The position numbers were made by a program, and so were the translations under genes. Under the pieces are notes generated by a model. That model made no database searches. It saw only the letters and a program-made list of their open reading frames with translations, and was not told the origin of the DNA. This document shows positions 1 through 64,000 of a stretch of DNA of 64,000 bases, piece by piece. Where the stretch lies: positions 1 to 64,000 of the forward strand of contig DASUWY010000016.1 in the NCBI GenBank assembly GCA_036378175.1, written 5' to 3'. Source of the DNA: Thermoleophilaceae bacterium. GTDB taxonomy: Bacteria > Actinomycetota > Thermoleophilia > Solirubrobacterales > Thermoleophilaceae. Every line of letters begins with the position of its first letter. Positions within the stretch are counted from its first letter, which is position 1.

Positions 1-76
1 CTGCCGGCCCGGGGATGAGCAGCAGCACGATCGTCGCACTGAGGAAGAGGGCCAGGTGCGAGGAGTCCGGCAGCAT
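1..76 (-). CDS. LysE/RhtB-family exporter, N-terminal fragment (cut by window edge)
   Basis: Only the first 25 codons are inside the window. They read MLPDSSHLALFL then a hydrophobic run ending LLLIPGPA. A first membrane helix closing on a PGP-type motif is typical of LysE/RhtB amino-acid exporters, whose first helix usually ends in TPGP. The ATG (76..74) shares one base with the TGA of hisC (TGATG), so it is probably translated by coupling as the third gene of aroH-hisC-lysE. The family call rests on about 25 residues and is an inference. Confidence 0.6.
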   Translation of the reverse strand, partial: MLPDSSHLALFLSATIVLLLIPGPA

Positions 77-1158
77 CAGAGCCCCGCCAGCACCTCGTCG
101 AGCGCGGCGAGGAAGCGCTCGTTCTCATGCCTTGTCCCGTAGGTCACCCTCAGGCGGCCCTTTTCGCCGAGCGCCGTGCCCGCGCGCACGATCACGCCGC
201 GCTCTGACAGGCCGCTCATCACCGCGGCCTCGTCGCGATCGCCGATTGACACCCACGAGAAGTTCGCATGGCTTTCCGTGGCTTTGAGGCCGCGCTCTGC
301 GAGCTCGTCCTGCACGAACAGCCGCTCGATGGCCGTGCGCTCCACGCGCCGGGCGACCTCGTCCTGGTGCAGGATCGCCTCCGCCGCCGCGGCCTGGGCG
401 AGCATGTTCACGGTGAACGGCTGGCGTACCCGGTCCACGCCGATGCGGAAGTCCTCGGAGCAGAGCGCGTAGCCCACGCGCAGCCCGCACAGCCCGTAGA
501 CCTTCGAGAACGTCCGCAGCACCACCAGGTTCGGGTGTCGCTTGAGCAGCGGAATCGAGTCGTCCGCGTCCTGCATGAGCGAGAACTCCACGTATGCCTC
601 GTCGAGGATCACCGCCACGTGACGTGGCACGCTCGCCACGAACTCGTCGATCTTCTCGACCGGCAGCGCGGTGGCGGTGGGGTTGTTCGGGTTGCACACG
701 AGCACGATCCGCGTGGCCGCCGTGATCTCTCGCGCCATCGCCTCGAGGTCGTGCCTGCCGTCTGAGTCGAGCGGCACCGTGACCGCCCTCGCCCCCGTCA
801 TCGCCGCCAGGTGCGGATACATCGAGAAGGACGGCCACGCGTAGAGGATCTCGGCGCCCGGCTCGAGCATCGCCTCCGCGGCGGCGAGCAGGATGTCGCA
901 CGAGCCGTTTCCCACGGCCACGCCGGATACCGCCACGCCATAGCGGTCCGCGATCCGGTGCCGGAGCTGGGACGCGCTCGGGTCCGGATAGCGGTTGAGG
1001 TTGTGCAGTGCCGCCTCCACCGCCTCGAGCACGGCGGCGTGCGGCGCCCACGGCGTCTCGTTGGAGGCGAGCTTCACAAGCTCGCCGTCGAACTTGTAGG
1101 TGTCGGCCGCCGGGTAGAACGGGATCGACAGCGCGCGTCGCGTGAATTCCAGGCTCAT
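76..1158 (-). CDS. hisC: Histidinol-phosphate / aromatic aminotransferase
   Basis: A 360-residue class I/II PLP-dependent aminotransferase of HisC type. Visible landmarks are the CNPNNPT substrate/PLP loop (residues 155-161), Asp186 in ILDEAY, the Schiff-base Lys219 in RTFSKVYGL, and Arg227 in GLRVGY for the substrate carboxylate. Length matches the family (about 350-370). The open frame extends upstream, but ATG 1158 is chosen because it overlaps the aroH stop (ATGA) and gives the usual N-terminus. HisC enzymes often also transaminate phenylpyruvate and hydroxyphenylpyruvate. Pairing with chorismate mutase instead of his genes suggests a role in Phe/Tyr synthesis here, which is inference. 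Confidence 0.93.
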   Translation of the reverse strand: MSLEFTRRALSIPFYPAADTYKFDGELVKLASNETPWAPHAAVLEAVEAALHNLNRYPDPSASQLRHRIADRYGVAVSGVAVGNGSCDILLAAAEAMLEPGAEILYAWPSFSMYPHLAAMTGARAVTVPLDSDGRHDLEAMAREITAATRIVLVCNPNNPTATALPVEKIDEFVASVPRHVAVILDEAYVEFSLMQDADDSIPLLKRHPNLVVLRTFSKVYGLCGLRVGYALCSEDFRIGVDRVRQPFTVNMLAQAAAAEAILHQDEVARRVERTAIERLFVQDELAERGLKATESHANFSWVSIGDRDEAAVMSGLSERGVIVRAGTALGEKGRLRVTYGTRHENERFLAALDEVLAGL

Positions 1159-1520
1159 TGCGCTCCCTGCAGATCCTTGCGCAGGGCCACCGCCTCGCGC
1201 AGGTAGACGTGCTGGGGCTCCACGTCCTCGGCCGGGTAGCAGTGCAACATCAGCCTGATCACCCGCGGGAGTGCGCCGGGCACCGGAATCTCGCGGGCGC
1301 AGAGGAGCGGCACCTGGTTCAGCCCGATTCGCCGGGCGGCAACCGCCGGAAACTCGGCGTCGAGGTCCTCGGTGCAGGTGAAGATGCAGCTCACGAGATC
1401 CTCGGGCGCGAGCCGGTTGCGCTCGAGCACGGTGCTCACCAGCTCCTCGGTGGCCTCGAGGATGGCGCCGGCGTCGTTTTCCTCCACTGTGGTTGCGCCT
1501 CGGAGCGCTCGCAGTCTCAC
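1155..1520 (-). CDS. aroH: Monofunctional chorismate mutase, AroH type
   Basis: A 121-residue protein matching the trimeric Bacillus-type AroH fold, which converts chorismate to prephenate. Conserved positions visible are Arg7 (MRLRALRG), Cys74 and Glu77 in LLCAREIPV, Arg89 in PRVIRLMLH and Tyr106 in HVYLREAV; these align with the active-site Arg7, Cys75, Glu78, Arg90 and Tyr108 of the B. subtilis enzyme. The start is GTG. The gene is first in a three-gene minus-strand operon, with its stop overlapping hisC by ATGA. I see no good Shine-Dalgarno before the GTG. Confidence 0.93.
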   Translation of the reverse strand: MRLRALRGATTVEENDAGAILEATEELVSTVLERNRLAPEDLVSCIFTCTEDLDAEFPAVAARRIGLNQVPLLCAREIPVPGALPRVIRLMLHCYPAEDVEPQHVYLREAVALRKDLQGAQ

Positions 1521-1652
1521 GGTGCGCCATTCTGACGAAGCGGCCAGCCAACGCGGGTGCGCGGCTCAAGTTCGTGTTGGCCGGAGCCGATGATGTCCTG
1601 CGCCTCAACGGCGTACGGGCAGGCAAAACCCAACCCAGGGAGACGGTCAAGG

Positions 1653-1982
1653 ATGGCCACTGTGGACGAGAACAACGGCTTCGATGCCCAGGCGCTGGGG
1701 GTCATGGAGCACACGATCGTGCTCGACCTGAGCCTCGACGAGGCAAACGCTCTGCGGGCGTGGCTGCTCAAGCCCGCGGCGGACGGCACCACGGCGCTCG
1801 ACGACAGCCTGGTGAACGCCTCGCTCAAGAAGCTCTCGGGCGCGATCGACAGGATCGAGGCGGTTTCGGACATCCGCCGCGAGCTCGAGGAAGCCGGCTT
1901 CGACACCACCGGCATGGACGACGATCAGGTGGCCCAGCTCGGCCGCAAGATCGGCCAGGCTTCGAGCCGCGGACTCCGTTAG
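1653..1982 (+). CDS. Hypothetical protein, 109 residues
   Basis: The product begins MATVDENNGFDAQALGV and is acidic and mostly helical. A leucine-rich segment (LDLSLDEANALRAWLL) is followed by a helix-rich C-terminal half. No family is recognised; no signal peptide or membrane segment is visible. The open frame extends 32 codons upstream, but ATG 1653 has AGGGAG about 10 nt before it and is preferred. The gene converges on the pseudouridine synthase gene, and the two stop codons overlap in TTAG at 1979-1982. Codon use fits the neighbourhood, so it is probably a real lineage-specific gene. Confidence 0.6.
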   Translation: MATVDENNGFDAQALGVMEHTIVLDLSLDEANALRAWLLKPAADGTTALDDSLVNASLKKLSGAIDRIEAVSDIRRELEEAGFDTTGMDDDQVAQLGRKIGQASSRGLR

Positions 1983-2677
1983 CCCCCAGGGGCGTTCCGA
2001 AGTCGCTCCACCTCGGCGGGAGTGAGGCGGCGGAACTCCCCCTCGGGCAGCTTCTCCAGGCGAAGCGGCCCGAACGCCACCCGCTCGAGCGCCCTGACGC
2101 GGTGCCCCACCGCCTCGCACATGCGGCGGACCTGGCGCTTGCGGCCCTCGTGGATCGTGATCTCGAGGAGCCCCGGCTCCACCTGCCGCACCCCCGCCGG
2201 CGCGGTGCGGCCGTCCTCGAGCTCCACGCCCTCGCGCAGTGTGCGCAGCGCCGGCTCCTCCACGGGCGCCGGCTCCACGCGCACCCTGTATGTCTTCTCC
2301 ACCTCGAAGCTCGGGTGGGTGAGCGTGTTGGCGAGGTCGCCGTCGTTGGTCAGCAGGATCAGGCCGGTGGAGTCCGCGTCGAGCCGTCCCACCGGATAGA
2401 GCCGCCGCTCGCTCGGCACGAACTCGGTGACGGTGCGGCGGCCGTGCGTGTCCTTCGCCGTGGACACCACTCCGGCGGGCTTGTTGAGCGCGTACACCTC
2501 GCGGGGCTCCGGCGCGAGCGGCCGCCCGTCGAGTGCCACGCGGCTCGACTCGTTGACGTCGCGCGCCGGATCGCGCACCACCTCGCCTCCCACCGTCACG
2601 CGTCCCGCAGCGATCAGCTTTTCAGCGGCGCGGCGCGAAGCCGCCCCGGAGTGAGCGAGGTACCGCGCGAGCCTCAC
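1979..2677 (-). CDS. rRNA pseudouridine synthase, RsuA/RluB family
   Basis: A 232-residue protein. Residues 1-50 form an S4 RNA-binding domain (MRLARYLAHSGAASRRAAEKLI) and the rest is the RsuA-type catalytic domain. The catalytic Asp is D100 in GRLDADSTG, followed by LILLTNDG, and HEGRKRQVRRM lies near residue 180. Such enzymes isomerise one uridine in 16S or 23S rRNA; S4 plus the short length favours the RluB-like 23S group, but the target cannot be read from sequence. The GTG start (2677) shares one base with the TAG of the upstream nitrilase gene (TAGTG), so the two are probably co-transcribed. Confidence 0.92.
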   Translation of the reverse strand: MRLARYLAHSGAASRRAAEKLIAAGRVTVGGEVVRDPARDVNESSRVALDGRPLAPEPREVYALNKPAGVVSTAKDTHGRRTVTEFVPSERRLYPVGRLDADSTGLILLTNDGDLANTLTHPSFEVEKTYRVRVEPAPVEEPALRTLREGVELEDGRTAPAGVRQVEPGLLEITIHEGRKRQVRRMCEAVGHRVRALERVAFGPLRLEKLPEGEFRRLTPAEVERLRNAPGG

Positions 2678-3627
2678 TAAACGGCGTCGGCGCCGTTGCC
2701 GTGCTCAGGCGGCGCAGCAGTTTGCACCGGCACGAGCGGCATCAGCACGTCCTCCCGCGCGTAGTGGCCGACGGCGTCGAACCAGCGCTTGGCGCGCAGG
2801 CCGACCCTGAGATCGCAGTCCGCCACGACCATTCCCTCCTGGTCATACAGCGGCCCCGCAATGATCTCGCCGTCGTCCGGCGAGACGATCAGCGCGCCAC
2901 CGCGGCCGAACACGTCGCGATCCGGCAGCTCGACAGGGAAGTCCTCCGGGAACGCGGAGCGGGGAATGTACTGCGGCGCACCCACCACGAACGCGCCCGA
3001 CTCCACGGCGATGTGGCGCATGTTGGCCACCCACACGTCCGAGTCGTCCGCCGTGGGAGCCACCCAGATCTGCGGCCCGCCGCGGTACATCGCATAGCGC
3101 GCGAGCGGCATGCGGTTCTCCCAGCAGATCAGGCCGCCCACGCGCCCGAGCGGCGTGTCCGCCACCTGCAGGTCGTCCCCCTTGCCAACTCCGTGGAAGA
3201 GCTTCTCGTGGTGGGTCGGCATCAGCTTCCGGTGCTTCCAGATCAGCCCCTGCGGTCCGATGAGGAGCAGCGTGTTGTAGAGCGAGCCGGGCCGCTCGGC
3301 CTCGCGCTCGTTCACCCCGATCGCGCAGTGGATCGAGTGCGCCCGGCACGCTTCCGTCAGGCGGTCCACGTGCGCTCCCGGCACGTCCACCGAGTTCTCC
3401 CAGAGCCGCTCCCAGAGCTCGTCGAAGCCGCCGAAGCTCGCGGCTTTCCGCGCCCACGCGTTCGACGGATACAGCGGAACGAAGGTCTCGGGCAGAACGG
3501 CGAGCTGCACGCCCTGCTCCGCCGCCCTCTCAAGCAGTGAGATCGCCTTCTCCACGCAGGCGTCGGCGTCAAGGATCACCGGCGTGGCCTGGACGGCGGC
3601 CACGCGGACGGTCTCGAAGCGGGTCAC
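2677..3627 (-). CDS. Carbon-nitrogen hydrolase, nitrilase branch
   Basis: A 316-residue member of the nitrilase superfamily with the full catalytic triad: Glu47 in LPETFVP, Lys134 in HRKLMPTHHEK and Cys168 in GGLICWENRMP. CWE after the catalytic Cys and HRKLMPT are features of the nitrilase/cyanide hydratase branch rather than the aliphatic amidases or omega-amidase. The likely reaction is hydrolysis of a nitrile to an acid and ammonia; the substrate is unknown. The GTG start has no Shine-Dalgarno but has TATGCT exactly six nt upstream, so the mRNA may be leaderless. Confidence 0.88.
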   Translation of the reverse strand: MTRFETVRVAAVQATPVILDADACVEKAISLLERAAEQGVQLAVLPETFVPLYPSNAWARKAASFGGFDELWERLWENSVDVPGAHVDRLTEACRAHSIHCAIGVNEREAERPGSLYNTLLLIGPQGLIWKHRKLMPTHHEKLFHGVGKGDDLQVADTPLGRVGGLICWENRMPLARYAMYRGGPQIWVAPTADDSDVWVANMRHIAVESGAFVVGAPQYIPRSAFPEDFPVELPDRDVFGRGGALIVSPDDGEIIAGPLYDQEGMVVADCDLRVGLRAKRWFDAVGHYAREDVLMPLVPVQTAAPPEHGNGADAV

Positions 3628-3633
3628 GCGGCG

Positions 3634-3639
3634 AGCATA
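3634..3639 (-). promoter_or_regulatory. -10 element of nitrilase/pseudouridine synthase operon (leaderless type)
   Basis: On the minus strand TATGCT is followed by six nt and the GTG start of the nitrilase gene. Spacing puts the transcription start on or next to the start codon. No TTGACA-like -35 is seen at 17 nt. Confidence 0.5.
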
Positions 3640-3645
3640 AACCCG

Positions 3646-4179
3646 TCAGTCAAGGAGTGAGCGGCGGTACTCCACGAGCTCGAGGTCGAGCTGCGGGGCA
3701 TACGTCTCGGCGCCGGTTTCATGCCAGCCCTCGCGGCGGTAGAAGGCCCGTGCGCGCACATTGCGACGCGGGGTCCAGAGGCGCGCGCTGTGGTAGCCGC
3801 GCTGCACGGCGTCGGCCAGACCGGAGCTGAGCAGCTCGGTGGCAACGCCGCGTCCCCACCAGGCCGGCCGCACGAACAGGTGGTACAGATGCACCAGTCC
3901 CGGGATGAGCCGATCGGGCGTCTCGTGCTCCACAGCCGGCCGCAGGATCACGTAACCCACCATCTGCCCATCGCCCTCGGCCACCCTGCTCCAGCAGCCC
4001 GGCAGGGCGAGCCGCTCGGGAATCAGCTTGCGCTCGCTGTCTGCCAGCGAGAGCTCCGGAGTCCAGCCCGCGGGCGCCCACTCGGGGTAGGTGGCGGTGG
4101 CCTCCTCGAGCACCGCGATCATGGCAGCCGCATCCTGCGGCCTTCCTACTCTCTGGTCCGGTGCCGGGTGGTCATCCAT
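3646..4179 (-). CDS. GNAT-family N-acetyltransferase
   Basis: A 177-residue single-domain GNAT. The acetyl-CoA pyrophosphate loop is visible in RPAWWGRGVATELL (R-x-x-W-x-G-x-G-x-A/G pattern), preceded by the beta-strand LVHLYHLFV, and the C-terminal NVRARAFYRREGW motif is standard. The acceptor is unknown. The open frame runs much further upstream over the start of rlmN on the other strand, but those residues are Arg/His-rich shadow; ATG 4179 (MDDHPAPDQRV) is chosen. It is transcribed divergently from rlmN across a 129-bp region with hairpins. Its tail is 18 nt from the nitrilase start. Confidence 0.85.
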   Translation of the reverse strand: MDDHPAPDQRVGRPQDAAAMIAVLEEATATYPEWAPAGWTPELSLADSERKLIPERLALPGCWSRVAEGDGQMVGYVILRPAVEHETPDRLIPGLVHLYHLFVRPAWWGRGVATELLSSGLADAVQRGYHSARLWTPRRNVRARAFYRREGWHETGAETYAPQLDLELVEYRRSLLD

Positions 4180-4208
4180 GTCCACCGATAGTGCCGGAAA
4201 TAAACCCG

Positions 4209-4270
4209 GCCGGATCGTCCGCTCCCACTCGGACGATCGGCCGTTCCACTCGGCGGGGTGATACCCGCCG
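4209..4270. promoter_or_regulatory. Two adjacent hairpins between the GNAT gene and rlmN
   Basis: ATCGTCCG and CGGACGAT (spacer ctcccact) form the core of an inverted repeat whose flanking GCCG/CGGC also pair with one bulge. Right after it, CGGCGGG and CCCGCCG pair around GTGATA (4251-4270). The pair could be leader structure for rlmN or an operator. Nothing further can be said from sequence. Confidence 0.45.
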
Positions 4271-4308
4271 TGCCTGGATTTCATGCATGCCGCTGCCACA
4301 CTTTTTCG

Positions 4309-5295
4309 ATGGACCTGAAGCTGCTCGAGAGCACGCTCGCCGAGCGCGGTGAGCCGGGTTTCCGCGCCGGGCAGGTGTGGGAATGGACCGCGCGCGGGGC
4401 CGCGTCGTACGACGAGATGACGAACCTGCCGGCCTCGCTGCGCGAGAGGCTTGCCGGTGAGCTGCCCTTCTCCACGCTCGAGCTCGTGGACGAAGCGCTC
4501 GCCCGCGACGGCACGGAGAAGGCGCTCTTCAGAACCCACGACGGCCGGCCGGTGGAGGCGGTGCTCATGCGCTACCGGGACGGCCGGCGCTCGCTCTGCC
4601 TGTCGAGCCAGTCGGGTTGCCCGCTCACGTGCACGTTCTGCGCTACCGGCCGCATGAAGTTCGGCCGCAACCTCACGGCGTCCGAGATCCTCGACCAGGC
4701 GCTCCACTTCCGCCGCAAGGAGGACGTGAACCACGCGGTGTTCATGGGCATGGGCGAGCCGATGATGAACCTCGACAACGTGCTGGCCGCGTGCGAGCGG
4801 CTGCCGGACATCGGCATAACGTCCCGCCGCACCGCGATCTCCACGGTCGGCTGGATCCCCGGCATCGAGCGGATGACCAGCGAGGGGCCGCCGGTGCGAC
4901 TCGCGCTGTCGCTTCACGCGGCGGACGAGGCGCTGCGCTCACAGCTCATGCCCGTGAACGACCGCTATCCGCTGCCGGACGTGCTCGAGGCGTGCCTGCG
5001 CTGGTGGGAGGCGCGCCGGCAGCCGGTGTTCGTGGAGTACCTGATGCTGGACGGCGTGAACGACCGCTACGAGCAGGCGGTGCAGCTCGCCGAGGCGCTC
5101 GAGCCGCGCGAGGCGTTCAAGGTGAACCTCATCCCCTACAACCCCACGGAGGCGGGCTACAGCGGCTCAACCCGCGGCGCGATCGATGCCTTCCGCGCGG
5201 CGCTCGAGGAGCACGGCCTGCGGGCCACCGTCAGGCTCACGCGGGGGCGCGACATCGACGCCGCCTGCGGGCAGCTGGCCGCACGCAACGGGTAG
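4309..5295 (+). CDS. rlmN: Dual-specificity 23S rRNA/tRNA adenine-C2 methyltransferase (radical SAM)
   Basis: A 328-residue RlmN. The radical-SAM cluster is C104-x3-C108-x2-C111 in SGCPLTCTFCATG; MGMGEPMMNLDNV binds SAM, and Cys320 near the C-terminus corresponds to the resolving/methyl-transfer cysteine. It methylates C2 of A2503 in 23S rRNA and A37 of some tRNAs. ATG 4309 (MDLKLLESTL) gives the normal N-terminus; an in-frame GTG at 4258 would add 17 atypical residues. There is no Shine-Dalgarno before 4309. The stop codon directly abuts the stop of the convergent LysR gene (TAGCTA). Confidence 0.95.
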   Translation: MDLKLLESTLAERGEPGFRAGQVWEWTARGAASYDEMTNLPASLRERLAGELPFSTLELVDEALARDGTEKALFRTHDGRPVEAVLMRYRDGRRSLCLSSQSGCPLTCTFCATGRMKFGRNLTASEILDQALHFRRKEDVNHAVFMGMGEPMMNLDNVLAACERLPDIGITSRRTAISTVGWIPGIERMTSEGPPVRLALSLHAADEALRSQLMPVNDRYPLPDVLEACLRWWEARRQPVFVEYLMLDGVNDRYEQAVQLAEALEPREAFKVNLIPYNPTEAGYSGSTRGAIDAFRAALEEHGLRATVRLTRGRDIDAACGQLAARNG

Positions 5296-6231
5296 CTACG
5301 AAGCCGCCGCGAGCTCGACGCGCGCGGAGCGGTAGCCGGCTGCCGTGTCTCGAAGCACGTCGAGCATCGCCTGGGTGGCCGGGGAGCGATAGCCGGGCAG
5401 CGTGGCCGCCTGCACCGTGCGAGTCATGCGGTCGCTGCCGTGAAGCTCGCGCACCACGATGTCGTCGCGAGCCGTGGCGAAGCCCAGGTCCGGGATCAGC
5501 GCCACGCCCACGCCCGCGGCCACGAGCCCCTGCACCGTGGCGAAGTCGTCGCTCTCGAATGCCACGTGCGGCTCGAAGCCGGCCACCGTGCACGCCCACT
5601 GCACCTGACCGGTGCACGGACAGGCGTCGGTGCCGGTGATCCACGGTTCCGACGCCAGGTCCTTGAGCCGCACCCGCGGCTTGGCCGCGAGTGGATGGCC
5701 GGCCGGGAGCACCAGGTAGAAGGGGTCGTCCAGGATGTCCTCGGTGTCCACCCCAGCGAGCGACTCGTCGCTGTACATCCCCGGCGTGTAGGTGAGCGCG
5801 ATCTCGAGCTCGCCCGACCGCAGCCGCGGCAGCGACTCCTGCGGCTCGGCCTCGATCAGGTTGAGCTCAACCGCGGGATGGCGGGCGCGGAAGTTGGCGA
5901 TGGCCTGCGGAATGATTGCGGAGCCGGCCGAGGGGAATGATGCGAGCCGCACGCGGCCGCCGCGCACTCCCGCGAGCGCCTCGAGCTCGGCCTCTGCCTC
6001 GGCGAGGTTGGCGAGCACCGCCTCGGTATGCCGCACGAGCGCCTCGCCGGCGTCGGTGAGCCGGATGCCGCGGGCGTTCCGCTCCACGAGCTTCGTGCCC
6101 GCCTCGCGCTCGAGCGCCGCGATCTGCTGAGACACCGCCGACTGCGTGTACGACAGCGCCTCGGCGGCCGCTGAGAACGAGCCCTGGGTGGCAACTTCTC
6201 GCAGCACCCTCATCCGCCGCACGTCTAGCAT
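5296..6231 (-). CDS. LysR-family transcriptional regulator
   Basis: A 311-residue LTTR. The N-terminal winged helix is clear (LREVATQGSFSAAAEAL..TQSAVSQQIAALE), followed by a linker helix and a periplasmic-binding-protein-like effector domain from about residue 90. The effector domain holds a Cys cluster, CPCTGQVQWAC, near residue 210. Ligand unknown. A near-consensus promoter and a 15-bp palindrome overlap its own start codon, so it probably represses itself. It is divergent from the small gene at 6303, its best candidate target. Confidence 0.92.
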   Translation of the reverse strand: MLDVRRMRVLREVATQGSFSAAAEALSYTQSAVSQQIAALEREAGTKLVERNARGIRLTDAGEALVRHTEAVLANLAEAEAELEALAGVRGGRVRLASFPSAGSAIIPQAIANFRARHPAVELNLIEAEPQESLPRLRSGELEIALTYTPGMYSDESLAGVDTEDILDDPFYLVLPAGHPLAAKPRVRLKDLASEPWITGTDACPCTGQVQWACTVAGFEPHVAFESDDFATVQGLVAAGVGVALIPDLGFATARDDIVVRELHGSDRMTRTVQAATLPGYRSPATQAMLDVLRDTAAGYRSARVELAAAS

Positions 6232-6266
6232 AAGCGCAGCTTATCGCTGTTAGGCCGATCTGTCAT
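6230..6266 (-). promoter_or_regulatory. LysR promoter overlapped by palindromic operator
   Basis: Reading the minus strand: ATGACA (6266..6261), 17 nt, TAAGCT (6243..6238), six nt, then ATG. The palindrome ATAAGC-GCA-GCTTAT (6230..6244) covers the -10 element and the start codon. LTTR sites are short dyads of this type, so autorepression by occlusion is likely. The ATG would be at or within a base or two of the mRNA 5' end. Confidence 0.65.
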
Positions 6267-6302
6267 TTGACCTGATGACAGGCCGGTGGCATCCTCCCCT
6301 GC

Positions 6303-6587
6303 ATGAGAGCGACCGCCGCGATCACGATCAGAAGGGCACATCCGGAGGAGCCGGGCGTGCTTCGCGTGGCCGCGCTCGACAGCTCGCGGGTGCCCGTGGC
6401 GCCGCTGCTCGTGGCGGAGGTGGATGGGCACGTGCGCGCCGCAGTGTCGCTCGAGGACGGCAGGACGATCGCCGATCCCTTCTACGCGACGCTCGATCTT
6501 GTGGCGCTCCTGAAGGCGCATGCAGCGGCCACGCGGCGCCCCGCACCGCGTCTGCTGAAGCGCCTCCGGCTGCGTTCCGCAGCCTGA
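6303..6587 (+). CDS. Hypothetical 94-residue protein, possibly a half-GNAT
   Basis: The product begins MRATAAITIRRAHPEEPGVLRVAALDSS, continues through APLLVAEVDGHVRAAVSLEDG and IADPFYATLDLVALL, and ends in a basic tail. The order beta-strand, helix, then LLVAEVDG resembles the first half of a GNAT fold, but the acetyl-CoA loop is absent, so enzymatic activity is doubtful. It is divergent from the LysR gene and may be its target. There is no Shine-Dalgarno. I recognise the pattern as common in relatives but give it no function. Confidence 0.65.
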   Translation: MRATAAITIRRAHPEEPGVLRVAALDSSRVPVAPLLVAEVDGHVRAAVSLEDGRTIADPFYATLDLVALLKAHAAATRRPAPRLLKRLRLRSAA

Positions 6588-6612
6588 GAGCACGCTCATC
6601 CTGCGCCAATCG

Positions 6613-6690
6613 CGCGCTCATAGAGCGCGGTTAGCTTGCGGCCTCTCTTGGCCGCAGGGGCACGCGTGGATCCGCACGAGCGGGTCCGCG
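6613..6690 (+). ncRNA. Candidate structured 5' leader of the cupredoxin gene (three hairpins)
   Basis: Three consecutive hairpins lie before the ribosome-binding site. First: CGCGCTC/GAGCGCG with loop ATA (6613-6629). Second: TGCGGCC/GGCCGCA with a six-nt loop (6637-6656). Third: an 11-bp stem 6665-6675 with 6680-6690 and loop ACGA, containing two T:G pairs that are G-U pairs only in plus-strand RNA. This supports an RNA structure on the coding strand. No known riboswitch consensus is recognised. Confidence 0.45.
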
Positions 6691-6734
6691 AGTTGGCCAT
6701 GCGCGCGGCCGGAATCCCCCGGAAAAGGAGATTG

Positions 6735-7334
6735 ATGTCCTCTACGGAGCAGAAGAACGACCGCCGCACTCGAGACCCATCGCTTGCGGGACTCGAGACC
6801 GAACTCAAGAGACAGTCGCGCTCGATCAGGCGCACCCAGCAGGGCTTCGCGATCTTCGCCGCCGCCGCGCTCGTGATCGCGCTGGTGAACCTCGTGACCA
6901 CCGCGTCGAAGCTCGGCACGAAGGACGTGCGAGTAACGCGCGCGAGCGTCGCGGCTGCGCCCGCCTCGGCGGCGCCGGCGAAGAAGGGCTCCGCCACCAG
7001 CGGTCCGCCGCCCCACGCTCTCAACGTCTCGCTCAAGGAGTTCAAGGTGCTGCCGTCCGTGGACAGGGCCGCGGCGGGCAAGGTGACCTTCCACGTCCGC
7101 AACATCGGCACGGTGAAGCACGAGTTCGTCGTGATCAAGACGAACAAGGCCGCGGCAGATCTCCTCAAGGGCAGCGCCGCGGACGAGACGGGCAAGGTCG
7201 GCGAGATCGACGGCCTCAACCCGGGGAAGAACGGGAAGCTGGCGCTACATCTGAAGCCCGGCCATTACGCCCTCATCTGCAACCAGCCGGGCCACTACAA
7301 GCTCGGCCAGCACATCGACTTCACGGTGAGCTGA
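6735..7334 (+). CDS. Membrane-anchored cupredoxin-like protein
   Basis: A 199-residue protein with AAGGAG 5 nt before ATG 6735. A charged cytoplasmic tail is followed by one membrane helix (about residues 38-55), an Ala/Pro/Gly linker (70-93) and an extracytoplasmic cupredoxin domain. Type-1 copper ligands appear to be His129 (VKHEF), Cys182 and His187 (CNQPGHYKLGQH). Where plastocyanin-like proteins have the axial Met, this protein has Gln192, as in stellacyanin. It may carry electrons or hold copper at the outer face. Its last 14 bp overlap the end of the convergent deacetylase gene. Confidence 0.82.
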   Translation: MSSTEQKNDRRTRDPSLAGLETELKRQSRSIRRTQQGFAIFAAAALVIALVNLVTTASKLGTKDVRVTRASVAAAPASAAPAKKGSATSGPPPHALNVSLKEFKVLPSVDRAAAGKVTFHVRNIGTVKHEFVVIKTNKAAADLLKGSAADETGKVGEIDGLNPGKNGKLALHLKPGHYALICNQPGHYKLGQHIDFTVS

Positions 7335-7989
7335 CGGCGTCTCCAAGGGCGCCGAAGCCGACCCCGGCCTCGAGGCGCTGGTGTTCGAGCAACGCCAGCG
7401 CCTCGGCCGTGGGCGCGGCGCTGTCGCGGTCGGCGTAGCGCACCGAGTCGTGAAGGAGCAGGATCACCCCGTCGCCGAGGTCACGGCCCGCGATGTCGGC
7501 GATCCGCTCGGCCGGAATCGGCTCCCAGTCCATTCCCCACCCCGACCAGTACACAGGCTCGAGCCCGAGCTTTCGGCAGGCCTCGTATGAGGCGTCCGTG
7601 AAGCGCCCGTACGGAGGGCGGTAGAAGCGCGGCCGCCGTCCGGTTGCCGCCTCCACCGCGCCGAGGCCGCGCGCGAGGTCGTCGCGCGCCTGCTGTGGGG
7701 TGAGCTTGTCGTGATGCTCATGGCCGAAGCCGTGAAGCGCCACCTCGTGGCCGCGCGCCACCACCTCTCGGCCCACGTCCTGGTGGCGCATGAGCTGCTC
7801 GCCGAGCATGAAGAAGGTGGCGCGTGCCCCGATCGCGTCCAGCGCGTCCAGGACGGCCGGGGTGCCCTCGGGATCCGGGCCGTCGTCGAAGGTGAGCAGC
7901 GTGCGCTGGCTGCCCGTTTCAGCGCGCTCGAGAGCGGGGAACCGCGTCCACAGCTCGTCGGTCTCCCGCATCTGCCTGAAGCTCGGCAC
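7321..7989 (-). CDS. Polysaccharide deacetylase (NodB-like)
   Basis: A 222-residue NodB homology domain protein. Metal and catalytic motifs are in order: TFDDGPD with Asp35/Asp36, H86-x3-H90 in LHGFGHEHH, RPPYGR, and LLLHDS near the C-terminus. The family removes N- or O-acetyl groups from glycans such as peptidoglycan or chitooligosaccharide. No signal peptide is visible; the N-terminus is MPSFRQMRETDELW, so it may act in the cytoplasm or leave by another route. The GTG start lies 3 nt after the scpB stop, which makes it the last gene of a scpA-scpB unit. Confidence 0.85.
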   Translation of the reverse strand: MPSFRQMRETDELWTRFPALERAETGSQRTLLTFDDGPDPEGTPAVLDALDAIGARATFFMLGEQLMRHQDVGREVVARGHEVALHGFGHEHHDKLTPQQARDDLARGLGAVEAATGRRPRFYRPPYGRFTDASYEACRKLGLEPVYWSGWGMDWEPIPAERIADIAGRDLGDGVILLLHDSVRYADRDSAAPTAEALALLEHQRLEAGVGFGALGDAVSSP

Positions 7990-7992
7990 GAC

Positions 7993-8565
7993 TCATCCCG
8001 TGGCGCGTTGCTCGCCTGCCTTCAGCAGGCGCTCCCGCAGCTCGCCCTCCTCCTCCGGCGTGGGATCGAAGGCGGCCACGTCGGGCAGCTCGTCGAGGCC
8101 GTTCAGGCCGAAGAGGCGCTGGAACAGCTGCGTGGAGCGGTAGAGCACGGCGCCGAACTGCGAGCGCCCCGACTCCTCGATCAGCCCGCGCTCGAGCAGC
8201 GTGCCCACGGCGGACTCCGACGCCACCCCGCGGATGCGCGCGATCTCGGGCCTCGAGACCGGCTGGAGGTACGCCACGATCGCCATGCACTCGGCCTGCG
8301 CCTGCGTGAGCGGCGGGGTGCGCGGCCGGGCGAGCAGCCGGCGCGCGGCCTTCTCCGCCACCGGGTCGGTGGCGAGGGTGAACCCGCCCGCCACCTCGCG
8401 CAGCACCACGCCGCGCCAGCCCTCGGCGTAGTGCTCGCGCAGCCGGGCGAGCGCCTCGACGACCTCGCCCTCCCCCGCCTCGCACGCGTCGGCGAGCGTC
8501 TCGACCGAGACCGGGTCGGGCGACAGGAACAGCAGGGCTTCCACGACGCGCGGCAGATCGTTCAT
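7993..8565 (-). CDS. scpB: Segregation and condensation protein B
   Basis: A 190-residue ScpB, the winged-helix kleisin partner that joins ScpA and SMC in chromosome condensation. The pattern VVEALLFLSPDPVSVETLA, then LAQAQAECMAIVAYLQPVSRPEIARIRG and SAVGTLLERGLIEESGR, is characteristic. ATG 8565 overlaps the scpA stop (ATGA), so the two subunits are translationally coupled; an upstream extension of the frame was rejected. No smc gene is in the window. Confidence 0.95.
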   Translation of the reverse strand: MNDLPRVVEALLFLSPDPVSVETLADACEAGEGEVVEALARLREHYAEGWRGVVLREVAGGFTLATDPVAEKAARRLLARPRTPPLTQAQAECMAIVAYLQPVSRPEIARIRGVASESAVGTLLERGLIEESGRSQFGAVLYRSTQLFQRLFGLNGLDELPDVAAFDPTPEEEGELRERLLKAGEQRATG

Positions 8566-9284
8566 CGTGCGTTCACCACTATCGGGCCGAACGATTCCGA
8601 CTGTTCCCAAGTGGCTTCCCCCTTCTTGTAGAGCTCCAGAAGCGCAAACAGCGTCACGGCCTGAGTCACGCGATCCGCGCCCTCCACGGCCTCGTCGAAC
8701 GTGAACCTCCCGCGGCGCGACAGCAGCGAGCGCAGGTGCTTCAGCCGCTGCTCCACGGACACGGTGGGCATGGCCACGTGGTGCAGCGAGATCGGCTCGG
8801 GCATCCGCAACAGCCCGCCGATCGCCTTGGCGAGCGACACCGGCTCGTACGACTTCTCCGCCAGATCCACCGACACGCGCCGCAGCTCCTTGGGCAGCGG
8901 CGCCGAGCGGTAGCGGAAGCCGGACTCCGCCTCAATCCTCTCGCGCAGGAAGGCGGCCGCCCGGCGGTAGCGCGCGTACTCGAGCATGCGGGCGAGCAGC
9001 TCATCCGCCGCCTCGGCCCGATCGAGGTCGATCTCCTCGTCTTCCTCGCGCGGCAGGATCAGCCGTGATTTGAGCTCGAGCAGCGCCGCGATCAGCACGA
9101 GGAACTCGGTGGCGGCCTCGAGATCGAGCTCACCCGAGCCCTCGAGGTGCTCCACGTATGCGAGCACCACCTCGGCCAGGTCGACCTCGAGCAGGTCGAC
9201 CTCCTCCTTGAGCACGAGCGTGAGCAGCAGGTCGAAGGGACCTTGGAAGACCTCGAGGTCGAGGTCGAGCGAGAGCACGGCCAT
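8562..9284 (-). CDS. scpA: Segregation and condensation protein A (kleisin)
   Basis: A 240-residue kleisin. The N-terminal FQGPFDLLLTLVLKEEVDLLEV is the ScpA signature, and TFDEAVEGADRVTQAVTLFALLELYKKGE is the C-terminal winged helix that binds SMC heads. It bridges SMC and ScpB. It precedes scpB with a 4-nt overlap. There is no Shine-Dalgarno, but TAAGCT lies seven nt before the ATG, and its TAA is the stop codon of trpS. The operon may therefore have its own leaderless promoter inside the end of trpS. Confidence 0.94.
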   Translation of the reverse strand: MAVLSLDLDLEVFQGPFDLLLTLVLKEEVDLLEVDLAEVVLAYVEHLEGSGELDLEAATEFLVLIAALLELKSRLILPREEDEEIDLDRAEAADELLARMLEYARYRRAAAFLRERIEAESGFRYRSAPLPKELRRVSVDLAEKSYEPVSLAKAIGGLLRMPEPISLHHVAMPTVSVEQRLKHLRSLLSRRGRFTFDEAVEGADRVTQAVTLFALLELYKKGEATWEQSESFGPIVVNAR

Positions 9285-9291
9285 CGCCGAG

Positions 9292-9297
9292 AGCTTA
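9292..9297 (-). promoter_or_regulatory. -10 element of scpAB (leaderless type)
   Basis: TAAGCT on the minus strand, seven nt before the scpA ATG. Its first three bases are the trpS stop codon, so promoter and upstream gene overlap. Confidence 0.4.
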
Positions 9298-10281
9298 CGA
9301 GGGGGGCCCGACGCCCATGCGATCTCGGGCCAGAGCCACGTTCTCGTGGGCGATCGCGTGCGCCTTCTCGGCGCCCGCGTGGAGGATCGCGTGGAGCTGC
9401 TTCTCGTCGGGACGCAGCTCGTTGTAGCGCTCTCTCACCGGCGCCAGGTATTCCACCACCGCGTCCGCCACCGCCTGCTTGAACTGGCCGTACCCCGAGC
9501 CGTCGAACTCGCTCTCGATCTTGGTTGGCTCCACCCCGCGGATCACGGCGAGGATGTCGATCAGGTTGGTGATCCCGGGCTTGTCGGGCGAGCGCACCAC
9601 CTCGGACCCGGAGTCGGTCACGGCGCTCTTGATCTTCTTCTCCACCGTCTTCGGCTCATCCAGCACTCGGATCACTCCCGCGTCGCTCGCCGCGGTGGTG
9701 GACATCTTGCTCGTGGGTTCCTGAAGGTCCATGATCCGCGCGCCCACCGTCGGGATGCGCGCCTCCGGCACCACGAACGTCTCGCCGAAGCGCGCGTTGA
9801 AGCGCTGGGCCACGTCGCGGGCGAGCTCGAGGTGCTGGCGCTGGTCCTCGCCCACCGGCACCTCGTCGGCGTTGTAGGCGAGGATGTCCGCCGCCTGCAG
9901 GATCGGATAGTTGAAGATGCCCGCGGAGACCAGCTCCTTCTGCTTCGCGGACTTCTCCTTGAACTGGGTCATTCGCTGGAGGTCGCCATAGGCGGTCACG
10001 GCGTTGAGCAGCCAGGTGAGCTCCGTGTGCTCCGGCACGTCTCCCTGGCGGAAGAGGATGCAGCGCTCGGGGTCGAGCCCGGCGGCGATCAGGATCGCGG
10101 TTGCGTCGAGCACGGTCTCGCGCAGCTTCGCCGGCTCATACGGAACCGTGATCGCGTGAAGGTCGACGAGGCAGTAGATCGCCTCGCCCCGCTCCTGACC
10201 CTCCACCCAGCCGCGGATGGCCCCGATGAAGTTGCCGAGGTGCTTGGAGCCGGTGGGCTGGATGCCGCTGAAGGTGCGCAC
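9295..10281 (-). CDS. trpS: Tryptophanyl-tRNA synthetase
   Basis: A 328-residue class Ic aminoacyl-tRNA synthetase. FSGIQPTGSKHLGNFIGA holds the HIGH-type motif, GEDQRQHLELARDVAQRFN and IMDLQEPTSKMSTT hold the KMSKS-type loop. It charges tRNA-Trp. GTG 10281 is chosen as start (product begins MRTFSGIQPTG), since conservation begins there and a -10 element (TAGACT) lies eight nt upstream; the frame also has a GTG at 10314 that would add 11 residues. Upstream is the 290-bp repeat region that separates it from the gcv operon. Confidence 0.95.
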   Translation of the reverse strand: MRTFSGIQPTGSKHLGNFIGAIRGWVEGQERGEAIYCLVDLHAITVPYEPAKLRETVLDATAILIAAGLDPERCILFRQGDVPEHTELTWLLNAVTAYGDLQRMTQFKEKSAKQKELVSAGIFNYPILQAADILAYNADEVPVGEDQRQHLELARDVAQRFNARFGETFVVPEARIPTVGARIMDLQEPTSKMSTTAASDAGVIRVLDEPKTVEKKIKSAVTDSGSEVVRSPDKPGITNLIDILAVIRGVEPTKIESEFDGSGYGQFKQAVADAVVEYLAPVRERYNELRPDEKQLHAILHAGAEKAHAIAHENVALARDRMGVGPPS

Positions 10282-10289
10282 GGCGCGGG

Positions 10290-10295
10290 AGTCTA
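10290..10295 (-). promoter_or_regulatory. Candidate -10 element of trpS
   Basis: TAGACT on the minus strand, eight nt before GTG 10281. Fits the near-leaderless pattern seen at other genes here and helps to decide the trpS start. Confidence 0.35.
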
Positions 10296-10322
10296 GGAGG
10301 CGCGGCGGTGCCACCGACGGGA

Positions 10323-10366
10323 AGGTTCCTGGATGGACCCATATTGGGGTGCTGAGTCAGGAACCT
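10323..10366. repeat. 9-bp inverted repeat upstream of trpS
   Basis: AGGTTCCTG (10323-10331) and CAGGAACCT (10358-10366) are perfect complements around 26 nt. The segment CTGAGTCAGGAA inside resembles the arm of the hairpin at 53468-53503. Confidence 0.5.
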
Positions 10367-10370
10367 ATGG

Positions 10371-10417
10371 CCGGAGGTCGAGGTCGGAGGCCGGAGGTCC
10401 GATCGGAGGTCGGAGGG
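10371..10417. repeat. Degenerate CGGAGGTC tandem repeat
   Basis: CGGAGGTC occurs at 10372, 10392 and 10404, with shorter CGGAGG copies between and after. The region is non-coding and lies between trpS and gcvPB. It belongs with the other low-complexity gene-end repeats listed here. Confidence 0.6.
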
Positions 10418-10421
10418 AACC

Positions 10422-10460
10422 ATCCCAACCAGCTGTGGCTGGGGAACAGCTAGATGGGAT
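10422..10460. repeat. 39-bp hairpin repeat, copy 1
   Basis: The unit starts ATCCCAACCAGCTGT and ends ACAGCTAGATGGGAT. Outer arms ATCCCA/TGGGAT and inner arms AGCTGT/ACAGCT pair, so each copy can fold as a hairpin. It is identical over 39 nt to the copy at 10496-10534. The 35-nt gap between copies also contains GCTGG/CCAGC. Confidence 0.8.
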
Positions 10461-10495
10461 GCTGGGCGCCAGCCCGTGCCTCTGCGCGGGGTGCG

Positions 10496-10534
10496 ATCCC
10501 AACCAGCTGTGGCTGGGGAACAGCTAGATGGGAT
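10496..10534. repeat. 39-bp hairpin repeat, copy 2
   Basis: Exact second copy of the unit at 10422-10460, 74 bp away and in the same orientation. A partial echo, GCTAGATGCTGGG, follows at 10571 at the end of gcvPB. Confidence 0.8.
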
Positions 10535-10571
10535 TCTGGAGACGCTAGGCCACGGAAGAGGCGGGCGACCG

Positions 10572-12131
10572 CTAGATGCTGGGAGACGGCGTTGCGGACG
10601 GGGCACCGTCCTGCGACCTGCCACCTGCCTCCTGCGACCTGGCCTGCCGCACCACGGGGTGCCTCGCCGCCGCCGCCTCGTCGAGGCGCCTCACCGGCGT
10701 GGTGTACGGCGCGTTGCGCGCGATCTCCGGGTCTTCCTTCGCCTCTTCCAGGATCTCGCGGAGCGCGTCCGCGAAGCCGTCGAGGCGCTCCTTCGTCTCG
10801 GTCTCCGTGGGCTCGATCATCAGCGCCTCGTCCACTAGCAGCGGGAAGTAGACGGTTGGCGGGTGCACCCTGTGGTCAAGCAGCCGCTTGGCGATGTCGA
10901 GCGTCCTGATGCCGAGTTGGTCGCGCGCGCCGCGGCCCGACAAAACGAACTCGTGCATGCACAGGCGGTCGAACGCGATCGGCAGATACTCGGCGATTCC
11001 CGGCTCCGCGAGCCGCGCGCGCAGGTAGTTCGCGTTCAGCACGGCCGTCTCCGACACGTCCTTGAGACCGTCGCCGCCCACCGAGCAGATGTACGCGTAC
11101 GAGCGCACGAACACGCCGAAGTTGCCCTGGAACCCGCGCAGCCGTCCGATCGACTTCGGGCGCTCGAAGTCGAGGTCGAAGAACGGCTCCCCACCGCCGT
11201 TCGCGCCCTCGCGCCGCACCACCTGAGGCCGCGGAAGGAACGGCTCTATGCGCTCGGACACGGCGATCGGTCCGGCACCCGGACCGCCGCCGCCGTGCGG
11301 CTGCGTGAACGTCTTGTGCAGGTTGAAGTGCACGATGTCGAAGCCCATGTCACCCGGCCGCGAGATGCCCAGCACGGCATTGAGGTTCGCGCCGTCGTAG
11401 TAGAGCGTGGCGCCCGCGTCGTGGACGATGCGCGCGATCTCCTCGATGTTGCGGTCGAACAGCCCGAGCGTGTTGGGGTTGGTGAGCATGAGGCAGGCGG
11501 TGTCGTCGCCGGCCTTCGCGCGAAGGTCGTCGACGTCCACCCCGCCGTCCTCGGCGGTGCCCACCTTCACCACCTCGTAGCCGGACATCGTCACCGTCGC
11601 CGGATTGGTGCCGTGCGCGGTGTCGGGCGTGAGCACCTTCGTCCGCTGCTCGCCGTGGTCCTCGTGGTAGGCGCGCGTGAGAAGCAGGCCCGCGAGCTCG
11701 CCGTGCGAGCCGGCGCTGGGCTGCAGAGACACGTGCGGCAGCCCGGCCACCTCGGAGAGCTGCCGCTGCAGCCGCCACATCAGCTCGAGCGCGCCCTGGG
11801 CGTACTGCGGCTCCTGGAGCGGATGAAGCCGCGAAAAGCCCGGCAGCGCCGCCACGCGCTCGTTGAGCTTCGGGTTGTGCTTCATCGTGCACGACCCGAG
11901 CGGGTAGAAGCCGGTGTCGAGGTCGAAGTTCTTCTTCGAGAGGTTGTTGTAGTGGCGAACGATCTCGGGCTCTGAGATCTCAGGCAGCTCTGGCGGCTCC
12001 GAACGGATCGCTTCCGAAGGAAGTAGCTCCGACACGGGCACTTCGGGCACGTCGAGCTCGGGCGCGACGAAAGCGCGCCGCCCCTCCTTCGACCTCTCGT
12101 AGATCGTCAGCGTGGGCTCTCCGCCGATCAC
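10572..12131 (-). CDS. gcvPB: Glycine dehydrogenase (decarboxylating), subunit 2
   Basis: A 519-residue PLP-binding beta subunit of the split P-protein. Motifs seen: [23 protein letters not shown] (shown here split: [21 protein letters not shown]), [22 protein letters not shown] and the PLP lysine in [13 protein letters not shown]. With GcvPA it decarboxylates glycine and loads aminomethyl onto GcvH. GTG 12131 overlaps the gcvPA stop (GTGA). The C-terminus ends in an unusual tail, [10 protein letters not shown] then [10 protein letters not shown], encoded by repetitive DNA with two CCTGCGACCTG units. Confidence 0.95.
10605..10645. repeat. Repeat DNA inside the 3' end of gcvPB
   Basis: CCTGCGACCTG occurs at 10610-10620 and again at 10631-10641, separated by CCACCTGCCT. 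It encodes the low-complexity C-terminal tail of GcvPB. The tail is not part of the conserved P-protein. Confidence 0.6.
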
Positions 12132-13474
12132 GCTGGCACCTCCTCGCGCACCCCACGCACCACCGCGGCCAGGCGATCGATGTCCTTGCGCGTCCGCCGC
12201 TCCGTGATCGCGACCAGCAGGCAGTCCTCGTACTCGGGGTAGTAGTAGCGAAGGCGATGGCCCGGGTTGATGCCCTGGGCGCGCGCCCGCTCGCACACCT
12301 CATCCAGATTGGGAACACGGATGGCGAACTCGCGCACGACCGGGCCCGGATTGACCAGCTCGGCGCCGAGCGCCTCGCGCGCGTAGGCGGTGCGCCGCAG
12401 CATCAGCTCGCCCAGCTCCACCACCCCGCGCTTGCCGAGCCACGACAGGTAGATCACCCCCGCCAGCGCGTTCAACGCCTGCGCCGTGCAGATGTTGTGC
12501 GTGGCCTTCTCGCGCCGGATGTGCTGCTCGCGCGTCTGAAGGGTGAGCACGAAGCCGCGCTTGCCGTCCACGTCCACCGTCTCGCCCGCTATCCGCCCCG
12601 GCATCCGCCGGAGGAACTTCTCGGTGGCTGCGAAGAAGCCGAACGACGGCCCGCCGAAGTCCAGCCGGTTGCCGAGCGACTGTCCCTCGCCCACCGCCAC
12701 GTCCACACCGAACTCGCCGGGCGGCTTGAGGATTCCGAGCGTGAGCGGATCCACCGCGCACACGAGCACCGCGCCGGTGCTCTTGGCCGCCTCGGCGAGC
12801 GACCCGAGATCCTCGACGGTGCCGAGGAAGTTCGGCTGCTGCAGGATCACGGCCGACGTGTCGTCATCCACCGCCGCGGCGAGCGCGCCGAGGTGGGTGG
12901 CGCCGCGGCCGTCGAGCGGCACCTCCACCACCGTCGACCCGAATGCGTGTGCATAGGTGGCCAGCGTCTCGCGCGAGTTGGGATGCACACCGCGCGACAC
13001 GACGAACTTCGAGCGCCGGTTGTCTAGGCGCGCCATGTAGGCGGCGGATGCGACCGACGATGGTCCCTCGTACATCGACGCGTTCGCCACCGGCAGCCCG
13101 GTGAGCTCCGAGATCGCCGTCTGGAACTCGAACATCACCTGCAGCCCGCCCTGCGAGATCTCCGGCTGGTAGGGCGTGTACGGCGTGAGGAACTCGGACC
13201 GGCCAATGATCGAGTCGATCAACGCCGGCACGTAGTGGTCGTACATGCCCCCGCCCGCGAACGTGACCTCCTGCTCGGCGTCGCGGTTGCGCGCCGCGAG
13301 CGCGCGCAGGTGGTCGTACACGTCCTGCTCGGCCATGCCGTCCGGCAGCGCTATCGGCTCGCGCTGGCGCACGGGCTCCGGGATGTCGCGGAACAGCTCC
13401 TCCACGGAGCCGACGCCGATCGCGTCGAGCATCTCGCGGCGGTCAGCGTCGGTTGCAGATGTGTAGCGGCTCAT
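12128..13474 (-). CDS. gcvPA: Glycine dehydrogenase (decarboxylating), subunit 1
   Basis: A 448-residue alpha subunit of the split glycine cleavage P-protein. Landmarks: [44 protein letters not shown] and [15 protein letters not shown], all normal for GcvPA. It pairs with GcvPB for PLP-dependent glycine decarboxylation. It lies between gcvH (4 nt upstream) and gcvPB (4-nt overlap), consistent with one gcvT-H-PA-PB transcript. Confidence 0.96.
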
Positions 13475-13478
13475 AGAG

Positions 13479-13874
13479 CTACCTGCCCAGAGACTCCTTG
13501 TAAGCGTTCACGTCCATCAGCGAGTCGGCCTCGGACGGGTCGGTCAGGCGGACTCGAACCATCCACCCCTCACCATAGGGATCGTCGTTGATCTTCTCGG
13601 GCGACTCCTTCAGCGCCTCGTTCACCTCGATCACCTCACCGGACATCGGCGCGAACACGTCGGACACCGCCTTCACCGACTCCACCTCGGCGTACGCGGA
13701 GTTCGCGTTCACCTGCGTGCCGACGTCCGGCGGGTCGAAGAACACGACCTCCCCGAGCTGGTCCTGGGCGTACCAGGTGACGCCGAAGGTGCCGGTGTCG
13801 CCGTCCACCTTCGCCCAGTCGTGCTCGGGGTGGTACAGCAGCCCGTCGGGATAGCTCTCTTCTGCCACGCTCAC
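13479..13874 (-). CDS. gcvH: Glycine cleavage system H protein
   Basis: A 131-residue lipoyl carrier. The lipoylated residue is Lys68 in AEVESVKAVSDVFAP. GVTWYAQDQLGEVVFFDPPDVG is split here as GVTWYAQDQL and GEVVFFDPP, both standard GcvH sequence. It shuttles aminomethyl and reducing equivalents between P, T and L proteins. The GTG start overlaps the gcvT stop (GTGA). Confidence 0.96.
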   Translation of the reverse strand: MSVAEESYPDGLLYHPEHDWAKVDGDTGTFGVTWYAQDQLGEVVFFDPPDVGTQVNANSAYAEVESVKAVSDVFAPMSGEVIEVNEALKESPEKINDDPYGEGWMVRVRLTDPSEADSLMDVNAYKESLGR

Positions 13875-14950
13875 TGCTCCTTCCGGTAGAGCGGCCTCTC
13901 GCGCACCTCTGCCGGGCGCAGCTTGCCGCGGACGTCCACCTCGATCTTCGTGCCTGGCTCAGACGCCTCCACGGGCACGTAGCCCATGCCGATCCCGATG
14001 TCGAGGCACGGGGAGAGCGTTCCGCTCGTGACCACGCCCGCGGGCTCGCCGCCCACCACGATCGGGTTGCCCTGCCGTGGGATGCCGGGACCGGTGAACG
14101 CGAACGGCACGAGCTTGCTCGCCGGCTCGACCCCGCGCAGGGCCTCGGCGCCTATGAAGTGGGTATCGAGCTTGCACACCCACCCAAGCCCCGCTTCGAT
14201 CGGGTTGCGGTCCTCGGACAGGTCGTTGCCGTACAGGTGGAAGCACACCTCGAGACGGAGCGTGTCGCGCGCGCCGAGCCCTGCGGGCTTCGCGCCCTCG
14301 CCGATGAGCGCATCCCACACGCGCGGGGCGCCGCTCGGCGGAACCAGCAGCTCCACCCCGTCCTCGCCCGTGTAGCCCGTGCCGCACACCAGGCAGTCCA
14401 CGCCGCCCACCTGCGAGTGCGTGGTGCGCATGCGGGCGGGCGCCTCGCCCTCGAGGTGGTAGGTGAGGATGGCACGTGCCCGCGGGCCCTGGAGCGCGAG
14501 CATCGAATAGCGATCCGCGGCGTCGCTCACGTTCACGTCGAAGCCGTCCGCGTGCCGGGAGAACCACTGGTAGTCGCGCGAGTGGTTCGCCGCGTTCGTG
14601 ACCGTGAGGAAGCGCTCCGGTTCGAGCTTGTAGGTGAACAGGTCGTCCAGCACGCCGCCGTCTTCGCGGCAGAGCACCGAGTACTGGGCTCCGTAGAGCG
14701 GGATCTTCGACACATCGTTCGAGAGAAGGCGCTGGAGGAAGCGCTCGGCATCCGGGCCGCTCGTCTCGATCTCGCCCATGTGCGAGACGTCGAACAGCCC
14801 CGCGTGGCTGCGCACCGCCACGTGCTCCTGGCGGATGCCCTCGTACTGAACCGGCATCTCCCAACCGGCAAATGGGACGAGCCTCGCCCCGGCGGCGACA
14901 TGGCGGTCGTAAAGCGGGGTTTTGCGCTGAGTGTCGGCGGCGCTCGTCAG
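13871..14950 (-). CDS. gcvT: Glycine cleavage T protein (aminomethyltransferase), probable CTG start
   Basis: GcvT transfers the methylene of aminomethyl-GcvH to tetrahydrofolate and releases ammonia. The first in-frame ATG (14857, MPVQYEGIRQEH) would cut off conserved sequence: the frame upstream reads TPLYDRHVAAGARLVPFAGW, the classic GcvT N-terminus. Between that and the in-frame TAG there is no ATG, GTG or TTG; only CTG at 14950, giving MTSAADTQRK and 359 residues, the normal family length. A -10 element (TAGGGT) lies nine nt before it. First gene of gcvT-H-PA-PB. The reading frame is certain, the start codon less so. Confidence 0.9.
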   Translation of the reverse strand: MTSAADTQRKTPLYDRHVAAGARLVPFAGWEMPVQYEGIRQEHVAVRSHAGLFDVSHMGEIETSGPDAERFLQRLLSNDVSKIPLYGAQYSVLCREDGGVLDDLFTYKLEPERFLTVTNAANHSRDYQWFSRHADGFDVNVSDAADRYSMLALQGPRARAILTYHLEGEAPARMRTTHSQVGGVDCLVCGTGYTGEDGVELLVPPSGAPRVWDALIGEGAKPAGLGARDTLRLEVCFHLYGNDLSEDRNPIEAGLGWVCKLDTHFIGAEALRGVEPASKLVPFAFTGPGIPRQGNPIVVGGEPAGVVTSGTLSPCLDIGIGMGYVPVEASEPGTKIEVDVRGKLRPAEVRERPLYRKEQ

Positions 14951-14959
14951 GGCGGAGAG

Positions 14960-14965
14960 ACCCTA
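14960..14965 (-). promoter_or_regulatory. Candidate -10 element of the gcv operon
   Basis: TAGGGT on the minus strand, nine nt before the proposed CTG start of gcvT. The same hexamer serves the cNMP-binding gene at 27641-27646. Confidence 0.35.
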
Positions 14966-15004
14966 GCAATGCGGGCCGGGCAAATCACCCCCGGAAAGGC
15001 GCTT

Positions 15005-15430
15005 CTAACCGGCGTCCGCGGGCGCCAGAACCGCCGGCACGCGATCGCGCTGACTCGCCTGCACGAGCGCCTCGCAGATCTCGCGGCGCGAGTGGTCCTT
15101 CGCCACGTAGCCGTCGGCTCCGGACGCGCGCGCATGCTCGGCCAGGGACGTGCCCTCGTGGGCACTCATGAGGATCACGCGCGTCTCCATCTCGGGATGC
15201 CGGCGGCGGAGCTCGGCACACAGCGTCGTGCCCTCCATGCCGGACATGCGCACGTCCACGAGCGCCACGTCCGGCGAGAGGTTCTCGATCGCCTCGAAGG
15301 CCTCGTCGCCGTCGCGCGCCACCGCCACGAGCTCGAGCCGGCAATGCTCGGTGATCGCCCGCGCGAGTCCCTCTCTGTAAGCGCGCTGATCGTCCGCGAG
15401 CAGCACGGTGATGGGCTCGGCTAGTTCCAT
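15005..15430 (-). CDS. Stand-alone receiver (CheY-like) protein
   Basis: A 141-residue receiver with no output domain. Phosphorylation site Asp59 (PDVALVDVRM), acidic pair Asp13-Asp14 (LLADDQ) and Lys111 (GYVAKDHS) are all present, so it should be phosphorylatable. After the receiver, only a short tail (QRDRVPAVLAPADAG) follows. The fold is closest to NarL-type receivers. It is divergent from a gene that encodes only a LuxR helix-turn-helix, and lies in the same cluster as a large histidine kinase, its likely phosphodonor. Start ATG 15430 was preferred over an upstream frame extension. Confidence 0.85.
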   Translation of the reverse strand: MELAEPITVLLADDQRAYREGLARAITEHCRLELVAVARDGDEAFEAIENLSPDVALVDVRMSGMEGTTLCAELRRRHPEMETRVILMSAHEGTSLAEHARASGADGYVAKDHSRREICEALVQASQRDRVPAVLAPADAG

Positions 15431-15679
15431 CCGAGCTTGATGCTTGCGCGCGGGCACGCGTATTTCATCGTCTTCCGGGTTGGACCTGCTGCTGACGGGT
15501 ATCCGCCGGTGGGAGGTCGTCCGATTGGTGGAGACGCCCAAGGTCAAACTCCGCTGCCCACGCGGAACCTGTGCGTCATGCGAACCGGACTACTTCGATT
15601 GGAGTACCTGAGGGTCCACCTACATACCAACCGCGCGGGGGGTGGTTCGCATCCACGAGCAGGGCAGGATTCGCTGAGC

Positions 15680-15931
15680 ATGACGTTCTCGACCACCACA
15701 AGAAGGCCTCGCTCCGGCACGCTGTCCGAGCGCGAGTGCGAGGTTCTGGAGCAGATCGCCCGCGGTCACTCGATCGACGACATCTCGGCGGATCTGTTCC
15801 TGAGCCCCCATACGGTCCGAACCCACATCAAGAACATCCTTCGCAAGATGGGGGCACGGACGCGCGCTCACGCCGTGGCGATGGCGATCTCAGAAGGCCT
15901 CATCGACCGGACCCGCGTCGGACTCCGCTGA
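15680..15931 (+). CDS. HTH-only LuxR/NarL-type DNA-binding protein
   Basis: An 83-residue protein that is nearly all LuxR helix-turn-helix: LSERECEVLEQIARGHSIDD, then ADLFLSPHTVRTHIKNILRK, both standard. There is no receiver or other sensor domain, so it resembles GerE-type regulators. It faces away from the receiver-only gene at 15430 across 249 bp, so the two look like a NarL regulator split into two genes. The last 32 bp overlap the end of the convergent kinase gene. ATG 15680 gives a complete HTH; the longer frame upstream is not convincing. Confidence 0.85.
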   Translation: MTFSTTTRRPRSGTLSERECEVLEQIARGHSIDDISADLFLSPHTVRTHIKNILRKMGARTRAHAVAMAISEGLIDRTRVGLR

Positions 15932-18900
15932 TACGCGGAAGCCGTCTCGGCCGGTCAGCGCGATGAGCCGCTGCCCGTCGTGCGGGGAGCACCGCACGGG
16001 CGCGCGTGCCGCGACCCGGGCGACCATCGACCTCAAATCGGCCCGCAAGGGCCTCCACGCGCTCGGCGCTCGACGCGAGCCCCACGTGACCCTCGCGTAG
16101 GGCGGCCTCGCGACGCCCGGTCTCGAAGCCGCGGCCGTCATCCTGCACGCGGAGCTCGATCCACTCGTCCCGGCGCCGCACCACCACGCTCACGTGGCTG
16201 GCCCCGGCGTGTTTTGCGACGTTCGTCAGGAGCTCCCGCGCAAGCGACAGGATCAACTCGTCGTGGACGCCGGTGGCCTCGGAGTCCACCTCGATCTCGC
16301 ACTCGAAGTTGCCGCGACGCGCTTGATGGTCGGCCACGGCGCGAATCGCCGAGGCCAGGCCGGCGTGCTCGAGCACGACCGGATGGAGATTGAAGACCGC
16401 TTCGCGCAGGAGCTGCACGGCGCGCTCGATCCCCTCCTTCGCGCGGACGGCGCGCTCAGGATCGCCCTGTGGGTCCTCGATCACCTCCACCAGGTCCTGG
16501 CGGCTCGCGAGCAGATCCTGCAGCGCGTGGTCGTGCAAGACCTCCGAGATGCTCCGGCGCGCGCGGTCCTCGGCGGCAAGCGTCTGCGCAACCAGGCGCC
16601 CGCGGGCCGCCGCCAGCTCCACGATCCGCTCCTCGGTGCGCTTGCGCCCGATGGCGGTGGCCAGCACGTTCGCCACGGACTGGAGGAAGTGCACCTCATC
16701 CGTCGTGAAGGAGCGCCTCCTCGTGCTGTGGCCACACAGCGCGCCGAACGGGCGCGACTCGCCCTCGATCGTCACGCATACACCGCTCCGCGCGCTGAGC
16801 TCGCGCAGGAGCGGCGAGCGTTCGAAGCGAGTCTCGGCCTCGAAGTCCTCGACGACCACCGGGCCATCGATGTCAATGGCATAGGCGGCATGAGACGAGC
16901 GTGGGTCGGACGGGATCCGCCGGTGCGCAGTGTCCTCGGCGAAGCCGAGACCCGCATGCAGGATGAGCCTGTCCTCGCCCGGATCGGCCTCAACCACGGC
17001 ACAGAAGTCGAGCCCGAGCGTCTCCGACACGAGTGAGACGGCGGCCTCCGTGATCTCGGCGAGGCTCACGCCCTCGAGCGCGCGACGGCCCAGCTCGGCC
17101 ACCGCCGCCTGGCGCATCTCGAAGCGCTTGCGGTCGGTCACGTCCGTTGCGGTGCCAGTGGCGCCCAGCACGGTGCCGTCGTCGTCCTGCAGCACGATCG
17201 CGTTCACGCTCAGGTCCACCGGCCGGCCGTCCTTGCGGACGTGGCGGGTCTCGTAGCTGAAGAGCGGCGTTCCCCTCAGAACGCCCCTGAAGGCGTCCTC
17301 GTCCTTCAGGCGCTGCGCGTCGGTCTCGAAGTCCGCGATCGGCCGGCCCAGCATCTCCTCCGGCTCGTAGCCGTAGATCCTGCGCGCGGCGCGGTTCACG
17401 AACGTGAAGCGGCCGCCCGTGTCCACCGACCAGATGAGATCGCTCGAGGTTTCCACGAGGTCGCGGTACTTCCGCTCGGACTCACGCAGCCGCTCCTCCG
17501 AGCGCTTCCGGTCGGTCACGTCCTTGGCCACGCCGTAGATCAGTTCCTCATCGGGGCTGGCGTAGGCACTCCAGAGGAGCCAGCGGGTGCTCCCGTCCTT
17601 GTGCATGTAGCGGTTCTCGAAGTTCAGGGTGAGCTCGCCCGCGGCGCGAAGCCGCTCGAACTCGCGCAGCGTGTGCGCACGATCCTCCTCCGCCACGAAG
17701 TCGAGGAACGGCCCGGCGAGCAGCTCCTCGGCCGTGTACCCGAGCGCGCGTTCCCACGCCGGGTTCACGCTCCTCACGCGGCCCTCGAAGTCCACGGTGA
17801 GGAACAGGTCGCGCGTGAGCGCGTAGAGCCTGCCGGTGGCCTCCTCGAGCCGTCGCTGCTCCGTCAGGTCCACCGCCTGCACGAGCGCGAACTGCGCCTC
17901 GCCCGTGGGGCGCCGCACGGACGCGCCGAGCAGCCTCGCCCACACCGTGTTGCCGTCCGCGTGCACGAAGCGCGTCTCGAGCGGGGAGAAGTCGCCTGCG
18001 CCCGAGAGCAGCCGCGCGCGGCGTGTGCCGGCGAGCTGCCTGTCCTCGGGATGCACCACGTCGTCCCAGCCGAGACGCCCGAGCTCTTCCTTTGAACGAC
18101 CGAGCAGCCGGCAGAACGCCGGATTCGTCTGCACGAACCCGCCGTCGGCGTCGATGACCGCCATCCCCACCGCGGCGTTCTCGAACAGGCTCCTGAAGCG
18201 CTCCTCGCTCGCCCGCACCGCGGCCTCCGAGATCCGCCGCTCGGTGATGTCGGTGGACGCGCCGGTGACCGCCACCACCTGACCGTCGTCGGCGAGAAGC
18301 GGGATGGCGCGATACTCCACCACGGTCACGGTCCCGTCCTTTCGCAGCAGCTCCGTCTCGCCTTCGAACAGCGTGTCCGGCGCGGCGGCGGCCATCACGC
18401 GGGCGAACGATTCCGCGTTCTCCTGCCTGCGCTCGGGTGGGATGAAGTCGAGGAACGGCTTGCCGATCAGCTCGGAGGCGCTGTAGCCGTATATCCGCTC
18501 CACCGCGCCGCTCACGTAGTCGAAGCAGCCGTCGGGGCCAACCGTCCAGATCATGTCCTGCGTGGTCTCCACGAGGGTGCGGTAGCGCTGCTCGCTCCGC
18601 GCCAGGCGCTCGGTGGCGAGGCGATTCTCGGTCACGTCCACCACCACGCAGCCGAGACCCCGGCCGCCCGCCACCTCCACCGGGTAGTAGCTCACGAGCC
18701 AGTGCCGCGTCTCGCCTGCACTCGCCACGGTGGTCCCGCTCACCTCGACCGGCGGCGCGGGGATGCCGCTATCGAGCACGCCGCGGAGGAAGGTCTCGAT
18801 GTTCCCGGCAAGATCCGGCACCACCTCCCACACGGTGCGACCGATGTGCTCGAGCGGGGGGATGCCGTTCATCTCGGCCAGCGCGTCGTTCACGCGCAGG

Positions 18901-19526
18901 TAGCGCAGCTCCTCGTCGAGGATCGCGAACCCCACCGGCGCGCCGCGCTGGAGTGCATCGAGCTGCACCCCGGCCTCCACCGCCTCGCGCCGAACCTCGG
19001 AGCCGCTGATGGCGAGCACCGCGAGCTGCGCCAGGTGGGCGACGAGCTCCTCGTCCTCGACGGTGAACTCGCCCTCGTACCTGTCGGAGAGCTGCATCAG
19101 CCCGATCGTCCTGCCGTCCGAGGCGAGCAGCGGCGCGGCCAGCCAGCCGCGCAGGGGCGGATGTGTGCCGGCAACGCCTCCGAAGCGATTGAAGGCGGGG
19201 TGCGACTCGAGCTCGGCCTGGGACAGCCGCATCGGGCGGCCCTCGCGCACGACGAGCGCGTAGATGCCGCTGCCGTCCGGCGGCTCGTCGTAATCGCGCC
19301 AGGCCGCGTACTTGTCGGAAAGCGAGATGCCCGTGATCGACTGCGCGGCGCCGACCGTGGTGAGACTGATCACCGCCTGATGTGCGCCCACCACCTCGCG
19401 GGCGATGTCCGCCACGCGCTGAAGCAGCTCGTCACGCGGAAGCTCCGCGTCGATCGCGCGCGCCGCCTGTGTGAGCAGCGCGATCCGGCTGTGCGCCGTT
19501 CCCTCTCGAGGCGCGCCGTTTCGCAC
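15900..19526 (-). CDS. Multi-sensor GAF/PAS histidine kinase (NarL-partner type)
   Basis: A 1,208-residue soluble kinase without membrane helices. An N-terminal GAF domain (about residues 10-180) is followed by about five PAS/PAC repeats (190-800), a second GAF (820-970), a HisKA_3-type dimerisation segment with His998 (EVLHDHALQDLL), and an HATPase with Asn1102 (ELLTNVAKHAG) and DDGRGFE. After the normal end of the HATPase (TRARAVLP) there are 29 extra basic residues, where the gene runs into the antisense of the HTH gene. The GTG start shares one base with the TAG of the upstream regulator, so kinase and regulator are co-transcribed. Confidence 0.92.
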   Translation of the reverse strand: MRNGAPREGTAHSRIALLTQAARAIDAELPRDELLQRVADIAREVVGAHQAVISLTTVGAAQSITGISLSDKYAAWRDYDEPPDGSGIYALVVREGRPMRLSQAELESHPAFNRFGGVAGTHPPLRGWLAAPLLASDGRTIGLMQLSDRYEGEFTVEDEELVAHLAQLAVLAISGSEVRREAVEAGVQLDALQRGAPVGFAILDEELRYLRVNDALAEMNGIPPLEHIGRTVWEVVPDLAGNIETFLRGVLDSGIPAPPVEVSGTTVASAGETRHWLVSYYPVEVAGGRGLGCVVVDVTENRLATERLARSEQRYRTLVETTQDMIWTVGPDGCFDYVSGAVERIYGYSASELIGKPFLDFIPPERRQENAESFARVMAAAAPDTLFEGETELLRKDGTVTVVEYRAIPLLADDGQVVAVTGASTDITERRISEAAVRASEERFRSLFENAAVGMAVIDADGGFVQTNPAFCRLLGRSKEELGRLGWDDVVHPEDRQLAGTRRARLLSGAGDFSPLETRFVHADGNTVWARLLGASVRRPTGEAQFALVQAVDLTEQRRLEEATGRLYALTRDLFLTVDFEGRVRSVNPAWERALGYTAEELLAGPFLDFVAEEDRAHTLREFERLRAAGELTLNFENRYMHKDGSTRWLLWSAYASPDEELIYGVAKDVTDRKRSEERLRESERKYRDLVETSSDLIWSVDTGGRFTFVNRAARRIYGYEPEEMLGRPIADFETDAQRLKDEDAFRGVLRGTPLFSYETRHVRKDGRPVDLSVNAIVLQDDDGTVLGATGTATDVTDRKRFEMRQAAVAELGRRALEGVSLAEITEAAVSLVSETLGLDFCAVVEADPGEDRLILHAGLGFAEDTAHRRIPSDPRSSHAAYAIDIDGPVVVEDFEAETRFERSPLLRELSARSGVCVTIEGESRPFGALCGHSTRRRSFTTDEVHFLQSVANVLATAIGRKRTEERIVELAAARGRLVAQTLAAEDRARRSISEVLHDHALQDLLASRQDLVEVIEDPQGDPERAVRAKEGIERAVQLLREAVFNLHPVVLEHAGLASAIRAVADHQARRGNFECEIEVDSEATGVHDELILSLARELLTNVAKHAGASHVSVVVRRRDEWIELRVQDDGRGFETGRREAALREGHVGLASSAERVEALAGRFEVDGRPGRGTRARAVLPARRAAAHRADRPRRLPRISGVRRGSGR

Positions 19527-20173
19527 TACTCGAGCAGGCCGCGCCGCATCGCCGCCGCCACCGCGGCCGCGCGGTCCGACACGCCGAGCTTCTCGTAGAG
19601 GCTCTGCAGGTGGGTCTTCACGGTGGCGGGACTCAGATGCAGCTGGCCCGCGATGTCGGGGGCGGAGCGGCCGTCGGCGGTCAACCGCAGAATCTCGCGC
19701 TCGCGCGGGGTGAGGACGGGCCTGCCGGACGCCTCGCGCATGCGGATCTGGGCGGTGAGGCCCGTCTGGATCTCTGGCGAGAGGAAGGCCTCGCCGCGGG
19801 CCACCGCGGCCACGGCGTCGAAGATCGCGGCGCGATCGGCCTCCTTCGAAAGGTATGCCCCCGCGCCCATCGCGATCGCGCGATACACGAGGTCGCTCTC
19901 CACGTAAGCGGACAGGAACACCACGCGCGTGGGAAGCTCGTCGCGCTTGATCGCGTTCAGCACCTCCATGCCGTCGAGACCTGGCATGCGCACGTCGAGC
20001 ACGGCCACGTCCGGCACGAGCTTCACGATTTGCGGCAGCGCCTCACGGCCGTCGGATGCCTGTCCGACCAGCTCGAGATCGGGCCGTTCCCTGATGGCCC
20101 GAACGAGTCCCTCGCGATAGACGGGGTGATCGTCCGCTACGTAGACGCGCACCCTCTGAGTCCCCCGCGGCAT
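19526..20173 (-). CDS. NarL/LuxR-family response regulator
   Basis: A 215-residue regulator with a receiver (acidic Asp14-Asp15, phosphorylation site Asp60 in PDVAVLDVRMPG) and a C-terminal LuxR HTH (LTPREREILRLTADGRS then SPATVKTHLQSLYEKLG). It should be the partner of the kinase gene it overlaps by one base. ATG 20173 is chosen because AAGGGG lies four nt before it; an ATG at 20197 would add eight residues. The degenerate receiver gene lies upstream in the same direction, 42 bp away. Confidence 0.92.
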   Translation of the reverse strand: MPRGTQRVRVYVADDHPVYREGLVRAIRERPDLELVGQASDGREALPQIVKLVPDVAVLDVRMPGLDGMEVLNAIKRDELPTRVVFLSAYVESDLVYRAIAMGAGAYLSKEADRAAIFDAVAAVARGEAFLSPEIQTGLTAQIRMREASGRPVLTPREREILRLTADGRSAPDIAGQLHLSPATVKTHLQSLYEKLGVSDRAAAVAAAMRRGLLE

Positions 20174-20215
20174 AGGCCCCTTTGTAGCAGCCCGCACCCC
20201 TCCGGGCGCCGAATG

Positions 20216-20641
20216 TCAGAGGGGAGACTCGCCGATCGCGACGATGCGCTCGCAGAGCTGGCTGCGGGTCGAATCCTTGTCGAGCACGGCGGCAAGACCC
20301 ATGGACCGGGCGGCGGCCTCGAGCGTCTCGTTGGCTTCCCCGCTGATCAGCGCGAGGCGCGTGCCCAGCGGGCGGTCGAGACCGCTCAGGATGTCGCAGA
20401 CCTCGAGGCCGTCCAGCTTCGGCATCCGCACCTCGAGCACCGCGACGTCCGGCTCGAGGCGCAGGATGTCCTCGAGCGCCCGCCGCCCGTCGGCCGACTC
20501 CGCGAGCAACTCGAGGCGCGGGTGTGCGGCGATTGCTCTCGCCAGACCGTCCCTGTATGCCTCGTGGCCGTCCGCCAGAAGCACCGAAAAAGTTCGCACC
20601 GATTTAGTTGGCGTTCCCGCCGCGGGTTCCGGTTGACCCAT
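20216..20641 (-). CDS. Degenerate receiver protein with Glu at the phosphorylation site
   Basis: A 141-residue receiver-only protein. At the phosphorylation site the sequence is PDVAVLEVRMPKLDG: Glu70 (codon GAG) replaces Asp. The acidic pair is also changed, LLADGHEAY having Asp24-Gly25 in place of Asp-Asp. Lys122 (VLDKDS) and Ser100 (ALISGE) remain. Glu at this site often mimics the phosphorylated state, so the protein may be constitutively active or a decoy, binding the same partners as its neighbours. It is first in the minus-strand run receiver - NarL regulator - kinase. Its role is inferred. Confidence 0.82.
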   Translation of the reverse strand: MGQPEPAAGTPTKSVRTFSVLLADGHEAYRDGLARAIAAHPRLELLAESADGRRALEDILRLEPDVAVLEVRMPKLDGLEVCDILSGLDRPLGTRLALISGEANETLEAAARSMGLAAVLDKDSTRSQLCERIVAIGESPL

Positions 20642-20733
20642 TCTGTGCCCGCCGTGTCACCTTCACGCTGCCATGCTCCGATGCCCCTGGCAGCGCCCGC
20701 CTCACCCAAGCGTGGGTGGGATCGGATTAGAGG

Positions 20734-20769
20734 GGATCATACGATCGAACTACTCCGATCGTATGATCC
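20734..20769. promoter_or_regulatory. 14-bp perfect inverted repeat with outward -10-like arms
   Basis: GGATCATACGATCG (20734-20747) and CGATCGTATGATCC (20756-20769) are perfect complements around AACTACTC. Each arm contains TATGAT reading outward. It lies between the degenerate receiver gene (minus) and the MBL-fold gene (plus), so it may be a shared operator for a dimeric regulator. A terminator role is unlikely because both genes start here. Confidence 0.6.
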
Positions 20770-20823
20770 GCGCAGAGTCACGGAGTTGCGGAATTGCAGG
20801 GCTTTCGCCCGGCCGGCGCGCTG

Positions 20824-20829
20824 TAGCAT
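20824..20829 (+). promoter_or_regulatory. Candidate -10 element of the MBL-fold gene
   Basis: TAGCAT lies seven nt before GTG 20837. It overlaps the in-frame ATG at 20828. If it is a promoter, translation starts at the GTG on a leaderless mRNA. Confidence 0.4.
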
Positions 20830-21511
20830 GGCCGCGGTGCGCGAGCTGGGGCCCGGGTTCTGGCATTGGCAGGCGACGCATCCGGAGTGGACGCCGGGCG
20901 CGCCCTGGCCGCGGGACGTGTCGTCGCATGCGATCGACGATGGCTCGCGCCTGCTGCTCTTCGATCCGCTGGCCGTCCCGGAGGAGCTGCTGGCGCTCGC
21001 CGCCGCCCGGGAGCCGGTGATCGTCCTCACCGCCCCATGGCACGAGCGTGATACACGGGCGCTCGCGGAGCGGCTCGGGGCCTTCGTCTTCGCCCCGCCG
21101 CCTGACTCGGCGCAGGACCTGATCCACAAGTACGGCATCACCGCCGAGCAGGCCGGCGATGGGAGCCCCGACCTTCAGTGGCTTCGAGGCGGCGGCACCA
21201 CCGTGCACTGGTACACCGGCGGTGAGGAGCTTTCGATCGGACTCCGCGCGTACGCCGGGCGGGAGCACAACGACGTCGTGTTGTGGAGCGAGCGTGTCCG
21301 CGCCGTGATCGCCGGCGATACGCTCGCCGACTTCGGCTCGGGTCTCGCGCTGAACCTCCGGCCGCGCGGCGCCGTGACGCGCGAGGCGGTGCTGGCGCGC
21401 CTGCGGCCGCTACTCGACCTGCCGCTGGAGGTGGTGTGTCCGGCGCACGGATCGCCGGCAGACCGCGCCGCGCTCGAGTGGGCGCTCTCCGTCAGAGCCG
21501 GTGACGCTTGA
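20828..21511 (+). CDS. MBL-fold-like protein with reduced metal motif
   Basis: A 227-residue protein (224 if it starts at GTG 20837). LGPGFWHWQATHPEW, SRLLLFDPLAVPEELL and the terminal VVCPAHGSPAD resemble metallo-beta-lactamase-fold proteins: strand-loop order, the buried Asp in FDPL and the late His in AHG are in place. The usual HxHxDH loop is reduced to TAPWHERDTRAL, so binding of two metals is doubtful. It may be a non-hydrolytic or altered member. Substrate unknown. Convergent with the 58-residue gene, overlapping it by 20 bp. A much longer open frame upstream is antisense shadow. Confidence 0.7.
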   Translation: MAAVRELGPGFWHWQATHPEWTPGAPWPRDVSSHAIDDGSRLLLFDPLAVPEELLALAAAREPVIVLTAPWHERDTRALAERLGAFVFAPPPDSAQDLIHKYGITAEQAGDGSPDLQWLRGGGTTVHWYTGGEELSIGLRAYAGREHNDVVLWSERVRAVIAGDTLADFGSGLALNLRPRGAVTREAVLARLRPLLDLPLEVVCPAHGSPADRAALEWALSVRAGDA

Positions 21512-21668
21512 CGATGGCGTTCCGATTTCGGCGAAGCGCTTGACCGATCCCCGGCCTGCGTATCCGGTGCAGGTAGTCGATGCACCAGTCGAGCTGCTCG
21601 ATCGCGAGCTCGGCGGCATCGCGAAAACGCTCTGCCTCGGATCGCCGACCCGCATTGCGATTCGCCAC
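21492..21668 (-). CDS. Small conserved-looking protein downstream of ftsZ, 58 residues
   Basis: A GTG start is preceded by a strong Shine-Dalgarno, AGGAGG, seven nt away. The product begins MANRNAGRRSEAERFRDAAE and continues LAIEQLDWCIDYLHRIRRP before a basic C-terminus. It is amphipathic-helical, rich in Arg and Glu, with one Cys and no membrane segment. It lies 101 bp after ftsZ on the same strand and may ride on the ftsZ transcript. I do not recognise a named family. Its end overlaps the convergent MBL-fold gene. Confidence 0.7.
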   Translation of the reverse strand: MANRNAGRRSEAERFRDAAELAIEQLDWCIDYLHRIRRPGIGQALRRNRNAIVKRHRL

Positions 21669-21769
21669 GTTCCCGCCTCCTCTCAGCGCCACCCGGTTCG
21701 CTTCCGACGGTCGGCGTACCCCGGTCTCGCCACGGAAGGCGTAAGTGGGCGCGGAGACGCTCGGGTGCG

Positions 21770-22864
21770 TCAGTCCTTCAGGAACGACGGAATGTCGATC
21801 TCGTCTTCCGAGATCTCGAGAGACGACCGCTGCCGGTCGTCCATCGCGATGTCGCCGCGGTCCCGCGGGCGCTCGCGCCGCTGGGAGCGCTCGACGTCGA
21901 ACAGCGCGCCACCGCCGCGGCGCTTGTCGAAGCCCGTGGCGATCACGGTCACGCGGACCTCGTCGGACAGGCTTTCGTCGATCACCGCGCCGAAGATGAT
22001 GTTCGAGTTGTGATCGGCCGCGCTCTGCACGATCTCGGCCGCCTCGTTCACCTCGAACAGGCCGAGGTCGTTGCCCCCGGTGATGTTCAGCAGGATGCCC
22101 GTGGCGCCCTCCACCGACTGCTCGAGCAGCGGGCTCGAGATCGCGTTCTTGGCGGCCTCGGACGCGCGGCTCTCGCCGCTCGCCGAACCAATGCCCATCA
22201 GCGCCGAGCCGGCGTCGTGCATGATCGTGCGCACGTCGGCGAAGTCGAGGTTGATCAGGCCCGGGATCGTGATCAGGTCCGTGATGCCCTGCACGCCCTG
22301 GCGCAGCACGTTGTCCGCCTCGCGGAACGCGTCGAGGATGCTCGTGCGCCGCTCGACGATCGTGAGCAGCTTCTCGTTCGGGATCACGATCAGCGTGTCC
22401 ACCTGCTCGCGCAGCCGGTCGATGCCCTCGGCTGCCTGACGGGAGCGCTGCGACCCCTCGAACTCGAACGGCCGGGTGACCACGCCCACCGTCAGAGCCC
22501 CGATCTCGTGCTTGGCCACCTCGGCGATCACGGGGGCCGCTCCGGTGCCGGTGCCGCCGCCCTCGCCGGCCGTGACGAAGACCATGTCCGCGCCCTTGAG
22601 CGCCTCCTTGATCTCGTCGCGGCTCTCGTTGGCGGCGCCGTAGCCCGTCTCCGGGTCCGCGCCGGCGCCGAGCCCGCGCGTGAGCTGCGCGCCTATCTGA
22701 AGCTTGATGTCCGCGTCGCACATCTGGAGCGCCTGCGCGTCGGTGTTCACGGCGATGAACTCAACGCCCTTGAGGCCGGCATCGACCATCCGGTTCACCG
22801 CGTTGGTGCCGCCGCCGCCGACCCCGACGACCTTGATCACCGCCAGGTAGCTACCTGTGTCCAT
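21770..22864 (-). CDS. ftsZ: Cell division GTPase FtsZ
   Basis: A 364-residue tubulin homologue that forms the Z ring. The GTP-binding tubulin signature GGGTGTG is at residues 102-108; the T7 loop region ([15 protein letters not shown]) carries the catalytic acidic residues. The C-terminal linker is short and the tail [12 protein letters not shown] matches the conserved peptide that binds FtsZ partners. GAGG lies eight nt before ATG 22864. A near-consensus promoter lies about 115 bp upstream. No ftsA lies beside it, as expected for actinobacteria. Last gene of the dcw cluster. Confidence 0.98.
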
Positions 22865-22979
22865 GCCGATTGCCTCGTACGTTCCAGTCGAATGCTTTAG
22901 CCGTGCGAGAGGGTTGGCCGTCCGACTCTCTAGTCAGACTTGAGGGTTATTTGCCGGTCCCCGCGCCCGCAAAGTGCGC

Positions 22980-23009
22980 ACTGTAGGCGTTTTTTGGGCG
23001 AACTGTCAA
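22980..23009 (-). promoter_or_regulatory. ftsZ: Near-consensus housekeeping promoter of ftsZ
   Basis: On the minus strand TTGACA (23009..23004), 18 nt, TACAGT (22985..22980). It lies in the 200-bp gap between ftsQ and ftsZ, about 115 nt before the ftsZ ATG. It is the best -35/-10 pair in the window, and gives ftsZ a source of transcript independent of the upstream dcw genes, as in many bacteria. Confidence 0.75.
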
Positions 23010-23065
23010 TGCGGGGGGAGAATTTGTGCAACCCGGCAACCCTCGACCAGCGCTTGAGACTGGGC

Positions 23066-23983
23066 TCAGCCTCCCGTTGAGGGTTGAGGGTTGAGTGGAG
23101 TCGCGGAGGGCGGAGTTGCGGAGGGCAGGGTCTGGCCCGTGGGGCCGGTCGTCCCGGTGGTTCCCTGAGCGTTCGATTGCGCCGAGACGTCGTTGCCGGT
23201 GGTGCTGATGGGTGCCAGCGTCTGGGCGTCGAGGCCACCCGCCACGGCGCGGCCGGGAATGCGGACGTCCACGTAGGTGGCGCCGTGGGACGACGGGTCC
23301 GCCAGCACGGCGGCCACCGCGGCCCACTTCGCATACGGGCGGCTGGCGGTGCCGAAGATGAGCCGCGGCCCGTTGCGCATGTGAACCACGATGCCCTCCT
23401 TGTCGTGGCCGACGGACAGCATCCGGCCGGCAAGCGCCGCCGGGGCCGCCGCCGCCACGTGCAGGGCGCTCAGCGGCACGCGGTCGGTGAGGGTGGCCTG
23501 CGGAACAGCGCCGCGGCTGGTGATCACCGGCAGCGGGTGGCCCGTGGCCACCCCGCGCAGCACCGTGCCGTCGGGTGCAAGCAGCAGCCGCTCCCCACCC
23601 ACCGCGAGCACAGCAGTGGGCTGCTCCTCGATCACGTGGATCTTCAGGGTGTGCGGGAAGCTCGGCTTCGCCACCACGGCCTTCACCACGGGGAAGCCCG
23701 ACACCGCCCCGTTGAGGTCCGCCTGCTTCACGTCGAGCGTGCTCATGTCCCGCGCCGCCGACGTGAGCGCGAGCCGGATCCGCGCGGCATCGCTCGTGGT
23801 GAGCCCGCTCACCGTGACGTGCTGGACGCTGACGAAGCTCGAGTGACGGAACCACAGCCGGTAGATGCCGAACAGGGCGAGCGCGATCAGCAGCGCGACG
23901 AGCGCGCGCCGCCGGATGTGGCGCGGCACGGACACCGAGATGCGCGGCAGGCGCCGAAGAGTGGCGGCGGCGGCTCTCACCAC
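23066..23983 (-). CDS. ftsQ: Cell division protein FtsQ/DivIB
   Basis: A 305-residue bitopic protein: basic cytoplasmic N-terminus, membrane helix about residues 27-42, POTRA domain (FVSVQHVTVSGLTTSDAARI, residues 50-120), then the FtsQ beta domain (GATYVDVRIPGRAVAGG). It scaffolds the divisome with FtsL and FtsI. It starts with GTG, overlapping the murB stop by 7 nt. The C-terminal 40 residues are a Ser/Thr/Pro/Gly tail ending PSATPPSATPLNPQPSTGG, encoded by short repeats. That tail is not part of the FtsQ fold. Confidence 0.93.
   Translation of the reverse strand: MVRAAAATLRRLPRISVSVPRHIRRRALVALLIALALFGIYRLWFRHSSFVSVQHVTVSGLTTSDAARIRLALTSAARDMSTLDVKQADLNGAVSGFPVVKAVVAKPSFPHTLKIHVIEEQPTAVLAVGGERLLLAPDGTVLRGVATGHPLPVITSRGAVPQATLTDRVPLSALHVAAAAPAALAGRMLSVGHDKEGIVVHMRNGPRLIFGTASRPYAKWAAVAAVLADPSSHGATYVDVRIPGRAVAGGLDAQTLAPISTTGNDVSAQSNAQGTTGTTGPTGQTLPSATPPSATPLNPQPSTGG
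23081..23130. repeat. Repeat DNA inside the 3' end of ftsQ
   Basis: TTGAGGG occurs in tandem, followed by GCGGAGGGCGGAGTTGC (23103-23119) and another GCGGAGGGC. The 17-nt word is identical to 37691-37707 in the 3' end of the ftsL-like gene. It encodes the SATPPSAT tail. Confidence 0.65.
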
Positions 23984-24885
23984 AGCGCTCCCTCCGCGTC
24001 CGCGTCGCCCAGCAGCTGCACCTCCGCCTCGAGCTCCACGCCGAAGCGCTCGCGCACCCGGCGGCGTCCCTCACGCATCAGCTCGAGCACATCGGCGGTG
24101 GTCGCCTCCCCCATGTTCTCCACGAAGTTCGCGTGCTTCTCCGAGAAGCGGGCGCCGCCGACGCGCAGGCCGCGGCAGCCCGCGGCCTCGAGCAGCATCC
24201 CTGCGGTTCGCCCCTCCGCGCGCGGGTCGTCCGGGTTCTTGAAGGTGGAGCCGAAGGTCTTGATGCCGGAGGGCTGAGCGGCCCGCCGCTGCTCGCGCAT
24301 GCCCGCGAGAGTGGCCTTCACCGCGTCGCTCTCGGCCGGCGCCAGCCCGAACGAGGCGCGCGAGACGATCTCGCGCGGCCGGAGGTTCGAGCGCCGGTAC
24401 TGAAAGCCGAGCTCCTCGGGGGCGCGGCGCTGGCTGCCATGCGCCGTGGTGATCTCCACCCACTCGAGGACCCTGCCGAGCTCGCCGCCGTAGGCGTTCG
24501 CGTTCATCCTCACGGCGCCGCCGACCGTCCCGGGGATGTTCACACCGAACTCGAGTCCGGTGAGGCCCCAGCGCGCGGCCCTTGCGGATGCCTGAGGGAG
24601 CCGGGCGCCGCCCCCGCACAGCACGCGGTTGCCGTCACGCTCGATCGTCGCGAGAGCGTCGTCGAGTTTCAGCACCAGTCCTCGGAATCCATCATCGGCT
24701 ACGAGGAGGTTCGAGCCGGAGCCCACCACTCCTACCTCGATACCCCCTTGGTCCGCCCAGGCGAGGAGCTCCGTGAGGCGCCCCGCGTCTCCTACACGCG
24801 CGAACCAGTCGGCCGGGCCGCCGGTGCGCACCGTCGTGAGCCGTGCGAGCGGGTAATCGCGCTCCACCCCCTCGGGCGGGTTCAC
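23977..24885 (-). CDS. murB: UDP-N-acetylenolpyruvoylglucosamine reductase
   Basis: A 302-residue FAD enzyme that reduces UDP-GlcNAc-enolpyruvate to UDP-MurNAc. Motifs: TTVRTGGPADWF, VVGSGSNLLVADDGFRG, the FAD-binding GVNIPGTVGGAVRMNANAYG, and near the end FSEKHANFVEN. The Ser general acid appears in PSGIKTFGSTFKNP, which is the type I/II S-x-F-K-N-P region. The frame stays open far upstream, but GTG 24885 overlaps the murC stop by 4 nt and gives the proper start. Confidence 0.96.
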   Translation of the reverse strand: MNPPEGVERDYPLARLTTVRTGGPADWFARVGDAGRLTELLAWADQGGIEVGVVGSGSNLLVADDGFRGLVLKLDDALATIERDGNRVLCGGGARLPQASARAARWGLTGLEFGVNIPGTVGGAVRMNANAYGGELGRVLEWVEITTAHGSQRRAPEELGFQYRRSNLRPREIVSRASFGLAPAESDAVKATLAGMREQRRAAQPSGIKTFGSTFKNPDDPRAEGRTAGMLLEAAGCRGLRVGGARFSEKHANFVENMGEATTADVLELMREGRRRVRERFGVELEAEVQLLGDADAEGALW

Positions 24886-26222
24886 GTGCCGCTCCCGAGC
24901 CGCCGCGCAAGCTGGTCGACGTCCCCGGCCCCGAGCGTGAGGAGGAGATCGCCCTCCCTCAGCTCGCCCTGCAGGAAGGCTTCGGCGTCCTCGATTTTCG
25001 GCAGCCAGTACACGCGCCGGCCGGCCGCGGCGGAGGCGGTGGCGGCCGCCACCGCCCATCCGCTCACGCCGGGGAAGTCCTCGGCCCGCTCGCGCGCTGG
25101 ATAGATCTCGAGCACCACGACGAGGTCCGCGAGGGCCAGCGCGCGCCCAAACTCGCGCGCCATTCGCTCGGTGCGCGAGTAGAGGTGCGGCTGGAAGACG
25201 GCCACTAGCCGCCGCGGCTCGAGGCTTCGCGCGGCCTCGAGGGTGGCACGTACCTCCGTTGGGTGGTGCGCGTAGTCGTCGTACACGAGCGCGCCGGCTG
25301 ACGTCTGGCCGTGCGGCTCGAAACGGCGCCCGGCCCCGGCGAAGCCGGCGAGCGTGGGCGCCGCGAGGTCCACACCCACACCGGCCTCGCGGCAGGCTGC
25401 GAGTGCCGCGAGGGCGTTCAGCACGTTGTGCCGGCCCGGCACGCGCAGGTTCACCTCCACGCCGTCCACCTCGAAGCGGGAGCCTCCCGGGAGGAGCTCG
25501 AGCTTCCGCGCGGAGAACGTGCCGTTTTCGATACCGAACGTCACGGCGGGAGGAACGTCGTGGAGCGTGAGCCCGGCCGGCGCGATCACGGTGGGCGCCG
25601 GCCCCGCGAACTCGGCGAACGCCTGCTCCACCTCGGGCAGCGTCCGGTACGTGGTGTGATGGTCGAGCTCGACGTTGGTGACCACAGCCACATCCGGCTG
25701 CAGGCGCAGAAACGAGCGGTCGGACTCGTCCGCCTCCACAACCACCCAGTCGCCCTGGCCCCAGGACGCGTTCGTGCCGGTGGTGCGCACCTCGCCGCCC
25801 ACGAGGTAGGCGGGCCGGTGACCGCACTCCACCATCGCGTGAGCGGTCATGCTCGCCGTGGTGGTCTTGCCATGTGTGCCGGCCACGGCGAGGCAGCGCT
25901 TGAGGCGCGACACCTCGCCCAGCAGCTCACCGCGATGCAGCACGCGCAGGCCGGCGGCTCGCGCGGCGGCGAGTTCGGCGTTGTCGTCCGCGATTGCTGT
26001 GGAGACCACCACCTCGGCGCCCTCCGGCACATTCGCCGCGTCGTGCCCCACCACGGGCTCGATCCCGATCTCGCGCAGGCGGGCGAAGTAGGCGGACTCG
26101 GCCCGGTCCGAGCCGCTCACACCGGCCCCCAGTCCTGCGGCCACGATCGCGAGCCCGCTCATCCCAGCGCCGCCGATACCGATGAAGTGGAGCCTGCGTC
26201 CGCCCCACGGCGCGTCGCTCAT
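24882..26222 (-). CDS. murC: UDP-N-acetylmuramate-L-alanine ligase
   Basis: A 446-residue Mur ligase. N-terminal Rossmann region (FIGIGGAGMSGLAIVAAGLG), ATP-binding P-loop in VAGTHGKTTTASM, central motif EADESDRSF and the C-terminal domain DDYAHHPTEVRATL are all as expected. It adds L-Ala to UDP-MurNAc. It is separated from murG, its usual upstream neighbour, by the 2.4-kb sodA-to-rsbW insert, so it needs its own promoter; TATCGT lies eight nt before the ATG and may be a -10 element. Confidence 0.97.
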   Translation of the reverse strand: MSDAPWGGRRLHFIGIGGAGMSGLAIVAAGLGAGVSGSDRAESAYFARLREIGIEPVVGHDAANVPEGAEVVVSTAIADDNAELAAARAAGLRVLHRGELLGEVSRLKRCLAVAGTHGKTTTASMTAHAMVECGHRPAYLVGGEVRTTGTNASWGQGDWVVVEADESDRSFLRLQPDVAVVTNVELDHHTTYRTLPEVEQAFAEFAGPAPTVIAPAGLTLHDVPPAVTFGIENGTFSARKLELLPGGSRFEVDGVEVNLRVPGRHNVLNALAALAACREAGVGVDLAAPTLAGFAGAGRRFEPHGQTSAGALVYDDYAHHPTEVRATLEAARSLEPRRLVAVFQPHLYSRTERMAREFGRALALADLVVVLEIYPARERAEDFPGVSGWAVAAATASAAAGRRVYWLPKIEDAEAFLQGELREGDLLLTLGAGDVDQLARRLGSGT

Positions 26223-26261
26223 GCGGCGGCACGATAGCGGCGGCTCCGGCCGCGGCGAGCG

Positions 26262-26441
26262 TCAGATCACGGGCTCAGGCTCCGGCTGCGGCGGCTCCGG
26301 ATCAGGCATTCCGGGTCCACCTGGCGGCGTGGGGGCGGGCGGCGCCGGATCGGGCGCGGGCGGCGCCGGATCGGGCATGCCGGGCCCACCTGGGCCGCCG
26401 GGAGGCTTTGGCGCGGGCGGTGCTTCCATCAGATAGCTCAT
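26262..26441 (-). CDS. Short proline-rich protein, 59 residues (tentative)
   Basis: An open frame reading MSYLMEAPPAPKPPGG and then repeats of GPGMPDPAPPAPDP type, ending EPPQPEPEPVI. GGAG lies directly before ATG 26441, which is too close, but is about 11 nt before the in-frame ATG at 26429, which may be the true start. It lies just upstream of murC on the same strand. Its opposite strand is also open (Gly-rich), so coding is uncertain. No function can be given; such Pro-rich tails are often disordered. Confidence 0.4.
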   Translation of the reverse strand: MSYLMEAPPAPKPPGGPGGPGMPDPAPPAPDPAPPAPTPPGGPGMPDPEPPQPEPEPVI

Positions 26442-26529
26442 CTCCGGCGCGTTACCCAGCGCGCCCGCCGGGTAACCGCCTCGGGTTAAGTGCTAGAAGT
26501 CGCTTCCAAACCGAGGAAAGGAGTCGGGC

Positions 26530-27135
26530 ATGGCCTACGAGGTCCCTGACCTGCCGTACGACTACGCGGCGCTCGAGCCCCACATCGATGAGGCCACCAT
26601 GCGCGTGCACCATGACAAGCACCACCAGGCTTACGTGGACAAGGCGAATGCCGCGGTCGAGGGCACCGAATGGGCGGACAAGCCCGTGGAGGAGGTTCTC
26701 CAGAACCTCAGCTCGCTCCCGCAGGACAAGCAGACGGCCTTCCGCAACAACGGCGGCGGCCACGCCAACCACTCGTTCTTCTGGCAGATCATGAGCCCGG
26801 ACGGCGGTGGCGAGCCCGAGGGTGAGCTCGCCTCCGCGATCAACGACAAGTTCGGCAGCTTCGACGAGTTCAAGTCGCAGTTCAAGGACGCCGGCGTGAA
26901 TCGCTTCGGCTCCGGCTGGGCGTGGCTCGTCTGGGACGGGTCGGGCCTCGCGGTCACCAGCACCGCGAACCAGGACTCACCCGTGCTCGAGGGTCAGACC
27001 CCGCTGCTCGGCTGCGACGTCTGGGAGCACGCGTACTACCTGAAGTATCAGAACAAGCGCCCGGATTACCTGGACGCGTTTTGGAACGTCGTCAACTGGT
27101 CTGAGGTGGCGCGGCGGTACGAGGCGGCGCGCTAG
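26530..27135 (+). CDS. sodA: Superoxide dismutase, Fe/Mn type
   Basis: A 201-residue cytoplasmic SOD preceded by AGGAAAGGAG. Metal ligands: His27 in [12 protein letters not shown], the His of NHSFFWQIM, and Asp and His of [10 protein letters not shown]. It dismutates superoxide. Metal preference cannot be decided reliably from motifs alone. It lies on the plus strand inside the otherwise minus-strand dcw cluster. Its stop codon runs into a tandem-repeat hairpin that probably ends transcription. Confidence 0.96.
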
Positions 27136-27184
27136 GGCATAGGGCATAGGGCACAGGGCACAGGGCGCTGTCCCCTGTGCCCTG
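27134..27184. terminator. Bidirectional terminator built from a 7-nt tandem repeat
   Basis: Five tandem 7-mers of type AGGGCAT/AGGGCAC (27134-27168) overlap the sodA stop. CAGGGCACAGGG (27154-27165) and CCCTGTGCCCTG (27173-27184) form a perfect 12-bp stem with a 7-nt loop. There is no long T-run. It separates convergent sodA and the cNMP-binding gene. The same 7-mer family recurs at 39971-40005. Confidence 0.65.
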
Positions 27185-27199
27185 TCGCCTGTGCTCTGA

Positions 27200-27634
27200 T
27201 CAGCCGAGCTTCGGGTCGTCGGATAGCGCCAGCAGCCTCCGTGCGAGGCTCTGCATGACCTTGCGTTCCACGCTCGGCGAGGTGTCGACGAGGCGGCGGA
27301 AGTCGCGCCTTGTGAGGACGAACAGGCGCAGCGGTGTCTTCGCCTTGACCGTTGCCGTGCGCGGGATGTCCTCGAGCAGGGCGATCTCGCCGAAGAAGTC
27401 GTCCCCGCCGCTGCGCTTCACCCGCCTGCCCCTGCGCGTGACGTCCACCTCGCCATCGACGATCACGAAGAACTCGTGGCCGGTCTGCCCCTCGCGGCAC
27501 AGCACGTGCCCCTCATCGACCTCCACGTCGTCGCTCATCCGCGCGAGCTGCGCGAGCTCCTTCTTCGACAGCCCGGCGAACAACGGCACACGCCCGAGCG
27601 CTCCGACCTTCACGTCCTGCGGGAACAGCCGCAC
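27200..27634 (-). CDS. Cyclic-nucleotide-binding (cNMP) domain protein without DNA-binding domain
   Basis: A 144-residue protein that consists of one CAP-type nucleotide-binding domain: FFVIVDGEVDVTRRG and the phosphate-binding cassette FFGEIALLEDIPRTATVKA. A short helical tail replaces the helix-turn-helix of Crp, so it cannot act as a classical regulator and may be a nucleotide sensor acting by protein contact. GTG start without Shine-Dalgarno; TAGGGT lies six nt upstream (leaderless type). Divergent from the STAS gene, so these two signalling genes share 56 bp of control region. Confidence 0.85.
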   Translation of the reverse strand: MRLFPQDVKVGALGRVPLFAGLSKKELAQLARMSDDVEVDEGHVLCREGQTGHEFFVIVDGEVDVTRRGRRVKRSGGDDFFGEIALLEDIPRTATVKAKTPLRLFVLTRRDFRRLVDTSPSVERKVMQSLARRLLALSDDPKLG

Positions 27635-27640
27635 GTGTCA

Positions 27641-27646
27641 ACCCTA
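27641..27646 (-). promoter_or_regulatory. -10 element of the cNMP-binding gene (leaderless type)
   Basis: TAGGGT on the minus strand, six nt before the GTG start. It is back to back with the STAS promoter at 27679. Confidence 0.45.
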
Positions 27647-27678
27647 ACGCGAGAAAGCCCTCGTCCGCTCGAACGGGT

Positions 27679-27684
27679 TACGCT
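27679..27684 (+). promoter_or_regulatory. -10 element of the STAS gene (leaderless type)
   Basis: TACGCT, six nt before GTG 27691. No convincing -35 and no Shine-Dalgarno. Confidence 0.45.
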
Positions 27685-27690
27685 CTCGGC

Positions 27691-28029
27691 GTGCGTTCCT
27701 TCGGAGTCGAGACGGGCGAGCTGGGCGATGCCGCGCACGTGAAGCTGAGCGGTGACCTGGATCTGTCCACCGCCAAGCGTGCAGAGCAGGCCATCGAGGA
27801 GGCGGAGCGCTCCGGCAGCCCCATGGTCGTGATCGACCTGCGCGGTCTCGACTTCATGGACTCCACGGGATTGCGCGTGGTCGTGAGCGCGGACAAGCGC
27901 GCCAAGCGCTCGGGCAAGCGTGCGGTGATCATCCAGGGGCCCGCGGCCGTGCGCAGAGTGTTCGAGATCACGCGGCTCGACGAGCGGCTCGACATCGTCG
28001 ACACGCCCGAGGACATCGGCAGCGAGTAG
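27691..28029 (+). CDS. STAS-domain anti-sigma factor antagonist
   Basis: A 112-residue SpoIIAA/RsbV-like protein. VKLSGDLDLSTAKRAEQAI and VVIDLRGLDFMDSTGLRVVV are typical, with Ser58 (DFMDSTG) as the phosphorylation site. Unphosphorylated, such proteins bind an RsbW/SpoIIAB kinase and free its sigma factor. The gene converges on an RsbW-like gene 23 bp away, a plausible partner. No alternative sigma gene is next to them. Confidence 0.9.
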   Translation: MRSFGVETGELGDAAHVKLSGDLDLSTAKRAEQAIEEAERSGSPMVVIDLRGLDFMDSTGLRVVVSADKRAKRSGKRAVIIQGPAAVRRVFEITRLDERLDIVDTPEDIGSE

Positions 28030-28052
28030 CGCCCGGCCCGGCCCTGCGCGTT

Positions 28053-28490
28053 TCAGCGCTCGATCTCGAACCAGACCTGCGTCGTGCCGTTCACGCTGAC
28101 GCCCCAGCGGTCGGCGAGGCGCTCCACGAGGAACAGGCCCCAGCCGGACCCGGGGTCGTCGTCCGGCGTGCGGGCCGACACCTCGAAGCCTGGGCCGTGA
28201 TCGGTCACGCACACGTGGATGAGCCCGCGGCTCACGCTCACCTCGAGCTCGAGCTGGTCATCCTCGCTCGAGCGGGCGTGGCGCACGCTGTTGGTCACGA
28301 GCTCGCTCACGAGCAGCCGCATGTCGTTCAGAGTGGCGGAGCCGACCTCGCGCTCGAGCGAGTCGAGCCCGCGCCGAGCGGTGCCCACGGCATCCGGGCC
28401 ACTGGCCAGCCGGAGCCGGACCGCGGTGGTGTTCACTGCAGCGTCCGCCGTTCGGGGACGTGCTCTCTGTGCTAGTTCACCGGGCGTCAT
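28053..28490 (-). CDS. RsbW-like anti-sigma factor / ATP-binding kinase
   Basis: A 145-residue HATPase_c protein of the RsbW/SpoIIAB type. N box: LLVSELVTNSVRHA; G1 box: VTDHGPGFE; G2: [17 protein letters not shown]. It should phosphorylate a STAS antagonist and sequester a sigma factor or another target. ATG 28490 begins MTPGELAQRARPR; an in-frame GTG at 28436 (VNTTAVRLRL) is an alternative, and the far-upstream frame over murG is shadow. Convergent with the STAS gene. Confidence 0.88.
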   Translation of the reverse strand: MTPGELAQRARPRTADAAVNTTAVRLRLASGPDAVGTARRGLDSLEREVGSATLNDMRLLVSELVTNSVRHARSSEDDQLELEVSVSRGLIHVCVTDHGPGFEVSARTPDDDPGSGWGLFLVERLADRWGVSVNGTTQVWFEIER

Positions 28491-28636
28491 TCGGGTGAGG
28501 GTCCTGACTTCCTCCGGAACCGGGCGTGACTCGACGGCGCCCGCGACGTGCGCGGGCCCTGCCAAGCCACCCGTTCCCAGATCGGCTGTTTCCGAACACG
28601 ACTTGAGCCCGTGAGCCGAAAAGCGCCTTGGATCGG

Positions 28637-29707
28637 CTAGTTCGAGAGCTCGAGGGCAGCGCGGGCGATGGTCTGAGCGGCGTCCGGGCGCGCCACGCGC
28701 TGCGCCGCCGCCGCCATGGCTCGCAACCGCGCGGGCGCTCCGAGTAGCGCGGCCACCTCGCGCGCGAGCCGGGGCCCGTCGAGCTCTGAGTCCGGCACCA
28801 CCACGGCCGCGCCCTCCTGCTCCATCCAGCGAGCGTTGCCCGTCTGGTGATCGGCGGTGGCATGCGGGTAGGGCACGAGCACCGACGGCAGCCCGGCCGC
28901 CGCCACCTCGAGCACCGATCCGCCGGCGCGGGCGGCCACGAGGTCGGACGCCGCGAGGGCGTCCGCGAACGGCTCGATATACGGGTGCAGGTGGTAGTGC
29001 GGCGGCGAGCCGAGCTTGTCGAGCCGCGCACGCAGGGCCTCGTAGTCGCGCCGCCCGCTCGCGTGGAGCACCGAGCACGGCGCCGCCGCGCCGAACGCGT
29101 CGATCGCCGCCTCGTTGAGCGTCCGGGCTCCGAGCGAGCCGCCGAACACGAGCAGGCACTGGGCGTCCGCCGGAATGCCGAAGCGGGCGCGTGCCTGCGC
29201 GCGATCCACCCTGCCGGTGGTGCGAGGCAGCGGCCGGCCGCTCACCACGTACTTCGACCCGCCGCGGCCGGCGAGCGGGAACGACAGGAACACGCGACGC
29301 GCGGCGGGCGCGAGCAGGCGGTTGGCCATGCCGAGGTGGCTGTCCGCCTCCGTGAGCACGAGCGGGATGCGCATGAGCACCGCCGCGAGGCCGACTGGTC
29401 CCGCCACGTAGCCGCCGCCCCCGATCACGACCCCCGGGCGGATCCGGCGCAGGAGCGCGAGCGCGCGTGGAAGGGCGAGAGCGGCCAATACAAGCGCGCG
29501 CGCTGCGCGCAACAGGTGGCGGCGGTCGATCCCCGTCACCTGGATCGCGTGAAATGGATAGCCCGCGGCGGGCACGAGCTGCGCCTCCGCGCGCTCTCCC
29601 CCCACGAACTCGACCTCGGCGCCGGCCGCGCGCAGCTCGTCAGCGACCGCCAGCGCCGGCACGACGTGGCCGGCCGTCCCGCCCGCGGCTATCACCACTC
29701 GCGGCAC
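28637..29707 (-). CDS. murG: UDP-GlcNAc:undecaprenyl-PP-MurNAc-pentapeptide GlcNAc transferase
   Basis: A 356-residue GT28 glycosyltransferase that turns lipid I into lipid II at the inner face of the membrane. Motifs: IAAGGTAGHVVPALAVADEL, GGGGYVAGPVG, LVFGGSLGARTLNEA, and the UDP-GlcNAc site SDLVAARAGGSVLEVAAAGLPSVLVPYPHA (given in part as ARAGGSVLEVAAAG). GTG 29707 is preferred over ATG 29725 because AAGGGGAAGC precedes it. The gene overlaps ftsW by about 68 nt. It is the last gene before the insert. Confidence 0.95.
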   Translation of the reverse strand: MPRVVIAAGGTAGHVVPALAVADELRAAGAEVEFVGGERAEAQLVPAAGYPFHAIQVTGIDRRHLLRAARALVLAALALPRALALLRRIRPGVVIGGGGYVAGPVGLAAVLMRIPLVLTEADSHLGMANRLLAPAARRVFLSFPLAGRGGSKYVVSGRPLPRTTGRVDRAQARARFGIPADAQCLLVFGGSLGARTLNEAAIDAFGAAAPCSVLHASGRRDYEALRARLDKLGSPPHYHLHPYIEPFADALAASDLVAARAGGSVLEVAAAGLPSVLVPYPHATADHQTGNARWMEQEGAAVVVPDSELDGPRLAREVAALLGAPARLRAMAAAAQRVARPDAAQTIARAALELSN

Positions 29708-30902
29708 GCTTCCCCTTTCCGCCATCGATCGCGCGCAGCGGCTTGCCGGCCTTCGCGCGCGCGCCGTCGTGCGCGATGTTCAGCAACAGCCCCATCGCGC
29801 CAAGCAGCACGACCAGGTTGGAGTTGCCGTAGGAGATGAACGGCAGCGGCACACCGGTGAGCGGGGCAAGACCCATCACCGCGAAGAAGTTGAGGATCGC
29901 CTGGCACAGGATCACCGACGTGATGCCCACCGCGATGAGCTTGGCGTAGCGCTCGCGCGCGGCCTTGGCGGCGCGCAGGCCGGCATAGGCGATCATGCCG
30001 TAAAGCGCCGCCACCGCGGTGATCCCGAAGATGCCGAGCTCCTCGCCGATGATCGCGAGGATCATGTCCGTGTGCGCCTCGGGCAGGTAGAAGATCTTCT
30101 GCACCGACTCGCCGAGGCCGACGCCGAAGAACCCGCCCGAGCCGATCGCGATCATCGACTGCACGGTCTGGAAGCCGGCGCCGCTCGCGTCGTGCCAGGG
30201 ATGGACGAACGACATCAGGCGCGCGCGGCGGTACGGCGCTGCGATCGCGAATATCAGCGCCAGGAAGATGAGCGTGCCGGTGATGGTGAGCAGGTGCTTG
30301 GTGGGCACGCCGGCCGCGATGAAGAGCGCGCCCATCGCGAGGCACACGACGATCGCGGTGCCCATGTCCGGCTCCTTCAGGAGCAGCAGGCACGCCACGC
30401 CGATCACGATCAGCAGCGGCTTGGCGAGCGTCTTCATGCTCTTCATGCGCTTTGGCTGGGTGGCGAGGATCTGCGCCGCGTAGAGCACGAGCGCGAGCTT
30501 GAGCAGCTCGGAGGGCTGGAACTGCACAGGGCCGGCGCCCAGCCAGCGGCGCGCGCCGTTCACGCTGATGCCGATGCCCGGCACCATCACCGCCAGCGTG
30601 AGCCCGAGCGAGCCGAACAGGAGCAGCGGCGTGAAGTTCCTCACGTACTTCAGCCCGCGCCGCGACAGGAAGTGCAGCGCCGCGAGCCCGAGCGCGCCGA
30701 AGATCAGGTAGCGCTTGAGGAAGTACGAGGAGTCGCCGGTGGTGAGGAGCGATTCGGCCGAGCTCGCCGAGTAGACCATCACGGCGCCGGCGGCGAGCAG
30801 GCAGAGCGTGGCGGTGTACAGCAGCGAATACTCGAGCGGGGGCTTGGGTCGCGCCTTCGCTTCGCGGCGCGAGGCCCCACGGCGGCGACGTGGACCTTGC
30901 AT
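29640..30902 (-). CDS. ftsW: Lipid II polymerase FtsW (SEDS family)
   Basis: A 420-residue polytopic SEDS protein with about ten membrane helices. Signatures: NGARRWLGAGPVQFQPSELLK, LLKEPDMGTAIVV, LPEAHTDMILAIIGEELG and GLAPLTGVPLPFISYG. It polymerises septal glycan together with FtsI. The cytoplasmic N-terminus is Arg/Lys-rich (MQGPRRRRGASRREAK). The C-terminal basic tail (GKRAASGDSRGRDGRPRR) overlaps the start of murG. It lies 30 nt after murD. Confidence 0.95.
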   Translation of the reverse strand: MQGPRRRRGASRREAKARPKPPLEYSLLYTATLCLLAAGAVMVYSASSAESLLTTGDSSYFLKRYLIFGALGLAALHFLSRRGLKYVRNFTPLLLFGSLGLTLAVMVPGIGISVNGARRWLGAGPVQFQPSELLKLALVLYAAQILATQPKRMKSMKTLAKPLLIVIGVACLLLLKEPDMGTAIVVCLAMGALFIAAGVPTKHLLTITGTLIFLALIFAIAAPYRRARLMSFVHPWHDASGAGFQTVQSMIAIGSGGFFGVGLGESVQKIFYLPEAHTDMILAIIGEELGIFGITAVAALYGMIAYAGLRAAKAARERYAKLIAVGITSVILCQAILNFFAVMGLAPLTGVPLPFISYGNSNLVVLLGAMGLLLNIAHDGARAKAGKPLRAIDGGKGKRAASGDSRGRDGRPRRAGAGGR

Positions 30903-30932
30903 CCGGGCTTCCTTCGACGCCTGGGCCCGGAT

Positions 30933-32234
30933 TCATTCTTGGTTGGCCAGCGCTCTGAAGCTGTCGCCGCGCTCCTCGTAGTTCTTGAACTGGTCGAAGC
31001 TCGCGCAGGCGGGTGAGAGCAGCACCGTGTCGCCAGGGCGCGCGGCGTGCGCGGCTGCCGCCACGGCGTGCTCGAGGTCGCCGCAGCGGTGCAGCGGAAC
31101 GGTGCCGGCGAGGTCCGCCTCGAGCTGGTCCGCCGCCTCGCCGATCAGGTAGCAGGCGCGGCAGCGGCTCGCCACCGCCTCGCGCAGGCCGCCGAAGCCG
31201 CCGCCCTTGAGGCTGCCGCCCGCGATCAGGTGAACTCCGCCGTCGAACGCCTCGATGCCCACCAGCGCCGACGCCACGTTCGTGGCCTTCGAGTCGTTCA
31301 CGAACAGCACGCCGTCGCGCTTCGCCACTTCCTCGAGCCGGTGCGGCACTCCGGCGAAGGTGCGCAGCGCCGCACACACCGCGTCCGGCTCCACCCCGCG
31401 CGCCAGGGCGGCGGCCGCCGCCGCCATCGCGTTCTCCAGGTTGTGCCTGCCGCGCAGCCTGATCTCGCTCGTGGGCAGCATTCGCACGCCCTGCCACCAC
31501 AGCGCGCCCTCGCGCTCGGCGAGGTCCGAGTCCGCGCCGCCGAAGCGCACGGTGGCGGCGCGTCCCGGCTGGCCGGCGAAGCCCGCCTCGAGAACGGCGA
31601 CGTCGTCCTCGCCCTGGTTCTGGAACACGCGCAGCTTCGCCGCCACGTAGTTGTCGAAGGAGCCGTGGCGGTCGAGATGGTCCTCGCTCACGTTGAGCAG
31701 CACGGCGCATTCGGGCGCGAACTCGGACGAGTCCTCGAGCTGGAAGCTCGACGCCTCGCACACCACGGTCGCGCCCGGGTCGATCGAGCCGGCGAGCGAG
31801 GCGAGCGGCGTCCCCACGTTGCCTGCCACCTCCACGGCCCGGCCCGCCGCCCGGTGGATCGCGCCGAGCAGCTCGACCGTGGTGGTCTTGCCGTTGGTTC
31901 CGGTCACGGCGATGAACTCGTTCGGAATCAGGCGCCAGGACAGCTCGAGCTCCCCCATCACCTCGAGGCCGCGCTCGCGCGCAGCCACGATCACCGGCGC
32001 CTGCTGCGGCACGCCCGGGCTCTTGATCACGGTGGCCGCGCGCGGCAGGAGATCGAGTCCATCGCTGCGCAGCCGCACATCCGCGCCTCCGAGGTCCTCC
32101 GCCTGCGCGGGCGCGCCGGAGTCGCAGCCCATCACCTCGCCGTGGTTGCGCAGCAGCCGCACGGCGGCGGCACCCGAGCGGGCGAGCCCCACCACCAGGT
32201 AGGGGCCCGGCGGAAGCGGCGGCCTCTGTTTCAC
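30933..32234 (-). CDS. murD: UDP-N-acetylmuramoylalanine-D-glutamate ligase
   Basis: A 433-residue Mur ligase adding D-Glu. N-terminal VVGLARSGAAAVRLL, P-loop VTGTNGKTTTVELLG, central HLDRHGSFDNYVAAK and C-terminal LFVNDSKATNVASALVGIEAF (FVNDSKATN) are diagnostic. The GTG start at 32234 overlaps the mraY stop (GTGA). The frame upstream of the GTG is shadow of mraY. Confidence 0.96.
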   Translation of the reverse strand: MKQRPPLPPGPYLVVGLARSGAAAVRLLRNHGEVMGCDSGAPAQAEDLGGADVRLRSDGLDLLPRAATVIKSPGVPQQAPVIVAARERGLEVMGELELSWRLIPNEFIAVTGTNGKTTTVELLGAIHRAAGRAVEVAGNVGTPLASLAGSIDPGATVVCEASSFQLEDSSEFAPECAVLLNVSEDHLDRHGSFDNYVAAKLRVFQNQGEDDVAVLEAGFAGQPGRAATVRFGGADSDLAEREGALWWQGVRMLPTSEIRLRGRHNLENAMAAAAAALARGVEPDAVCAALRTFAGVPHRLEEVAKRDGVLFVNDSKATNVASALVGIEAFDGGVHLIAGGSLKGGGFGGLREAVASRCRACYLIGEAADQLEADLAGTVPLHRCGDLEHAVAAAAHAARPGDTVLLSPACASFDQFKNYEERGDSFRALANQE

Positions 32235-33205
32235 GTAATCGACTGCTGGTAGAGCGTGAAGCCGATCGCCGCCGAGATCGCGGCGATGATCCAGAAGCGC
32301 AGGATGATCTTCGTCTCGGACCACGCCATCAGCTCAAAGTGGTGGTGCACCGGGGCCATCAGGAACACGCGCTTGCGGAAGCGCTGGAAGGCGATCACCT
32401 GGATCAGCACCGACAGCGCCTCGATCACGAAGATCCCGCCCGTGATCAGCAGCAGCACCTCGGTCTTCGTCATCACCGCCAGCGCGGCGATCGCGCCGCC
32501 CAAGCCGAGCGAGCCGGTGTCGCCCATGAAGATGCCGGCCGGGAACGAGTTGAACCAGAGGAAGCCCACACAAGCGCCGACGAGGCACGAGCACACGAGC
32601 GCGAGGTCATCCTGCCCGGTGGTGATGAACGTCATCGCCGTGTACGCGAGCAGGACGATCGCCGCGCAGCCGGCGGCGAGGCCGTCGAGGCCGTCCGTGA
32701 GGTTCACCCCGTTCGTCGCCCCCGCGAGCACGAGGAAGATCAGCACCGGATACGCGTAGCCGATGTTCACCGACGCCTCCGAGATCCGGAAGCGCACGGT
32801 GTCGGTGAGGTGCGGCCCGGTGTGGGTGGCCACGTACCAGAGCCCGATCGCGATCAGCAGCTGTATCCCGAGCTTGGTCCTGCCGGAGAGGCCGAGCGAG
32901 CGCCTGTGGGTGATCTTCGTCCAGTCGTCGGCGAAGCCGAGCGCGGCGCTCGCGAGCATCGTCCCGACCACCGCCAGCGTCTCGGTGTCGAACTCGCCCA
33001 GGATCAGGAACGGCACCACCACCGAGACCATGATCAGAAGGCCGCCCATCGTGGGCGTGCCGGCCTTGGCCGCGTGTCCCGCCGGGCCCTCCTCGCGGAT
33101 CTGCTGGCCGAATTCGCGGTTGCGCAGGAACTCGATGAACTTCGGGCCGAGGAACATGCAGATGAACAGGGAGCCCATCCCCGCGATGAGGATCGTGCCG
33201 AGCAT
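32231..33205 (-). CDS. mraY: Phospho-MurNAc-pentapeptide transferase
   Basis: A 324-residue polytopic membrane enzyme making lipid I from UDP-MurNAc-pentapeptide and undecaprenyl phosphate. Catalytic region: FADDWTKI with the Asp pair, NLTDGLDGLAAG with the second conserved Asp, and the HHHFE loop in APVHHHFELMAWSE. GTPTMGGLLI near residue 50 is also standard. It lies 9 nt after murF. Confidence 0.97.
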   Translation of the reverse strand: MLGTILIAGMGSLFICMFLGPKFIEFLRNREFGQQIREEGPAGHAAKAGTPTMGGLLIMVSVVVPFLILGEFDTETLAVVGTMLASAALGFADDWTKITHRRSLGLSGRTKLGIQLLIAIGLWYVATHTGPHLTDTVRFRISEASVNIGYAYPVLIFLVLAGATNGVNLTDGLDGLAAGCAAIVLLAYTAMTFITTGQDDLALVCSCLVGACVGFLWFNSFPAGIFMGDTGSLGLGGAIAALAVMTKTEVLLLITGGIFVIEALSVLIQVIAFQRFRKRVFLMAPVHHHFELMAWSETKIILRFWIIAAISAAIGFTLYQQSIT

Positions 33206-33214
33206 CGCCTGCGC

Positions 33215-34546
33215 CTACGCCAGCACCCGTTCCAGCCCGACCGCTCTCGATCCCTTCACGAGCACCCTGTCGCCCGGCTGCGCCAGCTCCTCGAGCAGCG
33301 CTCCGGCCTCCTCGGGTGTGGCCACCGCATAGGTGGGCCCGTCGAACCGGTCGCCGAAAGGCACGGCCTCCTCGCCCACCGTCACAAGAACGTCGATGCC
33401 GCGCGCAGCCGCGTGCTCGCCGATCTCGCGGTGGAAGCGGGCGCTTTCCGGGCCGAGCTCGGCCATCGTGCCGAGAATCGCCAGCCGGCGCTCCGCCGCG
33501 CTGTCGGCCAGGTGATCGAGTGCGGCTCGCATGGACATCGGGTTGGCGTTGTAGCAGTCATTGACCACGGTCACGCCGCCATCGAGCTGCACGATCTCGC
33601 CTCGATAGGACGAGAACTCGGGCTCCACGCGGCCACTGGGCCGGATGCCGAGCGCGATCGCGGCGCCAACGGCCGCGAGCGTGTTGACCAGGTTGTAGGG
33701 CTCCTCGTAGGCGAGGTCGAGCTCGATCTGCTGCCCGCGAGCGGCGATCCTGGCGCGTCCGGCGTCGAAGCTCTCGAGGGTTACATCGCCGCCGTCTCCG
33801 AAGGTGATGACCTCGTGCTCCTCGCGCAGATGCGGGTCGAGCAGCGGCTCGTTCACCGGCACCACCACCGCGCCGTCGGGGCGAAGGTCGCGGATCAGCT
33901 CCGCTTTCGCGGCGGCCACGCGCTCCACGGTGCCGAGCAGCTCGAGGTGCACAGGCCCCACGTTCACGATCACGCCGACGTCCGGCTCGGCGATCGCCAC
34001 GAGCTCGGCGATCTGGCCCTCGCCCCGCATCGCCATCTCGAGCACGAGCGCCTCCACCCCGCGCTCCGCGGCGAGGATCGAGAGCGGGAGGCCGATCTCG
34101 GTGTTCCAGTTCTGGCGGTTGGCGTGCACCTGCAGGCCACTGCCGGCGAGCAGGGCGCGCAGGATGTCCTTCGTCGAGGTCTTGCCGGTGGAGCCGGTGA
34201 TCCCCACCACCGGGCAGCCGAGCTCGCGGCGCCACTCGCGAGCCAAGCCGTGGAGGGCGTGAAGGGTGTTGTCCGCGGCGATCACGGGCGCGCCGCCGGC
34301 GCCGGTTGAGGCCAGTTCCTCGGCTCGGTGCGGGCCCACGAGCGCGCCCCAGGCGCCCGCCTGGAGCGCTTGTGCGGCGAACTCGCCGCCGTCCGCGCTC
34401 GCTCCCACGAGGCCCACGAACAGGTCGCCCGGCTGGACGTCGCGGGAGTCCACCACGGCTCGTCGCGGCCCGGGCCCGCCGGCATCGCCGGCCACCAGGC
34501 GGCCGCCAGCCGCCTCCGCCACCCATGCGGCCTCGCGGTCGATCAC
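33215..34546 (-). CDS. murF: UDP-MurNAc-tripeptide-D-Ala-D-Ala ligase
   Basis: A 443-residue Mur ligase. P-loop GITGSTGKTSTKDIL, ALVLEMAMRGEGQIAELV, and VVNDCYNANPMSMRAALD in the C-terminal domain are MurF signatures. It joins D-Ala-D-Ala to the tripeptide precursor. The ATG overlaps the murE stop (ATGA at 34543-34546), so the two ligases are translated together. Confidence 0.96.
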   Translation of the reverse strand: MIDREAAWVAEAAGGRLVAGDAGGPGPRRAVVDSRDVQPGDLFVGLVGASADGGEFAAQALQAGAWGALVGPHRAEELASTGAGGAPVIAADNTLHALHGLAREWRRELGCPVVGITGSTGKTSTKDILRALLAGSGLQVHANRQNWNTEIGLPLSILAAERGVEALVLEMAMRGEGQIAELVAIAEPDVGVIVNVGPVHLELLGTVERVAAAKAELIRDLRPDGAVVVPVNEPLLDPHLREEHEVITFGDGGDVTLESFDAGRARIAARGQQIELDLAYEEPYNLVNTLAAVGAAIALGIRPSGRVEPEFSSYRGEIVQLDGGVTVVNDCYNANPMSMRAALDHLADSAAERRLAILGTMAELGPESARFHREIGEHAAARGIDVLVTVGEEAVPFGDRFDGPTYAVATPEEAGALLEELAQPGDRVLVKGSRAVGLERVLA

Positions 34547-35967
34547 GCGCCCACCCCGAGCGCCTGGCGCAGCGCCTCGCGCGCAACCGTCACGTCGTCA
34601 AACGGCTCCTTGCGGCCGCCCTCGAACTCCTGCCCCTGCTCGTGGCCCTTCCCCGCGATCACCACCACGTCGCCTGGCGCCGCGCTCTCCACCGCCACCG
34701 CGATCGCGCGGCGGCGGTCCACCTCGCGCTCGGCCCCGGCGCTGGTACCGGCCAGCACCTCGTCCACGATCGCATCGGGATCCTCGGAGCGCGGATTGTC
34801 CGAGGTGACGATCACCCGGTCCGCCAGGCGGCTAGCCGCCGCGCCCATCAGCGGGCGCTTTGCCCGGTCGCGATCGCCGCCGGCCCCGAACACCACATGC
34901 AGCCGCCCGCTCGTGATCTCTCGGGCGGCGCGCAGCACGTTCTCGAGCGCCTCGGGCGTGTGTGCGTAGTCCACGAGCACGGTGAACTCCTGCCCCTCGT
35001 CCACCGGCTCGAAGCGGCCGGGCACGCGGTCGGCCTCCGCCAGACCGCGACGGATCGCCTCGGGCTCGATGCCGAGCCTGCGGGCCGCGGCTATCGCCGC
35101 GAGGGAGTTCTGCACGTTGAAGAGGCCGGGCAGGCGCGTGTGGATCTCGAGCGGGCCGTCCGGCGTCTCGCACAGGAACGAGGAGCCGGCCGGATCGAAG
35201 TGCACCTCGCGCGCGCGATAGTTCGCCTCGCGCTCGATCGCGTAGGTCACCGGCGCTTCGATCTCGCGCGCCAGCCGGCGCCCGTATTCGTCGTCCAGGT
35301 TCACCACCGACGGCGGCCCAGGCACTTCGAACAGCCTGCGCTTGGCGAGGTAGTACTCCTCCATCGTCTCGTGGAAGTCGAGGTGGTCCTGCGTGAGGTT
35401 CGTGAATACCCGGCAGGCGAACTCGATTCCCGCGGCGCGGCCCAGCGCGAGCGCGTGTGACGACACCTCGATCGCGCAGGCGCGGTCGCCCGCATCGAGC
35501 ATCCGCCGGAAGGTCGCCTGCAGGTCGATCGCCTCGGGTGTGGTGCGCTCCACCGGCTCCTCGAGCCCACCCACGACGGACTTCACCGTGCCGAGCAGGC
35601 CGGTCTGCACCCCGCCGGCCTCGAGCAGCGCGCGCACCAGGAAGGCGGTTGTGGTCTTCCCGTTCGTGCCGGTGATGCCCACCACGCGCAGCTCCTTCGT
35701 CGGATGCCTGTAGAAGCAAGCCGCCATCTCGGGCATCGCGGCGCGGGTGTCGGGCACGATCACCTCCGGTACGCCCAGGCCGAGCGGCCGCTCGCAGACG
35801 AGCGCGACGGCTCCGCGCTCCACCGCCTCGGGAGCGAAGTCATGCCCGTCGCTCGTGAATCCGCGCACGCAAAAAAAGAGCGTCCCTGGAGTGACGCTCG
35901 AACTGCGGTAGGCCAAAGCCGACACCTCTATATCGGGGCCGTTCCCCAACAGTTCCCGGAGGGTCAT
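34543..35967 (-). CDS. murE: UDP-MurNAc-L-Ala-D-Glu:meso-diaminopimelate ligase
   Basis: A 474-residue Mur ligase. P-loop VGITGTNGKTTTAFLV, LTQDHLDFHETMEEY, and in the C-terminal domain VTSDNPRSEDPDAI. The DNPR motif marks enzymes that add meso-diaminopimelate rather than lysine, so the peptidoglycan should be DAP-type. It lies 40 bp after ftsI; that gap shows no clear promoter. Confidence 0.97.
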   Translation of the reverse strand: MTLRELLGNGPDIEVSALAYRSSSVTPGTLFFCVRGFTSDGHDFAPEAVERGAVALVCERPLGLGVPEVIVPDTRAAMPEMAACFYRHPTKELRVVGITGTNGKTTTAFLVRALLEAGGVQTGLLGTVKSVVGGLEEPVERTTPEAIDLQATFRRMLDAGDRACAIEVSSHALALGRAAGIEFACRVFTNLTQDHLDFHETMEEYYLAKRRLFEVPGPPSVVNLDDEYGRRLAREIEAPVTYAIEREANYRAREVHFDPAGSSFLCETPDGPLEIHTRLPGLFNVQNSLAAIAAARRLGIEPEAIRRGLAEADRVPGRFEPVDEGQEFTVLVDYAHTPEALENVLRAAREITSGRLHVVFGAGGDRDRAKRPLMGAAASRLADRVIVTSDNPRSEDPDAIVDEVLAGTSAGAEREVDRRRAIAVAVESAAPGDVVVIAGKGHEQGQEFEGGRKEPFDDVTVAREALRQALGVGA

Positions 35968-36007
35968 GGTCGGCGGAGTCTAGGCCGTGGGAAGTACGGA
36001 ACCCCGC

Positions 36008-37645
36008 CTAGTTCGGTGGGATCTTCAGATACGGCAGCGCGAACGAGACGATCTTCTGGAAGGCCGGTGCCGCCACACTGCCGCCGTAGATGTCGCCCTG
36101 TGGCTCGTCCACCATCACGGCCACGAGCAGGCGCGGGTTGCGCGCGGGCGCGAAGCCCACGAACGAGGCGACGAACTTGGTCTTCGAATATCCACCGGCG
36201 TCCGGCTTCTGGGCGGTGCCGGTCTTGCCGGCGAGCACGTAGCCCGGCACGCTGGCCTCGGGCGCGGTGCCGCCTGGGGCGAGCACGCCCTCGAGCATCT
36301 TCGACACCGCCTCGGCAGTGCTCTTCTTGATCACGCGGCGAGCGGGCGCGGGATCGCCCTCCACGATGTGCGGGCGCACCATCACTCCGCCGTTCGCGAT
36401 CGCCGAGTAGGCGGCCGCCATCTGGATCGGGGTGACCGCCTCGCCCTGGCCGATTGGCAGGTTGCCCAGCGAGGAGCCGGAGTACTGGCTCGGCTTGAGC
36501 ACGATGCCCGGCGACTCGCCGGGGAGGTCCACGCCGGTGGGCTTGCCGAACCCGAACGCGCGCACCCACTTGTCGAAGCGGATCGGCCCGAGCCGCAGCC
36601 CGATCTTCACCGCGCCCACGTTCGACGACTGCGCGAGGATCTGCTTCACGGGAAGCGTCTCGGCACCGCGCGGCTCTGCGTCCTTGATCGTCCGGTCCGC
36701 CACCTGGATCGTGGGCGGCAGATAGAACGGCGTGTCCGGCGTGATCAGCCTGTCCTGCAGGGCGCCTGACACCGTCACGGCCTTGAACGTGGAGCCGGGC
36801 TCGTAGCTCGACTGCACCGCGCGGTTCTCCTGCGCGTAGGCTGGAGCGCTGCCCGGGTCGTTGGCGTCCACGCGCGGCCAGTTGGCCAGCGCGAGGATCG
36901 ACCCCTTGCGCGGGTCCATCACGAGCGCGGTCGCGCCCTTCGGCCGGTAGGTCTGCCCCACGCCGGCCAGCACCGCCTCCACCCGCTCCTGGATCGCGGA
37001 GTCGAGCGTTAGGTGCACGTCCTGCCCCGCGATCGCCTGCTTCTTCATCACGATGCTCACGGGGCGGCCGAGCGCGTCCTTCACCACCTGCTCCTCGCCG
37101 TCGGTGCCGCGCAGCGTCTTGTCGAAGTAGGACTCGAGGCCGGATAGGCCGGTGTTGTCCGTGCCCACGGTCCCGAGCACCTGCGAGGCGAGCGTGCCCT
37201 GCGGGTATCGGCGCCGCGGCTCGGTGACCGTGCCGATCCCGGTGATCTTCAGCTTGTCGACCGCCTGGCCCTTGCTGATGTCGATCTTCCGCGCGAGATA
37301 GACGAAGCCGCGGCTGCGGTCGGCGAGCTTGCGCAGCAGCTGATCCGGCGGGATCTTGAGGACGGACGAAAGCTGGTACGCCACCTTCGCCGGGTTCTTG
37401 ATCAGCAGCGGGTCCGCATAGATCGTGGCGGAGTCCTCGGAGACGGCCAGCGGGTTGCCGTGGTCATCGAGGATCGCGCCGCGCTTGGCGGACACGGTGA
37501 TGTCCTCGCTCTGCTGCGACAGCGCGCGCTGGCGTAGCGAGTGCGCCTTCACGGTGTCGAGCCAGAGGGCTCGCATCGCGATCAGGGCGAGGCAGAGGAG
37601 GAAGAGACCGAACAGCAGACCTATGCGCCGGTCCACGAGGCGCAT
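36008..37645 (-). CDS. ftsI: Septal peptidoglycan transpeptidase FtsI (PBP2b/PBP3 class)
   Basis: A 545-residue class B penicillin-binding protein. One N-terminal membrane anchor (about residues 8-28), a dimerisation/pedestal domain, and the transpeptidase domain with Ser285-x-x-Lys288 (YEPGSTFKAV), Ser340-x-Asn342 (AQSSNVG) and Lys474-Thr-Gly (LAGKTGTAQKP). It cross-links septal glycan made by FtsW. No PASTA repeats at the C-terminus. ATG 37645 lies two nt after the ftsL-like gene stop. Confidence 0.97.
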   Translation of the reverse strand: MRLVDRRIGLLFGLFLLCLALIAMRALWLDTVKAHSLRQRALSQQSEDITVSAKRGAILDDHGNPLAVSEDSATIYADPLLIKNPAKVAYQLSSVLKIPPDQLLRKLADRSRGFVYLARKIDISKGQAVDKLKITGIGTVTEPRRRYPQGTLASQVLGTVGTDNTGLSGLESYFDKTLRGTDGEEQVVKDALGRPVSIVMKKQAIAGQDVHLTLDSAIQERVEAVLAGVGQTYRPKGATALVMDPRKGSILALANWPRVDANDPGSAPAYAQENRAVQSSYEPGSTFKAVTVSGALQDRLITPDTPFYLPPTIQVADRTIKDAEPRGAETLPVKQILAQSSNVGAVKIGLRLGPIRFDKWVRAFGFGKPTGVDLPGESPGIVLKPSQYSGSSLGNLPIGQGEAVTPIQMAAAYSAIANGGVMVRPHIVEGDPAPARRVIKKSTAEAVSKMLEGVLAPGGTAPEASVPGYVLAGKTGTAQKPDAGGYSKTKFVASFVGFAPARNPRLLVAVMVDEPQGDIYGGSVAAPAFQKIVSFALPYLKIPPN

Positions 37646-37647
37646 GG

Positions 37648-38400
37648 TTAGGGTCCCACTCCCCCGCTGACCGGCGCAGAGGGCTGAGTTGCGGAGGGCG
37701 GAGTTGCAGACTGTGGGGTCGTCGTGGCGCCGCTTGGTCCCGTCGTGCCCGTGGACGTCGGCGTCGTGGTGGTGCTTGTGGGTGTTGTCGTGGTCGTCGG
37801 GGTGGTGGTGCCGTTCGCTCCTGCGGGAGCAGGTGCTGTGCCTGCCGGCTGCACGGTCTGCGGGGTTGCCGCCGGTGGCGGCACGGGCTGCGGGCTCGTC
37901 ATGCGCTGCGAGGCGCGCTCGGCATTGCCCAGGCGCGCCTTCAGGTAGCGCACCTCACCGGGGGCCGGCAGCACCATGCCGTCCGCGGCGGCGGCCTGCT
38001 GGATGCGGTCGCTCGACGCGAGCCGCGCCTCCTCGAGCAGCAGCCGCGCGTTCTCCTGCTTGAGCGCGGTTGCGCGCGCGCTCGTGGTCGCGATCGAGCG
38101 GTTGAGGCGCAGCACGTCGACGTTGAAGAACACGATCCCCACGAGCAGCACCCCGATCAGCAGAACCCAGGCGCGGCCACGCAACAGGCGATCGAGCAGG
38201 CCCTGAGTTACGGGGCCGAGGCGCGGGAACTCGAGCCGCTGCGGAAGCGGCAGCACGCGCGCGCCCGCGGACGCGGCGGTTGCGCCCGCGCGTGCGGGGC
38301 CCGACACGCGCCGAGCCGGACGGGCGGTGCGCGGAGCACGCCGCGGCGCCTGGCGCGGCAGCGGGGCGGTGCGGGCGGCCGCTGTGCCTGCGCGCGGCAT
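37648..38400 (-). CDS. FtsL-like division protein with long Thr/Pro-rich C-terminal tail
   Basis: A 250-residue bitopic protein in the position of ftsL between rsmH and ftsI. An Arg/Ala-rich cytoplasmic part (1-75) is followed by a membrane helix (about 78-93), a coiled coil (LNRSIATTSARATALKQENARL) and a conserved-looking VLPAPGEVRYL motif. From about residue 170 the protein is a Thr/Pro/Gly tail ending SATPPSATQPSAPVSGG, partly encoded by repeat DNA shared with ftsQ. FtsL bridges FtsQ and FtsI/FtsW. The ATG overlaps the rsmH stop (TGATG). Assigned by position and topology. Confidence 0.78.
   Translation of the reverse strand: MPRAGTAAARTAPLPRQAPRRAPRTARPARRVSGPARAGATAASAGARVLPLPQRLEFPRLGPVTQGLLDRLLRGRAWVLLIGVLLVGIVFFNVDVLRLNRSIATTSARATALKQENARLLLEEARLASSDRIQQAAAADGMVLPAPGEVRYLKARLGNAERASQRMTSPQPVPPPAATPQTVQPAGTAPAPAGANGTTTPTTTTTPTSTTTTPTSTGTTGPSGATTTPQSATPPSATQPSAPVSGGVGP
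37676..37712. repeat. Repeat DNA inside the 3' end of the ftsL-like gene
   Basis: GCGGAGGGCGGAGTTGC at 37691-37707 is identical to 23103-23119 in ftsQ. It is flanked by the similar words GAGGGCTGAGTT and GCAGACTG. It encodes QSATPPSATQPS. Confidence 0.65.
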
Positions 38401-39344
38401 CAGCCCTCCACCCCCAGCTTGCGGGCCACCCGGAGCTTGCCGGACGCCGCCCGCGGGTTGGCCGCCACCTCACCCGCCGTGGGAGCGACGGCCCTGCTCG
38501 TGAGAAGCTCCGCCTCGGGCTCGCGCCCGCACACGCACACCGGGAAGTCCGGCGGGCACACGCAGCCGCGCGCGCGGTCGGCGAGGAAGCGCTTCACGCG
38601 CCTGTCCTCGAGGGAATGGAACGAGATTGCGGCGAGGCGCCCGCCGTCGCGCAGCAGATCCCACGCGCCAGGCAGGCCACGGTCGAGCGCGCCGAGCTCG
38701 TCGTTCACCGCGATGCGGATCGCCTGGAACACTCGCTTGGCGGGGTGCCCGCGCCCGAAGGCCGTCGCCGCCGGCACGGCCCCCTTGATGGTGTCCACGA
38801 GGTCGAACGTGGTTTCGAGCGGAGCGTCCCGTCGCCTGCGCACGATCGCCCGCGCGATCTGCCCCGCGAAGCGCTCCTCGCCGTAGCTGCGGAACAGCTT
38901 CGCGAGCCGGCTCTCGTCCCAGTCGTTCACCACATCGCGGGCGCTCAGCTCCTGATCCGGATCCATCCGCATGTCGAGCGGCGCGTCGTACGAGTAAGAG
39001 AAGCCGCGCTCCCAGGTGTCCACCTGCATGGACGAGATCCCGAGGTCGAGGTAGACGATGTCCGCCCGCAGGCCCTCATCGCGAAGCAGCTCGAGGCCCT
39101 CGGCGTAGTCCATCCGCAGGAAGCGGGTCTGGCAGTGCGCCTCGCGCGCGAACTCCTCGAAGCGCTCCTCGGCCGCCGGGTCGCGATCGATCGCGATGAG
39201 CGTGCCGGTGGGGCCGATGCGGTCGGCGATCAGGCGCGCGTGGCCACCGCCGCCGAAGGTGCAGTCCACCACCGTCTCGCCCGGGTGCGGATCGGTGAAC
39301 TCGATCAGCTCACCGGCCAGAACCGGGACGTGCGTGCGTGTCAT
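38400..39344 (-). CDS. rsmH: 16S rRNA (cytosine-1402 N4) methyltransferase
   Basis: A 314-residue RsmH (MraW). SAM-binding VDCTFGGGGHARLI, VYLDLGISSMQVD, and ISFHSLEDRRVKRFLADRARGC (ISFHSLEDRRVKRF) are diagnostic. A Cys-rich segment CVCPPDFPVCVCG follows. It methylates C1402 in the 16S decoding centre. ATG 39344 lies one base after the mraZ stop; a TTG at 39362 would add six residues. Confidence 0.97.
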   Translation of the reverse strand: MTRTHVPVLAGELIEFTDPHPGETVVDCTFGGGGHARLIADRIGPTGTLIAIDRDPAAEERFEEFAREAHCQTRFLRMDYAEGLELLRDEGLRADIVYLDLGISSMQVDTWERGFSYSYDAPLDMRMDPDQELSARDVVNDWDESRLAKLFRSYGEERFAGQIARAIVRRRRDAPLETTFDLVDTIKGAVPAATAFGRGHPAKRVFQAIRIAVNDELGALDRGLPGAWDLLRDGGRLAAISFHSLEDRRVKRFLADRARGCVCPPDFPVCVCGREPEAELLTSRAVAPTAGEVAANPRAASGKLRVARKLGVEG

Positions 39345-39345
39345 G

Positions 39346-39780
39346 TCAAGAAGGATGGCCAAGGCTCTCTGCGATCTCGACGATCTCTGCGCTCAGCTCG
39401 TCCTGGTCGGCAAGCCACTTCTCGCGATCCCAGACCTGAAGGTGGTCGATCACGCCCACGAGGACCACGTCCTTCGTGATCTCGCCGTGCGCGAGCAGTG
39501 CCGGGTTGAGCGTGACGCGGCCGGCCGAATCCAGCTCGGAGTCGAACGAGCCGCCCGCGAAGAAGCGCGTGAGCTTGCGGCGCTCCGCGCTGAGCGGGTT
39601 GAGGCCCGACAGGAAGGCATCGGTGTGGCGCTCGAAGGCGTCCGGAGTCCAGATCGCGACGCAGGGCTCGAGCGCCTTCGCAAGAACAACTCCGCCGGAG
39701 AAAGCGGCCCTGAACTTGGGCGGCACGTTGAGTCTGTTCTTTGCGTCGAGCGAATAGTCGAAATGGCCGCGGAACGCCAA
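39346..39780 (-). CDS. mraZ: Transcriptional regulator MraZ
   Basis: A 144-residue protein with two SpoVT/AbrB-like repeats: FRGHFDYSLDAKNRLNVPPKF and FDSELDSAGRVTLNPALL (second DSAGR motif). MraZ binds TGGG repeats upstream of its own gene and represses the dcw cluster. The start appears to be TTG at 39780, giving MAFRGHFDYSL, the usual N-terminus; the nearby ATG at 39789 is in another frame. It is first gene of the cluster, with TGGG boxes about 95-105 nt upstream. Confidence 0.94.
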   Translation of the reverse strand: MAFRGHFDYSLDAKNRLNVPPKFRAAFSGGVVLAKALEPCVAIWTPDAFERHTDAFLSGLNPLSAERRKLTRFFAGGSFDSELDSAGRVTLNPALLAHGEITKDVVLVGVIDHLQVWDREKWLADQDELSAEIVEIAESLGHPS

Positions 39781-39866
39781 TTGCCCATGCCCTGAGCGCC
39801 GGGGAAGTGAGTGGACCGAAGTGGCGGAGTGGGAGGAGCCCCGCCACTCCGGTCCGTGATGTCGGC

Positions 39867-39887
39867 ACTGTACCCCACTTTCCCCCA
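39867..39887 (-). promoter_or_regulatory. mraZ: mraZ promoter -10 element with two MraZ boxes
   Basis: On the minus strand TGGG (39887..39884), six nt, TGGG (39877..39874), then TACAGT (39872..39867). The second TGGG sits in AAAGTGGGG. TGGG repeats six nt apart are the known binding pattern of MraZ, so this is probably the autoregulated promoter of the dcw cluster. TACAGT also serves as the ftsZ -10. Confidence 0.75.
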
Positions 39888-39914
39888 CCCTGCAACACAT
39901 TTCTCCACCGGATG

Positions 39915-39970
39915 CACCGAATTTCCCACCGGCGGGGTAGTTGCCGCTTTGTAGAGCGGGAAATTCGGTG
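39915..39970. repeat. 13-bp perfect inverted repeat upstream of mraZ
   Basis: CACCGAATTTCCC (39915-39927) and GGGAAATTCGGTG (39958-39970) are perfect complements around 30 nt. AT-rich arms stand out in this sequence. Lies between the mraZ promoter and the tadC stop codon; it may be a terminator-like stem for tadC transcripts or a regulator site. Confidence 0.65.
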
Positions 39971-40005
39971 GGGCACAGGGCATAGGGCGTAGGGGCATCG
40001 GGCGG
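39971..40005. repeat. GGGCAYA tandem repeat (second locus)
   Basis: GGGCACA, GGGCATA, GGGCGTA and GGGGCATC follow each other directly after the 13-bp inverted repeat. The same 7-mer family forms the terminator at 27134-27184. Confidence 0.6.
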
Positions 40006-40058
40006 TGGTTCTGTTGCAGCTGCGCTCCCTGCAAGCGTCTTTGCAGGAAACGGCCGGA

Positions 40059-40892
40059 TCAGACGGGTGATCCGCTCCCGTTCAGGAGTGCGGCTGCCAG
40101 GGCTGCCGCTACGAGCAGCAGGACGGAGGGCACAAGTAGGAGCGCGACCACGAGCTGGATCTTTGGCGCTGCTCTGGCGGCCTCTTCCTGGATGCGGCGG
40201 CGCCGGGCCGAGCGGGCGTCGCGGGCCTGCGCATCCAGGGTTGCCGCGAGTGGGGCGCCGTGGCGCGCCGCGCGTTTTATTGCCGCCGCGAGGGCCTCGA
40301 TCTCTGGAAGCGGTGCGCGGCGGACCAGCGAGTCGAGCGCCCGTGTGAGCGGCACCCCCAGCGCTGTCTCGCGGCCCACCGCCCGCCAGTCCCGGGCCAG
40401 GGGTCCTCGGGTTCTCTCCCCCACCTCGCCCAGCGCGGCGCCGAGGGACAGGCCCGACTCCACCGTCACGCGCAGGAGGTCGAGCATCGCGGGCAGCTCG
40501 CGGCGGATCCGCCTTGCTCGTTGACGTGCCCGGCGGTTGAGCCAGAGGTCGGGCGCCATGAAGCCGGCGACCGGGGAGGCGATCACCGCAGCGATCCCGA
40601 GCCGGCCAGGGAGCACGGTGGCCACCGGCACACCGAGAAGCCCGCCCCCGAGCGCCGCCGCCACCTTCAACCCCATCGCCTCCCGCACACCGAGACCCCC
40701 GGGTGCCCCGGCAGCAGCTATGCGCGCCTCGAGCTCCCCGGGCGCCACCGCTGCCGGCCGCAGCCGCCTACCCACAGACAGCGCGATCGCCAGCAGCCGG
40801 CCCCCCTCGCGGGAGGAACGCGTGGCCGGCACCAGCGAGCCCATGCCGAGCACCGCCAGCGCGGCGGACACAAACGCAAGCGCCGCGCTCAT
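40059..40892 (-). CDS. tadC: Tad pilus inner-membrane platform protein TadC
   Basis: A 277-residue GspF/TadC-type protein. N-terminal hydrophobic segments precede RIRRELPAMLDLLRVTVESGLSLGAALGEV and the closing IQEEAARAAPKIQLVVALLLVPSVLLLVAAAL hydrophobic end. It forms the platform with TadB for Flp pilus assembly. ATG 40892 overlaps the tadB stop (ATGA). It is the last gene of cpaF-tadB-tadC; no pilin, prepilin peptidase or secretin-like gene follows in the window. Confidence 0.88.
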   Translation of the reverse strand: MSAALAFVSAALAVLGMGSLVPATRSSREGGRLLAIALSVGRRLRPAAVAPGELEARIAAAGAPGGLGVREAMGLKVAAALGGGLLGVPVATVLPGRLGIAAVIASPVAGFMAPDLWLNRRARQRARRIRRELPAMLDLLRVTVESGLSLGAALGEVGERTRGPLARDWRAVGRETALGVPLTRALDSLVRRAPLPEIEALAAAIKRAARHGAPLAATLDAQARDARSARRRRIQEEAARAAPKIQLVVALLLVPSVLLLVAAALAAALLNGSGSPV

Positions 40893-41749
40893 CCGCGCAC
40901 GCGCGCCAGCCTGCGAATCGCCACAGCGGCCACCACCTGCAGCACCAAAGCGAACCCCGCGAGCCAGAGCGTGAGAAAGGAACCCGCCAGCCCGGCCAGG
41001 TAGCCGGGGCTCGCCAGCTCGGCGAGCAGCGCCCCGCCGAGCGGCAGGAGCACCACCACCAGGCCGGTGAAGCGAGCCTGCGCTGTGGCGGCGCGCGCCT
41101 CGTCCAGCAACCTTGTGTGATCGTCGAAGGCCGCCGCGCAGTCGCGAAGGAGACGCGCGAGGTCTCCGCCCGCGCGCTGCTGCAGCAGGCACGCGGCCAC
41201 GAGCGTGTCGACCCGCTGCGATCTCACCCGCGCGCGAAACTCGTCGAGCGCCGCATCCGTGGGCGACCCGAGTGCAAGCTCGCCCGCGAGGCGGCGCAGC
41301 TCCCGTCCGGCCGCCCCCGGCACCCCTCCGCGCGCGGCCTCAAGCACCGCACCGCGGAGCGAGTGCCCGCCGGCCAGCGCATCCGCGAGCGCGCCGGCCA
41401 CCGCCGCCGCGCCGGCGTCGACGGCGCGGCGGTGACGCTCCCGCCTGGCCCGCAGGGCCCGCGCGGCTCCGAACGGCGCGCACGCGCCCAACGCAACACC
41501 GGCGATCGGCCCGATCAACAGAGCTCCCAGGACAAAGGACGCCGCGGCGGCCGCAGCGAGCAGCCGCCGCCGCTCGATCACTCCCGGATCACGCCCCTCC
41601 CGCCCGACCCGCGCCACGGCGTCGGCGAGGCCCCCGGCGAGCGCCGGAGCGCGCGCCGCCAGCAGCCGCCACCACGCTGGCACGAGCTGTGACAACGCGA
41701 GCGACGCCGCGCACCCGGCAGTGAAGGCAAACGCGGCCGCGGCGCTCAT
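40889..41749 (-). CDS. tadB: Tad pilus inner-membrane platform protein TadB
   Basis: A 286-residue GspF-domain membrane protein, Ala/Arg-rich. Membrane segments near both ends and the cytoplasmic helical GspF core (LADALAGGHSLRGAVLEA, LLQQRAGGDLARLLRDCAAAF) match TadB. With TadC it transmits the work of the CpaF ATPase. Overlaps cpaF and tadC by four nt at each end. Confidence 0.85.
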   Translation of the reverse strand: MSAAAAFAFTAGCAASLALSQLVPAWWRLLAARAPALAGGLADAVARVGREGRDPGVIERRRLLAAAAAASFVLGALLIGPIAGVALGACAPFGAARALRARRERHRRAVDAGAAAVAGALADALAGGHSLRGAVLEAARGGVPGAAGRELRRLAGELALGSPTDAALDEFRARVRSQRVDTLVAACLLQQRAGGDLARLLRDCAAAFDDHTRLLDEARAATAQARFTGLVVVLLPLGGALLAELASPGYLAGLAGSFLTLWLAGFALVLQVVAAVAIRRLARVRG

Positions 41750-42927
41750 CCAGCGGCCTCGAGCCGCCGCGCCAGCTCGCCATCTAGCGGCTGCCGCAAC
41801 CCGGCACCGAGCGTGTAGAGCTCGCGCGTGCCCGCGGCGTCGCCGAGCCGCACCACCTCCGCCACCGACTCCACGCGCCGCCGCCCGTCCGCCCCGCGCG
41901 CCTGGTGCACCACCAGCTGAAGCGCGCTGGCCAGCTGCTCGCGCACCGCGGCGTGCGGCAATCCGACGCCCGCCATGAGCGCGAGCGTCTCCACCCTGCG
42001 CAGCGCGTCCGGCGGCGAGTTGGCGTGCACGGTAGTGAGCGAGCCCTCGTGGCCGGTGTTGAGCGCCATCAGCATGTCGAGCGCCTCTCCCCCGCGCACC
42101 TCGCCCACCACGATCCGGTCGGGCCGCATCCGCAGCGCATTGCGGACGAGCTGGCGGATCGTCACCTCACCGCGGCCCTCGAGGTTGGCCGGCCGCGCCT
42201 CGAGTCGCACCACGTGCGGCTGCCGTAACCGTAGCTCTGCGGCATCCTCGATCGTCACGATGCGCTCGCCCTCCGGCAGCGCGCCCGAGAGCGCGCCGAG
42301 CGTGGTGGTCTTGCCCGAGCCAGTGCCGCCGGACACGAGGATCGACGCGCGCGCCCGCACGCAGCGCGCGAGGAAGTCCGACAGCTCGCCCGGCAACGTG
42401 CCGTTCTCAACCAGGTCGGCGAGCGAGAAGCCGTGCCGGCGGAAGCGCCGGATCGTGAGGCAGGGACCGCAGAGGGCGAGCGGAGCGATCACGACGTTCA
42501 CACGGGAGCCGTCCGCCAGGCGCGCGTCGCACAGCGGCGAGGCCTCGTCCACCCGGCGGCCGAGCGGCGCGAGGATGCGCTCGATCGCGTGGAGGAGCTC
42601 CGCCTCGCCGGCGAACTGGACGCCCGCCGGCTCGAGCCTTCCATGCCGCTCCACCCACACGGATCCCGGCCCGTTCACCATCACCTCGTCCACCGCCGGA
42701 TCGGCGAGCAGCGGCTCGAGTGGCCCAAGGCCTGTGGCCAGCCGCAGCACGCGTTCGCAGAGCTCGCGCCGGTCGCGCTCGTCGAGCACCGCGGCTTCCG
42801 CCTCCACGAGCGAGCGCACCTCCGCCTCGAGCCCGGCGGCCAGCGCGGCGCCGCGGGCCGAGTCCGTCCGCGCGGACTCGATCAGGCGTGCGCGCAGCGA
42901 TTCCGCCAGCTCGTCAAGGGGATGCAC
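41746..42927 (-). CDS. cpaF: Tad/Flp pilus assembly ATPase CpaF (TadA)
   Basis: A 393-residue secretion ATPase of the VirB11/CpaF type. VNGPGSVWVERHGRLEPAGV, Walker A VSGGTGSGKTTTLGAL, Asp box IEDAAELRL, Walker B RIVVGEVRGGEALDMLMALN and the His-box GHEGSLTTVHANSP are all present. It powers pilin extrusion. The GTG start has no Shine-Dalgarno; CCTTAA lies exactly six nt upstream within an element also found before the cpaB two-component operon. Confidence 0.95.
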   Translation of the reverse strand: MHPLDELAESLRARLIESARTDSARGAALAAGLEAEVRSLVEAEAAVLDERDRRELCERVLRLATGLGPLEPLLADPAVDEVMVNGPGSVWVERHGRLEPAGVQFAGEAELLHAIERILAPLGRRVDEASPLCDARLADGSRVNVVIAPLALCGPCLTIRRFRRHGFSLADLVENGTLPGELSDFLARCVRARASILVSGGTGSGKTTTLGALSGALPEGERIVTIEDAAELRLRQPHVVRLEARPANLEGRGEVTIRQLVRNALRMRPDRIVVGEVRGGEALDMLMALNTGHEGSLTTVHANSPPDALRRVETLALMAGVGLPHAAVREQLASALQLVVHQARGADGRRRVESVAEVVRLGDAAGTRELYTLGAGLRQPLDGELARRLEAAG

Positions 42928-42933
42928 ATCCGA

Positions 42934-42964
42934 TTAAGGCCCGAACGCTCGAAATTTCGCCCCC
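42934..42964 (-). promoter_or_regulatory. Tad-operon promoter-like element, copy at cpaF
   Basis: On the minus strand GGGGGCGAAATT (42964..42953), 13 nt, CCTTAA (42939..42934), six nt, GTG of cpaF. The same words with a 12-nt gap and the same six-nt distance occur at 55484-55513. It does not match the TANNNT elements elsewhere, so another sigma factor or an activator may be involved. Confidence 0.6.
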
Positions 42965-43023
42965 TAGGAAGACCCGCAGCAACCGTGCGGCTCTACCCGG
43001 ATGGAAGCGGCGCGACGCGGGCG

Positions 43024-43029
43024 TAGCGT
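43024..43029 (+). promoter_or_regulatory. -10 element of the WS/DGAT gene (leaderless type)
   Basis: TAGCGT, six nt before ATG 43036. No Shine-Dalgarno is present. Confidence 0.45.
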
Positions 43030-43035
43030 CGAAGC

Positions 43036-44454
43036 ATGAGCACGCATCCGATGACCGCTGCGGACGCGGCGTGGCTCCACATGGACCGCCCGACCAACCT
43101 CATGGTCATCAACAGCGTGCTGTGGTTCGACGAGCCGCTCGATTGGGAGCGCGTGAAGCTCACCTTCAAGCACCGCATCGTCGACCAGTTCCCGCGCTAC
43201 AGCCAGCGCGTGGTCGAGGGCGGGCCGCTCCAGGGACCGCACTGGGAGGACGTCGCGGACTTCGATCCGGACCTCCACATGCACAGGCTCGCCCTCCCGG
43301 CGCCGCACGACCGCGATGCGCTGCAGGAGCTCGTGGGCGACCTCATGACCACACCGCTCGATCGCTCGAAGCCGCTCTGGGACATCTATCTCGTGGAGGA
43401 CTACGGCGAGGGTTGCGCCCTGGTCGTGCGGATGCACCACTGCATCGCAGACGGCATAGCGCTCGCGCGGGTGATGCTCCTGCTCACGGACGAGGCCGCC
43501 GACGCGGGCATCGAGCCCGGGCACGCAGAAGACGGCGCGAGGCGCAGCCGGCTCCCATTCGCCGACGGACTCGCCCCGGCCCGCTCGGCCATCTCCGCCG
43601 CTCGCTTCGTCACCGGCACAGCGGTCCACGAGGGCATGGAGTCGCTCGCACACCCGCACCACCTGGTGGATCTCGCACATCGCATGAGCGCCGACACCGT
43701 CACGCTCGCCAAGCTGCTCGCCCCGGGCCGCGAGTCGCGAAGCCCGTTCAAGGGCAAGCTCGGGGTGGCGAACCACGTGGCCTGGTCCGAGCCGGTGCCG
43801 CTCTCACGCATCAAGGCGATCGGCAAGCCCGTGGGTGCGACGGTGAACGACGTGCTGGTCACGGCCGTGTCGGGCGCGCTCGGCCGCTACATGCGCGCCC
43901 ACGGCAGCGACAGCGACGAGATCCACGCGCTCGTGCCGTTCAACCTCCGTCCGCTCGACGTGCCGCTGCCGCGCGACCTCGGCAACCGCTTCGGCCTGAT
44001 CCTGCTCACGCTCCCGGTGGGCATCCGCGATGCGCACGAGCGCCGCCTCGAGGTGAAGCGCCGCATGGACGACATCAAGAACTCGCACGAGGGCCCGCTC
44101 TCATACGGCATCCTCGGCGCGATCGGACGCACGCCGGCGCGCGTGGAGGAGCTCCTGATCGACTTCTTCACCGCGAAGGGCACGCTCGTGCTCACCAACG
44201 TTCCCGGGCCGCGCAAGCCCGTCTACCTCGCCGGCTCAGCCGTCCGCGGCGTTCTCGTCTGGGCGCCCTGCTCAGGCAGCGTGGGCATGAGCGTGAGCGT
44301 GTTCAGCTACGACCGCAAGGTGGCCGTGGGCTTCCTCACCGACGCGCACCTCGTGCCCGATCCGAGTGAGCTGGTGAGCGCGTTCGAGCGTGAGCTCGCC
44401 GATCTGTACAGGCATCGCCGCTCCCGAGCGCCGGCGGCGGCGGTCACGACCTAG
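43036..44454 (+). CDS. Wax ester synthase / diacylglycerol acyltransferase
   Basis: A 472-residue WS/DGAT protein. The catalytic HHxxxDG motif is H134-H135-C-I-A-D139-G140 (VRMHHCIADG). SKPLWDIYLVE, NDVLVTAVSGALGRY and ALVPFNLRP are further family blocks. It acylates diacylglycerol or fatty alcohols with acyl-CoA for storage lipid, at the inner face of the membrane. It is divergent from cpaF and convergent with adhE, sharing the stop-codon palindrome CTAG. AdhE could supply alcohols, but a joint pathway is only a guess. Confidence 0.93.
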   Translation: MSTHPMTAADAAWLHMDRPTNLMVINSVLWFDEPLDWERVKLTFKHRIVDQFPRYSQRVVEGGPLQGPHWEDVADFDPDLHMHRLALPAPHDRDALQELVGDLMTTPLDRSKPLWDIYLVEDYGEGCALVVRMHHCIADGIALARVMLLLTDEAADAGIEPGHAEDGARRSRLPFADGLAPARSAISAARFVTGTAVHEGMESLAHPHHLVDLAHRMSADTVTLAKLLAPGRESRSPFKGKLGVANHVAWSEPVPLSRIKAIGKPVGATVNDVLVTAVSGALGRYMRAHGSDSDEIHALVPFNLRPLDVPLPRDLGNRFGLILLTLPVGIRDAHERRLEVKRRMDDIKNSHEGPLSYGILGAIGRTPARVEELLIDFFTAKGTLVLTNVPGPRKPVYLAGSAVRGVLVWAPCSGSVGMSVSVFSYDRKVAVGFLTDAHLVPDPSELVSAFERELADLYRHRRSRAPAAAVTT

Positions 44455-47045
44455 GCGCCGTCGTAACCGGCGCGCAGCAGGCCGGCCAGCTCCCCGATCA
44501 GGGGCATGCGCGGGTTGGTGCGCAGGCTCGGGTCCTCGAAGGCCGCGCGCGTGAGATCCGGCAGCGCCGCGTCGAACTCCTCCCGCGAGATCCCGAGCTC
44601 GCCCAGCGAGTGCGGCATCTCCACCGCCTCGAGCAGTTCGTCCACGCGCTTGAACAGGCGCTCGCGCCGCTCCTCCTCCCCATGCCCGCCCAGGCCGAGC
44701 ACCCAGCCGATCTGCGCGTACTTCTGCGGCGCCACGTACGCGGAGTAGCCGGGCGCCGGCATGAACTTGGTCGGAAGCGAGGCGTTGTAGCGCAGCACGT
44801 GCGGCAGGAAGATCCCGTTGGCGCGCCCGTGGGCGACGCCGAAGCGCGCGCCCACCGCGTGCGCGAGTGCGTGGTTCACGCCCACGAAGGCGTTCGAGAA
44901 GGCGAGCCCCGCGATCGTCGCGGCGTTGGCCATCGCGGTGCGCGCCTCGAGGTCCGAGCCGTCCCTGAACGCGCGCGGCAGCGCCTCGATGATCAGGTTG
45001 ATCGCCTGCATGCAGAACGCGTCCGTATACGGAGAGGCGAAGATCGACACGCCGGCCTCGAGCGCGTGCGTGAGCGCGTCCACACCCGTGTCGGCGGTCA
45101 TCGCGGGCGGCATCGTGAGCGTGAGCGCCGGGTCCACCACCGCCATGTCGGGCACCAGCGAGTAATCCACGAGCGTGACCTTGCGATCGCCCACCGTCAC
45201 CACCGCCGCGGGTGAAACCTCGCTGCCCGTGCCCGCGGTGGTGGGCACCGCCACCAGCCTCACGCGGTGCTCGATCTGCGGGTATTGCGCCACGCGCTTG
45301 CGAGCGTCGAGGAACGGCAGCGCCAGCTCCTTCATCGTGAGCTGCGGGCTCTCCCAGAAGAGGCGCATCGCCTTCGCGGCGTCGATCACCGAGCCGCCGC
45401 CGAGCGCCACGATGAGATCGGGCTCGTTGGCCTCGAGCGCCCTGATGCCGGCGCGCACCTGCGCCTCGTCCGGCTCCGGGCGCACCTCGCTGAACACGTG
45501 CACGCCCGCGCTGTCGAGATAGCGCCGCACGTCGTCCGCCACGCCTCGCGCCTCGGTCCAGCGGTCGGTGACGATCACCACCTGCCGGGCTTCGAGCGGG
45601 CGCAGGTTCTCGAGCGCGCCCGTGTTGAAGTAGGTGTCCGAGGGGACGCGGAACCACTGCGGCGGCGCGTGCCGGCGCGAAACCGTCTTGATGTTGAGGA
45701 GGTTGCGGTAGTTGACGTTGTCGGTGGTCATCGACCCTCCCCACGTGCCGCAGCCGAGCGAGAAGGTCGGCGTCATCGAGTTGTAGACCCCGCCGAGCGC
45801 GCCCACCGCTGTCGGCGCGTTCACCAGGATGCGGCCGGTGCGCACCTCGCGCGCGAAGGCGCGGATCACGTCCTCGTCGCGCGCATACACGGCGGAGGTG
45901 TGGCCGAGCCCGCCCAGCTCGGTGACGAGCACGCACGCGTCTATCCCGTGCTCCACCGACGGCGAGCGCACGAGCCCCAGCACCGGCATCAGCTTCTCGT
46001 GCACCAGCGGGTGCGCGGCAAGCTCGTCGAGATCGGATGGGAGCGGCGCGAGGATCACCTTCGCGTCATCGCGGATCTCGATACCCGCAAGCCCGCCCAG
46101 ATTGAGGCATGACTGGCCGAGCGCCGCCATGTTCACGCTGCCGTCCTCGCGGAAGGTGGCATCGGCGAGATGTCTCACCTCGTCGTCGCTCAGCACCTGC
46201 GCGCCCATGCGCTCGAACTCCGCCACCACCTCGTCGTAGATGGGGTCGTCCACAACGCAGGTCTGCTCCGCCGGGCAGATCACCGAGGAGTCGAACGTCT
46301 TGGAGATCAGCACGTCCACCACCGCCATCGACACGTCGGCCGAGCGGTGCAGATACACCGGCGCGTTGCCGGGGCCGACGCTGATGCACGGCTTGCCGGC
46401 CTCGTTCGCCGCGGCCACCGCCTTCGGCCCGCCCGTGGTCCAGATGAAGTCCACGTCCGGGTGGTGGAAGAGGTACTGCGAGATGTCGAGCGTCGGGTCG
46501 GGGATCACCTGCAGCGCGTCCCGCGGCAGTCCGGCTCTCTCCCCCGCCTCCTGCAGGATCTCCACGGCGCGCACCGCGCAGCCGGCCGCGCGGGCGGAAG
46601 GCCTGAAGAGCATCGCGTTGCGCGTCTTCGCGCCCACGATCGACTTGAACAGCACCGTGGACGTGGGGTTCGTGATCGGCAGGAGCGCGAGCACCACGCC
46701 GATCGGCTCGGCGATGTACTCGATGCCGCGCTCGGGATCCTCGTCGATCACCCCCACGGTCTTCTTGTCCTTCAGGTAGTCGTAGAGGAACTCGGTGGCG
46801 ATGTAGTTCTTCACCACCTTGTCCTCGAACACCCCGAAGCCGGTCTCCTCGATGGCGAGCTGCGCCAGATCCACCGCGCTCTCGAGCCCCGCCACCACCA
46901 TCGCCCACACGATCTTGTCGACCGCTTCCTGGTCGAGCCGGCGGAGCGCTTCCGAGGCCGCCCGGGCGCGCGCCACGTACTCGTCCATGCGCGCGGCCTG
47001 TTTCGGGGCGAGCCCCGCCTCCGGCGCTGCTGAGGTGACCGCCAT
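44451..47045 (-). CDS. adhE: Bifunctional acetaldehyde-CoA / alcohol dehydrogenase
   Basis: An 864-residue AdhE. The N-terminal aldehyde dehydrogenase domain has catalytic Cys257 (SSVICPAEQTC) and NPTSTVLFKS; the C-terminal iron-dependent alcohol dehydrogenase domain has GGGSVIDAAKAMRL, PTTAGTGSEVSPAAVV, and Fe-ligand His residues around DALTHALEAG and NHALAHAVGARFGVAHG. It converts acyl-CoA to alcohol with two NADH, or the reverse. In a presumed aerobe it suggests a fermentative or micro-oxic mode. TAGCTT lies six nt before the ATG (leaderless type). The length is normal for AdhE. Confidence 0.96.
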   Translation of the reverse strand: MAVTSAAPEAGLAPKQAARMDEYVARARAASEALRRLDQEAVDKIVWAMVVAGLESAVDLAQLAIEETGFGVFEDKVVKNYIATEFLYDYLKDKKTVGVIDEDPERGIEYIAEPIGVVLALLPITNPTSTVLFKSIVGAKTRNAMLFRPSARAAGCAVRAVEILQEAGERAGLPRDALQVIPDPTLDISQYLFHHPDVDFIWTTGGPKAVAAANEAGKPCISVGPGNAPVYLHRSADVSMAVVDVLISKTFDSSVICPAEQTCVVDDPIYDEVVAEFERMGAQVLSDDEVRHLADATFREDGSVNMAALGQSCLNLGGLAGIEIRDDAKVILAPLPSDLDELAAHPLVHEKLMPVLGLVRSPSVEHGIDACVLVTELGGLGHTSAVYARDEDVIRAFAREVRTGRILVNAPTAVGALGGVYNSMTPTFSLGCGTWGGSMTTDNVNYRNLLNIKTVSRRHAPPQWFRVPSDTYFNTGALENLRPLEARQVVIVTDRWTEARGVADDVRRYLDSAGVHVFSEVRPEPDEAQVRAGIRALEANEPDLIVALGGGSVIDAAKAMRLFWESPQLTMKELALPFLDARKRVAQYPQIEHRVRLVAVPTTAGTGSEVSPAAVVTVGDRKVTLVDYSLVPDMAVVDPALTLTMPPAMTADTGVDALTHALEAGVSIFASPYTDAFCMQAINLIIEALPRAFRDGSDLEARTAMANAATIAGLAFSNAFVGVNHALAHAVGARFGVAHGRANGIFLPHVLRYNASLPTKFMPAPGYSAYVAPQKYAQIGWVLGLGGHGEEERRERLFKRVDELLEAVEMPHSLGELGISREEFDAALPDLTRAAFEDPSLRTNPRMPLIGELAGLLRAGYDGA

Positions 47046-47051
47046 AGCCGC

Positions 47052-47057
47052 AAGCTA
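47052..47057 (-). promoter_or_regulatory. adhE: -10 element of adhE (leaderless type)
   Basis: TAGCTT on the minus strand, six nt before ATG 47045, inside the 73-bp gap after the permease gene. Confidence 0.45.
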
Positions 47058-47118
47058 GGCCCCTCGCCGCAGGCGAACATCGGGGTCTACCCGCGATGTG
47101 CTGCGGTCTTTCCCCGAT

Positions 47119-49542
47119 CTACTCGACCACTCGCAGCGTGGACGGCACGCTCATCCGGCGCAGGCGGCGCACCGTGAGGAGTGGCGCGAGCCCAACTGCC
47201 ACCACGCCGGCGAGCACGACCATGAGCAGCGTGCCCACCGACAGCGCCATCTGGGCGCCCAGCTCCGGGAATGTCTGCGGCATCAGGCTGCTCACCACCC
47301 AACGAGTGACGAGGTAGCCAAGCGCCAGCCCGAGCCCCGTGGCGAGCAGCCCGATCACGAGGTTCTCCAGCACGGCCAGGAGGGCAGCGGAGCGGACCGG
47401 GACCCCGAACGCAAACATCGTGGCGCTCTCCCGCCTGCGCTCGTCGGCGCTGATGCTGCTCGAGTTGAACGCCACCAGCAGCGCCAGGAGGAGCACTATC
47501 CCCTCGGTGAGGATGATCGCCGAGAGGAACTCGTCGATCGCCTTCTGGGCGGCGTCCGTGAGCGACGACGCCGGCTGGACGGCGGCCACTCCAGGGCGGC
47601 CGAACAGCGCGCGCTCCACCGCCGCCTGCGTCTTCCCGGGAGCGGGCACGACGGTCATTGCATTCGCCAGGCCGGTCATGTTCATCAGCCCAGCCTGGCT
47701 TTCGTCCATGTAGGCGAGGAAGCGGAAGGGATTCGAGTGGAGCGCGGCCACCCGAACGCGCGAATCCACCACGTCCACGCGGCCGGCGGCGCTCACGCGC
47801 GGGTGGCGGAGCACCACCGTGTCCCCAACGTGCACACGGAGCTGGCGTGCCGCCCGCGACGAGATCACGATCCCCGGCTGCCCTGGCCGGAAGCTCCCAT
47901 GGCTCACGGCCGGATGCCAGACCGGGCTCCCCGCGTCCAGCACCTCGAGCGACAGCTCAATTCGCTTGCGGCCCGCCAGCTCCGCCGGCACCGCGATCTC
48001 CGGCGCCGCCGCGCCTACCGCCGGGTTGGCCGCCACCTGCTTGATGGCGGCAGAGTCCCGCGGCACGAGACCGGTCAGCGTCACCGACAGCCGCTCCGGG
48101 CTGGTCGACCGGGTCTGCTGCTCGCTCTCGTTCACCGTCGCGCGCATCGAATCGATCATCCCGCCGAGCGACACGAGCGCCGTGAGCACGGCGCCGATGC
48201 CGAGCACGGTGAGCAGGGTGCGGCGCGGTGTGCGAAGCACATTCCGCAGCGGCATCTGCGCGAGCGTCCGCCCCGGGAGCGGCACACGCCTCAGCAGAGG
48301 TGCCAGTCCACCGGCTTCGGTCCGCGCGCCGCGGATCGCCTCCACCGGGGTGAGCGCCACCCCGCGCCGCACGGCCACCGCCGTGGCCACGAGCGGCAGC
48401 ACGAAGCCCAACGCGGCCGCCACAGCGAACATCTGCAGGGAGAAGGGGCTCGTGTAGCGCGGAAGCGGCAGCTGATCGGCCATCAGCATCTTCAACAGCT
48501 CGCCGAAGCCGATCCCCACGCCCACTCCGAACACCACGCCGAGCAGCGCCACCTCCGCGCCCAACAGGAACGGGCGGAGAGCCAGCGCGCGCGGCGGCAC
48601 TCCCAGCGCCATGCCGATCCCGATCTCGCGCCGCTGCGCCTCCACCACGCGGCTCACCAGGTTGAACGCCACGAACGCGGCGCCGGCCAGCAGCAGGTAC
48701 GCGTACACGTCGAAGATCTTCTGGTCGTTGCGCGCGTCCCGGTAGAGCGTGCGGTGCGCGTCCTCGTCCGCAAGCAACGTCACGGTCACGCCCGTGCCCG
48801 GCAGCGCGCGGCGGATGGCCGCGGACGCCTGCTGCCCAAACGCGCGCGCATTCGCGCCGGGCGCGAGGCGTGCCACCAGCTCGTTCACGCCGGCATGGCC
48901 GCTGAGCCGCTGCGCGGTGGCAAGCGGCAGGAACACGACGGCAAGGCTGGATTCGGCGCCCCAGCCCGCGGCGGACGTGACGATGAAGTAGTCCGGCGTC
49001 ATGCCGCGTCCCACGTAGTGGAGGCGCGTGCCGCCGATCGACACGGAACCGGTGGCGGGCAGGCCATACACCTTCGCGAAGTGCTGCTCGAGAACCGCAA
49101 CTGGGGAACCGGCGTCCGCGGCGCTGAGGGCTCGACCGCCGTTCACCGAGATCAGGTCGATCCGCGAGTCCGGCGGGATGCCGACGATCCGCCCCGGCAC
49201 GAGCACGGTCCGCCCGCCGCTCGAGGCGTCCACCTGCGTCGGTGCCACGAGCCGTTCCTCCACGCGCTGGGCGCCGGCGTGGCGACGCAGGGCGCGCACC
49301 GCCGCCGCGAGGCTTCCCGCCGGCGCGTAGTCGCCCTCGCCGAGCGTGAGCCTCACGTCGTGGGCGTTCGCCTTTGCGTAGCTCGCATTGAGCGAGGATC
49401 GCCGCCACCCTCGCTGGTTGCCGAGACTCGCGTAGACGCCGGTGCCCATCGCGATCACGAGCCCGGTGGCGGCCACGACCATCCAGCGCGCGCGAAGGTC
49501 TCGCCAGGACCAGATGAGCCAGCGTCTCAGGCCGCCGGGCAT
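47119..49542 (-). CDS. ABC transporter permease, two FtsX/MacB-type modules
   Basis: An 807-residue membrane protein. An N-terminal helix (MVVAATGLVIAMGTGVYASL) is followed by a MacB-like extracytoplasmic domain and FtsX-type helices (LAGAAFVAFNLVSRVVEAQRREIGIGMALG), then a second such module ending with LLMVVLAGVVAVGLAPLLTVRRLRRM. It is the membrane part of an exporter or mechanotransmission system for lipids, peptides or envelope substrates. It is directly downstream of the ABC ATPase gene (4-nt gap), so they form one complex. Confidence 0.9.
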   Translation of the reverse strand: MPGGLRRWLIWSWRDLRARWMVVAATGLVIAMGTGVYASLGNQRGWRRSSLNASYAKANAHDVRLTLGEGDYAPAGSLAAAVRALRRHAGAQRVEERLVAPTQVDASSGGRTVLVPGRIVGIPPDSRIDLISVNGGRALSAADAGSPVAVLEQHFAKVYGLPATGSVSIGGTRLHYVGRGMTPDYFIVTSAAGWGAESSLAVVFLPLATAQRLSGHAGVNELVARLAPGANARAFGQQASAAIRRALPGTGVTVTLLADEDAHRTLYRDARNDQKIFDVYAYLLLAGAAFVAFNLVSRVVEAQRREIGIGMALGVPPRALALRPFLLGAEVALLGVVFGVGVGIGFGELLKMLMADQLPLPRYTSPFSLQMFAVAAALGFVLPLVATAVAVRRGVALTPVEAIRGARTEAGGLAPLLRRVPLPGRTLAQMPLRNVLRTPRRTLLTVLGIGAVLTALVSLGGMIDSMRATVNESEQQTRSTSPERLSVTLTGLVPRDSAAIKQVAANPAVGAAAPEIAVPAELAGRKRIELSLEVLDAGSPVWHPAVSHGSFRPGQPGIVISSRAARQLRVHVGDTVVLRHPRVSAAGRVDVVDSRVRVAALHSNPFRFLAYMDESQAGLMNMTGLANAMTVVPAPGKTQAAVERALFGRPGVAAVQPASSLTDAAQKAIDEFLSAIILTEGIVLLLALLVAFNSSSISADERRRESATMFAFGVPVRSAALLAVLENLVIGLLATGLGLALGYLVTRWVVSSLMPQTFPELGAQMALSVGTLLMVVLAGVVAVGLAPLLTVRRLRRMSVPSTLRVVE

Positions 49543-49546
49543 GGCG

Positions 49547-50308
49547 CTACCACTGGAGGGTCGACACGTCCGCCGGACCGCCGGCCGGCGGCGCGTCGGA
49601 CACGATCCGCCCGCTGCTCAGCTCCACCACGCGGTGTGCCACGCGGGCGATCTCACGGTTGTGCGTGACCACCACCACCGCCGTGCCGAGCTCGTGGGTC
49701 TGCTCGTGCAGCAGGTCGAGTATCTGCACGCCTGTCTGGAAGTCGAGCTCGCCCGTTGGCTCGTCGGCAAGCAGCAGCGGATTGCCGGCCGCGAGCGCAC
49801 GTGCGATTGCCACGCGCTGCTGCTCGCCACCAGACAGCTCATGCGGGAAGTGCGCCTCGCGCCCGCCGAGGCCGACGCGACTGAGAATTTCGCGCGCTGT
49901 CTCACGGGCATCCGGCCGGCCGGCCACGTCCGCCCCGAATTCCGTGTTCTCGAGGGCGGTGAGTGTCGGGAACAGGTTGAAGGTCTGGAACACGAACGAC
50001 ACGGTGTTGCGGCGGAAGCGGAACAGCTCCTTGCGCGACGCGTGGCTGATGTCACGGCCGCCGATGACCACCCGTCCATCGCTGGGAGAATCGAGGGCCC
50101 CGATCATGTTGAGCAGCGTGGTCTTGCCGCTGCCCGACGGGCCGAGCACCACGATGAACTCGCCGGCCTCCACGCTCAGGCTCACCCTGTCGAGCGCGAC
50201 CACCACGTTCTCGCCCACCTCGTAACGGCGGGAGACCTCGCGCAGCTCGATCAGGGCCCCGGCGTCGGCAGGACCCCTCCTCGTGGGGGCTGCCAGCGTC
50301 TCGGTCAT
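49547..50308 (-). CDS. ABC transporter ATP-binding protein (MacB/LolD type)
   Basis: A 253-residue ATPase: Walker A GPSGSGKTTLLNMIGAL, Q-loop VFQTFNLFPTLTALEN, signature LSGGEQQRVAIARAL, Walker B PLLLADEPTGELD, and switch His in VVVTHNREIA. The DEPTGELD and NLFPTLT features match the LolD/MacB subfamily, which fits the neighbouring permease. Its ATG overlaps the stop of a 30-codon frame by 4 nt. Confidence 0.94.
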   Translation of the reverse strand: MTETLAAPTRRGPADAGALIELREVSRRYEVGENVVVALDRVSLSVEAGEFIVVLGPSGSGKTTLLNMIGALDSPSDGRVVIGGRDISHASRKELFRFRRNTVSFVFQTFNLFPTLTALENTEFGADVAGRPDARETAREILSRVGLGGREAHFPHELSGGEQQRVAIARALAAGNPLLLADEPTGELDFQTGVQILDLLHEQTHELGTAVVVVTHNREIARVAHRVVELSSGRIVSDAPPAGGPADVSTLQW

Positions 50309-50397
50309 CTACTCCACCGCTGCCGGACCAGCTCCGGGCTCCGCTTGGCCCGGTAGAGGGCGCCGAGACCGCGCTTCAGGTCGACCTTCGTAGGCAC
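50305..50397 (-). pseudogene. 30-codon frame resembling the N-terminus of a GyrI-like protein
   Basis: A GTG with GGGAGG eight nt upstream begins MPTKVDLKRGLGALYRAKRS and ends PELVRQRWSR. From general knowledge, GyrI-like small-molecule-binding proteins often begin with KVDLK.EL..LY.....PELV, so this looks like the first 25 residues of one. The frame then stops, overlapping the ABC ATPase start (ATGA). It could be a decayed gene whose start still drives coupled translation of the transporter, or a leader peptide. Identity is inferred from a very short match. Confidence 0.4.
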
Positions 50398-50478
50398 GCC
50401 TCGATCCTCCCGCCCGGCCCAGCGCCCGGCATCCCGGCAAACTACGCGAGGTTCCACGTACCAGACCGAAGGGGTGAG

Positions 50479-50931
50479 ATGAGCGAGGCGCCGATCCTGA
50501 TCTGCTTCGACGGCTCGGACGAGGCCAAGCACGCGATCGAGCAGGCCGGGGCGATCCTCGCCGGCGGACGAGCGATCGTGCTGAACACCTGGGAGCTGCT
50601 CACCGTGCCGGTGGGCGGCTACGGCCTCGACCAGTTTGCGGCCGGCATCCCGGTGCAGGAAGTGGAAACGGCCACGCGCGACCGCGCAGAGAAGCTGGCC
50701 GCGGACGGTGCCGAGCTTGCCCGCGCAGCGGGCTTCGAAGCCGAGCCGGCGGTGGCGGAGGGCCCCCCGGCCGCCGCGATCGTGGATACGGCGAACGAGC
50801 GTGGCGCAAAGCTGATCGTGATCGGCTCGCGCGGCTACGGCGGGTTGAAGGGCTCGATGATGGGGAGCGTGTCGAACCAGGTGGTCCACCATGCCCCCTG
50901 CCCGGTGCTGGTGGTGAAGGCGGCCGATTAG
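50479..50931 (+). CDS. Universal stress protein (UspA family)
   Basis: A 150-residue single-domain USP. The ATP-binding pattern G-x2-G-x9-G-S is seen in IGSRGYGGLKGSMMGSVSNQV (IGSRGYGGLKGSMMGS). ILICFDGSDEAKHAIEQA is the typical N-terminal strand and helix. AGGGGTGAG gives a good ribosome-binding site. It is followed by the ArsR gene in the same direction, but that gene has its own control region. Confidence 0.93.
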   Translation: MSEAPILICFDGSDEAKHAIEQAGAILAGGRAIVLNTWELLTVPVGGYGLDQFAAGIPVQEVETATRDRAEKLAADGAELARAAGFEAEPAVAEGPPAAAIVDTANERGAKLIVIGSRGYGGLKGSMMGSVSNQVVHHAPCPVLVVKAAD

Positions 50932-50951
50932 TCGCTACCGCACTTCCCGGC

Positions 50952-50984
50952 TATCCTCGTTTTTGTTCGTCAAACGTCGAACAA
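50952..50984 (+). promoter_or_regulatory. ArsR promoter -10 with downstream operator palindrome
   Basis: TATCCT (50952-50957) is a plausible -10. The dyad TTGTTCG-N8-CGAACAA (50963-50984) lies at and after the expected transcription start and just before the GTG. ArsR proteins repress their own genes from such sites. Confidence 0.6.
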
Positions 50985-50993
50985 GCCAACGGA

Positions 50994-51302
50994 GTGAGGG
51001 ACCTCTACCACCCGAGACTCGAAGACGTTGATCTCGCCAACGTCCTCCACGCACTGAGCGACCCTGTTCGGCTTGAAATCGTGCGGGTGCTGGCGACGAG
51101 CGGCGAGGTGGCCTGCAGCTCCCTGAACGGCCATCTCTCGAAGAGCACGATGTCCCATCACTTCAAGGTCCTGCGCGAGGCCGGCGTAACGCATACCCGT
51201 GCAAATGGGACCAAAAGGCTGATGTCGCTACGGCGCGACGAGCTCGAACAAAGGTTCCCGGGCGTACTAACGTCCATCCTTCAGTCGTCCAAAGCTGCAT
51301 AA
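50994..51302 (+). CDS. ArsR-family winged-helix regulator
   Basis: A 102-residue ArsR-like protein: LHALSDPVRLEIVRVLAT, SLNGHLSKSTMSHHFKVLREAGV (recognition helix) and the beta-wing VTHTRANGTKRLMSLR. There are two Cys/His-containing spots (VACSSLNG, MSHHFK), but no clear ELCVCDL metal motif, so it may sense something other than arsenite, or act in stress control. Start GTG 50994. An operator-like dyad precedes it. Confidence 0.88.
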   Translation: MRDLYHPRLEDVDLANVLHALSDPVRLEIVRVLATSGEVACSSLNGHLSKSTMSHHFKVLREAGVTHTRANGTKRLMSLRRDELEQRFPGVLTSILQSSKAA

Positions 51303-51391
51303 AAGTCGTTCTTATCGGGAACTCCCGAAGGCTTTAGTGGCGCTTTAGCGAAACCAATCACTCTTTCCGTCGTTCTTACTTACGGAAGAGA

Positions 51392-51418
51392 AGCACGAAC
51401 ATGCTTTCGTGCTATAAT
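51392..51418 (+). promoter_or_regulatory. Extended -10 promoter of the sigma gene with LexA-like box
   Basis: TATAAT (51413-51418) is preceded by TG at -15/-14 (TGCTATAAT), the only perfect TATAAT recognised. AGCACGAA (51392-51399) and TTCGTGCT (51406-51413) form a dyad that contains CGAAC-ATGC-TTTCG, one mismatch from the Gram-positive LexA box CGAAC-N4-GTTCG. The site overlaps the -35/-10 spacer, so a repressor here would block transcription. Confidence 0.6.
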
Positions 51419-51453
51419 TCGACGCACATCGAACTTTGGAACCGAAAGAGGCC

Positions 51454-52365
51454 GTGACGACTACTTTGACGAAGCTGCCCGTCTCCGAGACGGGGTTTGA
51501 GACTGAAACCGAGAAGAGCGCCGGCAAGGGCTGGCAGGACGAGGGCGGCCTCGACTCCCTGCAGCAGTTCCTTAACGAGGCGCGGCGTTACCCCCTGCTC
51601 ACCGCCGCTGAGGAAATCGAGCTGGCCAAGCGGATCGAGCGCGGCGACATGGCGGCCAAGGACCGGATGATCAATTCGAATCTCCGCCTGGTCGTTTCGA
51701 TCGCGAAGAAGTACCAGGGCCAGGGCCTCACCCTCGGCGACCTGATCCAGGAGGGCGTGATCGGGCTGATTCGCGCTGCCGAGAAGTTCGACTGGCGGCG
51801 TGGCTTCAAGTTCTCCACCTACGCGACGCTGTGGATCCGTCAGGCGATCCAGCGCGGGCTGCACAACACCTCGCGCACGATTCGGATGCCGGTTCACATC
51901 GCCCAGCGCGAGCGCAAGATCTCGCGTGTGGAGCGTGAGCTGAACGTGAAGCTCGGCCGTGAGCCCTCGATCGAGGAGATCGCCGAAGTGGCGGAGCTCC
52001 CGATTGAGGAGGTCGAGGAGATCAAGAAGGCATCGCAGCCGATGGCGAGCCTCGATCAGCCTGTGGGCGACGACGGCGACAGCGCATTTGGCGACTTCCT
52101 GAGCTCCGACAAGCCGGAGCCGCAGGAAGAGGTCGTGATGAACTTCCGCGACGAGGCGGTCCGCAAGGCGCTCGACAAGCTGCCCGAGCGTGAGCGCGAC
52201 GTCGTGGAGCTGCGCTTCGGCGTGGGGCTCGCTGAGCCCACCCCGCTGCGGGAGACCGGCCGCGTGCTCGGCATGTCCGCCGAGCGGGTGCGCCAGCTCG
52301 AGGAGCGGGCGCTGCGCCAGCTGGCCGAGAGCGGCGACCTCGACTCGCTGCGCGAGGCGGCTTAA
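51454..52365 (+). CDS. Principal-type RNA polymerase sigma factor (RpoD/SigA-like)
   Basis: A 303-residue sigma-70 factor. Region 1.2 ([21 protein letters not shown]), region 2 ([42 protein letters not shown]), region 3 ([19 protein letters not shown]) and region 4.2 ([19 protein letters not shown]) are intact. It lacks the long N-terminal region 1.1 of many RpoD proteins, so it may be the main factor of this lineage or a close group 2 paralogue. GTG 51454 has GAGG just upstream; a TTG at 51436 is an alternative start. Its promoter has a perfect TATAAT. Confidence 0.93.
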
Positions 52366-52394
52366 AAGACACCCAACTCAACCCGAGTTGCGAG

Positions 52395-52418
52395 ACGGGC
52401 GGCCTCCGGGCCGCCCGT
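52395..52418 (+). terminator. Hairpin terminator after the sigma gene
   Basis: ACGGGCGGCC and GGCCGCCCGT form a perfect 10-bp stem with loop TCCG, followed by TCTCGTT. The weak T-run is usual in such GC-rich genomes. It lies between the sigma gene and convergent azlD and may serve both. Confidence 0.7.
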
Positions 52419-52433
52419 TCTCGTTCCGTGGGG

Positions 52434-52739
52434 CTAGATCGCCCGGATGATGGCCGCCGTGGCGGCGGCTACGACCACCGTTACGAGCAGCGGCGCCCGC
52501 AGCGCGATCGGGATGGCGGCGGCCGCCAGGCCCGCCGCGCGGGCGTCGAGCACGAGCTTGTGGTCACCGCCGAAGGTGTTGCTCACCACGAGCGCGGCGA
52601 GCATCACGGGGGCCAGCAGCTCGATCATCCCGGTTATCCGCGCCGGCAGCTGCCGGCCGCCGAGCAGCAGGGTGCCGGCGGATTTGATCGCGATCGTGGC
52701 CACTCCGACGATCACCACGGCCGCCCAGGTAGCGCTCAT
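52434..52739 (-). CDS. azlD: Branched-chain amino-acid exporter small subunit AzlD
   Basis: A 101-residue membrane protein with about three to four helices: MSATWAAVVIVGVATIAIKS, LLLGGRQLPARITGMIELLAPVMLAALV, and a hydrophobic C-terminus. Size and pairing match AzlD, the small partner of AzlC in export of branched-chain amino acids. Its ATG overlaps the azlC stop (ATGA). An upstream extension of the frame over azlC was rejected. Confidence 0.88.
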   Translation of the reverse strand: MSATWAAVVIVGVATIAIKSAGTLLLGGRQLPARITGMIELLAPVMLAALVVSNTFGGDHKLVLDARAAGLAAAAIPIALRAPLLVTVVVAAATAAIIRAI

Positions 52740-53449
52740 GGCAGCTCCTCCGCGATCGTCTCGGCCGGGGCCCAGCCGCGATCCTCGTCGGGCTTGCGCC
52801 GCCAGCCGAGAACACACGCGAGGCAGGCGACGATCAGCGGCACGCCGGGCTTGGCGAATGGGGTGACGATGAGGGCGATGGCCCCTCCCGCGGCGGCGGC
52901 CACGGCGGCGCGGCGGGAGCGGATCTGGCCGACGAGCAGGGCCAGGAAGAGCGCGGGGAACGCGGCGTCGAGGCCGAGCTTGTTCGGGTCGCCGATCAGG
53001 TCACCCGCCAGCACCCCGATCGTGGTGCCCACCACCCACGACGCGTAGAGCAGCGTTCCGGCGCCGATCAGGATCCCGCGGTCGAAGCGGCCGCCGCCCT
53101 GGTTCGACAGCGCCCACGACTCGTCCACCACTATCTGCGCCTCCACCAGGCGTTTGAGCCGGCCACCCCTCAGCGCGGAGGCCACCGACATGCCGATCGG
53201 GCCGTAGCGGGCGTTCAGCAGCAGGGCTGCGATGCAGGCCGCGGCCACTCCCCCGCCCGTGCCGAGCACCGACGTGACGGCGAACTGGGCGGAGCCCGCG
53301 AACGTGGTGATGGACATCACCACCGGCGCCAGGGAGCCCATCCCCGCCTCGCGCGCGAGCACGCCGAACGAGAGACCGAACACGCCGACGGCGACGGCGA
53401 ACGGCACCGCCACCCGAACACCGCGGCGGTAGCGATGCCAGAAGCCCAT
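52736..53449 (-). CDS. azlC: Branched-chain amino-acid exporter large subunit AzlC
   Basis: A 237-residue polytopic protein. PFAVAVGVFGLSFGVLAREAG, TFAGSAQFAVTSVLG and LLNARYGPIGMSVA are AzlC signatures. With AzlD it exports branched-chain amino acids or analogues. It starts at ATG 53449; TACTGT 11 nt upstream may be its -10. A 15-bp hairpin separates it from cpaB upstream. Confidence 0.92.
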   Translation of the reverse strand: MGFWHRYRRGVRVAVPFAVAVGVFGLSFGVLAREAGMGSLAPVVMSITTFAGSAQFAVTSVLGTGGGVAAACIAALLLNARYGPIGMSVASALRGGRLKRLVEAQIVVDESWALSNQGGGRFDRGILIGAGTLLYASWVVGTTIGVLAGDLIGDPNKLGLDAAFPALFLALLVGQIRSRRAAVAAAAGGAIALIVTPFAKPGVPLIVACLACVLGWRRKPDEDRGWAPAETIAEELP

Positions 53450-53467
53450 AACCGTCCCTGACAGTAC

Positions 53468-53503
53468 CTAGTGTCCTGAGTCGGGAATGACTCAGGACAC
53501 TAG
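53468..53503. terminator. 15-bp perfect hairpin between cpaB and azlC
   Basis: CTAGTGTCCTGAGTC (53468-53482) and GACTCAGGACACTAG (53489-53503) pair around GGGAAT. The stem includes the cpaB stop codon. No T-run follows on the minus strand, where the azlC -10 candidate comes next. Probably ends the two-component/cpaB transcript. Confidence 0.65.
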
Positions 53504-54174
53504 AGCTGCCTCCCGCCGATGCTCAGCCTGCCTGCGCCGCCGCGGTCGCCCCTCGGGCGCGGAAGGAGGCGCACCTCCTGCGCGAAGTTCTGTGCGGCGG
53601 TGAGGTACACCGCCTGGCGCACTGTCACGCGCAGCGTCGCGATCAGATGGTCCGACTGGTCGCCGCTCCCCTGACGCACCCCCAGGAGCTGCACGTCCTG
53701 GAGGGCCAGACTCGTTCGGCCGGCGCCGCCGCCCTTGCCCGTGGTGACGAGCACGTCCACGCGCGCGCCGGGTCCGCCGAGCTCGGCCGCCCCGGTGTTC
53801 GACACGTTCACGTCCAGCGCGCGCTCGCCCGGGGCAAGCGTGGGTGCGCCGCTGCCGGCGCTGCTCGGGCTGGCCAGCGCCGACGCCGTGACGTACGCGC
53901 CGCGCGGCACCGGTACGGCCGCCCGAAGCCCGAGCGCATCGGCGTCCGAGCGAAGGGCGTCGGGCGGCAGGTACCGCGCCGGCAATTGCCGCAGCTGAAC
54001 GTCTCCCCGCCCAACGCGCTTGCCAGGCGCGATGTCGGTGCGGGCCACGAGCGCGGAGGTGAGCGGGCCAACGCTCTTCTGGATACGGCGCTCCTTGCTG
54101 CGGACATCCGAGGCCGCGAGCCAGCCGCTCAACAGAGCGAGCGCGAGCGTGATCGCCAGGCGGCGGCGGCTCAT
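53500..54174 (-). CDS. cpaB: Flp pilus protein CpaB (RcpC), SAF domain
   Basis: A 224-residue protein with an N-terminal hydrophobic anchor (LAITLALALLSGWLAASDV), then a SAF domain (VARTDIAPGKRVGRGDVQLRQLP) and an RcpC-like domain (VDVLVTTGKGGGAGRTSLALQDVQLLGV). Such proteins assemble Flp pili at the envelope. It overlaps the histidine kinase gene by ATGA and is the third gene of a regulator-kinase-cpaB operon, 11 kb from cpaF-tadB-tadC. CpaB assignment rests on SAF plus the RcpC domain. Confidence 0.8.
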   Translation of the reverse strand: MSRRRLAITLALALLSGWLAASDVRSKERRIQKSVGPLTSALVARTDIAPGKRVGRGDVQLRQLPARYLPPDALRSDADALGLRAAVPVPRGAYVTASALASPSSAGSGAPTLAPGERALDVNVSNTGAAELGGPGARVDVLVTTGKGGGAGRTSLALQDVQLLGVRQGSGDQSDHLIATLRVTVRQAVYLTAAQNFAQEVRLLPRPRGDRGGAGRLSIGGRQL

Positions 54175-54776
54175 GGCTCGGCTGCCGGCAGCTCAACGCT
54201 CGCCAGCACCTGATCCCCCGCGGCCGTGAAGCCGAACCGGCCGCCCACGTCCTCCACCGCGCGGGCCGCGATCGCGAGCCCGCGGCCGCGATTCGCCACC
54301 TCCACTCGCAAGCGCCCGGCTCGCCACACGCCCCGCAGCACAACGTTCCCGTCGCCATGCTCGACAGCGTTCGAGAGCAGGTTCCCGAGTGCCTGCGACA
54401 CGCGAGCGGGATCGGCGTCCACTGGTGCGTGGCCCGCGCGCCAGTCGAGCGTGACCTGCGCGCCGGTGCCGGCCCAAGAGGAGGCGGCGCGCCGCGCGAG
54501 CTGCCCCATATCCAGCCGCTCGAGCCGCGCGGGTGCGCGCCGGCCACGTCGCGCCTCCGTTAGGTCGGCGAGCGCGATCCGGGCGCGCTCGAGCTGCCCC
54601 TCGATCACGGACGTCTCCACCGCACGCCGGCGCGCCGCCGCGAGCGTGAGTGCCGCCAGAGGGCCGCGGAGCTCGTGTTCCGCGCACGCCACGAGCTGCA
54701 GGCGCCGCCTCAGGCGCGCCACGTAACACGCAGCGGCCAGCGCCAGCGTCCAGCCGCTGAGAGCAGCGGCCGTCAC
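54171..54776 (-). CDS. Small histidine kinase without sensor domain
   Basis: A 201-residue kinase: one N-terminal membrane segment (ALSGWTLALAAACYVA), HisKA with His34 (ACAEHELRGPLAAL), and a short HATPase with Asn136 (LGNLLSNAVEHGDG). The G1 box reads VANRGRGL, with Asn where Asp normally contacts the adenine, and the G2 region is poor, so ATP binding may be weak. It has no separate sensor domain. The GTG start overlaps the regulator gene stop (GTGA). Confidence 0.82.
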   Translation of the reverse strand: MTAAALSGWTLALAAACYVARLRRRLQLVACAEHELRGPLAALTLAAARRRAVETSVIEGQLERARIALADLTEARRGRRAPARLERLDMGQLARRAASSWAGTGAQVTLDWRAGHAPVDADPARVSQALGNLLSNAVEHGDGNVVLRGVWRAGRLRVEVANRGRGLAIAARAVEDVGGRFGFTAAGDQVLASVELPAAEP

Positions 54777-55477
54777 AGCTCCTCCGTGAGCCGGTAGCCC
54801 ACGCCGCGCACGGTGATCACCAGCGGACGTGGCGAGCCCGCGAGCTTGCGCCGCAGCCTGCACGCGTGAGCGTCGAGAGTGCGGGTGGCGCCTGGTACCT
54901 GGAAGCCCCACACCTCGCGCAGCAGTTCAGCCTTGAGGAAGACACGCGTGGGATCGCTGGCGAGCTTCTGCAGCAACGAGAACTCCTTGGCCGACAGGTC
55001 CACCGGCTTGCCGGCGAGCGAGACCCGGCGCGTGAGAGGGTCGAGCGCGAGGTCCGCCACGCGGATCGCGCCGCGCTGGCTGCGCCCATCCGCGCGGCGC
55101 AGCACCGCTCGGATGCGGGCGACCAGCTCTGGATAGGAGAACGGCTTTGCCACGTAATCGTCCGCTCCGCGCGCCAGGCCGCGCACACGGTCGACGTCCG
55201 ACGCGCGCCCGCTCACCACGATTACGGGCAGCGCCGGATCCACGCGCGAGGCGAGGCCGTCCGCCGCGCGCACCCTGTCGAGCAGCTCGAGGCCGCTCCC
55301 GTCCGCGAGTCCGAGGTCGAGCAGGAGCAGCGCAGGGTGGCGCAGCTCGAGCGCGCGCCAGCCCTCGCCCGCCCCACTGGCCGTGACCACGCGGAAGCCG
55401 TCGGCGGTGAGGTTGTCGGCGAGGAAGCCGGCCGTGGCCTCGTCGTCCTCGAGGAGCAGCAGCGTGCGGGAGTCCAT
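54773..55477 (-). CDS. OmpR/PhoB-family response regulator
   Basis: A 234-residue regulator: receiver with phosphorylation site Asp54 (LLLLDLGLADG), acidic residues in LLEDDEAT, Lys in YVAKPFSY, and a C-terminal winged helix (LSAKEFSLLQKLASDP, TLDAHACRLRRKLAG, VRGVGYRL). It heads the operon regulator-kinase-cpaB and may control Flp pilus genes. The ATG has no Shine-Dalgarno; CCTTAA lies six nt upstream in an element shared with cpaF. Confidence 0.93.
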   Translation of the reverse strand: MDSRTLLLLEDDEATAGFLADNLTADGFRVVTASGAGEGWRALELRHPALLLLDLGLADGSGLELLDRVRAADGLASRVDPALPVIVVSGRASDVDRVRGLARGADDYVAKPFSYPELVARIRAVLRRADGRSQRGAIRVADLALDPLTRRVSLAGKPVDLSAKEFSLLQKLASDPTRVFLKAELLREVWGFQVPGATRTLDAHACRLRRKLAGSPRPLVITVRGVGYRLTEEL

Positions 55478-55483
55478 GCCCTG

Positions 55484-55513
55484 TTAAGGGCCGAGTGACC
55501 CAATTTCGCCCCC
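55484..55513 (-). promoter_or_regulatory. Tad-operon promoter-like element, copy at the two-component operon
   Basis: On the minus strand GGGGGCGAAATT (55513..55502), 12 nt, CCTTAA (55489..55484), six nt, ATG of the response regulator. Matches the element before cpaF at 42934-42964. Confidence 0.6.
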
Positions 55514-55559
55514 CCTTCGATGCAAGTGTGGTTGCACCCCTTCTAGAGGGGAAGGAATC

Positions 55560-56072
55560 GTGCTTAGAATGCCGACGCGCCCCGGGGTTCGGGCGTCTTT
55601 CGTCATGGACCACGGCACAACCAAGCGCGGGAACTACGAGTCCGGGTCGGACTACGTCCTCGAGTACGGGGAGCTCCGCTTCACCTTCAACGAGCGCGAC
55701 TTCACCGAGCGGGTGGAGCAGGCCGCGATGAAGCTCGGCTTCGTGGGCGGCCCGCTCGGCGCCGAGGAGCGCGAGGACATCGTGAACCTCACCGTGAACG
55801 GCGAGGTGCCGGAGCCGGCGTCCGACCTCGGCCACCACATCAACGCCTGCTGGCGCGAGCTGTCCGGGCCCTCCGAGCGGTCACTCGTGCATTGGCTGCG
55901 CAGGCTCGTGTTCCGCGGGGCGTGGCTCGACCAGCGCGTTAAGGAGGGCGAGCTCGAGATCGTGTTCGACGATGAGACCCACGCCTTCGGCTACGCGCAG
56001 CCGGACCGCGACTGGGAGCTCGTGGAGCTCTCCCCCGAGCCCTCCTGGGCCGGGGTGGCTTACCGCCGCTGA
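55560..56072 (+). CDS. Hypothetical protein, about 170 residues
   Basis: The product contains GNYESGSDYVLEYGELRFTFNERDFTERVEQAAMKLGFVGG (in part: GELRFTFNERDFTERVEQ), ACWRELSGPSERSLVHWLRR and VFDDETHAFGYAQPDRDWEL. It is acidic and soluble, without a recognised domain. GTG 55560 has GGAAGG a few nt upstream; ATG 55569 and ATG 55605 are alternatives. Divergent from the two-component operon. A strong hairpin follows the stop. Confidence 0.65.
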   Translation: MLRMPTRPGVRASFVMDHGTTKRGNYESGSDYVLEYGELRFTFNERDFTERVEQAAMKLGFVGGPLGAEEREDIVNLTVNGEVPEPASDLGHHINACWRELSGPSERSLVHWLRRLVFRGAWLDQRVKEGELEIVFDDETHAFGYAQPDRDWELVELSPEPSWAGVAYRR

Positions 56073-56085
56073 CGCACGCACGGGC

Positions 56086-56136
56086 CCACGCTCTTCACGT
56101 TATTCACGTATATCGTGGAAAAAGTGAAGAGCGTGG
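56086..56136. terminator. Bidirectional terminator, 13-bp stem
   Basis: CCACGCTCTTCAC (56086-56098) and GTGAAGAGCGTGG (56124-56136) pair perfectly around 25 nt that can pair further (TTCACG/CGTGGAA). It separates the hypothetical gene at 55560 from the convergent Rho-like gene. Confidence 0.7.
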
Positions 56137-56187
56137 CGTGAGCGCCGGGTTCGCGCCGTTCCGCCGTCTTCGTCCCAGCCTTCGGCG

Positions 56188-57270
56188 CTAGCTGAGCAGG
56201 TCCGCCCGGGTGGTCCCGGACGAAGCGCTGGTCGTGCCGCCGTCAAGCACGATCCGCGTGGTCGCCACGCGCAGTGGCTCCGCGCTCTCGCCCACGGCGG
56301 CGATCACGGTGAGCGAGCCGCCCTCCTCGACCTTGCGAGCAGCGCCGAAGACGCGCCGGGCGACGGCCGAGGGCAGCGCGTCCAGCGAGTCGACCACCAC
56401 AACGGCGTCGCGGCCCTGCTCGACCGCGCGCTTTGCGCGCTCCACAGCCATCTCCGCGACCTGCGCCTGCTCTTCCTGCGAGCCGTCAAAGGCGCCGCCC
56501 GCGACGGTTATTCCGCTCTCGCGCCGCCACTCGGTGACCTCCTCGGGCCGCACGCCCGCGAGCACCACCACGGGCTCGAGCTCGCCGCCTCCGAGCGACG
56601 AGACGATCCGCCGGAGCAGCGATGTGGCACCCGCGCCCGGCGGTCCCGCGATCGCCACGCGGGAGCCCTTGCCGAATGGCGCGTCCAGGCCGTCAGGACT
56701 CGGCAGCCGCTCGGTGGCGAACACCGCCGTGAGGTCCTCGAAGCGCGGCCGGTCGGCGGGCGGCTCCGGCTCCTGGCCGTTCACCGCGTCGATCCGCACG
56801 AGCGACGGGTAGCGTTCCGAGCGCCGCGGCGGCCTCACGGGCCCTGAGATCTCATCGCCGGCGCGCAGCTCGCAGCGGCGGATCTGCGCGGGTGAGACGT
56901 ACACGTCGTCACGCGAGTGCGAGAAAGGATCCGAGCGCATGAAGCCGCTGCCGTTCGGGAGGATGTCGAGCACGCCCGTGCGGACGTCTTCCTCCTCGGG
57001 CTCGGGCTCCGGTTCGGGCTCGGCCTCGGCCTCGGCCTCGGCCTCTTCTTCCTCCTCCTCGGCTTCGCGCTCCTCAACCACGGCCTCCGCCTCGGCGGCA
57101 CGGTCGCGCTCCGGCGGCTCGTCGCCGTCCTCGGGCTGGTCCTTGAGGATCGCCCCGATCAGCTCCTCCTTGCGCATCCGGCGAAAGCCCTCCACGCCGA
57201 GCTCCGACGCGATCGCGTGCAGATCGGCCAGCGGGCTCTGCTCGAGCTCTTTGCGGTCTAGGACTGACAT
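56188..57270 (-). CDS. Rho-like protein with lost ATPase residues
   Basis: A 360-residue Rho homologue (true Rho is usually 415 or more). Order: SAP-like N-terminal domain (ADLHAIASELGVEGFRRMRKEELIGAI), acidic repeat (60-94), an intact RNA-binding cold-shock domain (GVLDILPNGSGFMRS, DVYVSPAQIRRCELRAGDEI, GPVRPPRRSERYPSLVRI), then a RecA-like domain. Walker A is GPPGAGATS: the invariant Lys is Ala215. The catalytic Glu position before RPEEVT is Val240. The Q-loop segment and the region with the arginine finger are missing. It probably binds RNA but cannot translocate. It follows the transaldolase gene by 4 nt. Confidence 0.85.
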   Translation of the reverse strand: MSVLDRKELEQSPLADLHAIASELGVEGFRRMRKEELIGAILKDQPEDGDEPPERDRAAEAEAVVEEREAEEEEEEAEAEAEAEPEPEPEPEEEDVRTGVLDILPNGSGFMRSDPFSHSRDDVYVSPAQIRRCELRAGDEISGPVRPPRRSERYPSLVRIDAVNGQEPEPPADRPRFEDLTAVFATERLPSPDGLDAPFGKGSRVAIAGPPGAGATSLLRRIVSSLGGGELEPVVVLAGVRPEEVTEWRRESGITVAGGAFDGSQEEQAQVAEMAVERAKRAVEQGRDAVVVVDSLDALPSAVARRVFGAARKVEEGGSLTVIAAVGESAEPLRVATTRIVLDGGTTSASSGTTRADLLS

Positions 57271-57274
57271 GTGC

Positions 57275-57970
57275 TCAGTGCGTCGCGGCCGCGCGCGACT
57301 CAACGAGGCCGTTGAGCCATTCGCCGAACTCGGGCCGCTCCTTCCAGTCCGCCGCGAAGCGGTCGATGCCCGCGGTGGTGAGCGGGTGGTCGAGCATCTG
57401 GTGGAGCACCTTGGCCGGCACGGTGGACACCTCGCAACCGAGCCGCGCCGCGGTGACCACGTGCTCCGGGTGGCGCATCGAGGCAGCGAGCACCTGCGAC
57501 GTTGTGCCGCCCGGCCGCAGCGCCTCCACGATCTCGCGCACAACGTCGGTGGAGTTGATCGAGATGTCGTCGAGCCGGCCCATGAAGCAGGAGATGTAGG
57601 TGGCGCCCGCCTCGGCGGCAAGCAGCGCCTGGTTGGCGGAGAACACCAAAGTCATGTTGATCCGGATGCCGTCCTCCGACAGCGCGCGGCACGCGGCGAG
57701 ACCCGCCGTCGAGAAGGGCGTCTTGACGATCACGTGCTCGTGCAGCTCGGACAGCGCACGGCCCTCGGCGATCATGCCCTCCGCGTTGTCTGAGACCACC
57801 TCGGCGGAGACGGGGCCGTTCACGAGGTCGCAGATGCGGCGAATGATGTCGCCGGGATCGCCATCCTCCTTCGCGAGCAGCGAGGGATTCGTGGTTGCGC
57901 CGGAGAGGATGCCCCAGCCCGCGATCTCCTCCACTTCCGCGACGGAGCCCGTGTCGATAAAGAGCTTCAT
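57275..57970 (-). CDS. tal: Transaldolase, TalC/fructose-6-phosphate aldolase type
   Basis: A 231-residue class I aldolase-fold enzyme. Schiff-base Lys83 in VIVKTPFSTAG; FIDTGSVAEVEEIAGWGILSGATTNPSLLAKE (in part: GILSGATTNPSLLAKE) and GIRINMTLVFSANQALLAAEAG are family blocks. Small transaldolases of this type exchange dihydroxyacetone units in the pentose phosphate pathway; some act as F6P aldolases. The ATG overlaps the 2-phosphoglycerate kinase stop (ATGA), so sugar-phosphate genes are co-expressed here. Confidence 0.92.
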   Translation of the reverse strand: MKLFIDTGSVAEVEEIAGWGILSGATTNPSLLAKEDGDPGDIIRRICDLVNGPVSAEVVSDNAEGMIAEGRALSELHEHVIVKTPFSTAGLAACRALSEDGIRINMTLVFSANQALLAAEAGATYISCFMGRLDDISINSTDVVREIVEALRPGGTTSQVLAASMRHPEHVVTAARLGCEVSTVPAKVLHQMLDHPLTTAGIDRFAADWKERPEFGEWLNGLVESRAAATH

Positions 57971-58806
57971 CGGGCCTCCGATGATGACACACGGCTCACA
58001 GAGTCGAGCACGAGGTCCATCAACCGCGGCAGCGCGCGATCGATGCTGTCGTTCTGAATCACTGCCACACCCTCCTCCTTCGCCCGTCCGACGAGGTAGT
58101 TCTGAAGCTTGCGGATCTGCTCGAAGCGGCTGAGGTAGCGCTCCGCGGGCCGGTGGCCGCCGCGCATCGCGAAGTGGCTGCGGTGAAGCTCCTCGTCGTC
58201 GACGCACAGCACCGCCTCGACCGCGACGCAGCGGTCGTGCAGCTCCTCGCGCAGCGCGCCCGGCACGAGATGGATGCCCTCGAGCACCATCGGCGTGCGC
58301 TCGAGGCACGCTCGCTCGACGATCGCCTCGACGCCTGTGGCGATGCTCTCCGCCTGGCGGACGAAGCCGATGAGGTCCCGATCCTCGTCCTGGCCGATCA
58401 CGAGGTCGACTGCCTTGCCCGCCTCGAACGCGGAGTAGTGAACAGCCGGCATGAACTCACGCGAGAAGAATGCCCGGAGCACCTGACGGATCACATCTGT
58501 GGCGATCACGCGCGTGATGCCGAGACGGGCGGCGAGCATCGTGGCGAGCGTGGACTTGCCGACGCCCGTGCTGCCGGCGAGCAGGACCACGAGCGGCCTG
58601 TCGAGGCGGTCGAGCCGCTGCCACTCGTGGAAGCGGCGCACAGCGTCTCCGCCCACCTCCTCGAGGAGGACCTCCTCCACGAGCTCGTTGAGGTCGGCCA
58701 CCGTGATGTCGGACAGCGTGCGCTCGTGAAGACGCCGCTCCACGATGCGCGCGAGCTCGTACGCGCGGTCCGGCGACAGGCCGGACGCCGACAGCGACTG
58801 CGCCAT
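57967..58806 (-). CDS. 2-phosphoglycerate kinase
   Basis: A 279-residue protein. Residues 3-62 look like an ATP-cone (SLSASGLSPDRAYELARIVE, ELVEEVLLEEVGGDAVRRFH), followed by a P-loop kinase: AGSTGVGKSTLATML (Lys84), IATDVIRQVLRAFFSREFMPAVH, GVEAIVERACLERTPMVLEG and GIHLVPG. The layout and these words match archaeal 2-phosphoglycerate kinase, which makes 2,3-bisphosphoglycerate from 2-PG and ATP, the first step of cyclic 2,3-diphosphoglycerate synthesis. AAAGG precedes the ATG. First gene of a kinase-transaldolase-Rho-like operon. Match is by recall of the family, not alignment. Confidence 0.83.
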   Translation of the reverse strand: MAQSLSASGLSPDRAYELARIVERRLHERTLSDITVADLNELVEEVLLEEVGGDAVRRFHEWQRLDRLDRPLVVLLAGSTGVGKSTLATMLAARLGITRVIATDVIRQVLRAFFSREFMPAVHYSAFEAGKAVDLVIGQDEDRDLIGFVRQAESIATGVEAIVERACLERTPMVLEGIHLVPGALREELHDRCVAVEAVLCVDDEELHRSHFAMRGGHRPAERYLSRFEQIRKLQNYLVGRAKEEGVAVIQNDSIDRALPRLMDLVLDSVSRVSSSEAR

Positions 58807-58891
58807 CAGACCTTTCGAGTAGGGAAGCTGCTGTCGGCCGTCCCCGCCGATGATCTGAACTTCTTGCGGTTTCTCGCGACTGCTCAGTGTG

Positions 58892-58920
58892 CTTCCCGCC
58901 CAGTTTGGGCCTGCGGGAAG
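58892..58920. terminator. 8-bp hairpin upstream of the 2-PGK operon
   Basis: CTTCCCGC (58892-58899) and GCGGGAAG (58913-58920) pair around 13 nt that include CCCAGTTTGGG. Lies between the small membrane gene and 2-phosphoglycerate kinase. Confidence 0.45.
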
Positions 58921-58936
58921 GAGTCAGGATAAGCCT

Positions 58937-58964
58937 CGGGCCGCCGCGTGAGCGCGACGGCCCG
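58937..58964 (-). terminator. Hairpin terminator after the small membrane peptide gene
   Basis: CGGGCCG (58937-58943) and CGGCCCG (58958-58964) pair, with an inner CGCG/GCGCG. It lies 16 nt after the stop codon of the peptide gene on the minus strand. Confidence 0.5.
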
Positions 58965-58979
58965 ATCTCATGGTCTGGG

Positions 58980-59111
58980 TTAGTAGCCGCCTCCAGCGCC
59001 TCCACCGCCGCCGCCACCGGAATAAACGGCGATCAGCGTGATGGCAAGCGCGACCACGATCAGCACTGCGATCGCGATCAGCAGCCGACGGTGCTGAGCC
59101 AGATTGTTCAT
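58980..59111 (-). CDS. Small membrane peptide with Gly-rich tail, 43 residues
   Basis: The product begins MNNLAQHRRLLIAIAVLIVV, continues as one membrane helix (about residues 9-28, ending TLIAVY) and closes with a Gly-rich tail SGGGGGGGAGGGY. A strong Shine-Dalgarno (GGGAGGTGAGGG) lies upstream of ATG 59111; an open frame before it is rejected. It sits between the two cDPG genes on the same strand. No family is recognised; a membrane anchor or small regulator role is possible but unproven. Confidence 0.65.
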   Translation of the reverse strand: MNNLAQHRRLLIAIAVLIVVALAITLIAVYSGGGGGGGAGGGY

Positions 59112-59191
59112 CGAACCCTCACCTCCCGTGTGCGTCGATGACCGGCTCTCTCCAAGTAGACGTGAGCGGGCCGCCAAATCTGCCCGGGTCT

Positions 59192-60418
59192 TTAGACGCG
59201 GTTGTGGAGCTCGAGCAGTTCTGCGTCCAGATCGGTGTCAATTGCCACTGGACGGTTGCGGAGGAACACCAAGCGGGCGCCTTCCCGCTCGGCACGAACA
59301 GCAACTGTGTCGATCGCGGCTGCCTTGAGCTCGACCAGATAGACGTCGCAGCGCTCCGCGGCCGCGCGATCGAGCTCTCGGTCGAGCTCCGAGCGGCGCG
59401 CGAGCGCTGTGGAAGCCACCACGGGCTCCACCGAGTCCGCGTACGTGGCTCCCGTGGTGAAGAGCGCCACGCGTGCGTCCGGGTGCGGGACCTCCACCGG
59501 CTCGGTCACAAGCGTGCATCGCAGTGAGGGGCAGGGCAGATCGCCGTAGTCGTGGTCGCCCATCAGGAGCGCGAGCCTGCTGCGCAAGAGCGGGTAGATG
59601 CCAAGGCCGCTGAGATCCGCTTCCCGGCCGACGACGCACACCGTCGCGTCCGCCTCGAGCGGCGGGATGCACGAGCCGGAGCCCTCGAAGATGAGCACGT
59701 CCGGTTCGAGCGAGGCGGCGAGGCGCGCGCCATCGGGCACGTTCGACTCGAACGGCTCCCCCGCGAGCCCGCCGCCCACGCGCCGGCAGCCCACTGTGGG
59801 AACGCCCGCCAGCACCGCGTCCTCGAGGTAGTCGGAGGCCGCGTGCCGGCCGTTCATCGCGATCGCGCGCAGGTCGGCGAGGGAGGTGCCGGCTTGCGCC
59901 ACCTGGGGCTCCGCCGGCCCCCCGCGGCCCATCGACACGATCACCGGCGCCACGCCACGCGCGCGGAGCAGCCCGGCCCAGTGCCCGGCCACGGCCGTCT
60001 TCCCGGTGCGCTTGCCGGTGCCGATCACGGCGAGCTTGGGCCCATCGAACTGCACGGGCTCGTAGCGCGGAGGCGTGAGAAGCGTGCCCGGTGCCTCGTA
60101 TGGAAGCCCCGCGTGCAGCGCGAGCGCGGCGAGCCTGAGCTTCACGGGCGGCGGCAGCACCGGCTCGTCCGCCAGATCGACCACTGCCCGCGCGCCCGCG
60201 GCGCGTGCGCCGCGCAGCACCGCCTCCGCGTCGTGCTCGATCGCGAAGCCGTAGTGACGCTCGGGCTCGGCCAGCACCTCACCCCTCACCTTCTCCTCAC
60301 CACCGCAGAACACCACGGCCGAGACGCCGCGCTCACGGTCCAGCCGCTCCAGCGCGTCGCGCACGGCTGCGGGATGGTGCTCGCCATCGATCAGCGCCAC
60401 GACTGGGCCGCGTTCCAT
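59192..60418 (-). CDS. Cyclic 2,3-diphosphoglycerate synthetase
   Basis: A 408-residue protein. MERGPVVALIDGEHHPAAVR, AVVFCGGEEKVRGEV, the P-loop IGTGKRTGKTAVAGHW (residues 132-147), VSMGRGGPAEPQVA, GCRRVGGGLAGEPFESNV, and LIFEGSGSCIPPLEAD fit the archaeal cDPG synthetase, which closes 2,3-bisphosphoglycerate to the cyclic diphosphate using ATP. cDPG is a thermoprotectant and phosphate store in some methanogens. ATG 60418 starts a normal N-terminus; CACAAT lies seven nt before it. With the kinase 0.4 kb downstream it completes the pathway. Confidence 0.85.
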   Translation of the reverse strand: MERGPVVALIDGEHHPAAVRDALERLDRERGVSAVVFCGGEEKVRGEVLAEPERHYGFAIEHDAEAVLRGARAAGARAVVDLADEPVLPPPVKLRLAALALHAGLPYEAPGTLLTPPRYEPVQFDGPKLAVIGTGKRTGKTAVAGHWAGLLRARGVAPVIVSMGRGGPAEPQVAQAGTSLADLRAIAMNGRHAASDYLEDAVLAGVPTVGCRRVGGGLAGEPFESNVPDGARLAASLEPDVLIFEGSGSCIPPLEADATVCVVGREADLSGLGIYPLLRSRLALLMGDHDYGDLPCPSLRCTLVTEPVEVPHPDARVALFTTGATYADSVEPVVASTALARRSELDRELDRAAAERCDVYLVELKAAAIDTVAVRAEREGARLVFLRNRPVAIDTDLDAELLELHNRV

Positions 60419-60441
60419 TTGCGGAATTGTGGCGGCCCGGT

Positions 60442-60819
60442 CTAGCGCGCGTGCTCGAGCTCCCACAGCTCGAGCTGCCTGTCGGGCCCGTGCTCGAGCC
60501 CGTAGTGCTGGTAGAGCTGCAACTCCGCGCCGTCCGAGAGCACCTCGTCGCGGCGAAGCTGGGGTGAGCCCTTGGTGGCGGGCTTCTCGATGTCCACGAT
60601 CAGCGCGCCACCTTCCTCGAAGGCGCCGGCCAGCGGCACCAGAACGGAGCGGAGACCAAAGAGGCCGGTGCGGACCAGGCCGAACATCGGCCGTTGGCTG
60701 TCCTTGTCCACGTAGAGACCGCTCAGACGGCCGATGTGGTCACCTTCGCGATCGAACACGTCCATCCCGGGCCAAGCCCGCGCGTCCTCGATCCCGACTG
60801 CATCCATCATTTGTGCCAT
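60442..60819 (-). CDS. PRC-barrel domain protein
   Basis: A protein of about 122-125 residues with a PRC-barrel: GMDVFDREGDHIGRLSGLYVDKDS, PMFGLVRTGLFGLRSVLVPLAGA, then an acidic C-terminus (DGAELQLYQHYGLEHG). PRC-barrels bind RNA, photosystem or envelope components; the role here is unknown. The start is uncertain: ATG 60819 has GGAG touching it, while the same GGAG is nine nt before ATG 60810, which is a better distance. It lies 23 bp upstream of the cDPG synthetase gene in the same direction. Confidence 0.8.
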   Translation of the reverse strand: MAQMMDAVGIEDARAWPGMDVFDREGDHIGRLSGLYVDKDSQRPMFGLVRTGLFGLRSVLVPLAGAFEEGGALIVDIEKPATKGSPQLRRDEVLSDGAELQLYQHYGLEHGPDRQLELWELEHAR

Positions 60820-60986
60820 CTCCAACAATGTCGCGCCTCCGAGCGGGCTATGTCGCCCGCTCGGGACGCGTGCCTCTCCGTACCTCAAATTGATGATTCC
60901 GGGAGCTTCGCCCGATAAACCTTTGCGGTAGAGGAGAATTGCGCCAGATCTCGAATAACGCGTGTCAACCGAGGAGGTGAACGCGT

Positions 60987-61133
60987 ATGCCAGAGGGCTA
61001 TTGCGTGAAGGAGAAGAAGAAGGTCGAGATCCAGAACCCGCAGCAGGTGACCATGAAGAACGGTCGCCCCGCGATCCAGGGCACCTGCCCTGACTGTGGG
61101 ACGAAGATCTTCAAGATCGGGAAACTGAACTGA
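60987..61133 (+). CDS. DUF5679-like small zinc-ribbon-type protein, 48 residues
   Basis: GAGGAGGTGA precedes ATG 60987. The product begins MPEGYCVKEKKKVEIQNPQQ, continues VTMKNGRPAIQGTCPDC and ends GTKIFKIGKLN. This matches the DUF5679 pattern (YC..C.KK.E..NP......NGRP...G.CP.CG). The first metal knuckle here reads CVKE, so its second Cys is lost; the second, CPDC, is intact. It may bind metal differently or through a partner. Role unknown. Divergent from the PRC-barrel gene, convergent with the phosphoesterase gene. Confidence 0.85.
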   Translation: MPEGYCVKEKKKVEIQNPQQVTMKNGRPAIQGTCPDCGTKIFKIGKLN

Positions 61134-61175
61134 GTATCGAGTCTCGAGTATCGAGCCACCCGATACTCGATACTC
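61132..61175. terminator. Repeat-based bidirectional terminator
   Basis: GAGTATCGAG occurs at 61132-61141 and 61146-61155; CGATACTCGATACTC (61161-61175) pairs with it, giving a 9-bp stem CGAGTATCG/CGATACTCG with a 7-nt loop. It overlaps the stop codons of both convergent genes. Confidence 0.65.
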
Positions 61176-61968
61176 ACCCCGTAGCGGTTTCGCCAAGCAA
61201 CGCCGCGGACTTTTCATACTCGTACGTCCGCGGATCGAACTGCAGAATCGCTTCTTGCTCGTGGAACGGGTACTTCCGGTAGACGGTCACGCGCTCCGGT
61301 GAGGCCTCGATCACGCCGTAGCAGGGCTTGGTCTTGCCCCGCAGGCGGGTGGTCGACACCGTGCCTGCGTTGACCACGAAGAGGTCCTCGAGGCGCCACG
61401 CGTACGACACGTGCTTGTGCCCCGAGAGCACCAGGTGGCAGTCGGCGCGCTGAAGGCACTCGAGGGCGTCGCCCGCGTCGTGCACCACGTTGCGCTCGCG
61501 GCCGGTCCCCGGCACCGGCAGCAGGTGGTGATGGAGGACGAAGATGCGCAGGTACGCGTCGCCCGCGAAGCACTGCTGTATCCACGGGTAGCGGCCGCGG
61601 CCGATCGTGCCGTGGTCCAGGTCCGGCTCGGTGGAGTCGATCGCCACGATCGACACGCCGTCGATGTGCAGGAACGTGGAGCGGTCGCCGAACAGCTCCT
61701 CGAAGTGGACGTAGCCCACGTTGCGCGAGTCGTGGTTGCCCGGCACCACGATCACCCGCTCGCACTCGAGCCTGTCGAGGTACTCGCGCGCGGTCTGGTA
61801 CTCGGGGCGGAAGCCGTCATTGGTGAGGTCGCCCGAGACGATCACGCAGTCCGGCCTCAGCTCGTTCAGCTCGGCGATCGCGCGCTCGAGCAGGCTGGGA
61901 ACGAAGTGCGGCGACCCGCAGTGCAGGTCCGAGATCTGCGCGATCGTGACGAGGCCGTCGCCGTTCAT
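61174..61968 (-). CDS. Metallophosphoesterase, class III cyclic-nucleotide phosphodiesterase-like
   Basis: A 264-residue calcineurin-type phosphoesterase with all metal motifs: QISDLHCG, VSGDLTND, VPGNHDSRN, HHHLLPV and SGHKHVS. Such proteins hydrolyse cyclic nucleotides or other phosphodiesters; the substrate cannot be fixed by sequence. No signal peptide, so cytoplasmic. It follows glpD in the same direction (15 bp gap) and may be in its operon. Confidence 0.9.
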   Translation of the reverse strand: MNGDGLVTIAQISDLHCGSPHFVPSLLERAIAELNELRPDCVIVSGDLTNDGFRPEYQTAREYLDRLECERVIVVPGNHDSRNVGYVHFEELFGDRSTFLHIDGVSIVAIDSTEPDLDHGTIGRGRYPWIQQCFAGDAYLRIFVLHHHLLPVPGTGRERNVVHDAGDALECLQRADCHLVLSGHKHVSYAWRLEDLFVVNAGTVSTTRLRGKTKPCYGVIEASPERVTVYRKYPFHEQEAILQFDPRTYEYEKSAALLGETATG

Positions 61969-61983
61969 TCCGTGCTGAACAAC

Positions 61984-63630
61984 TTAACCGCTCGGCGGGG
62001 CGATCCCCTCGACGCGGGCGAGTTCGTGCCAGTCGCGCAGCTCCCGCTCCACGCGCTCGGAGTCCCATCCGAGCTCGGGCGCGATCGCGTTCGCCACGGC
62101 GCGCGGCGCCTCGGCGTCCTCTTCCACGAGCGCCGGCGCGGCCAGCAGCGCCACCCGCGTGCGCCGCATGAGCACGTCCGCCACGCCGCGCGCCTGCTCG
62201 TGAACCACGGCGAACGGCGCCTCCGCCAGGAGGTCCGGCAGCTCCGGCACGATCCTGCGCGCCAGCTCGGGCCGCAGCGCAGCCAGCTCGAGCACCCGGC
62301 GGGCGGCGTGCCCGTAGCGGCCGGCCAGCCGCTCGCGGCTCGCGTCGTCCACCCCCGGCACGTGGGGCAGATCGCCGGGCTCGGCGGGCAGGCCCAGCGG
62401 GATCTCATGCGTGCGGCATTCGGCCTCGCGCGACTCGCGCTCCACTATCCGATCCACCGTCATCTTCGCCATCCGCCGCCAGGTGGTGAGCTTGCCGCCC
62501 GTGATGGTGAGGAGGCCGGAGCTCGTCTCGTACAGCTCCGCCTTGCGCGAGATGTCCACGGACTTCTTCGGGTCTCCCGTGGAGATCAGCGGGCGGACAC
62601 CCGCGAACGCGCCCGTGATCGCGCCCGGCGTGTGTGAGGTGCCGAAGAACTCGTTGCAGGCCTCGAGCAGATAGTCGATGTCGTCCGGGTCCGGCGCGAC
62701 GTGCTCGAGCTCGCCCTCGTAGTCGTTGTCAGTGGTGCCGATGAGCGTGCGGCCGAGCCAGGGCAGGGCGAAGATCGTGCGGCCGCCACCGGCAGGAACG
62801 ATCGCGCCGGCGGTCAGCGGCAGGTCGTCCTGGGAGATCGTGATGTGGGTGCCGCGGCTCGGCCGGATGCGCGGCACCTCCTCCTCGGCGTAGATCTCGT
62901 CGGGCCGGATCTGGTCCGCCCAAACTCCCGTGGCGTTCACCACGTTCTGCGCCTCGAGCTCGAACTCGCCGCCGCCGAGACCGTCGCGGCAGAGCACGCC
63001 CGACGCATGCCCAGCGCGGTCCACGAGGCCGGTGACCTCCACGCGGTTCGCGATCACGGCGCCGAAGCGCTCCGCCTCGCCGAGCACGGTGAGCACGAGC
63101 CGCACGTCATCGGTCTGGCAGTCGTAGAAGAGGTACGCGGAGGTGGGATTGCGCGGCTCGAGCGCGGGGATCAGCTCCAGAGTCTCCTCCGCGGAGATGA
63201 TCCGGTGGCGGTCCGGGCTCCACTCCTCCTCGGCGGGCTTGCGGCGCAGCCGGTCGCGCGCCATCACGTCGTACATGTTCAGCCCCACCCCCACGAGCAC
63301 GTCCGGGCGCTTGCCGTCGAATCCGGGCACGAGCAGCGGCAGCGGGCGAACGAGGTGCGGCGCGAGGTTGACCATCAGAGCGCGCTCGAGGAGCGCCTCG
63401 CGCACCAGCCCCAGGTCGAAGTTCTGGAGGTAGCGAAGGCCGCCGTGCACTAGCTTCGACGAGCGGCTCGATGTGCCCGAGGCGAAGTCCTCCCGCTCCA
63501 CGAGGGCCACGCTGTATCCGCGTGAGGCGGCGTCGAGCGCCACGCCCGCACCGGTGATGCCGCCGCCGATCACCACCACGTCGAAGCTCTCCTCCGCGAG
63601 CGCCCTTACTGCGTCCTCGCGGCGGATCAC
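61984..63630 (-). CDS. glpD: FAD-dependent glycerol-3-phosphate dehydrogenase
   Basis: A 548-residue GlpD. FAD-binding VVVIGGGITGAGVALDAASRG, EREDFASGTSSRSSKLVHGGLRYL (in part: GTSSRSSKLVHGGLRYL), VVNATGVWADQI, and TITGGKLTTWRRMA in the C-terminal region are diagnostic. It oxidises glycerol-3-phosphate to dihydroxyacetone phosphate and passes electrons to quinone at the membrane. The GTG start overlaps the nitroreductase stop (GTGA). Confidence 0.96.
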   Translation of the reverse strand: MIRREDAVRALAEESFDVVVIGGGITGAGVALDAASRGYSVALVEREDFASGTSSRSSKLVHGGLRYLQNFDLGLVREALLERALMVNLAPHLVRPLPLLVPGFDGKRPDVLVGVGLNMYDVMARDRLRRKPAEEEWSPDRHRIISAEETLELIPALEPRNPTSAYLFYDCQTDDVRLVLTVLGEAERFGAVIANRVEVTGLVDRAGHASGVLCRDGLGGGEFELEAQNVVNATGVWADQIRPDEIYAEEEVPRIRPSRGTHITISQDDLPLTAGAIVPAGGGRTIFALPWLGRTLIGTTDNDYEGELEHVAPDPDDIDYLLEACNEFFGTSHTPGAITGAFAGVRPLISTGDPKKSVDISRKAELYETSSGLLTITGGKLTTWRRMAKMTVDRIVERESREAECRTHEIPLGLPAEPGDLPHVPGVDDASRERLAGRYGHAARRVLELAALRPELARRIVPELPDLLAEAPFAVVHEQARGVADVLMRRTRVALLAAPALVEEDAEAPRAVANAIAPELGWDSERVERELRDWHELARVEGIAPPSG

Positions 63631-64000
63631 GGCAGGTAGGTGACGTAGTGCCCCGCCGGCTCCCTCTCGGGCGCCTCCTTCTCCTGGCGCGGATGGCCGA
63701 GGTGGAGCAGCGCGACGAAGCGCTCGTCGTCCGGGATGCCCACCGCCGCGCGGCCCTCGGCGGTGCGCAGGATCCCCGGCGTGCGCCAGTAGCCCACCAG
63801 TCCGCGCGCGTGCGCGGCCAGCAGGACGATGTAGGCGGCCACGCCGGTGGCGAGCAGGTCCTCCTCGTCCTGGATCGGATCGCCCATGCGCGTGCTCGTG
63901 GCGATCACGAGCGTGGGCGCGCGGTCCAGCTTCGTGGCCGCCTCGGGGCCCGCCGCCTCCTTCAGCTTCGCGAGCGACTCGGGCCCGATCACCCTGAAGC
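63627..64000 (-). CDS. Nitroreductase-family protein, C-terminal part (cut by window edge)
   Basis: At least 123 residues are visible, open to the edge of the window. FRVIGPESLAKLKEAAGPE, APTLVIATSTRMGDP, DLLATGVAAYIVLLAAHARGLVGYWRTPGIL, and VALLHLGHPRQEKEAPER are the usual C-terminal half of small FMN nitroreductases (type YdjA-like). FMN-binding residues of the N-terminal half lie outside the window. It heads into glpD with a 4-nt overlap. Confidence 0.85.
   Translation of the reverse strand, partial: FRVIGPESLAKLKEAAGPEAATKLDRAPTLVIATSTRMGDPIQDEEDLLATGVAAYIVLLAAHARGLVGYWRTPGILRTAEGRAAVGIPDDERFVALLHLGHPRQEKEAPEREPAGHYVTYLP

What the first reader, a model, noticed from the sequence alone, without database searches (positions are those of the whole stretch)
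56188..57270. Rho paralogue that keeps its RNA-binding domain but has lost ATP hydrolysis residues
Seen in the sequence: Walker A reads GPPGAGATS, so the invariant Lys is Ala215 (codon GCC); the residue at the catalytic Glu position before RPEEVT is Val240; the loop between Walker B and RVFGAAR is shortened; the stretch that carries the R-loop and arginine finger in true Rho is missing, though SGTTRADLLS at the end is kept. The cold-shock RNA-binding domain is well conserved and a 35-residue acidic repeat precedes it. Several independent losses in an intact reading frame suggest a new role, such as an RNA-binding antagonist, a hexamer subunit modifier or an RNA chaperone. It shares an operon with 2-PGK and transaldolase.
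Basis: partly seen in the sequence, partly recalled or inferred. Interest (0 to 1): 0.85.

Follow-up and report, generated by a model that had tools for sequence, protein, structure and literature searches.

The report
Motor-dead Rho, the genome's only Rho
In a whole order of soil bacteria the only copy of Rho, the ATP-driven ring that normally ends transcription, has lost every part needed to burn ATP and pull RNA while its sequence stays conserved, so these bacteria appear to keep Rho for something other than its known motor function.

Summary
In detail: window 56188-57270 (-) encodes a 360-aa Rho homologue. Walker A Lys is Ala215, the catalytic Glu is Val240, and the Q-loop, R-loop and C-terminal tail are gone. 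One detail is off: the arginine-finger position is present but is Thr354.

The "paralogue" reading is wrong. The genome (95% complete) has no other Rho, and the gene occupies the locus where sister families keep canonical rho. Across its order (Solirubrobacterales), 0 of 61 genomes have a canonical Rho. All 41 aligned members lack the Q-loop, K181 and R366; none has both K184 and E211. Neighbouring families have no detectable Rho. A second actinobacterial family shows similar decay.

The gene is not junk: dN/dS is 0.09 (canonical rho 0.03-0.11), and the predicted fold is Rho. Conservation is inverted: the RNA-binding domain is now better kept than the RecA domain.

Best reading: a vertically inherited pseudo-ATPase Rho, probably a passive RNA-binding factor on nascent transcripts. 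Motor loss is well supported; the retained role is inferred. One family has also lost the RNA-binding aromatics.

The parts
56188..57270 (-). Whole gene: motor-dead Rho orthologue, 360 aa
   Evidence: only Rho in genome
57127..57249 (-). Rho_N domain (residues 8-48)
   Evidence: Pfam PF07498 1.8e-13; pLDDT about 96
56986..57126 (-). Acidic Glu/Ala/Pro linker (residues 49-95), mostly low confidence, likely disordered
   Evidence: sequence; pLDDT below 50 at 49-79
56764..56979 (-). Cold-shock RNA-binding domain (residues 98-169); primary RNA site mostly kept, F62 to Ser108
   Evidence: Pfam PF07497 6.5e-28; residue table
56191..56760 (-). RecA-like domain (residues 171-360), fold kept, catalysis lost, truncated after SGT motif
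56620..56646 (-). Degenerate Walker A GPPGAGATS; Lys replaced by Ala215
56551..56556 (-). Gly239-Val240 in place of the Asp-Glu that holds the catalytic glutamate
56389..56391 (-). Walker B Asp294, kept (41 of 41 in the order)
56191..56220 (-). SGTTRADLLS end; arginine-finger position is Thr354, with Arg355 next to it
57278..57970 (-). Transaldolase/fructose-6-phosphate aldolase, upstream operon neighbour
   Evidence: PF00923 8.2e-53; TIGR00875 above cut-off
57967..58806 (-). 2-phosphoglycerate kinase, operon neighbour
   Evidence: NF003259 2.2e-77, below its cut-off
59192..60466 (-). Conserved operon neighbour; likely cyclic 2,3-diphosphoglycerate synthetase (name from memory, no family match)
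   Evidence: synteny; no Pfam or NCBIfam match
61174..61968 (-). Calcineurin-like phosphoesterase, first gene of the conserved operon
   Evidence: PF00149 3.7e-18; synteny

Best explanation
This is the vertically inherited rho gene of Solirubrobacterales, turned into a pseudo-ATPase. Shown by sequence: all members of the order lack the Q-loop, the SBS R-loop lysine, K181 and the arginine finger, and different lineages additionally lost the Walker A lysine or the catalytic glutamate, so none can be expected to hydrolyse ATP or translocate RNA. Inferred: the protein is kept as an ATP-independent, possibly oligomeric RNA-binding factor that uses the Rho_N and cold-shock domains to hold C-rich nascent RNA, covering it or tethering it near RNA polymerase, without the pulling step that ends transcription. 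Factor-dependent termination by a Rho motor is therefore probably absent from the order.
For: Sole Rho: for this genome; 0 of 61 relatives above the Rho cut-off; single-contig genomes in the order and named Conexibacter/Paraconexibacter agree. The same search finds over-cut-off Rho in 8 of 14 control genomes and in 37 of 150 class genomes. Orthology: the phosphoesterase - cDPGS-like - 2PGK - Tal or GlpX - Rho order is shared with canonical rho of three sister families. Motor loss: residues K181, K184, E211, R353, R366 are present in 33 of 33 canonical copies; in the order K184 11/41, E211 9/41, both 0/41, R366 0/41, K181 0/41, Q-loop 0/41. E211A in E. coli Rho abolishes hydrolysis without affecting ATP binding or oligomerization, and MtbRho needs a hydrolysis-competent site to terminate (PMC4499133). 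Constraint: dN/dS 0.086 for G000 vs G001 against 0.03-0.11 for canonical rho. RNA-binding emphasis: CSD identity 0.71 vs RecA 0.55 in this family, the reverse of canonical Rho (0.82 vs 0.86 in the class; 0.58 vs 0.76 across the phylum). Fold: pLDDT 86.5, best PDB matches are Rho, Z 31.2 at 1.9 A over 265 residues.
Against: RNA binding was not measured. F62 is Ser in nearly all f1 and f2 members. Family f4 has lost F62, F64, Y80, E108 and Y110, so at least there the primary RNA site is not the retained function. The RecA domain is also under purifying selection (dN/dS 0.06-0.37), which a pure RNA-binding role does not explain. Walker B Asp is invariant and 11 of 13 f2 members keep GK[ST], so nucleotide binding may persist. 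Oligomerisation was not tested.
Confidence: 0.6

Rival explanations
1. It still ends transcription without a motor: it binds the elongation complex and nascent RNA and stalls or inactivates RNA polymerase allosterically.
For: Rho_N, CSD and the RecA body are kept; NusG is kept in these genomes; translocation-independent steps have been proposed for E. coli Rho (own knowledge; the papers hold the term).
Against: For M. tuberculosis Rho, termination needs a hydrolysis-competent site (PMC4499133). In T. thermophilus the productive complex threads RNA through the ring and engages RNAP via the C-terminal side (PMC9908020), which is truncated here. Families f5 and f7 of the same class live with no detectable Rho.
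Confidence: 0.15
2. The retained function lies mainly in the Rho_N domain or a protein-protein contact; the cold-shock domain is dispensable.
For: Rho_N is the part kept in all four families, including f4, where the CSD contact residues are gone; Rho_N identity is higher within this family (0.44-0.65 in f1, f2, f4; 0.33 in f3) than in canonical Rho (0.22-0.30).
Against: In f1-f3 the CSD is the best conserved domain; f4 is one long-branch lineage.
Confidence: 0.15
3. Relic gene decaying toward loss, as in families f5 and f7.
For: Graded truncation from f3 through f2 to f1; complete loss elsewhere in the class.
Against: Intact ORFs in nearly all genomes; dN/dS as low as for canonical rho in the closest pair; order-wide persistence.
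Confidence: 0.06
4. ATPase with displaced catalytic residues, for example Arg355 replacing the finger.
For: Arg at the next position is kept in 10 of 14 f1 and 13 of 13 f2; R212-P-E-E and Walker B Asp are largely kept.
Against: Walker A Lys, catalytic Glu, Q-loop and R-loop are all gone in this protein; f3 lacks the shifted Arg.
Confidence: 0.03
5. Paralogue that antagonises or joins a true Rho.
For: None found beyond the sequence.
Against: No second Rho in this or any related genome searched; orthologous position.
Confidence: 0.01

Closest known systems
Transcription termination factor Rho (TIGR00767 / NF006886)
   Same: Domain order Rho_N - cold-shock RNA-binding domain - RecA; fold (Z about 31); gene position; Walker B Asp and RPEE
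   Different: Walker A Lys, catalytic Glu, Arg finger, Q-loop, R-loop and C-terminal tail lost; score less than half the family cut-off
M. tuberculosis Rho
   Same: Actinobacterial Rho with a hydrophilic insert between Rho_N and the RNA-binding domain; top structure match (7oqh)
   Different: MtbRho is a genuine ATP-dependent motor (PMC4499133)
NCBIfam NF041509 paralog_Rho2, short form
   Same: Divergent member of the Rho family
   Different: 161 bits against a 628-bit cut-off; described as a second copy, whereas this is the sole copy
F1-ATPase alpha subunits (non-catalytic RecA-like subunits)
   Same: Related RecA fold (Z about 22); analogy for a RecA domain kept without catalysis (own knowledge)
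   Different: Different protein family; alpha works with catalytic beta, no such partner is known here

Membership tests
Rho (TIGR00767) | Score above curated cut-off 509.45 bits | tested here: not met
   222.6 bits; 0 of 61 in the order
Rho (TIGR00767) | Walker A lysine (K184) | tested here: not met
   Ala215
Rho (TIGR00767) | Catalytic glutamate (E211) | tested here: not met
   Val240
Rho (TIGR00767) | Arginine finger (R366) | tested here: not met
   Thr354; 0 of 41 in the order
Rho (TIGR00767) | Q-loop and R-loop secondary RNA site | tested here: not met
   both gaps
Rho (TIGR00767) | Rho_N and Rho RNA-binding domains | tested here: met
   PF07498 and PF07497 above cut-off
Rho (TIGR00767) | Primary RNA-site residues | tested here: inconclusive
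   F64, R66, D78, Y80, E108, R109 and Y110 equivalents kept, F62 is Ser; binding not measured
Rho (TIGR00767) | Orthologous gene position | tested here: met
   shared operon with canonical rho of f6, f8, f9
Rho (TIGR00767) | Hexameric ring | not testable with these tools
   no complex prediction available
Rho (TIGR00767) | RNA-dependent ATPase and transcript release | not testable with these tools
   needs biochemistry
NF041509 paralog_Rho2 | Score above curated cut-off 628 bits | tested here: not met
   160.9 bits

The most novel reading that the evidence does not exclude
Rho has more than once (in Solirubrobacterales and, it appears, in family f34 of another actinobacterial class) been converted in place from a helicase into a conserved non-motor protein, showing that Rho has a selectable function independent of ATP-driven termination.
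Probability: 0.5. Interest if true: 0.85.

Novelty: new variant of a known kind. Interest (0 to 1): 0.72.

Why it matters
Rho is a widely conserved bacterial motor, and a published alignment of over 1200 species reports most of its key residues as conserved (PMC4499133). A whole order whose sole Rho is motor-dead separates Rho's ATP-dependent termination from any other role, and gives culturable species (Conexibacter, Paraconexibacter) in which that role can be tested directly. It also means that genomes here credited with Rho probably lack Rho-dependent termination, which affects operon and antisense predictions.

Tried and rejected
Second rho elsewhere in the genome: not found (the other hits match only the ATPase part of the model). 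Sequencing error: excluded by the relatives. Purine-bias test (rho-less Bacilli lose gene purine bias, PMC13323073): 28 genomes in three groups showed no difference (all-position purine 0.502, 0.499, 0.498), uninformative because the class shows no such bias even with canonical Rho. Protein tree: the order's proteins form one group (support 99) with f3 outside f1+f2+f4, but its place among canonical Rhos is unsafe because long branches gather together; synteny was used for orthology instead. Literature searches for Rho in Thermoleophilia, Conexibacter or degenerate Rho found nothing; the library lacks most subscription papers, so absence is weak evidence.

Full report
OBSERVATION. The gene at 56188-57270 (-) is an intact 360-aa ORF with Rho_N, an acidic linker, the Rho cold-shock RNA-binding domain and a RecA-like domain that falls below the Pfam cut-off. 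It reaches 222.6 bits on TIGR00767 where 509.45 is required. Aligned to E. coli Rho, K184 is Ala215, E211 is Val240 and R366 is Thr354; the Q-loop and R-loop are deleted, and everything after SGTTRADLLS is gone. Walker B Asp294 and the RPEE stretch remain. In the RNA-binding domain F62 is Ser108, while the F64, R66, D78, Y80, E108, R109 and Y110 equivalents remain. (The E. coli sequence and the roles of its numbered residues are from my own knowledge, supported by PMC4499133 and PMC9908020 for E211, K326 and the primary-site residues.)

SOLE COPY. A search of the whole genome (4.29 Mb, 95% complete) with the protein and with the Rho model finds no other Rho; the remaining weak hits match only the ATPase part of the model and are most likely rotary or flagellar-type ATPases. 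In 61 relatives from 36 genera none passes the Rho cut-off; 60 have some match to the model, most of them one degenerate Rho, while a few poorer assemblies (for example G008, G011, G057) show only the ATPase-type hits. The set includes single-contig genomes with only the degenerate copy (G004, G034, G047, G052; also G165 and G179). NusG, as a control, is found in all ten genomes searched.

ORTHOLOGUE, NOT PARALOGUE. In sister families f6, f8 and f9 of the class, canonical Rho (above cut-off) lies downstream of phosphoesterase, a cDPGS-like gene, 2PGK and, in f9 and f8, transaldolase or GlpX (12 of 12 loci inspected carry the cDPGS-like gene, 2PGK and Rho in that order). The window and several f1 and f4 genomes have the same order ending in the degenerate gene. 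The gene therefore changed in place.

COURSE OF THE LOSS. K181, K184, E211, R353 and R366 are intact in 33 of 33 canonical copies of the class and phylum, and a basic residue at K326 in 32 of 33. Within the order (41 aligned): K181 0, K184 11, E211 9, R366 0, Q-loop 0, Walker B Asp 41; no protein has both K184 and E211. Family f3 kept DERPEE in 9 of 10 and most of the C-terminus but changed K184 to Arg (one to Ala). f2 kept GK[ST] in 11 of 13 but lost the catalytic Glu. f1, which includes this protein, lost both and the tail. f4 also lost the RNA-binding aromatics. The shared losses (Q-loop, K181, R366) most simply predate the order; the Walker A and Glu losses are later and separate. This order of events is inferred from the tree.

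WIDER PATTERN. In the class, families f5, f7 and f10 have no detectable Rho even with the degenerate profile, including single-contig genomes G066 and G068; the transaldolase loci found in f5 carry no rho remnant. Across the phylum 251 of 298 genomes have over-cut-off Rho. Family f34 of another class has only sub-cut-off copies in 5 of 5 genomes, with altered Walker A, while 25 of 29 others in that class are over the cut-off. This looks like a second, independent decay, though the protein tree cannot settle it.

STILL UNDER SELECTION. dN/dS is 0.086 between this gene and its nearest relative, against 0.05-0.20 for operon neighbours and 0.03-0.11 for canonical rho pairs; other pairs in the order give 0.24-0.38 over the whole gene. 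Conservation is inverted: within f1 the RNA-binding domain is 71% and the RecA domain 55% identical, whereas canonical Rho has 82% and 86% in the class and 58% and 76% in the phylum. AlphaFold2 gives pLDDT 86.5 with a disordered linker; the best solved matches are Rho, Z 31.2, 1.9 A over 265 residues.

MECHANISM. Shown: the residues needed for hydrolysis and for gripping RNA in the channel are gone, and in E. coli E211A alone abolishes hydrolysis without harming ATP binding or oligomerization (PMC4499133). Inferred: the protein acts as an ATP-independent RNA-binding factor. Open: whether it forms a ring, binds nucleotide, contacts RNA polymerase or NusG, and whether the role is the same in f4.

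NOVELTY. No description was found in the open library. It fails the family's defining motor features, yet it is the orthologue by position and fold; I file it as a new variant of a known kind.

Noticed in passing
L214-L216, L219, L220 (family f34); L218 (f56): Other actinobacterial lineages whose only Rho has altered Walker A, Q-loop or finger residues; f34 is below cut-off in 5 of 5 genomes while most of its class is over it.
   Followed up: partly
G066, G068 and other f5/f7/f10 genomes of the same class: No detectable Rho at all, including single-contig 97-99% complete genomes; f5 transaldolase loci show no rho remnant.
   Followed up: partly
window 55560-56072 (+): Small protein without Pfam or NCBIfam match, convergent to the degenerate rho and found beside it in nearly all loci of the order inspected, but not in canonical-rho loci.
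   Followed up: partly
L057-L061 (family f4): Degenerate Rho that has also lost the cold-shock aromatics (GFGFLR to GGGRLR) but keeps a strong Rho_N domain.
   Followed up: partly
window 59192-60466 (-): Conserved operon gene with no family match; resembles cyclic 2,3-diphosphoglycerate synthetase by memory only.
   Followed up: no

Follow-up and report, generated by a model that had tools for sequence, protein, structure and literature searches.

Probable genes for a cyclic 2,3-diphosphoglycerate cycle in a Thermoleophilaceae bacterium and other Actinomycetota

Genes of the locus

Cyclic 2,3-diphosphoglycerate (cDPG) is a salt-like protectant and phosphate store that has so far been tied to heat-loving, methane-making archaea. 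The window analyzed here, a 64,000-nucleotide stretch from a soil-type actinobacterium of the Thermoleophilaceae with a GC content of about 70% throughout, carries homologues of the genes for cDPG synthetase (cDPGS) and 2-phosphoglycerate kinase (2PGK). Based on the open reading frames of the window, both genes lie on the (-) strand with 385 bp between them, in agreement with the first-pass annotation, which had placed them on the same strand 0.4 kb apart.

The cDPGS homologue is a protein of 408 amino acids (59192..60418, (-), ATG at 60418). When it was compared with solved structures by phmmer, strong E-values were obtained for three cDPGS chains only, 9sxb (8.4e-55) and the Methanothermus fervidus structures 8ork and 8oru (both 4.3e-52), the next match being at 0.009. 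A profile built from its relatives reached 8oru at 4.7e-171 with the full length covered. The AF2 model (pLDDT 94.3) had 8oru, the M. fervidus form with bound 2,3-diphosphoglycerate (2,3-DPG), as its top Foldseek match (TM 0.87). Residues E42, K43, K136, R137, K140, T141, D196, T322, E363, and K365 of the window protein correspond to M. fervidus E45, K46, K145, R146, K149, T150, D208, T353, E404, and K406, and these ten catalytic or ligand-binding residues are invariant among 24 aligned cDPGS sequences. Invariant in the same alignment is the P-loop IGTGKRTGKTA (residues 132-142; 59993..60025, (-)), which has the pattern GTGKRxGKT in common with the M. fervidus enzyme. According to the description of the latter (PMC10690619), E45, K145, and R146 contact 2,3-DPG, while T150 and D208 are Mg ligands; both sets are kept in the window protein. 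On the other hand, the two proteins are only 31% identical, and the column of the ATP contact E305 is not conserved in the window protein, where the loop reads LLMGDHDYGD and is followed by a shorter region. This ATP-contact comparison rests on E305, with P335 having no match in the derived chain numbering. The setting differs as well, the window host being a high-GC bacterium with a phosphoesterase gene upstream of cDPGS. We conclude that the gene encodes a full-length cDPGS homologue, for which ring closure of 2,3-DPG is predicted; the first-pass identification, P-loop included, was thus borne out by the searches, the predicted structure, and the M. fervidus alignment.

The product of the second gene (57967..58806, (-); 279 amino acids from the ATG) consists of an ATP-cone (26 bits) and a P-loop kinase domain with the P-loop GSTGVGKST, an architecture shared with 2PGK. 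The nearest NCBIfam models are indeed those of 2PGK, PRK12337 (268 bits, E 9.6e-80) and PRK04220 (260 bits, E 2.2e-77), and the profile matches are long, but both scores are below the equivalog cut-offs of 603 and 343 bits, respectively. With PRK04220, three other bacterial members scored 290-326 bits, and the archaeal 2PGK encoded next to cDPGS, 38% identical to the window kinase, passed the cut-off with 368 bits. Because the window kinase falls below the equivalog cut-offs while the archaeal one passes, we treat it as homologous to 2PGK and probably equivalent in function, and the earlier family assignment holds in this form. The N-terminus of its ATP-cone is uncertain. A conserved GRQQLPYSKGL is located in frame upstream of the ATG at 58806, the frame being conserved to about 58860, and no ATG, GTG, or TTG was found before this motif within 39 open codons. 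The ATG at 58806 is therefore probably not the true N-terminus. In the congener L096, by comparison, the start of 2PGK is clear.

Downstream of the kinase, the ATG of a transaldolase/fructose-6-phosphate aldolase family gene (57275..57970, (-)) at 57970 overlaps the kinase stop codon (ATGA), as had been noticed earlier. The protein scored 236 bits with TIGR00875 when scanned from 57940, against a cut-off of 246. A transaldolase gene is a conserved operon neighbor, located near cDPGS in 34 of the 81 loci compared, which supports the link to sugar phosphates drawn in the first-pass annotation. A Rho-like gene (56188..57270, (-); PF07497 and PF07498) is even more frequent near the cluster (42/81), and its product is not thought to be part of cDPG metabolism. 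Two further frames do not belong to the system. The PRC-barrel gene (60442..60888, (-); PF05239, 25.6 bits) lies between the phosphoesterase and cDPGS genes in the lineage of the window, whereas these two abut in most relatives. The frame of a 43-amino-acid membrane peptide in the cDPGS/2PGK gap (58980..59111, (-)) has a ribosome-binding-like leader and had been suggested to belong to the system. However, it has no Pfam match and no significant relative among 203 fetched loci (best tblastn E 2.6), and in the congener G001 cDPGS and 2PGK are a mere 61 bp apart, which leaves no room for it; it was therefore rejected as a component.

The metallophosphoesterase gene

The gene at 61174..61968 (-), missed by the first-pass annotation, encodes a metallophosphoesterase of 264 amino acids (PF00149, 67.1 bits versus a gathering score of 21.5), which we regard, on account of its linkage and enzyme class, as a candidate cDPG hydrolase. 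It was scanned and modeled as a single soluble-type domain. Residues D14, H16, D47, N78, H79, H147, H184, and H186 are invariant in 13 aligned sequences and represent the metal-ligand motifs of the superfamily, while HHHLxPxPGTGRER is an invariant signature of the group's own in this alignment. The metal-ligand motifs and the fold are shared with the class III phosphodiesterase-type enzymes (Rv0805, GpdQ, and the SpdA/CpdA models), and Rv0805 and GpdQ are also the closest solved relatives, yet known enzymes for cyclic nucleotides and glycerophosphodiesters are matched only distantly. The window protein differs from this group by an identity of about 20%, by its signature, by its linkage to cDPGS, and by scores far under the NCBIfam cut-offs for CpdA (37 vs. 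225 bits) and SpdA (43 vs. 400 bits).

The phosphoesterase gene is the most constant further neighbor of the cDPGS/2PGK pair. It was found near cDPGS in 74 of the 81 loci, and less than 200 bp upstream of it in 69. Strong matches (E ≤ 3.6e-64, the next class having E ≥ 2.9e-18) occurred in 193/200 cDPGS-positive and 5/196 cDPGS-negative genomes. At E < 1e-100 the numbers were 165 and two, respectively; one of the latter two matches is at a contig edge and the other groups with paralogues. In the phosphoesterase tree, built from 48 of 94 prepared rows (L201-L203, without a usable frame, had been dropped beforehand), a cDPGS-adjacent clade stands apart from a paralogue clade (97/92). The label 'elsewhere' in this tree reflects the locus retrieval: L185 and L187 are actually beside cDPGS, and L184 is at a contig edge. 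As the paralogue clade makes raw phosphoesterase matches unsafe, they were rejected as a stand-alone marker and adjacency was counted as well. One family (f10, 16 sampled genomes) has kept the cDPGS/2PGK pair without the adjacent phosphoesterase gene; it has a paralogue only, on another contig in the five genomes checked, and one genome has just a weak match. Neither archaeal cDPGS locus has the gene in its flanks, and the remainder of the two genomes gave distant matches only.

Distribution and descent of the gene pair

Both cDPGS and 2PGK are carried by 15 of 61 relatives, always on one contig and close together. In a sample of 396 genomes of the phylum, drawn evenly from a larger group, 194 had both genes, six cDPGS only, four 2PGK only, and 192 neither (Fisher p 1.5e-99, kinship uncorrected). 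Kinase matches were considered strong at E < 1e-30, and four weaker ones (E 2e-7 to 7e-10) were scored as absent. The joint occurrence that the first-pass annotation had proposed to look for in related genomes was thus observed.

In Archaea, contig L125 carries cDPGS followed by a 2PGK above the equivalog cut-off, and a Thorarchaeota contig carries cDPGS followed by a match to BPG-independent phosphoglycerate mutase. Within the phylum of L125, cDPGS was found in one of 28 genomes, that of L125 itself. The archaeal sequences fall among the bacterial ones in the cDPGS tree, the deep forks of which are weakly supported (80-84). They number only four (two MAGs, M. fervidus, and 9sxb, counted as archaeal), since methanogen genomes were not reached via the phylum of L125. 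The locus had earlier been read as an archaeal-type pathway in an actinobacterium. That it would be an isolated case is not supported, with the pair in about half of the 396 genomes and archaeal enzymes among bacterial ones, albeit in a weak tree. We propose that the gene set is ancient in many Actinomycetota lineages and not a recent methanogen gift to one organism.

Of 255 confirmed loci, the 80 with the highest scores make up the named set, which is therefore biased to close relatives. Among these 80, the record titles of carriers mention palsa, fen, groundwater, and sediment, and some names belong to what we take to be hot-spring lineages. With such habitats beside the hot-spring names, a general function of cDPG in protection against heat is unlikely. 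Papers from 2023 and 2025 describe cDPG as a speciality of hyperthermophilic methanogens, and the 2023 statement that cDPGS occurs only in these organisms does not fit the genomes analyzed here. Neither bacterial cDPG synthesis nor a cDPG hydrolase gene was found in the open-licence literature, using queries of which some spellings were possibly too narrow and one covered 20 of 325 entries.

A proposed cDPG cycle and its alternatives

Taken together, it is likely that the cluster of 2PGK, cDPGS, and phosphoesterase genes encodes a cDPG cycle and that many Actinomycetota lineages have had it for a long time. Judging from its family, the kinase would convert 2-phosphoglycerate and ATP to 2,3-DPG, and cDPGS, as its structure and residue identities suggest, would use a second ATP to form cDPG and phosphate. 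The earlier proposal that the organism makes cDPG is supported by both predicted enzyme identities and their linkage. The metallophosphoesterase, by its genetic linkage and enzyme class, may then open or dephosphorylate cDPG, so that the trianionic compound could serve as a remobilizable phosphate/carbon store, besides being a potassium counter-ion and osmolyte. A membrane-bound cDPG hydrolase activity has been reported for Methanothermobacter in a review (PMC1224877). The reaction would be the same, but that enzyme is described there as a membrane-bound activity, whereas the window candidate was scanned and modeled as a soluble-type domain. More tentatively, the three-gene cycle may be ancestral to a large part of the Actinomycetota, in mostly mesophilic soil, sediment, and groundwater lineages, with cDPG as counter-ion and as a store of phosphate and energy. 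The pathway of the methanogens would then be one branch of a mainly bacterial family, and the phosphoesterase gene would be the first proposed for cDPG breakdown. If the cycle exists, cDPG would be a common metabolite that has gone unnoticed in many bacteria, most of them uncultivated, with a role to be sought beyond heat protection. In addition, a concrete gene for its breakdown would become testable, and mesophilic enzymes would be at hand for producing cDPG, which is wanted as a stabilizer.

The hydrolase step has the strongest competitor. The phosphoesterase could be kept by general gene order or act on cyclic nucleotides with no role in cDPG metabolism, a reading we hold only somewhat less probable than its opposite. 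It would agree with the conservation of the Rho and transaldolase genes nearby, with Rv0805 and GpdQ as closest solved relatives, and with the existence of both paralogues without the pair and a family (f10) having the pair without the adjacent gene; however, retention in 74/81 loci is far above that of the other neighbors, and the closest matches are almost confined to cDPGS-positive genomes. A different doubt concerns the substrate, as both kinase-like enzymes might act serially on another phosphorylated acid and yield a related cyclic pyrophosphate instead of cDPG. The 31% identity to M. fervidus cDPGS, the kinase scores under the cut-offs, and the altered ATP-contact loop leave some room for this, but we consider it improbable in view of the invariant 2,3-DPG contacts and Mg ligands, the 2,3-DPG-bound form as best fold match, and the phosphoglycerate mutase match after cDPGS in the Thorarchaeota contig.

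It is still less probable that the kinase mainly makes 2,3-DPG as cofactor for a 2,3-DPG-dependent phosphoglycerate mutase, with cDPGS being secondary. The four genomes with 2PGK only would suit such a role, as would 2PGK-family matches in Thermus/Deinococcus relatives (controls; PMC1274311), whereas the near-perfect co-occurrence of the two genes would not. In the genome of the window (95% complete), no GpmA was found above the cut-off (35 vs. 81.7 bits); cofactor supply is therefore not an evident purpose and was rejected as the main one. Finally, the family having been described from methanogens, a hyperthermophilic archaeon might be considered as the source, through recent transfer or contamination, but this is hardly credible at a GC content of about 70% and with the same cluster present in diverged form in many relatives. 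Contamination or a single recent transfer was rejected by the 15/61 relatives, the 194/396 genomes, and the cDPGS tree with its archaeal sequences among the bacterial ones.

Identity of the cDPG synthetase and the kinase

The first-pass annotation had placed both genes for the formation of cyclic 2,3-diphosphoglycerate (cDPG) on one strand. The window, with a GC content of about 70% throughout, indeed carries a cDPG synthetase (cDPGS) homologue (60418-59192) and a 2-phosphoglycerate kinase (2PGK) homologue (58806-57967) on its minus strand. Searching the solved structures with the single cDPGS protein returned three cDPGS chains (1e-52 to 1e-55) and no other match of weight. A profile built from 24 sequences (the window, 21 bacterial and two archaeal loci) matched M. 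fervidus cDPGS over nearly its full length (4.7e-171). The predicted structure (mean pLDDT 94.3) was most similar to the 2,3-DPG-bound M. fervidus structure (E 9.9e-34, TM 0.87), whereas the first match outside the family was LpxK with a TM of 0.42.

The window and M. fervidus proteins are 31% identical over 435 aligned columns. According to PMC10690619, the M. fervidus enzyme uses K145, R146 and E45 for 2,3-DPG, T150 and D208 for Mg, K149 and K406 for charge shielding, and E404, T353 and others for ATP. The alignments place these nine residues at window K136, R137, E42, T141, D196, K140, K365, E363 and T322, respectively, all invariant in 24/24 sequences, while the loop aligned with E305 is different and P335 could not be placed. 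Among the matches listed, the closest named relative of the cDPGS is in the congener L096, a Thermoleophilaceae MAG (81% identity), and the source organism thus most likely belongs to this family.

The kinase carries an ATP-cone (partly read) and the P-loop GSTGVGKST, and its two best NCBIfam models are both 2PGK (268 and 260 bits), with the mevalonate-3-phosphate 5-kinase model at 81 bits, but its scores fall below the curated NCBIfam 2PGK cut-offs. Three deep bacterial relatives are also below the PRK04220 cut-off (290-326 vs 343 bits). The kinase adjoining cDPGS on the archaeal locus L125, 38% identical to the window kinase, exceeds it (367.8 bits); by our own reading this contig also bears an archaeal-type ribosomal protein and HypF.

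In L096, the kinase frame has a GTG start overlapping the cDPGS stop, whereas in the window the two genes are 385 bp apart, with a 43-residue peptide frame between them (59111-58980, minus). No ATG, GTG or TTG that could start the conserved kinase N-terminus (PYSKG stretch) was found in the open frame at 58807-58923 (minus). Judging from this comparison, an insertion at the gap, which is absent in the congener, may have removed the normal kinase start. Because of the gap and the missing standard start, the pair may be more loosely coupled in the window's genome than in its relatives.

Distribution and ancestry of the pair

In the window's genome and 60 relatives (n=61), cDPGS was present in 15 and a strong kinase match in the same 15, always on one contig per genome. 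Within these 15, G011 has a stop within the kinase and the cDPGS match of G028 is split in two. Weak extra kinase matches in G015, G031 and G051 (E about 3e-4 to 6e-4) were taken as P-loop background. In the phylum-wide sample of 396 genomes, cDPGS was found in 200 and a strong kinase match (E < 1e-30) in 198; 194 have both and 192 neither (Fisher test 1.5e-99, kinship ignored). Both genes are really there and are conserved as a complete pair; together, kinase and cDPGS probably make cDPG.

Named bacterial carriers among the best 80 of 255 loci include Thermoleophilaceae, Gaiellaceae, Gaiella, Coriobacteriia, Acidimicrobiia, one Rubrobacter MAG, Candidatus Geothermocultor and Geohydrothermomicrobium, alongside two archaeal MAGs; the sources in their record titles include palsa, fen, groundwater and sediment.

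In a cDPGS tree of 26 sequences, a separate clade (100/100) unites the window's family with a single near relative. The four sequences counted as archaeal are interspersed with deep actinobacterial lineages, but support for this is weak and sequence composition is uneven. The tree shows transfer in neither direction, so the label "archaeal-type" given to the pathway at first pass is unsafe. The presence of the gene outside methanogens has already been mentioned in two papers on ammonia-oxidising archaea (PMC7554672, PMC10811736), and a 2PGK gene shared by Thermus and Deinococcus with archaea was noted in 2005 (PMC1274311). No publication on cDPG synthesis by bacteria came up in our literature search; individual bacterial proteins may carry automatically assigned names in databases. 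The pathway itself is already known; new are the host range and a third gene.

A metallophosphoesterase as candidate third gene

Neighbours were counted as clustered open frames in 81 loci (the window and the best 80 of 255), disregarding antisense frames over these genes. The clusters comprised cDPGS in 80, kinase in 75, a metallophosphoesterase in 74, a Rho-like protein in 42 and transaldolase in 34. The phosphoesterase ends less than 200 bp from the cDPGS start in 69 of these 81 loci; in the window (61968-61174, minus) one gene, encoding a PRC-barrel protein (60888-60442, minus), separates them. It was not found in the flanks of L099, L125, L152, L156, L160, L167 and L170, in each of which the sequence preceding cDPGS is at least 1.2 kb long.

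On the 396 genomes, the phosphoesterase profile gave two well-separated classes. The strong class occurred in 193/200 cDPGS-positive and 5/196 cDPGS-negative genomes; 20 examined genomes and a tree show that it is partly a paralogue encoded elsewhere. A cut at E < 1e-100, which drops most paralogues but partial genes too, left 165/200 vs 2/196. In one family of the sample (f10, 16 genomes) the pair is kept with the paralogue only or, in 1/16, a weak match only, which argues against the adjacent gene being strictly required. Within the subfamily, a second clade is encoded away from cDPGS (L186, L189-L200, L204) and is also found where the pair is lacking (G126, G363, G332).

In the phosphoesterase alignment, the motifs that supply the metal ligands of binuclear enzymes of this type are invariant. 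The closest solved structures, by sequence and by fold, are Rv0805 and GpdQ, which cleave cyclic nucleotides and phosphodiesters. As a candidate hydrolase, the protein would open the cyclic pyrophosphate of cDPG, a role that we propose tentatively. Methanobrevibacter smithii is a mesophile. According to PMC1224877, this species also contains cDPG, and in Methanothermobacter cDPG is turned over rapidly and a membrane-bound cDPG hydrolase has been reported.

Other neighbouring genes

As annotated at first pass, a transaldolase-family gene (57970-57275, minus) overlaps the kinase gene, its start (57970) lying within the kinase stop (end at 57967). The Rho-like protein (57270-56188, minus) has the P-loop GPPGAGATS, in which the Walker A lysine is missing, and nothing in it matches the C-terminal region of the Rho model; the GAGAT loop is common to the Rho-like proteins of three relatives (L096, L100, L102). 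Loss of the ATPase would be unusual for a Rho protein. No second Rho-like protein was found in the window's genome (95% complete), the remaining matches being taken as ATPase background.

Between the phosphoesterase and PRC-barrel genes, on the opposite strand, a short frame (60987-61133, plus) contains a CxxC motif and, by eye, resembles a zinc-ribbon protein. On the Thorarchaeota contig L156 (3048-6004), cDPGS is followed by a frame matching BPG-independent phosphoglycerate mutase, in which the C-terminal part of the match precedes the N-terminal part; this order could stem from circular permutation, from a fusion or from the assembly.
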